Of a DNA stretch of 11,084 nt, positions 1-11,084 are shown in pieces; positions within the stretch are counted from its first letter, which is position 1, and the number at the start of each line of letters is the position of its first letter. The notes beneath the pieces are model-generated. The model saw nothing but the letters and a program-made list of their open reading frames with translations, made no database searches and was not told the origin of the DNA. Position numbers and translations under genes: made by a program. Source of the stretch: Candidatus Zixiibacteriota bacterium (lineage in GTDB: Bacteria > Zixibacteria > MSB-5A5 > JAABVY01 > JAHJOQ01); the NCBI GenBank assembly GCA_030631455.1, contig DAOVLC010000013.1:1-11084 (forward strand), in the 5' to 3' direction.

Positions 1-2231
1 GCATGGCCTACGAGCGGAATCATTATCTCCGGATATATTTTTTTGCTCTGCTTGGCCAATTCACAGGCGGCAGTCATTATCGCCCGCACCTGCATCTCGG
101 TGATTTCCGGATACGTGATACCCAAACGACACCCACGGTGGCCGAGCATTGGGTTCTGTTCATGAAGTTCTCTGATGCGTGCAGCAATCACCTGCTGTTT
201 CTTGATTTTTTCCTTGTCGGCTCCGCTCTCCTTAAGCTCCCTGATCTTCGCCTCCACTACGTCTAACCTCGGAAGGAATTCATGCAGAGGCGGATCAAGA
301 GTACGTATCGTCACGGGCAACCCAACCATAGCGTTGAAGATTCCCTTGAAATCGGCTTTCTGGATCGGGAGAAGCTTATCGAGCGCTGCCTGTCGATCCG
401 CCTGATTTTCCGCAAGGATCATCTTCTGCACGATCGGGAGGCGCTCTTCGGCGAAGAACATGTGTTCCGTGCGGCAGAGACCGGTACCCTCTGCTCCGAA
501 TTTCTTGGCAGTCTTGGAATCACTCGGCGTGTCCGAATTTGCGCGAACGCCGAGCCTCCTGTACGAATCTGCCCACTCCATAAACACACCGAATTCACCG
601 GAAAGCTCCGGCTCGATTGTTGCAACCTCGCCTTTCATGACCTCGCCCGTTGATCCGTTGAGAGTGATCGTATCTCCTTCTTTGAAGACCTTCGTACCAA
701 CTGCAAACTGCCTCTTGCTTTCGTAAACACGTACATCTTCGCACCCTGCAATACACGATATGCCCATACCGCGAGCTACGACCGCGGCATGAGACGTCAT
801 TCCACCGCGCGATGTCAGAATGCCCACCGCGGCTGCCATTCCATGAATATCATCGGGGTTGGTTTCGCTGCGAACAAGGATGACCTTTCCGCCCTCTGCG
901 GCCATCTCAACCGCCTGATCAGCCGTGAAGACTATCTTGCCGGAGACGGCTCCGGGCGACGCTGCGAGGCCGGTGGCCAGGACATCGTATTTTGCCGTCG
1001 GATTGATCCTGGGATGCAGCAACTGCTCAAGATCATCCGGCCGAATCCGCATCAACGCATCGTTAATAGAGATTAGCTTCTCATTGACCATATCGACGGC
1101 GATCTTGATCGCAGCAGGAGTAGTCCTCTTGCCAGATCGCGTCTGAAGCATATAGAGCTTGCCATCCTGGACGGTGAACTCGAAATCCTGCACATCCTTG
1201 TAGTGCTTCTCAAGGCGGTCCGTGATATCGCGCAATTGCTTGTATACCTTCGGCATTTCGGCCTTGAGTTTGGCGATCGGCTCCGGTGTCCGGATGCCGG
1301 CAACCACATCCTCGCCCTGAGCGTTGATTAGATACTCACCGAAGAATTCCTTCTCCCCGGTTGACGGGTTTCGTGTGAAGCCGACACCTGTACCCGAATT
1401 CTTGCCCAAGTTTCCGAATACCATTGCCTGGACATTAACTGCTGTGCCTGTATCCTCGACTATCTTGTCGATACGGCGATACTCAATTGCACGGGGGCTG
1501 TTCCAGGAACGGAAGACCGCATTTCGTGCCATTGTCAGTTGGTCAAAAGGATCATCAGGAAAATCCTCACCTGACCTCCTCTTGATGATCGATTTGAACT
1601 TCCTGACGATATCTCTGAAATCTTCTGCTGAAAGTGAGGAGTCTTTCCGAATCTGACGTTGCTTCTTTTTCCGAGTGATGACGTTCTCGAAGACATCCTT
1701 ATCTATGCCGAGCACGACATTGCCGAACATCTGTATAAACCGCCTGTATATATCGTAGGCAAATCGCTCATTTCCTGTCTTTTTGGCCATACCCTCGGTG
1801 GCTTTCTGATTCAGCCCAAGGTTCAGCACGGTATCCATCATTCCAGGCATTGAGATAGGAGCGCCTGACCTGACAGAAACAAGGAGCGGATTGTCGCTGC
1901 CCCCGAATTCGGTTCCCGTGAGTTTCTCAAGTTTGGATATGTTCCTCCGGGTTTGACGATCAAGATCGGGAGGATCGTTCATCTCGTTCTCGTAATATAG
2001 CCGACACGCCTCGCATGTTATGGTGAAACCTGGCGGCACAGGGACCTTCGAATTGGTCATCTCAGCTAAGCCTGCCCCTTTGCCCCCAAGCAGTTCCTTC
2101 ATGGTACCGGAGCCTTCAGCCTTTCCCCCGCCGAAATAATATACCAACTTTACCTTGTTAAGCTTTCCGACGGCCGAGGTGGCTTTGTCGGCTTTCTTCG
2201 CCCGCGAGCCTTCGTCGGTCTTTTTAGCCAT
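1..2231 (-). CDS. ppdK: Pyruvate, phosphate dikinase (C-terminus beyond window edge)
   Basis: This cytoplasmic enzyme interconverts ATP, phosphate and pyruvate with AMP, PPi and phosphoenolpyruvate. The frame is open for 743 codons with no frameshift and leaves the window at the left edge. The family is about 875 residues, so roughly 150 are missing, including the catalytic Cys and the C-terminal end of the PEP/pyruvate barrel. The N-terminal ATP-grasp part shows LLGGKGAGLAEM and SVRSGAPISMPGMMDT (Arg121). The swivelling domain has GGMTSHAAVVARGMG with phospho-carrier His481. The barrel has GLCRTEHMFF (Arg587) and TIRTLDPPLHEFLP (Arg643). From memory, these match His455, Arg561 and Arg617 of the Clostridium symbiosum enzyme, a constant shift of 26. 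That shift reflects a Lys/Ala-rich extension of about 26 residues before the usual start. The ATG at 2231 follows a GAGAGGA ribosome site at 6-base spacing. The gene has its own promoter candidate and is probably monocistronic or follows the small upstream gene. Identification is very secure. Confidence 0.97.
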   Translation of the reverse strand, partial: MAKKTDEGSRAKKADKATSAVGKLNKVKLVYYFGGGKAEGSGTMKELLGGKGAGLAEMTNSKVPVPPGFTITCEACRLYYENEMNDPPDLDRQTRRNISKLEKLTGTEFGGSDNPLLVSVRSGAPISMPGMMDTVLNLGLNQKATEGMAKKTGNERFAYDIYRRFIQMFGNVVLGIDKDVFENVITRKKKQRQIRKDSSLSAEDFRDIVRKFKSIIKRRSGEDFPDDPFDQLTMARNAVFRSWNSPRAIEYRRIDKIVEDTGTAVNVQAMVFGNLGKNSGTGVGFTRNPSTGEKEFFGEYLINAQGEDVVAGIRTPEPIAKLKAEMPKVYKQLRDITDRLEKHYKDVQDFEFTVQDGKLYMLQTRSGKRTTPAAIKIAVDMVNEKLISINDALMRIRPDDLEQLLHPRINPTAKYDVLATGLAASPGAVSGKIVFTADQAVEMAAEGGKVILVRSETNPDDIHGMAAAVGILTSRGGMTSHAAVVARGMGISCIAGCEDVRVYESKRQFAVGTKVFKEGDTITLNGSTGEVMKGEVATIEPELSGEFGVFMEWADSYRRLGVRANSDTPSDSKTAKKFGAEGTGLCRTEHMFFAEERLPIVQKMILAENQADRQAALDKLLPIQKADFKGIFNAMVGLPVTIRTLDPPLHEFLPRLDVVEAKIRELKESGADKEKIKKQQVIAARIRELHEQNPMLGHRGCRLGITYPEITEMQVRAIMTAACELAKQSKKIYPEIMIPLVGH

Positions 2232-2283
2232 TATGCGTCCTCTCCATGCCTAAATTATCCCTGTCGGGCTAATATCCAGCATG

Positions 2284-2312
2284 AATGTAATCCTGTTGAC
2301 ACACTAATGCAA
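2284..2312 (-). promoter_or_regulatory. Candidate sigma70-type promoter for ppdK
   Basis: On the minus strand, TTGCAT (2312-2307) and TACATT (2289-2284) are separated by 17 bases. They match 3/6 and 4/6 of the -35 and -10 consensus. Transcription would start near 2277 and leave a leader of about 46 bases before the ppdK ATG. Spacing and placement are good but the hexamers are only moderate, so this is a candidate. Confidence 0.35.
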
Positions 2313-2342
2313 GAGGTTTCTATTAATTCTGCACTCTGGTGA

Positions 2343-2352
2343 GTTTCGAAAC
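2343..2352. promoter_or_regulatory. Perfect 10-bp palindrome upstream of ppdK (possible operator)
   Basis: GTTTCGAAAC is a perfect palindrome lying about 30 bases upstream of the candidate ppdK -35 box. It overlaps a second CGAAAC half-site ending at 2357, so CGAAAC occurs twice in tandem. An activator or repressor site is possible. Nothing else supports it, and a 10-bp palindrome can occur by chance. Confidence 0.2.
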
Positions 2353-2437
2353 GAAACCTGGTATCGATTCCGATCTGAAGAGGAAAGGTGCTTTTGCGTA
2401 ATCGCCTTCTACACAGCCACAATCCTCATCTGAGGAA

Positions 2438-2752
2438 TCACATAGTAAAATAGCGTTTGCCGGAGATTATCTTCTCCAGCATCTTCAGAGTCTTCTCAAC
2501 GGGGGCATGCATCAGATCATGCGTGTTGAAAGTTGCCTTTGCATCTTCCCTGACATACTCGACCCCGTTCGCGCCCTTCATCCGCTGTTTCTTCTTGTGA
2601 GTAAGGTTGTAGAGCCTTTGATACTCCCTCGCCTTTTCCCTGTGCGCAAGATAGTATCTTCTTTGATACTCGGATCTCGCCTTCTTCGCCTCTTCGGGTG
2701 TCATCTTTTTCTTGTTGCGGCGCTTAGGCTTGAAAGTCTGAACTTTTGCCAT
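2438..2752 (-). CDS. Small basic hypothetical protein with internal 15-residue repeat
   Basis: I do not recognise this 104-residue protein. It is strongly basic, with a Lys/Arg-rich N-terminus (KPKRRNKKK at residues 8-16). It has two consecutive 15-residue units, EYQRRYYLAHREKAR (28-42) and EYQRLYNLTHKKKQR (43-57), identical at 10 of 15 positions. A less charged tail follows, possibly helical near the end. There is no signal peptide or membrane helix, so it is probably cytoplasmic, and the charge suggests nucleic-acid binding, which is inference only. The ATG at 2752 follows an AAGGA ribosome site, and a good promoter lies about 100 bases further up (2854-2882). These support a real gene. It lies between the membrane operon and ppdK on the same strand, with about 200 bases before ppdK. 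Repeats of this Tyr/Arg type occur in short bacterial and phage proteins of unknown role. Confidence 0.7.
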   Translation of the reverse strand: MAKVQTFKPKRRNKKKMTPEEAKKARSEYQRRYYLAHREKAREYQRLYNLTHKKKQRMKGANGVEYVREDAKATFNTHDLMHAPVEKTLKMLEKIISGKRYFTM

Positions 2753-2853
2753 GGTACCGTCCTTGGTCTTGACCTACGCGGGTATTCCGCCAAGTTAATG
2801 CATCCCGGCGACTTACGGAGCAAAATCATCTGTTGTTGTATCGCCTGTTAAGC

Positions 2854-2882
2854 AATTTAACCTTATGAGGTTATCTTGTCAA
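2854..2882 (-). promoter_or_regulatory. Sigma70-type promoter upstream of the small basic gene
   Basis: On the minus strand there is a perfect TTGACA -35 box (2882-2877), a 17-base spacer, and TAAATT (2859-2854) as a 4/6 -10 box. Shifting by one base gives TTAAAT, also 4/6. Transcription would begin near 2847, about 95 bases ahead of the ATG at 2752. It sits just downstream of a candidate terminator of the preceding operon, which is the expected arrangement. It could also carry ppdK by read-through. Confidence 0.5.
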
Positions 2883-2890
2883 CAGAAATC

Positions 2891-2915
2891 TGCAAAAAGT
2901 CGAAACTTTCTTGCA
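2891..2915 (-). terminator. Candidate hairpin terminator ending the membrane-protein operon
   Basis: The minus strand can form a hairpin of about 10 bp with a single bulged G and a TTCG tetraloop: TGCAAGAAAGT, loop TTCG, ACTTTTTGCA. It is followed by GATTTCTGTT, which is only a broken T-run, so it is not a textbook intrinsic terminator. It lies 127 bases after the last cassette stop codon (3042) and directly before the promoter at 2854-2882. The position supports a termination role; the weak T-tract is the doubt. Confidence 0.4.
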
Positions 2916-3041
2916 GGAGAATCCCTTGGCGCGAATCGACTGTCAGGCAGTGAGATACCAGAGTATGTTTCTCCCCGTATCGGCCCCTGCCCTTCATTCC
3001 CCGCAAACTACACAGCCTTCTTCTACCCATCCATCACATTA

Positions 3042-3689
3042 CTAACCAAAAATATAAGTGTACAGCATCACCCCCCACTCTTCAAGTGAAGCAATTCTTT
3101 GTACAAACAGCGATATTCTCGCCATGACCGTATAGCCAAAACTTGCTCCAAAACCGATCATCAGGATAAAGATCCCGATCTTTGCGGCTCCTCCAAACGC
3201 ACCCTTGTGCTCCTTGGAGAAGAAGAAGTATACTAACCCTGTTAATACACCTATCACGATTATGATGTTCCAGAAATGAGCCAGCGAGCCGAAACCGAGC
3301 GTCAGATCAAGCGTCGACGAGAGCTGCCTGTTCACATTGTTGTACATATACAACGGAATCGCAACACCTGACGTGCCGACGTAAAACGCAATCGGATATC
3401 GTGATAACCAGCCGAGCTTCTTGGAAAATCTGAACCACATCATCACACCAAGAACGGCAGGTATGTAGTACCAGTACTGACCATCGATTAGCCTGTCGAT
3501 CAGGACTGGTTTCAGGCTGGTCCACAGGAACAGTACCATGAAGTAACCTGCCGATACTCCGACCACAAGATGCTCAGCGATCTTATACAATGGATTGTCT
3601 TTATACAAGAAGGAGAAAGTCGCCAGCGTCAGAAAGGCCGCGAGAGTAGTCCAGAGTAAAGTTACAAGGTCCGGGCCGTTTTCCATCAT
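3042..3689 (-). CDS. Cassette D membrane protein, copy 1 (D1, six-helix)
   Basis: No family name is recognised. The 215-residue protein appears to have six hydrophobic segments. Three blocks are shared with D2 and D3. The first is SFLYKDNPLYK and the following Gly/Ser/Ala-rich helix (residues about 26-50). The second is a VLGVMM...GWLSR block before the fourth helix. The third is YFFFSKEHKGAFGG leading into FGASFGYTVMARISL in the last helices. The SKEHKG loop is basic, so it probably faces the cytoplasm. It is the last gene of the array: C1 ends at 3703, and the stop of C1 is fused to a long AGGAGGAGG ribosome site 6 bases before the ATG at 3689. A second ATG follows immediately (3686). No catalytic motif is evident. 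A scaffold, channel or transporter subunit is possible, and I infer only that it is part of a complex with A, B and C. Confidence 0.85.
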   Translation of the reverse strand: MMENGPDLVTLLWTTLAAFLTLATFSFLYKDNPLYKIAEHLVVGVSAGYFMVLFLWTSLKPVLIDRLIDGQYWYYIPAVLGVMMWFRFSKKLGWLSRYPIAFYVGTSGVAIPLYMYNNVNRQLSSTLDLTLGFGSLAHFWNIIIVIGVLTGLVYFFFSKEHKGAFGGAAKIGIFILMIGFGASFGYTVMARISLFVQRIASLEEWGVMLYTYIFG

Positions 3690-3695
3690 TCCAAA

Positions 3696-3704
3696 CCTCC
3701 TCCT
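3696..3704 (-). promoter_or_regulatory. Extended ribosome binding site of D1 overlapping the C1 stop
   Basis: AGGAGGAGG begins inside the TAG stop of C1 and ends 6 bases before the D1 ATG. The placement fixes the start of D1 and allows terminating ribosomes to reinitiate, coupling D1 translation to C1. Confidence 0.75.
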
Positions 3705-4554
3705 AATCCCCTATCTTCGTTTTCTTGCGAGACACGAAGTATCCGATATTACCAATGACTATGAAGAGCACTATGACAAGATGTGCGACAACCTGTGCAA
3801 GCATGCCGCGGTTGGCGTCGTGCTCTTGCTCCAGCAGTTTCTCATACTCGGCTGCGCCCTTCCAGCCTCCTATCAATCCGAAAAGGGCGTTGCCAAGATA
3901 CGGGTAGTAGTCTGGAGCCATGACTCCGGTCACTCCAAACGCAAGTGGCATGTTGTAGCGAGCGCTTCCGTAAACGAGCCACATGTCAGCGGCAGTGCCT
4001 GACTCAATGACTACGACGCATTCCAGATCATCATAGTTTCTTACACGGTGCATAATCGGGAGGTCGTCAAGCGGCGTGTCATAGTAGTCCCTCGGGAAGA
4101 ATATCCGGAAGTTCTCTCCCATTCCGAGTATTACGAAGGCCGGATACGGCCTGTATCCGAGGAAACAGTACTCCTCACCATATTCGACAGTCTTGCCGTA
4201 GATTCTCTCAGCTTCGCTCTTGACGTTTCTGAAGACTTCCTCGACCATACCGGCGCCGTACTGTGAAAGAGTCATACCTACGACCTTCACGTCCTGCCTG
4301 TAGCAATGCAGCAGTATCGCGCGTGACATCGGGTGAAGCTCCGCCAGTGAACTCGGATCGTAGTCGAGAGCCAGTAGTATCTTGTCGCCAGGATCAAGGC
4401 CCTCTATGAAATTGTAAATCGATTCGACCTCTTTCGTGGTATTCACCGGAACGCTGGTCACATTCCTGAGGAAGTATGCGAGTGAAACCACAAGAAACAG
4501 GAAAACGAATATCCAACGGCGATCGAGATTAGCCATTCTCACGAATATATTCAT
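3703..4554 (-). CDS. Cassette C protein, copy 1 (C1): alpha/beta domain between two membrane helices
   Basis: The 283-residue protein has a basic N-terminus (NLDRR), a membrane helix at about residues 14-30, a central soluble domain of about 210 residues, and a C-terminal helix ending in SRKKTKIGD. Positive charges at both ends put the termini in the cytoplasm, so the domain should face the periplasm. The domain alternates strand-like stretches (KILLALDYDP, VKVVGMT, LECVVVIESG) with helices, suggesting an alpha/beta fold, which is inference. Shared with C2 are a DYxP...E..PM segment, a DDxPxM segment, and a YPY...GLxGG(K/R)GAAE(Y/F)E segment (nt 3841-3879) that C3 also has. I do not recognise the family. 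An upstream ATG at 4581 is in frame, but 4554 is chosen because AGGAGG lies 8 bases before it, overlapping the B1 stop. This is the least conserved of the four families. Confidence 0.85.
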   Translation of the reverse strand: MNIFVRMANLDRRWIFVFLFLVVSLAYFLRNVTSVPVNTTKEVESIYNFIEGLDPGDKILLALDYDPSSLAELHPMSRAILLHCYRQDVKVVGMTLSQYGAGMVEEVFRNVKSEAERIYGKTVEYGEEYCFLGYRPYPAFVILGMGENFRIFFPRDYYDTPLDDLPIMHRVRNYDDLECVVVIESGTAADMWLVYGSARYNMPLAFGVTGVMAPDYYPYLGNALFGLIGGWKGAAEYEKLLEQEHDANRGMLAQVVAHLVIVLFIVIGNIGYFVSRKKTKIGD

Positions 4555-4562
4555 TCCGGTAT

Positions 4563-4568
4563 CCTCCT
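4563..4568 (-). promoter_or_regulatory. Ribosome binding site of C1 fused to the B1 stop codon
   Basis: AGGAGG uses the final A of the B1 TGA stop and lies 8 bases before the ATG at 4554. It decides the C1 start in favour of 4554 over the in-frame ATG at 4581 and repeats the stop/SD arrangement of the neighbouring junctions. Confidence 0.75.
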
Positions 4569-5191
4569 CAATCCCTGCCAAGGTAAGATCGTTCGATTCC
4601 GAGCATTACCTTCAACGCAGTGGCGACGGCCCCGAGGCCGACACCGATGATAATCGCACGTTTCGCAGCCAGGTTGGGAACTTTCAGTATCCACCCGGCT
4701 GCATCTGATACTATGGGGGAAAGAGGTCCCATCGGAACGAATCTCACCATTATAACAAGCGCTGCCAAAAGCAGCAGAGTCGCCATAACCGATCGGGCTC
4801 TGAAAGCGCGAAATGCAGCAGAAGCGATGAAAAACGCAAGCAGAGAGAACATGGTGGCCTGAATCGGCACCATAATATAGTAGAAGAAACTCCTGTACCA
4901 GTAATTCTCTATGCCGCCCGAGCCGGGGAAGAAGCCGAATATGAGCATCAGAATCAACCCACTGAGCGTGATGAAGCTGTAGCCGTAGTTCTCAGATTTC
5001 CGTTTTATCTTCTGCGTATGTACTTTCCAGAGAGACCACATGCCGAGCAGGAGAGAGAGGATGCCGATAATCATCGTCCAGTCGAGCAGGAACTGATAGA
5101 TCCAGTTCCATTCATCAAGCGGGACAAAGTTCTGGACAACCATGAAGAGGCTGACCACGAAAACCATCATCAAGGGAACCCGTCGTTTCAT
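4568..5191 (-). CDS. Cassette B membrane protein, copy 1 (B1, six-helix)
   Basis: No family is recognised. The 207-residue protein has six predicted hydrophobic helices: near the N-terminus, before and after a basic loop (KVHTQKIKRKSENYG), around PIQATMFSLLAFFIASAAF, at MATLLLLAALVIMV, and at the C-terminus. The basic loop should be cytoplasmic. Blocks shared with B2 are P(I/L)QAxMFxLLAFF followed by RAFRA, and near the end VPNLAxxRAIxIGxxLG then GxERxYLG. The start at 5191 is chosen over the in-frame ATG at 5227 because AGGAGG lies 8 bases before it and the upstream start would overlap A1. The start lies 14 bases after the A1 stop, and the C1 ribosome site overlaps its own stop, so translation is probably coupled. 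It is probably an integral subunit of the complex built with A, C and D; its activity is unknown. Confidence 0.85.
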   Translation of the reverse strand: MKRRVPLMMVFVVSLFMVVQNFVPLDEWNWIYQFLLDWTMIIGILSLLLGMWSLWKVHTQKIKRKSENYGYSFITLSGLILMLIFGFFPGSGGIENYWYRSFFYYIMVPIQATMFSLLAFFIASAAFRAFRARSVMATLLLLAALVIMVRFVPMGPLSPIVSDAAGWILKVPNLAAKRAIIIGVGLGAVATALKVMLGIERSYLGRD

Positions 5192-5199
5192 ACTACCAT

Positions 5200-5205
5200 C
5201 CTCCT
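5200..5205 (-). promoter_or_regulatory. Ribosome binding site of B1 abutting the A1 stop
   Basis: AGGAGG follows the TAG stop of A1 without a gap and lies 8 bases before the ATG at 5191. It fixes the B1 start 12 codons inside the longest open frame. Confidence 0.75.
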
Positions 5206-6429
5206 CTACAGATTCACCCTGATCCATTCACGAGGGGCATCCCAGCCCAGCAGTACGGCCAGGATGATGAGTACCATCAACACCATCAGAATCCCCTTTG
5301 CCCAGTCCTCAGCCTTGAGGGATCCAAGAAGAAGAGGATCCCGTCCCAGATACGCTGACGCAGCGTATAGCTCTTCACCGATCAGAGTATAATCGCATGC
5401 GACCACAAAGAAGGGCAACTGGCTGACCTGGTCTGTGCCGGCAATCTGAATCGCCCCTATCGCGTTGCCTGTCTCGGCGAGAAGCAGCGACTCGGCTGCG
5501 AAGTACCCCAGATAGAAGTTTGTGGCCGGGAGGTCTCGCACCATGATACCGTTGACACCGGCGACATAGGCGAACTGAGCGTTTGTCACGAAGAAAACAG
5601 AATCTTCGTCGTATTGGTCCGGTCTGCCCGCCTCGAGATAGGCTGATCTTACGATGTCCTGAGCGACACTCATGACAATCGGTTCGTAGCAAGGAACGAT
5701 CAGACTGGTCTGGTATTCCGCAACCTTCTTTGCAACGCGGCCGAGAATGGTAAACGATGCAATCGTAGCTATTTCAGCCGCTGTCCCGATGCCAAGAACA
5801 TAGAGTATCGGCTTGCCCATCTCGGTCGCACGCCCAATAGCTTCGTCAACGGCTTCTATTCCGGCAAGGGGACGAATATACAGTTCTTTGCCTCCTTTGG
5901 CCGATAGAACAAAATAGATCGTGAAGATACAAAAGAGTATGACCGCAATCAAAAGCGGGACTTTGCCTGTGTGGAACCACTGACCGTAAGTCTTATAAGG
6001 TCCGCCGACCTCCGATTCGGAAGAAACGCCTTCCGTGCCAACCGCTACGATCTTGTAATAGTAGCTCGAATCGTTCGGCATGTAGTTGGGGCTTTCTTCC
6101 TCCCTGTCTCCGATATCCAAGTATTCGTAGAAGTCGTTTGGAGACTCGCCTCGCAGAACAAACTCTCCGTCGGGAGAATAAGCTCGATACACTTCAAACC
6201 TTACCACCGAACTTGTGAATTCCTTCGGAAACTCCCACCTCACCGTGAGCTTATGCCCGCCATCATTGGGCATATCTTCAGCAACAGTAATCACGGCTTG
6301 TGGCGGTGGTTCAATTTGCATCTCCGCAAGCAGGCCGTCCTGCATCTCCTCCCCCTCCTGAGCAAGAAGAGGAGAGAAGATCAGTGGGAGGAACAGAAGA
6401 ACCGCTGCAAACCTCAGTTTATGCTTCAT
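5206..6429 (-). CDS. Cassette A protein, copy 1 (A1): signal peptide-FN3-TM-DUF6754-like domain-TM
   Basis: The 407-residue protein starts with a signal peptide (about 1-23, ending SPLLA before QEGEE). A fibronectin type III-like domain spans about 43-142, with the usual Trp (VRWEF), a VYRAYSPDGEF strand-loop and the YYYKIVAV strand. A membrane helix (about 157-175) is followed by the basic GGKELYIR, which places the next domain in the cytoplasm. That domain (about 181-378) has the blocks EAVDEAIGRATEMG, FTILGR, EAGRPD, NGIMVR, ETGNAIGAIQIAGT, QLPFF and CDYTLIGEELYAASAYL. From memory it resembles the uncharacterised DUF6754 family; a profile search is needed. A last helix is at about 379-396. 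The start at 6429 is chosen because AGAGG lies 7 bases before it; an in-frame GTG at 6435 is too close to that site. It opens the second complete cassette, 37 bases after D2. By a hand alignment the cytoplasmic domain is more than half identical to that of A2. Its function is unknown. Confidence 0.88.
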   Translation of the reverse strand: MKHKLRFAAVLLFLPLIFSPLLAQEGEEMQDGLLAEMQIEPPPQAVITVAEDMPNDGGHKLTVRWEFPKEFTSSVVRFEVYRAYSPDGEFVLRGESPNDFYEYLDIGDREEESPNYMPNDSSYYYKIVAVGTEGVSSESEVGGPYKTYGQWFHTGKVPLLIAVILFCIFTIYFVLSAKGGKELYIRPLAGIEAVDEAIGRATEMGKPILYVLGIGTAAEIATIASFTILGRVAKKVAEYQTSLIVPCYEPIVMSVAQDIVRSAYLEAGRPDQYDEDSVFFVTNAQFAYVAGVNGIMVRDLPATNFYLGYFAAESLLLAETGNAIGAIQIAGTDQVSQLPFFVVACDYTLIGEELYAASAYLGRDPLLLGSLKAEDWAKGILMVLMVLIILAVLLGWDAPREWIRVNL

Positions 6430-6466
6430 ATTCACACCTCTTATGGAAAAGCCTCATGGGAAACTC

Positions 6467-7210
6467 TCATCCTATCATACCGAGCCAGCTATCGAGGAGA
6501 TACTGCATCCGCCCCACCAGCAACGAGATTCTGGCCATAACAGTGTAGCCGAATGATGCACCGAATGTGATCATTAGCACGATTACGCCGGCGCGAGCCC
6601 CGGCACCGAATGCGCCTTTGTGCTCCTTGGAAAAGAAGAAGTAGATCAGACCGCACATCACTCCGATGAAAATAACGATGTTCGAAATCGTCTCGCCCAG
6701 GCTGAATCCGGCTGAATTCGTGACGTACAGCGGCATCGCCGTACTGCTTATCTGCTGAATGAAATCTGATCTGAGATATCGAACAAGGTTCAGACCTGCG
6801 GTTGTACCTACGACAAAGGCCAGAGCCCATCTCGAAATCCATCCAGCCTTCGACGAAAGACGCATCAACAGCATGATGCCGAGTATAAGCGGGATGAGCA
6901 TGAAAGGATCCGACGGATTATCTTTGAGTGCAGGAATTACCGGTCCCACCATCGGCGGATAGAGCCTCCCGAACAAGTTCGGAACCATGGTTCCCCAGAA
7001 CCCCATGCACATCCAGTAAGCTGCACTTACTCCCACGAACAGATGCTCTGCGAATTTATAGTACGGATTATCGTCATACAAGAACGAAAATATCGCAAGA
7101 GTAAGGAAGGCACCAAAAGTGACAAAGAAGCCCTTCAGGGCTACACTTATAGCGAAAAGAATTACGACAACACCGAAGAAAATATATGTTGCGAGCTGTC
7201 TACGCGTCAT
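6467..7210 (-). CDS. Cassette D membrane protein, copy 2 (D2, seven-helix)
   Basis: This 247-residue paralogue of D1 and D3 has an extra hydrophobic segment at the N-terminus (about residues 8-26) that the others lack, so seven helices are likely. If the shared part keeps its orientation, the N-terminus lies on the opposite side of the membrane. It carries FLYDDNPYYKFAEH, a GWISR block, YFFFSKEHKGAFG (conserved codons 6614-6643) and FGASFGYTVMARISL (6536-6565). A longer loop after the third helix contains NPSDPFM. The ATG at 7210 overlaps the TGA of C2 as ATGA, and GGGAGGGG precedes it, so it is translationally coupled to C2. It closes the middle cassette, and A1 follows after 37 bases. Function is unknown. 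Confidence 0.86.
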   Translation of the reverse strand: MTRRQLATYIFFGVVVILFAISVALKGFFVTFGAFLTLAIFSFLYDDNPYYKFAEHLFVGVSAAYWMCMGFWGTMVPNLFGRLYPPMVGPVIPALKDNPSDPFMLIPLILGIMLLMRLSSKAGWISRWALAFVVGTTAGLNLVRYLRSDFIQQISSTAMPLYVTNSAGFSLGETISNIVIFIGVMCGLIYFFFSKEHKGAFGAGARAGVIVLMITFGASFGYTVMARISLLVGRMQYLLDSWLGMIG

Positions 7211-8109
7211 CGAACCCCTCCCAGGCCTTCCTTAGTCATGCCGCGTGCCCTGAGTATGAAATAGAGAACGTTTCCAAAGACGATGAAGAAGATTATTACT
7301 ATATGCGCCACCGTCTGGGATACCATGAGGCTCATCCCGGCCATCGGGTAGTCTTCGTATTTCGGATATGCGATTATCAGAGCGTTCTCATATTCCGCGG
7401 CTCCCTTGGCTCCGCCGAGAAGTCCCACCAACTGCGACGGATAGTACGGATACAGATTCGGAGCGCCGACAGCAGTGCATCCTCCGCCGATAGGTATGTT
7501 CCCCGGGTCACCGGCAAACTGAATCCACTCTTTGATTCCCGGAAAACCTCCGCCGAATGACACTATAAGGTCGAAGTTCCGGAGGCTTGTGATGTTTTCC
7601 ATCATTGGAAAATCGTCAATAGCGATATTGTTAGCATCGGTAGAGTACATCGTCTTGAAATCGACCAGTATAAGGCGAATCAACCCCTGATTTCCCGCCT
7701 TGTATCCAAGATTGATAAAATCAACACCGTATTCCAAATCCGGGAAATCTGGTCTCAGTACTCCTTCGATCGTCTCCCCGGTTAGATTGTGTCCAGTAGC
7801 CCACACGGCCATCATATACATCTTGCACTTTCTCTCAGCGCAGTGTCTAACCATCGCGTCGACCATCGGCTGTATCTCAGGAGCTGTCGTAGGGCCGTAG
7901 TCATAAGATAGGAGTACTCTGGATCCTTCCGGCAACCCCTCTACATTATCAAACATCGCCTGAACAATCGGAGTCGTCTTCTCCTTCAACTGCGCACCAA
8001 TCAGAAGCGGAACAATCACGGCAACCGCAATGAATGCAAATATTATCCTCCGGTCGATATACTGCAGCCGTTCAACCAGGCTCTGTTTTTTCATCGCACC
8101 ATTAGTCAT
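7207..8109 (-). CDS. Cassette C protein, copy 2 (C2): alpha/beta domain between two membrane helices
   Basis: This 300-residue paralogue of C1 has the same plan: a short basic N-terminus with IDRR, a membrane helix (about 22-41), a periplasm-facing domain of about 220 residues, and a C-terminal helix ending in a basic tail (LRARGMTKEG). Shared elements are DYGPTTAPEIQPM, LGYK, DDFPMM followed by a strand ending SFGGGFPG, and YPYYPSQLVGLLGG leading to KGAAEYE (7387-7425). SFGGGFPG corresponds to NFSAGYPG in C3, and both are followed by a WIQ segment that C1 has lost. The open frame extends to 8250, but that would overlap B2 by over 130 bases. I chose 8109, 8 bases after the B2 stop; the ribosome site there (GAGTG) is weak, and ATG 8094 is an alternative. 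No catalytic motif is recognised. Confidence 0.83.
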   Translation of the reverse strand: MTNGAMKKQSLVERLQYIDRRIIFAFIAVAVIVPLLIGAQLKEKTTPIVQAMFDNVEGLPEGSRVLLSYDYGPTTAPEIQPMVDAMVRHCAERKCKMYMMAVWATGHNLTGETIEGVLRPDFPDLEYGVDFINLGYKAGNQGLIRLILVDFKTMYSTDANNIAIDDFPMMENITSLRNFDLIVSFGGGFPGIKEWIQFAGDPGNIPIGGGCTAVGAPNLYPYYPSQLVGLLGGAKGAAEYENALIIAYPKYEDYPMAGMSLMVSQTVAHIVIIFFIVFGNVLYFILRARGMTKEGLGGVR

Positions 8110-8117
8110 ATCAACAC

Positions 8118-8801
8118 TCAATCGCTGTCCCCACCAAGATATGTTCTCTCGACACCCAAAATAAGTCGGAGCGACATCGAGATCACTCCAAGAGCAATAC
8201 CTATCATTATAGCCCGTTGCCCGGCGAGATTCGGCACATCCATGATCCAATCGGTAAGATTCGGAAGCTGCAAGAAGGACATGTCACCTGTCAGCCCGGA
8301 CGTTAGCCAGAGACCGAAAGGTGTCCGTCCCAAAAGGACTATGAATGCCGCTATCAGTAGTATCGTTGCTTCCGTGGTCTTGGCTCTGAAAGCCCTGTAT
8401 GACGCTGAGCCAACAAAGAAGGCAAGCAGAGCGAACATCGATGCCTGCAAGGGCGTAAATATCTGCATATACATGTCATTGAACAGCGAACCCACCGCGG
8501 CGACGTCGCCCTGGATACCACCCGGATTACCGATCTTGAACAACCCGGCGGCTAACATGACAATAAAACCACCCAATGTCACTATCGAAAACGGCCAGTC
8601 TTTCTTCTTCTTTTGGACTTTCGTGAGGTGAATCCTGAAGAGATTCCCACCACCCAGAATGAAGGCGAATACGGCGATAATATCAAAATATAGTGCGAAG
8701 TCGTCACCCAAATTCCCGAACGGCTTGTGCGGGATAAAATCAGCAACAATCAGCACCCAACCGACAACTACCGTAATCAATATTGGAAAAGTTCTACGCA
8801 T
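8118..8801 (-). CDS. Cassette B membrane protein, copy 2 (B2, six-helix)
   Basis: This 227-residue paralogue of B1 has the same six-helix pattern and a basic cytoplasmic loop (TKVQKKKKDW) between helices 2 and 3. Conserved blocks are PLQASMFALLAFFVGSASYRAFRA (about residues 118-141) and, near the end, VPNLAGQRAIMIGIALG and GVERTYLG. It is longer than B1 mainly through an insertion after the fifth helix (about residues 165-185, containing SGLTGDMSF), probably a periplasmic loop. The ATG at 8801 lies 6 bases after the A2 stop with no strong ribosome site, so it may rely on coupling to A2. This contrasts with the AGGAGG-led B1. Function is unknown. Confidence 0.85.
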   Translation of the reverse strand: MRRTFPILITVVVGWVLIVADFIPHKPFGNLGDDFALYFDIIAVFAFILGGGNLFRIHLTKVQKKKKDWPFSIVTLGGFIVMLAAGLFKIGNPGGIQGDVAAVGSLFNDMYMQIFTPLQASMFALLAFFVGSASYRAFRAKTTEATILLIAAFIVLLGRTPFGLWLTSGLTGDMSFLQLPNLTDWIMDVPNLAGQRAIMIGIALGVISMSLRLILGVERTYLGGDSD

Positions 8802-8807
8802 AATCGA

Positions 8808-10079
8808 TCAACTCAACGAAAACCATCCCTTGAATGTGTTTGCCAGAGAGAGAATGCTCTCTGATTCCGTAATCGCCGCAACCGAAAACAGGATGCAAAG
8901 GACCAATATAACACTCATTGCGATTATCTTGCCAACATCCTGACCCTTGAGAGCGCCAAGCTGTCTCGGCTCATCCGACAGGTACGCTGATGCCGCAAAC
9001 AACTCCTCACCAATGAGCGTGTAGTCGCATGCGGCAATAAAGAACGGCAACTGAGACGGCATCGCGGTACCAGCTATCTGTATCGCCCCGATGGAATTGC
9101 CGGTCTCCGCCATGATGAGCGACTCAGCAAAGAATGCCCCAAGATAGAAGCAGGTAGCAGGTTTCTCGCGAACCATGATACCATCAACCGCGGCCACATA
9201 TCCAAACTGCTCGTCGGTCAGATAGTAGACCATGTCATCGGAGTAAGCGTCAGGCCTGCCCGCTGCAACATAGGCCTGCTTGATTGTTTCGCGGGCAGTA
9301 GCCATAACGATCGAACGGGAAACAGGCATATTGATCTTCGTGTCATAATCCGCGATAGTACGCGCAATGCGCCCTAGAATCGTCAGCCCCGCAACGGTTT
9401 GGACGTTATCCAGATCCTGAATGCCCGGTATGAACAGTATGGGGCGACCCATCTCAGTCGCACGACCAATCGCCTCATCGACTGCCTCGAGTCCCGCTAT
9501 CTTCCGAAGGAACAGCTTTTTCCCCTTCTGAGCGTGATATATGAAAAAGATGACAGAGAAGCATATAATAAATCCAATTATAAGGGTATCGATATCCCGC
9601 GTGTTAAGCCACTGCGCAGAGGACCTTGCCCCCGCTGAAACCCCTGACCGGGAAACGCCGGTCGCCGACACGGTTGCCAAGTAGTAGTAATAAGTCTGAC
9701 CATCGACCGTCGTGGCATCCTCAAATGAAGTTCTTCCCCTGGAGGCAAATCCGACAGACTCAAACAAGCCATCTGGTGACTCCGAGCGGAAGATCTCATA
9801 ACCGGTGATGTTATCAGCACCCATGCCATCGTCCGGCGATCTAAACCACTTGACACTAATAGCACCGCCAGCATCGCCCCGCGAATCCTGAACCACGTTG
9901 AGTTGAGCGGCTCTCGGAGAAGCTGCAGACTCCACAGCCTCGCTCACGAATACTGAATCGACTGTTGCAGTATCAGGCGACTCTTGGGCGAACGCACTCG
10001 GACCAAGCAGCAGTGTCAGAGCAATGATACAAGTCGGAACTGATTTACGTAAACCACTAATCACACTATAACCCAACAA
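8808..10079 (-). CDS. Cassette A protein, copy 2 (A2): signal peptide-FN3-TM-DUF6754-like domain-TM
   Basis: This paralogue of A1 is 423 residues from the TTG at 10079. The signal peptide ends in PSAFA before QESP. A Ser/Ala/Val-rich linker leads to an FN3-like domain (about 55-153) with VKWF, GYEIFRSESPDGLFE and TYYYYLATV. A membrane helix (about 163-182) and the basic QKGKKLFLRK follow, then the cytoplasmic DUF6754-like domain (about 187-385) with EAVDEAIGRATEMG (9447-9488), LTILGR, AAGRPD, DGIMVR, ETGNSIGAIQIAGT, QLPFF and CDYTLIGEELFAASAYL, and a last helix. There is no ATG near the front: the start must be TTG (10079 or 10076) or GTG (10064). The GTG lies just after the D3 stop and would still leave a good signal peptide, so the start is uncertain by 15 bases. 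No strong ribosome site is seen. Family naming rests on memory. Confidence 0.86.
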   Translation of the reverse strand: MLGYSVISGLRKSVPTCIIALTLLLGPSAFAQESPDTATVDSVFVSEAVESAASPRAAQLNVVQDSRGDAGGAISVKWFRSPDDGMGADNITGYEIFRSESPDGLFESVGFASRGRTSFEDATTVDGQTYYYYLATVSATGVSRSGVSAGARSSAQWLNTRDIDTLIIGFIICFSVIFFIYHAQKGKKLFLRKIAGLEAVDEAIGRATEMGRPILFIPGIQDLDNVQTVAGLTILGRIARTIADYDTKINMPVSRSIVMATARETIKQAYVAAGRPDAYSDDMVYYLTDEQFGYVAAVDGIMVREKPATCFYLGAFFAESLIMAETGNSIGAIQIAGTAMPSQLPFFIAACDYTLIGEELFAASAYLSDEPRQLGALKGQDVGKIIAMSVILVLCILFSVAAITESESILSLANTFKGWFSLS

Positions 10080-10767
10080 AATCCAGCGTCACCATTACCC
10101 AATCGTTAACAAGAAAGTCGAGCCGACCTATGAAGAGCGACATTCGGCTCATCACTGTGTAGCCGAATGATGCGCCAAAAGTTATCATGATAAACCAGGT
10201 TCCGACTTTCGCGGTGCCGCCGAACAATCCCTTGTGTTCCTTCGAGAAGAAGAAATAAACCAGACCGGTGAAAGTCCCCACGAGAATGACGACATTCCCG
10301 AGCGCCTCTTCCCACGACTGCACAGGCGGTATGCCGCCTGCATCCGAGATTGGCCCGAAAAGCGGCACGATTGTATTGCGTATCTGTTTGACTCCATTCG
10401 AAACGAGAAAGTTGATGAACTGAAGGCCGGCAGTTGCGCCGACGATCACAGCAATCGGCCATCTCGATAACCATCCGACGCCGGGAACCAGCCTAAGCAG
10501 CATCATAACACCAAGTACAGCGGCCACCAAATACACGAGGTTGTACTGGATTTCGCCATGACCTAAGGCTACCAGAGCAGGCCAGAGATTGTCGATGAGT
10601 TTAGCGACCAGATTCTGCCACCACATTGACGCAAACCAGTAGCCCGCGGAGATACCGATAAAAATAGCTTCACATATCTTGTACCAGGGATTGTCCTTAT
10701 ACAGGAACGACATAATCCCAAGAGTCAGGAATGCTCCGATCCAAAGACCTATCATCTCATTTAGCAT
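10066..10767 (-). CDS. Cassette D membrane protein, copy 3 (D3, six-helix)
   Basis: This 233-residue paralogue of D1 and D2 lacks the extra first helix of D2. It has SFLYKDNPWYKICE, a VLGVMM...GWLSR block, YFFFSKEHKGLFGG (conserved codons 10228-10257) and FGASFGYTVMSRMSL (10150-10179). A Trp-rich stretch (SMWWQNL) and a longer loop containing GPISDAGG distinguish it. The ATG at 10767 follows AAGGA at 5-base spacing and lies 7 bases after the C3 stop. Its TAG overlaps the non-ATG start region of A2. It closes a third cassette whose A and B genes should lie beyond the right edge. Function is unknown. Confidence 0.86.
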   Translation of the reverse strand: MLNEMIGLWIGAFLTLGIMSFLYKDNPWYKICEAIFIGISAGYWFASMWWQNLVAKLIDNLWPALVALGHGEIQYNLVYLVAAVLGVMMLLRLVPGVGWLSRWPIAVIVGATAGLQFINFLVSNGVKQIRNTIVPLFGPISDAGGIPPVQSWEEALGNVVILVGTFTGLVYFFFSKEHKGLFGGTAKVGTWFIMITFGASFGYTVMSRMSLFIGRLDFLVNDWVMVTLDFVGL

Positions 10768-10774
10768 GCCGTCC

Positions 10775-11084
10775 TTACTCTTTCTTCCTGCCGGTAACGA
10801 AGTAGGCGATATTTCCTACTATGATAAACAGCATCACTATGCCGTGTGCAAAAGTCTGTGACAGCATGAACGTCGTAGCCTTCGCGCGAAAACCTGTCAA
10901 TTTCTCGAACTCCGCTGCTCCACGCATTCCGCCGAGCAGCCCTGTAAGCTGACCGGCTCGCAGGAAAGGATACACAAACGGCGCCTGAACAGCAGTGTTG
11001 CCAGCACCGAGTTTGACTCCGAATCTGTCCACGGCATTCTGTATCCACTCCACCGTACCGGGGTAACCTGCCGAGAAGTTCAGC
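10775..11084 (-). CDS. Cassette C protein, copy 3 (C3), N-terminus beyond window edge
   Basis: Only the last 102 codons are present; the frame is open to the right edge, so the true start is outside. The visible part begins LNFSAGYPGTVEWIQNA, matching the SFGGGFPGIKEWIQ region of C2. It continues to YPFLRAGQLTGLLGG and RGAAEFE (10904-10942), then a C-terminal membrane helix (AHGIVMLFIIVGNIAYFV) and the basic tail TGRKKE. This is the same ending as C1 and C2, so the assignment to family C is secure. An internal GTG at 11053 is not a credible start because it would cut through the conserved segment. The preceding genes should be B3 and A3. Confidence 0.85.
   Translation of the reverse strand, partial: LNFSAGYPGTVEWIQNAVDRFGVKLGAGNTAVQAPFVYPFLRAGQLTGLLGGMRGAAEFEKLTGFRAKATTFMLSQTFAHGIVMLFIIVGNIAYFVTGRKKE

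Follow-up and report, generated by a model that had tools for sequence, protein, structure and literature searches.

The array of membrane-protein genes in this stretch of a Zixibacteria genome raises the question of whether its repeated products form one complex, and of whether the successive copies of the set differ in specificity or assemble together. The window, which is the whole 11,084-nucleotide stretch analysed and the entire contig C252, contains ten genes of four families (A, B, C and D), all on the minus strand at the coordinates originally predicted. Read from right to left, they run C1(end)-B1-A2-D2-C2-B2-A3-D3-C3-B3, so that A-D-C-B is complete twice, and the cassette before these contributes B1 and the final 102 codons of C1 (Table 1). 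Neighbouring genes almost abut along this array. BLASTP comparisons within the window relate A2 to A3 (43% identity, E = 1e-104), C2 to C3 (31%, E = 9e-43), D2 to D3 (35%, E = 2e-35), each pair among B1, B2 and B3 (46-49%, E = 1e-52 or better), and the end of C1 to C2 and C3 (42-44%, E = 4e-24 and 4e-21). These ten genes, with paralogues 31-49% identical, bear out the original prediction that four membrane-protein families recur here in fixed order.

Table 1. Genes of the A-D-C-B array in the window, in order of transcription.
Feature	Coordinates	Strand	Basis	Start
C1, 3' part, class 1 cassette; 5' part on contig C290 (L006)	10775..11084	-	ORF open at contig end; 42-44% identity to C2/C3; 152-base overlap with L006 at 94%	
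B1, polytopic membrane protein, class 1	10066..10767	-	BLASTP and hydropathy	
A2: signal sequence, FN3, TM, DUF6754 (residues 154-403), TM; class 2	8808..10079	-	PF20539 410 bits; FN3 by PDB profile search; class by tree	
D2, six-TM protein, class 2	8118..8801	-	BLASTP, hydropathy	
C2: TM, Rossmann-like alpha/beta domain, TM; class 2	7207..8109	-	AlphaFold pLDDT 89.1; 1024 homologues at E <=1e-3	ATG chosen; ORF extends to TTG at 8250
B2, polytopic membrane protein, class 2	6467..7210	-	4-base overlap with C2 stop	
A3: signal sequence, FN3-like, TM, DUF6754; class 3	5206..6429	-	PF20539 391 bits; class by tree	alternative start possible: GTG at 6435
D3, six-TM protein, class 3	4568..5191	-	BLASTP, hydropathy	conserved start chosen; ORF extends to 5227
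C3, two-TM alpha/beta protein, class 3	3703..4557	-	BLASTP, hydropathy	ORF extends to TTG at 4581
B3, polytopic membrane protein, class 3, final gene of tandem array	3042..3689	-	BLASTP, hydropathy	

The contig end truncates the copy number. A second contig, C290, carries M-K-A1-D1-C1, where M and K are two genes discussed below, and it overlaps the right end of the window. Since this overlap spans just 152 bases at 94% identity, the join is probable rather than exact, and it is backed by another genome of the same family, in which M-K-(A-D-C-B)x3 is unbroken (L050). The "at least two and a half" copies first counted are present in the window, and the full tandem array of this genome probably comprises three cassettes, of which the window holds the second and third.

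The A-D-C-B block is strongly conserved beyond this genome. A occurs in 132 of 132 Zixibacteria genomes, most commonly in five copies, and D-C-B follows it at 101 of the 106 testable places, a count that excludes five A genes cut by contig edges (L006, L007, L041 and the second A of both L040 and L117). Gaps between cassette genes are 50 bases or less in 284 of 303 cases. In ten genomes assembled into 1-7 contigs and searched whole, C has B immediately downstream in 46 of 46 cases and A upstream in 43 of 46, and 47 of 50 B matches have C upstream; B, C and D are thus not usually found apart from A. The numbers of A, B and C genes are equal in five of these ten genomes and within one of each other in the remaining five. 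The exceptions to the block are few: L007 and L076 carry A by itself, and L112 keeps only K-A. A class 1 A lying about 580 kb from D-C-B in genome G027 (L069, L058) was considered as a natural split, but the D gene there lacks its first half. The cassette itself is therefore broken there, through rearrangement or misassembly, and the case has no bearing on function in trans. Outside Zixibacteria, A occurs in 45 of 47 genomes of a second phylum (that of G132) and 21 of 79 genomes of a third (that of G133). Plasmid records contain no match to C.

Separate trees of A, D, C and B recover the same five classes of cassette, with 4, 5, 5 and 5 changes respectively (minimum 4). The class labels were taken from the A tree, so the independent test is that of the D, C and B trees; 15 of 100 rows were unclassed, and 8 of 71 loci were left out of the trees (L040-L043, L062, L085, L115 and L117, not all of them edge-cut). 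This agreement indicates that the block was duplicated as a unit, long ago; the retention of gene order despite strong divergence that was first noted is confirmed and is old.

How the copies relate to one another is partly reflected in their arrangement. All 11 three-copy loci that were typed run 1-2-3, the sole four-copy locus (L056) runs 1-2-3-3, and the A tree places classes 1 and 2 near each other. These observations would fit cassettes 1, 2 and 3 assembling into one hetero-oligomeric machine, with adjacency keeping the stoichiometry. However, six two-copy loci that were typed (L044, L060, L061, L063, L065 and L066) hold classes 1 and 3, genome G115 has the class set 133EF, classes E and F are solitary and lie elsewhere on the chromosome, and in two other phyla A is single-copy in many genomes. 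Joint assembly is unlikely. Of the two options originally left open, different specificity or joint assembly, the single A in those phyla and the two solitary classes somewhat favour separate versions.

The proteins themselves are only partly recognizable. A2 and A3 are full members of DUF6754 (PF20539), with scores far above the Pfam gathering cut-off of 27 bits. An FN3 domain N-terminal to DUF6754 has a profile match to titin FN3 chains (E = 2.6e-19), and AlphaFold models a beta-domain with pLDDT >90 across most of residues 71-150, so the initial description of A as FN3/DUF6754-like holds. The Pfam fn3 model matches only 8 of 72 A proteins at E <=1, and A proteins of less than 310 aa, too short for FN3, make up 6 of the 10 in class E and 9 of the 10 in class F. 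Over residues 191-370 the ten-residue pLDDT means of the A model range from 36 to 82, and the model was therefore not used as a fold-search query. Weak single matches of A to eIF-2B/MtnA and ETF families do not recur (IF-2B in one and ETF in two of 72 members), and these candidates were rejected.

Hydropathy finds a signal sequence and two segments in A2, one additional weak segment in A3, two segments in C and six in D, which for C agrees with the helix count first proposed. B has four to five segments above threshold, and its predicted six are an alignment reading. A fold search with C yields generic Rossmann matches only, among the matches listed, and profile searches of the PDB give a chance-level relative for C and no relative for B or D. 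The distinctness of the families was checked for two pairs: profile comparison finds nothing shared between A and C beyond one TM helix, despite similar-looking last motifs that had suggested a distant relationship, and no relation between B and D.

With two polytopic subunits, each cassette could be an ATP-assisted small-molecule transporter whose class sets the substrate, and a solute-binding-protein gene of one family lies near 9 of 10 class E loci (SBP_bac_1 in L068). These class E neighbours, however, are divergently transcribed and have their own permeases, and B, C and D match no transporter family over its cut-off, in addition to their lack of informative PDB relatives. To our knowledge it would also be unusual for an ASKHA ATPase, the predicted power source described next, to energize a transporter. 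We consider this reading improbable.

The composition seen in the window is incomplete, for four further genes occur at the operon head. The order P-S-M-K-A-D-C-B recurs in loci of three phyla, where M is a MutL/GlmL-type ASKHA protein, K probably combines barrel-sandwich and KOW-like domains, and P and S are small genes. In the genome of the window (G000), M is present only as a C-terminal fragment of 107 aa without a Pfam match; two M proteins of relatives score 423 and 432 bits against PF13941 (MutL; cut-off 27). What we take to be the nucleotide-site motifs of M are invariant in 14 of 14 rows. Among NCBIfam models M comes closest to GlmL and ornithine-degradation Or-4 (NF040745, NF040744), and it stays below both equivalog cut-offs (231.5 bits against 475 and 208.5 against 600). 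Two K proteins match no Pfam family over cut-off, including RnfC_N or similar; among 120 listed K homologues, precomputed matches include PF13375 in one and PF25984 in 14, and weak profile matches point to RNAP beta' and SPT5 (E = 0.07-0.28). M and K also exist as fusion proteins of about 930 aa. Homology searches scored at least 8000 homologues for A and at least 8000 for K.

K accompanies A closely. It was found in 123 of 132 Zixibacteria genomes and not in the other nine; among the best genomes the count is 77 of 78. In the second phylum, 43 of 47 genomes have K, both genomes that lack A also lack K, and two of the 45 A-bearing genomes gave no K match. Of the 79 genomes of the third, 21 have A, 20 have K and 18 have both (Fisher p = 8e-13, relatedness ignored); three carry A but yield no K match, and two yield a K match but no A, in one case a 28-residue fragment at a contig edge. 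In some Zixibacteria loci M-K is separate from, or divergent to, the cassettes.

The identity of M also raises the possibility that it acts, in the manner of GlmL, on a B12 enzyme or other cofactor carrier, with A-D-C-B as the membrane protein serviced. The membership of M in PF13941, its nearest models and one M-K fusion near a biotin-carboxylase-type gene (L138) are compatible with this role. On the other hand, M is far under the GlmL and Or-4 cut-offs, it adjoins K and membrane genes, and no B12-binding or mutase gene was recognized among the recurring neighbour families, which are partly annotated. A cofactor-handling function appears distinctly unlikely.

The full set, A-D-C-B with M, K, P and S, matches no described system within the databases and literature searched. 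The original prediction had reached this conclusion for the four membrane genes, without the genes at the head. The PF20539 entry describes one domain of unknown function and is silent on D, C, B, M and K. Titles and abstract openings disclose no paper on DUF6754, PF20539 or PF13941, and none of relevance with Zixibacteria. Among ASKHA-served assemblies, MreB-RodZ-MreC-MreD and PilM-PilN-PilO-PilP each combine an ASKHA protein inside, bitopic proteins with outside domains and a polytopic core. Their likeness to A-D-C-B is one of working principle only: their composition differs, M is of the MutL type, and A-D have no Pfam match to the MreC/MreD/RodZ or PilN/PilO/PilP families. PADLOC anti-phage models return nothing for the eight proteins at E <=0.01 save a weak Cmr5 match of S (0.0039), which we take as chance. 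No function was found for any of the membrane parts A, B, C and D. The novelty lies in the composition, and B, D and the inside domain of A could still prove to be kin to something known.

Tol-like genes lie directly downstream of K in several genomes. Genes with the sizes and order of TolQ-TolR-TolA-TolB occupy this position in L129, L131, L134, L144 and L146 (identified by Pfam in L129), and eight loci share a TolQ-like gene family (identified in L059). Unlike these neighbours, A, B, C and D have no match in the Tol-Pal families, and B and D have no PF01618 (MotA_ExbB) match at E <=1, whereas the neighbouring TolQ does. The Tol-like neighbourhood speaks for the envelope complex proposed below, but could reflect plain gene-order conservation.

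The block, its order, its five classes and its link to M-K constitute one inherited unit. Gene linkage alone can mirror a shared pathway, and the argument for a complex is a genomic one, but near-equal numbers of A, B and C and five classes inherited as units exceed usual pathway linkage and make it very improbable that this is an operon of convenience for four separate membrane proteins of one pathway with no stable complex. We give about an even chance to A-D-C-B being an inner-membrane complex driven by M-K, with a single M-K pair serving the roughly five old classes of Zixibacteria. The four membrane proteins would be its subunits, with B and D as the membrane core. A positive-inside reading of the sequences would place the FN3 domain of A and the Rossmann-like domain of C outside and the DUF6754 domain inside. 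The soluble M-K pair probably docks on this inside domain, and its binding and hydrolysis of ATP probably drives the complex, with P and S as putative accessory small proteins. B, D and the inside domain of A offer no usable fold, which leaves an ATP drive through A as guesswork. The one role of the MutL family known to us is with B12 mutases rather than membranes, which also counts against the model. For a coevolution analysis, 246 of 253 cassettes were retained, equivalent to 179 effective sequences at 80%. The control, mean-field couplings of C alone, gave 3 strand-to-strand pairs in the top 60, where about 1.5 are expected by chance, and this failure is why we claim no inter-protein contact.

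If the complex forms, the classes in Zixibacteria would probably serve different cell-envelope clients. With slightly less confidence, the set may represent an envelope machine of an undescribed class in which one M-K pair drives parallel copies of A-D-C-B, each with its own client, and which extends throughout one phylum, nearly throughout a second and into part of a third. Since every genome searched in one phylum carries the set, mostly as several ancient versions, it is likely central to those cells. P-S-M-K-A-D-C-B, recurring across three phyla, provides a defined eight-gene set to test. It also associates the MutL/GlmL family with membrane proteins, a setting of which we know no earlier description.

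The window spans the full length of contig C252 (11,084 bases). Its array occupies the minus strand from position 11084 down to 3042 and reads end of C1, B1, A2, D2, C2, B2, A3, D3, C3, B3, where the letters denote the four membrane-protein genes and the numbers their cassette class. Both A proteins are members of the DUF6754 family (PF20539), with scores of 410 and 391 bits versus a cut-off of 27, and B, C and D match no family over cut-off in Pfam or NCBIfam. Paralogues within the window are 31-49% identical (E-values from 1e-104 to 4e-21), which is far beyond chance. Profile comparison finds nothing in common between A and C except one transmembrane helix, and no kinship between B and D. 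The draft assembly of this genome (2.16 Mb in 427 contigs, 79% complete) has five DUF6754 places in total. Another of its contigs (C290, locus L006) carries M(end)-K-A-D-C(start), in which M is a MutL/GlmL-type ASKHA protein and K a putative barrel-sandwich plus KOW-like protein. This contig is probably the left half of the array, and the join is only probable because the 152-base overlap of its end with the window's right end is inexact (94% identity). The array is unbroken in a genome of the same family (L050), where it reads M-K-A-D-C-B-A-D-C-B-A-D-C-B. Of the remaining two DUF6754 places, L008 holds a complete cassette of its own and L007 only an A.

Two further genes follow the array (see the table). 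The small basic protein has no Pfam match over cut-off, and a gene resembling it occurs in seven other Zixibacteria loci; the resemblance is judged by eye, as an antisense ORF masked the window's copy in the family grouping. Several relatives have genes related to the window's pyruvate phosphate dikinase near the array; the grouped family also includes PTS enzyme I genes.

Features in the window and in related loci
Feature	Location	Strand	Remark
Pyruvate phosphate dikinase (PPDK) gene, cut by contig end	window 3-2231	-	comes after small ORF 2438-2752
104-aa basic protein, repeated YQRRYY/YQRLYN-type motifs	window 2438-2752	-	between array and PPDK gene
M-K fusion	L135 2267-5068	-	
M-K fusion	L136 3965-6808	-	
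M-K fusion	L137 2563-5358	+	
M-K fusion, cut by contig end	L138 4435-7041	-	
Doubled class F A (A-A-D-C-B)	L067 5542-7318	+	duplication of A alone
A-D only	L085		exception to A-D-C-B
K-A only	L112		exception to A-D-C-B
Lone A, class F, without FN3	L007 7652-8518	+	downstream of phosphoglucose/phosphomannose isomerase gene
Lone A, class F, without FN3	L076 4606-5472	+	

The A-D-C-B order is strongly maintained. Our survey covered 71 loci including the window, all picked via A, with 111 A genes, 106 of which have room downstream; D, C and B follow in the same order and on the same strand in 101 of these 106, and 284 of 303 gaps between cassette genes are at most 50 bases. Four of the five exceptions are L067, L076, L085 and L112. 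The fifth is a class 1 cassette in the single-contig genome G027 (loci L069 and L058) that is split inside D, with A at 804 kb and a D without its first half, plus C and B, at 1388 kb; this break is either a rearrangement or a misassembly. The lone A of L007, which the contig-edge rule places outside the 106, comes on top of these five. In L007 and L076, both from the window's own family, A is all that is left of the class F cassette. Because loci picked via A are biased, C and B were also searched for independently of A in 10 Zixibacteria genomes of 1-7 contigs (estimated 80-99% complete). Here B adjoins C in 46 of 46 cases and A lies upstream of C in 43 of 46, and 3 of 50 B matches are without C. 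Five of the genomes have as many A as C and B genes (5/5/5 in G025, G027, G114 and G115; 2/2/2 in G010), and in the other five the numbers are off by one.

A tree of 100 DUF6754 domains resolves tandem positions 1, 2 and 3 as three classes, and from this typing it follows that the window holds classes 2 and 3 plus the end of class 1. Mapping the labels from the A tree onto the trees of D, C and B gives 5 changes per tree versus a minimum of 4 (shuffles average about 46). Cassettes were therefore copied whole and have not come apart since, with one exception at most. Class 1 accounts for two changes in all trees and class 2 for two in those of D, C and B; the support for class 3 in the B tree is only 56. 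All 11 typed three-copy loci have the order 1-2-3. More than one locus was typed in each of 11 genomes; seven of these have exactly the set 123EF, and the others are 123EFF, 133EF, 13E and 1233, the last with one further copy (L085) left untyped. The fourth class, E (10 loci), adjoins ABC-transporter genes; 9 of its loci include a solute-binding protein and 7 a DUF72-family gene. Neighbors of the fifth class, F, include nucleotidyltransferase and SAM synthetase (L067) and phosphoglucose/phosphomannose isomerase (L007). Class 2 takes in members from two other phyla, represented by G132 and G133, where a quick method gives supports of 80-99; these duplications may therefore predate Zixibacteria.

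DUF6754 occurs in 132 of 132 genomes searched from Zixibacteria, the phylum to which the window belongs. Exactly five matches were counted by eye in 66 of them (range 1 to 6), numbers that drafts may distort by splitting or losing matches. It is also found in 45 of 47 genomes from the phylum of G132 (Eisenbacteria by one record title), in 21 of a sample of 79 from that of G133 (Planctomycetota by one record title), and in none of 14 well-known control genomes. K has a similar reach: it is present, mostly as a single copy, in 123 of the 132 Zixibacteria genomes; of the 78 with a completeness of 90% or more, 77 have it. It occurs in 43 of 47 genomes from the phylum of G132, where both A-less genomes and two A-bearing ones are without it. 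In the phylum of G133, 18 genomes have A and K, 3 only A, 2 only K (one a 28-residue fragment) and 56 neither (Fisher 8e-13, kinship among genomes ignored). Judged by eye, 28 of the 43 K-bearing genomes in the phylum of G132 and 11 of the 20 in that of G133 have K immediately upstream of an A.

M (about 615 aa) belongs to the MutL/GlmL family (PF13941, 423 bits) and falls below the NCBIfam GlmL and Or-4 equivalog cut-offs. Its nucleotide-site motifs, which we take to be those of ASKHA proteins, are invariant across 14 sequences from several phyla, which share 63-83% identity with the first sequence of the alignment. No Pfam family scores over cut-off for K (about 375 aa); among 120 homologues listed, precomputed matches are to RnfC_N (PF13375) in 1 and to PF25984, a barrel-sandwich family, in 14. 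The end of K resembles a KOW domain, with a weak SPT5 match. Some listed homologues carry the name NusG from their source. The operon often begins with two small genes, P and S. The full order P-S-M-K-A-D-C-B occurs in L113, L116, L118, L121, L127 and L128, and also in L052 and L055 with a gap after S (L052 has another between M and K). Other Zixibacteria loci have M and K in divergent orientation to the cassettes, or the two genes lie at another site. M and K are further tied by their fusion into a single protein of about 930 aa in four loci (L135-L138). Genomes with the fusion also bear a separate K, and the neighborhood of the L138 fusion includes a CGGC protein as well as a biotin-carboxylase-type gene.

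Directly downstream of K in L129, L131, L134, L144 and L146 are genes with the size and order of TolQ-TolR-TolA-TolB, identified by Pfam in L129 among these five. A TolQ-like family is found in eight loci, with its identity checked in L059. In the same five loci, the Tol-like genes are immediately preceded by M, a protein of about 260 aa that belongs to no family and starts like a signal sequence, and K.

We do not assign the A-D-C-B set to any known system, because we found no paper containing DUF6754, PF20539 or PF13941, profile searches gave no PDB relative for B or D and only chance-level matches for C, and PADLOC has no fitting family; membership in DUF6754, FN3 and MutL concerns single domains only. 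A positive-inside reading would place FN3 of A outside and DUF6754 inside, and the Rossmann-like domain of C (AlphaFold pLDDT 89) outside; the other two proteins, B and D, are polytopic. The control failed in a coevolution test of subunit contacts, which consequently proves nothing. In the best-supported model, A-D-C-B would be an inner-membrane complex that is worked from inside by an M-K ATPase-adaptor. We infer physical assembly of the four proteins, ATP drive and client specificity. One M-K pair could be common to several cassette classes, which fits the single copy of K versus several of A. The predicted outside domains and the Tol-like genes downstream of K suggest that A-D-C-B has a role in the envelope.
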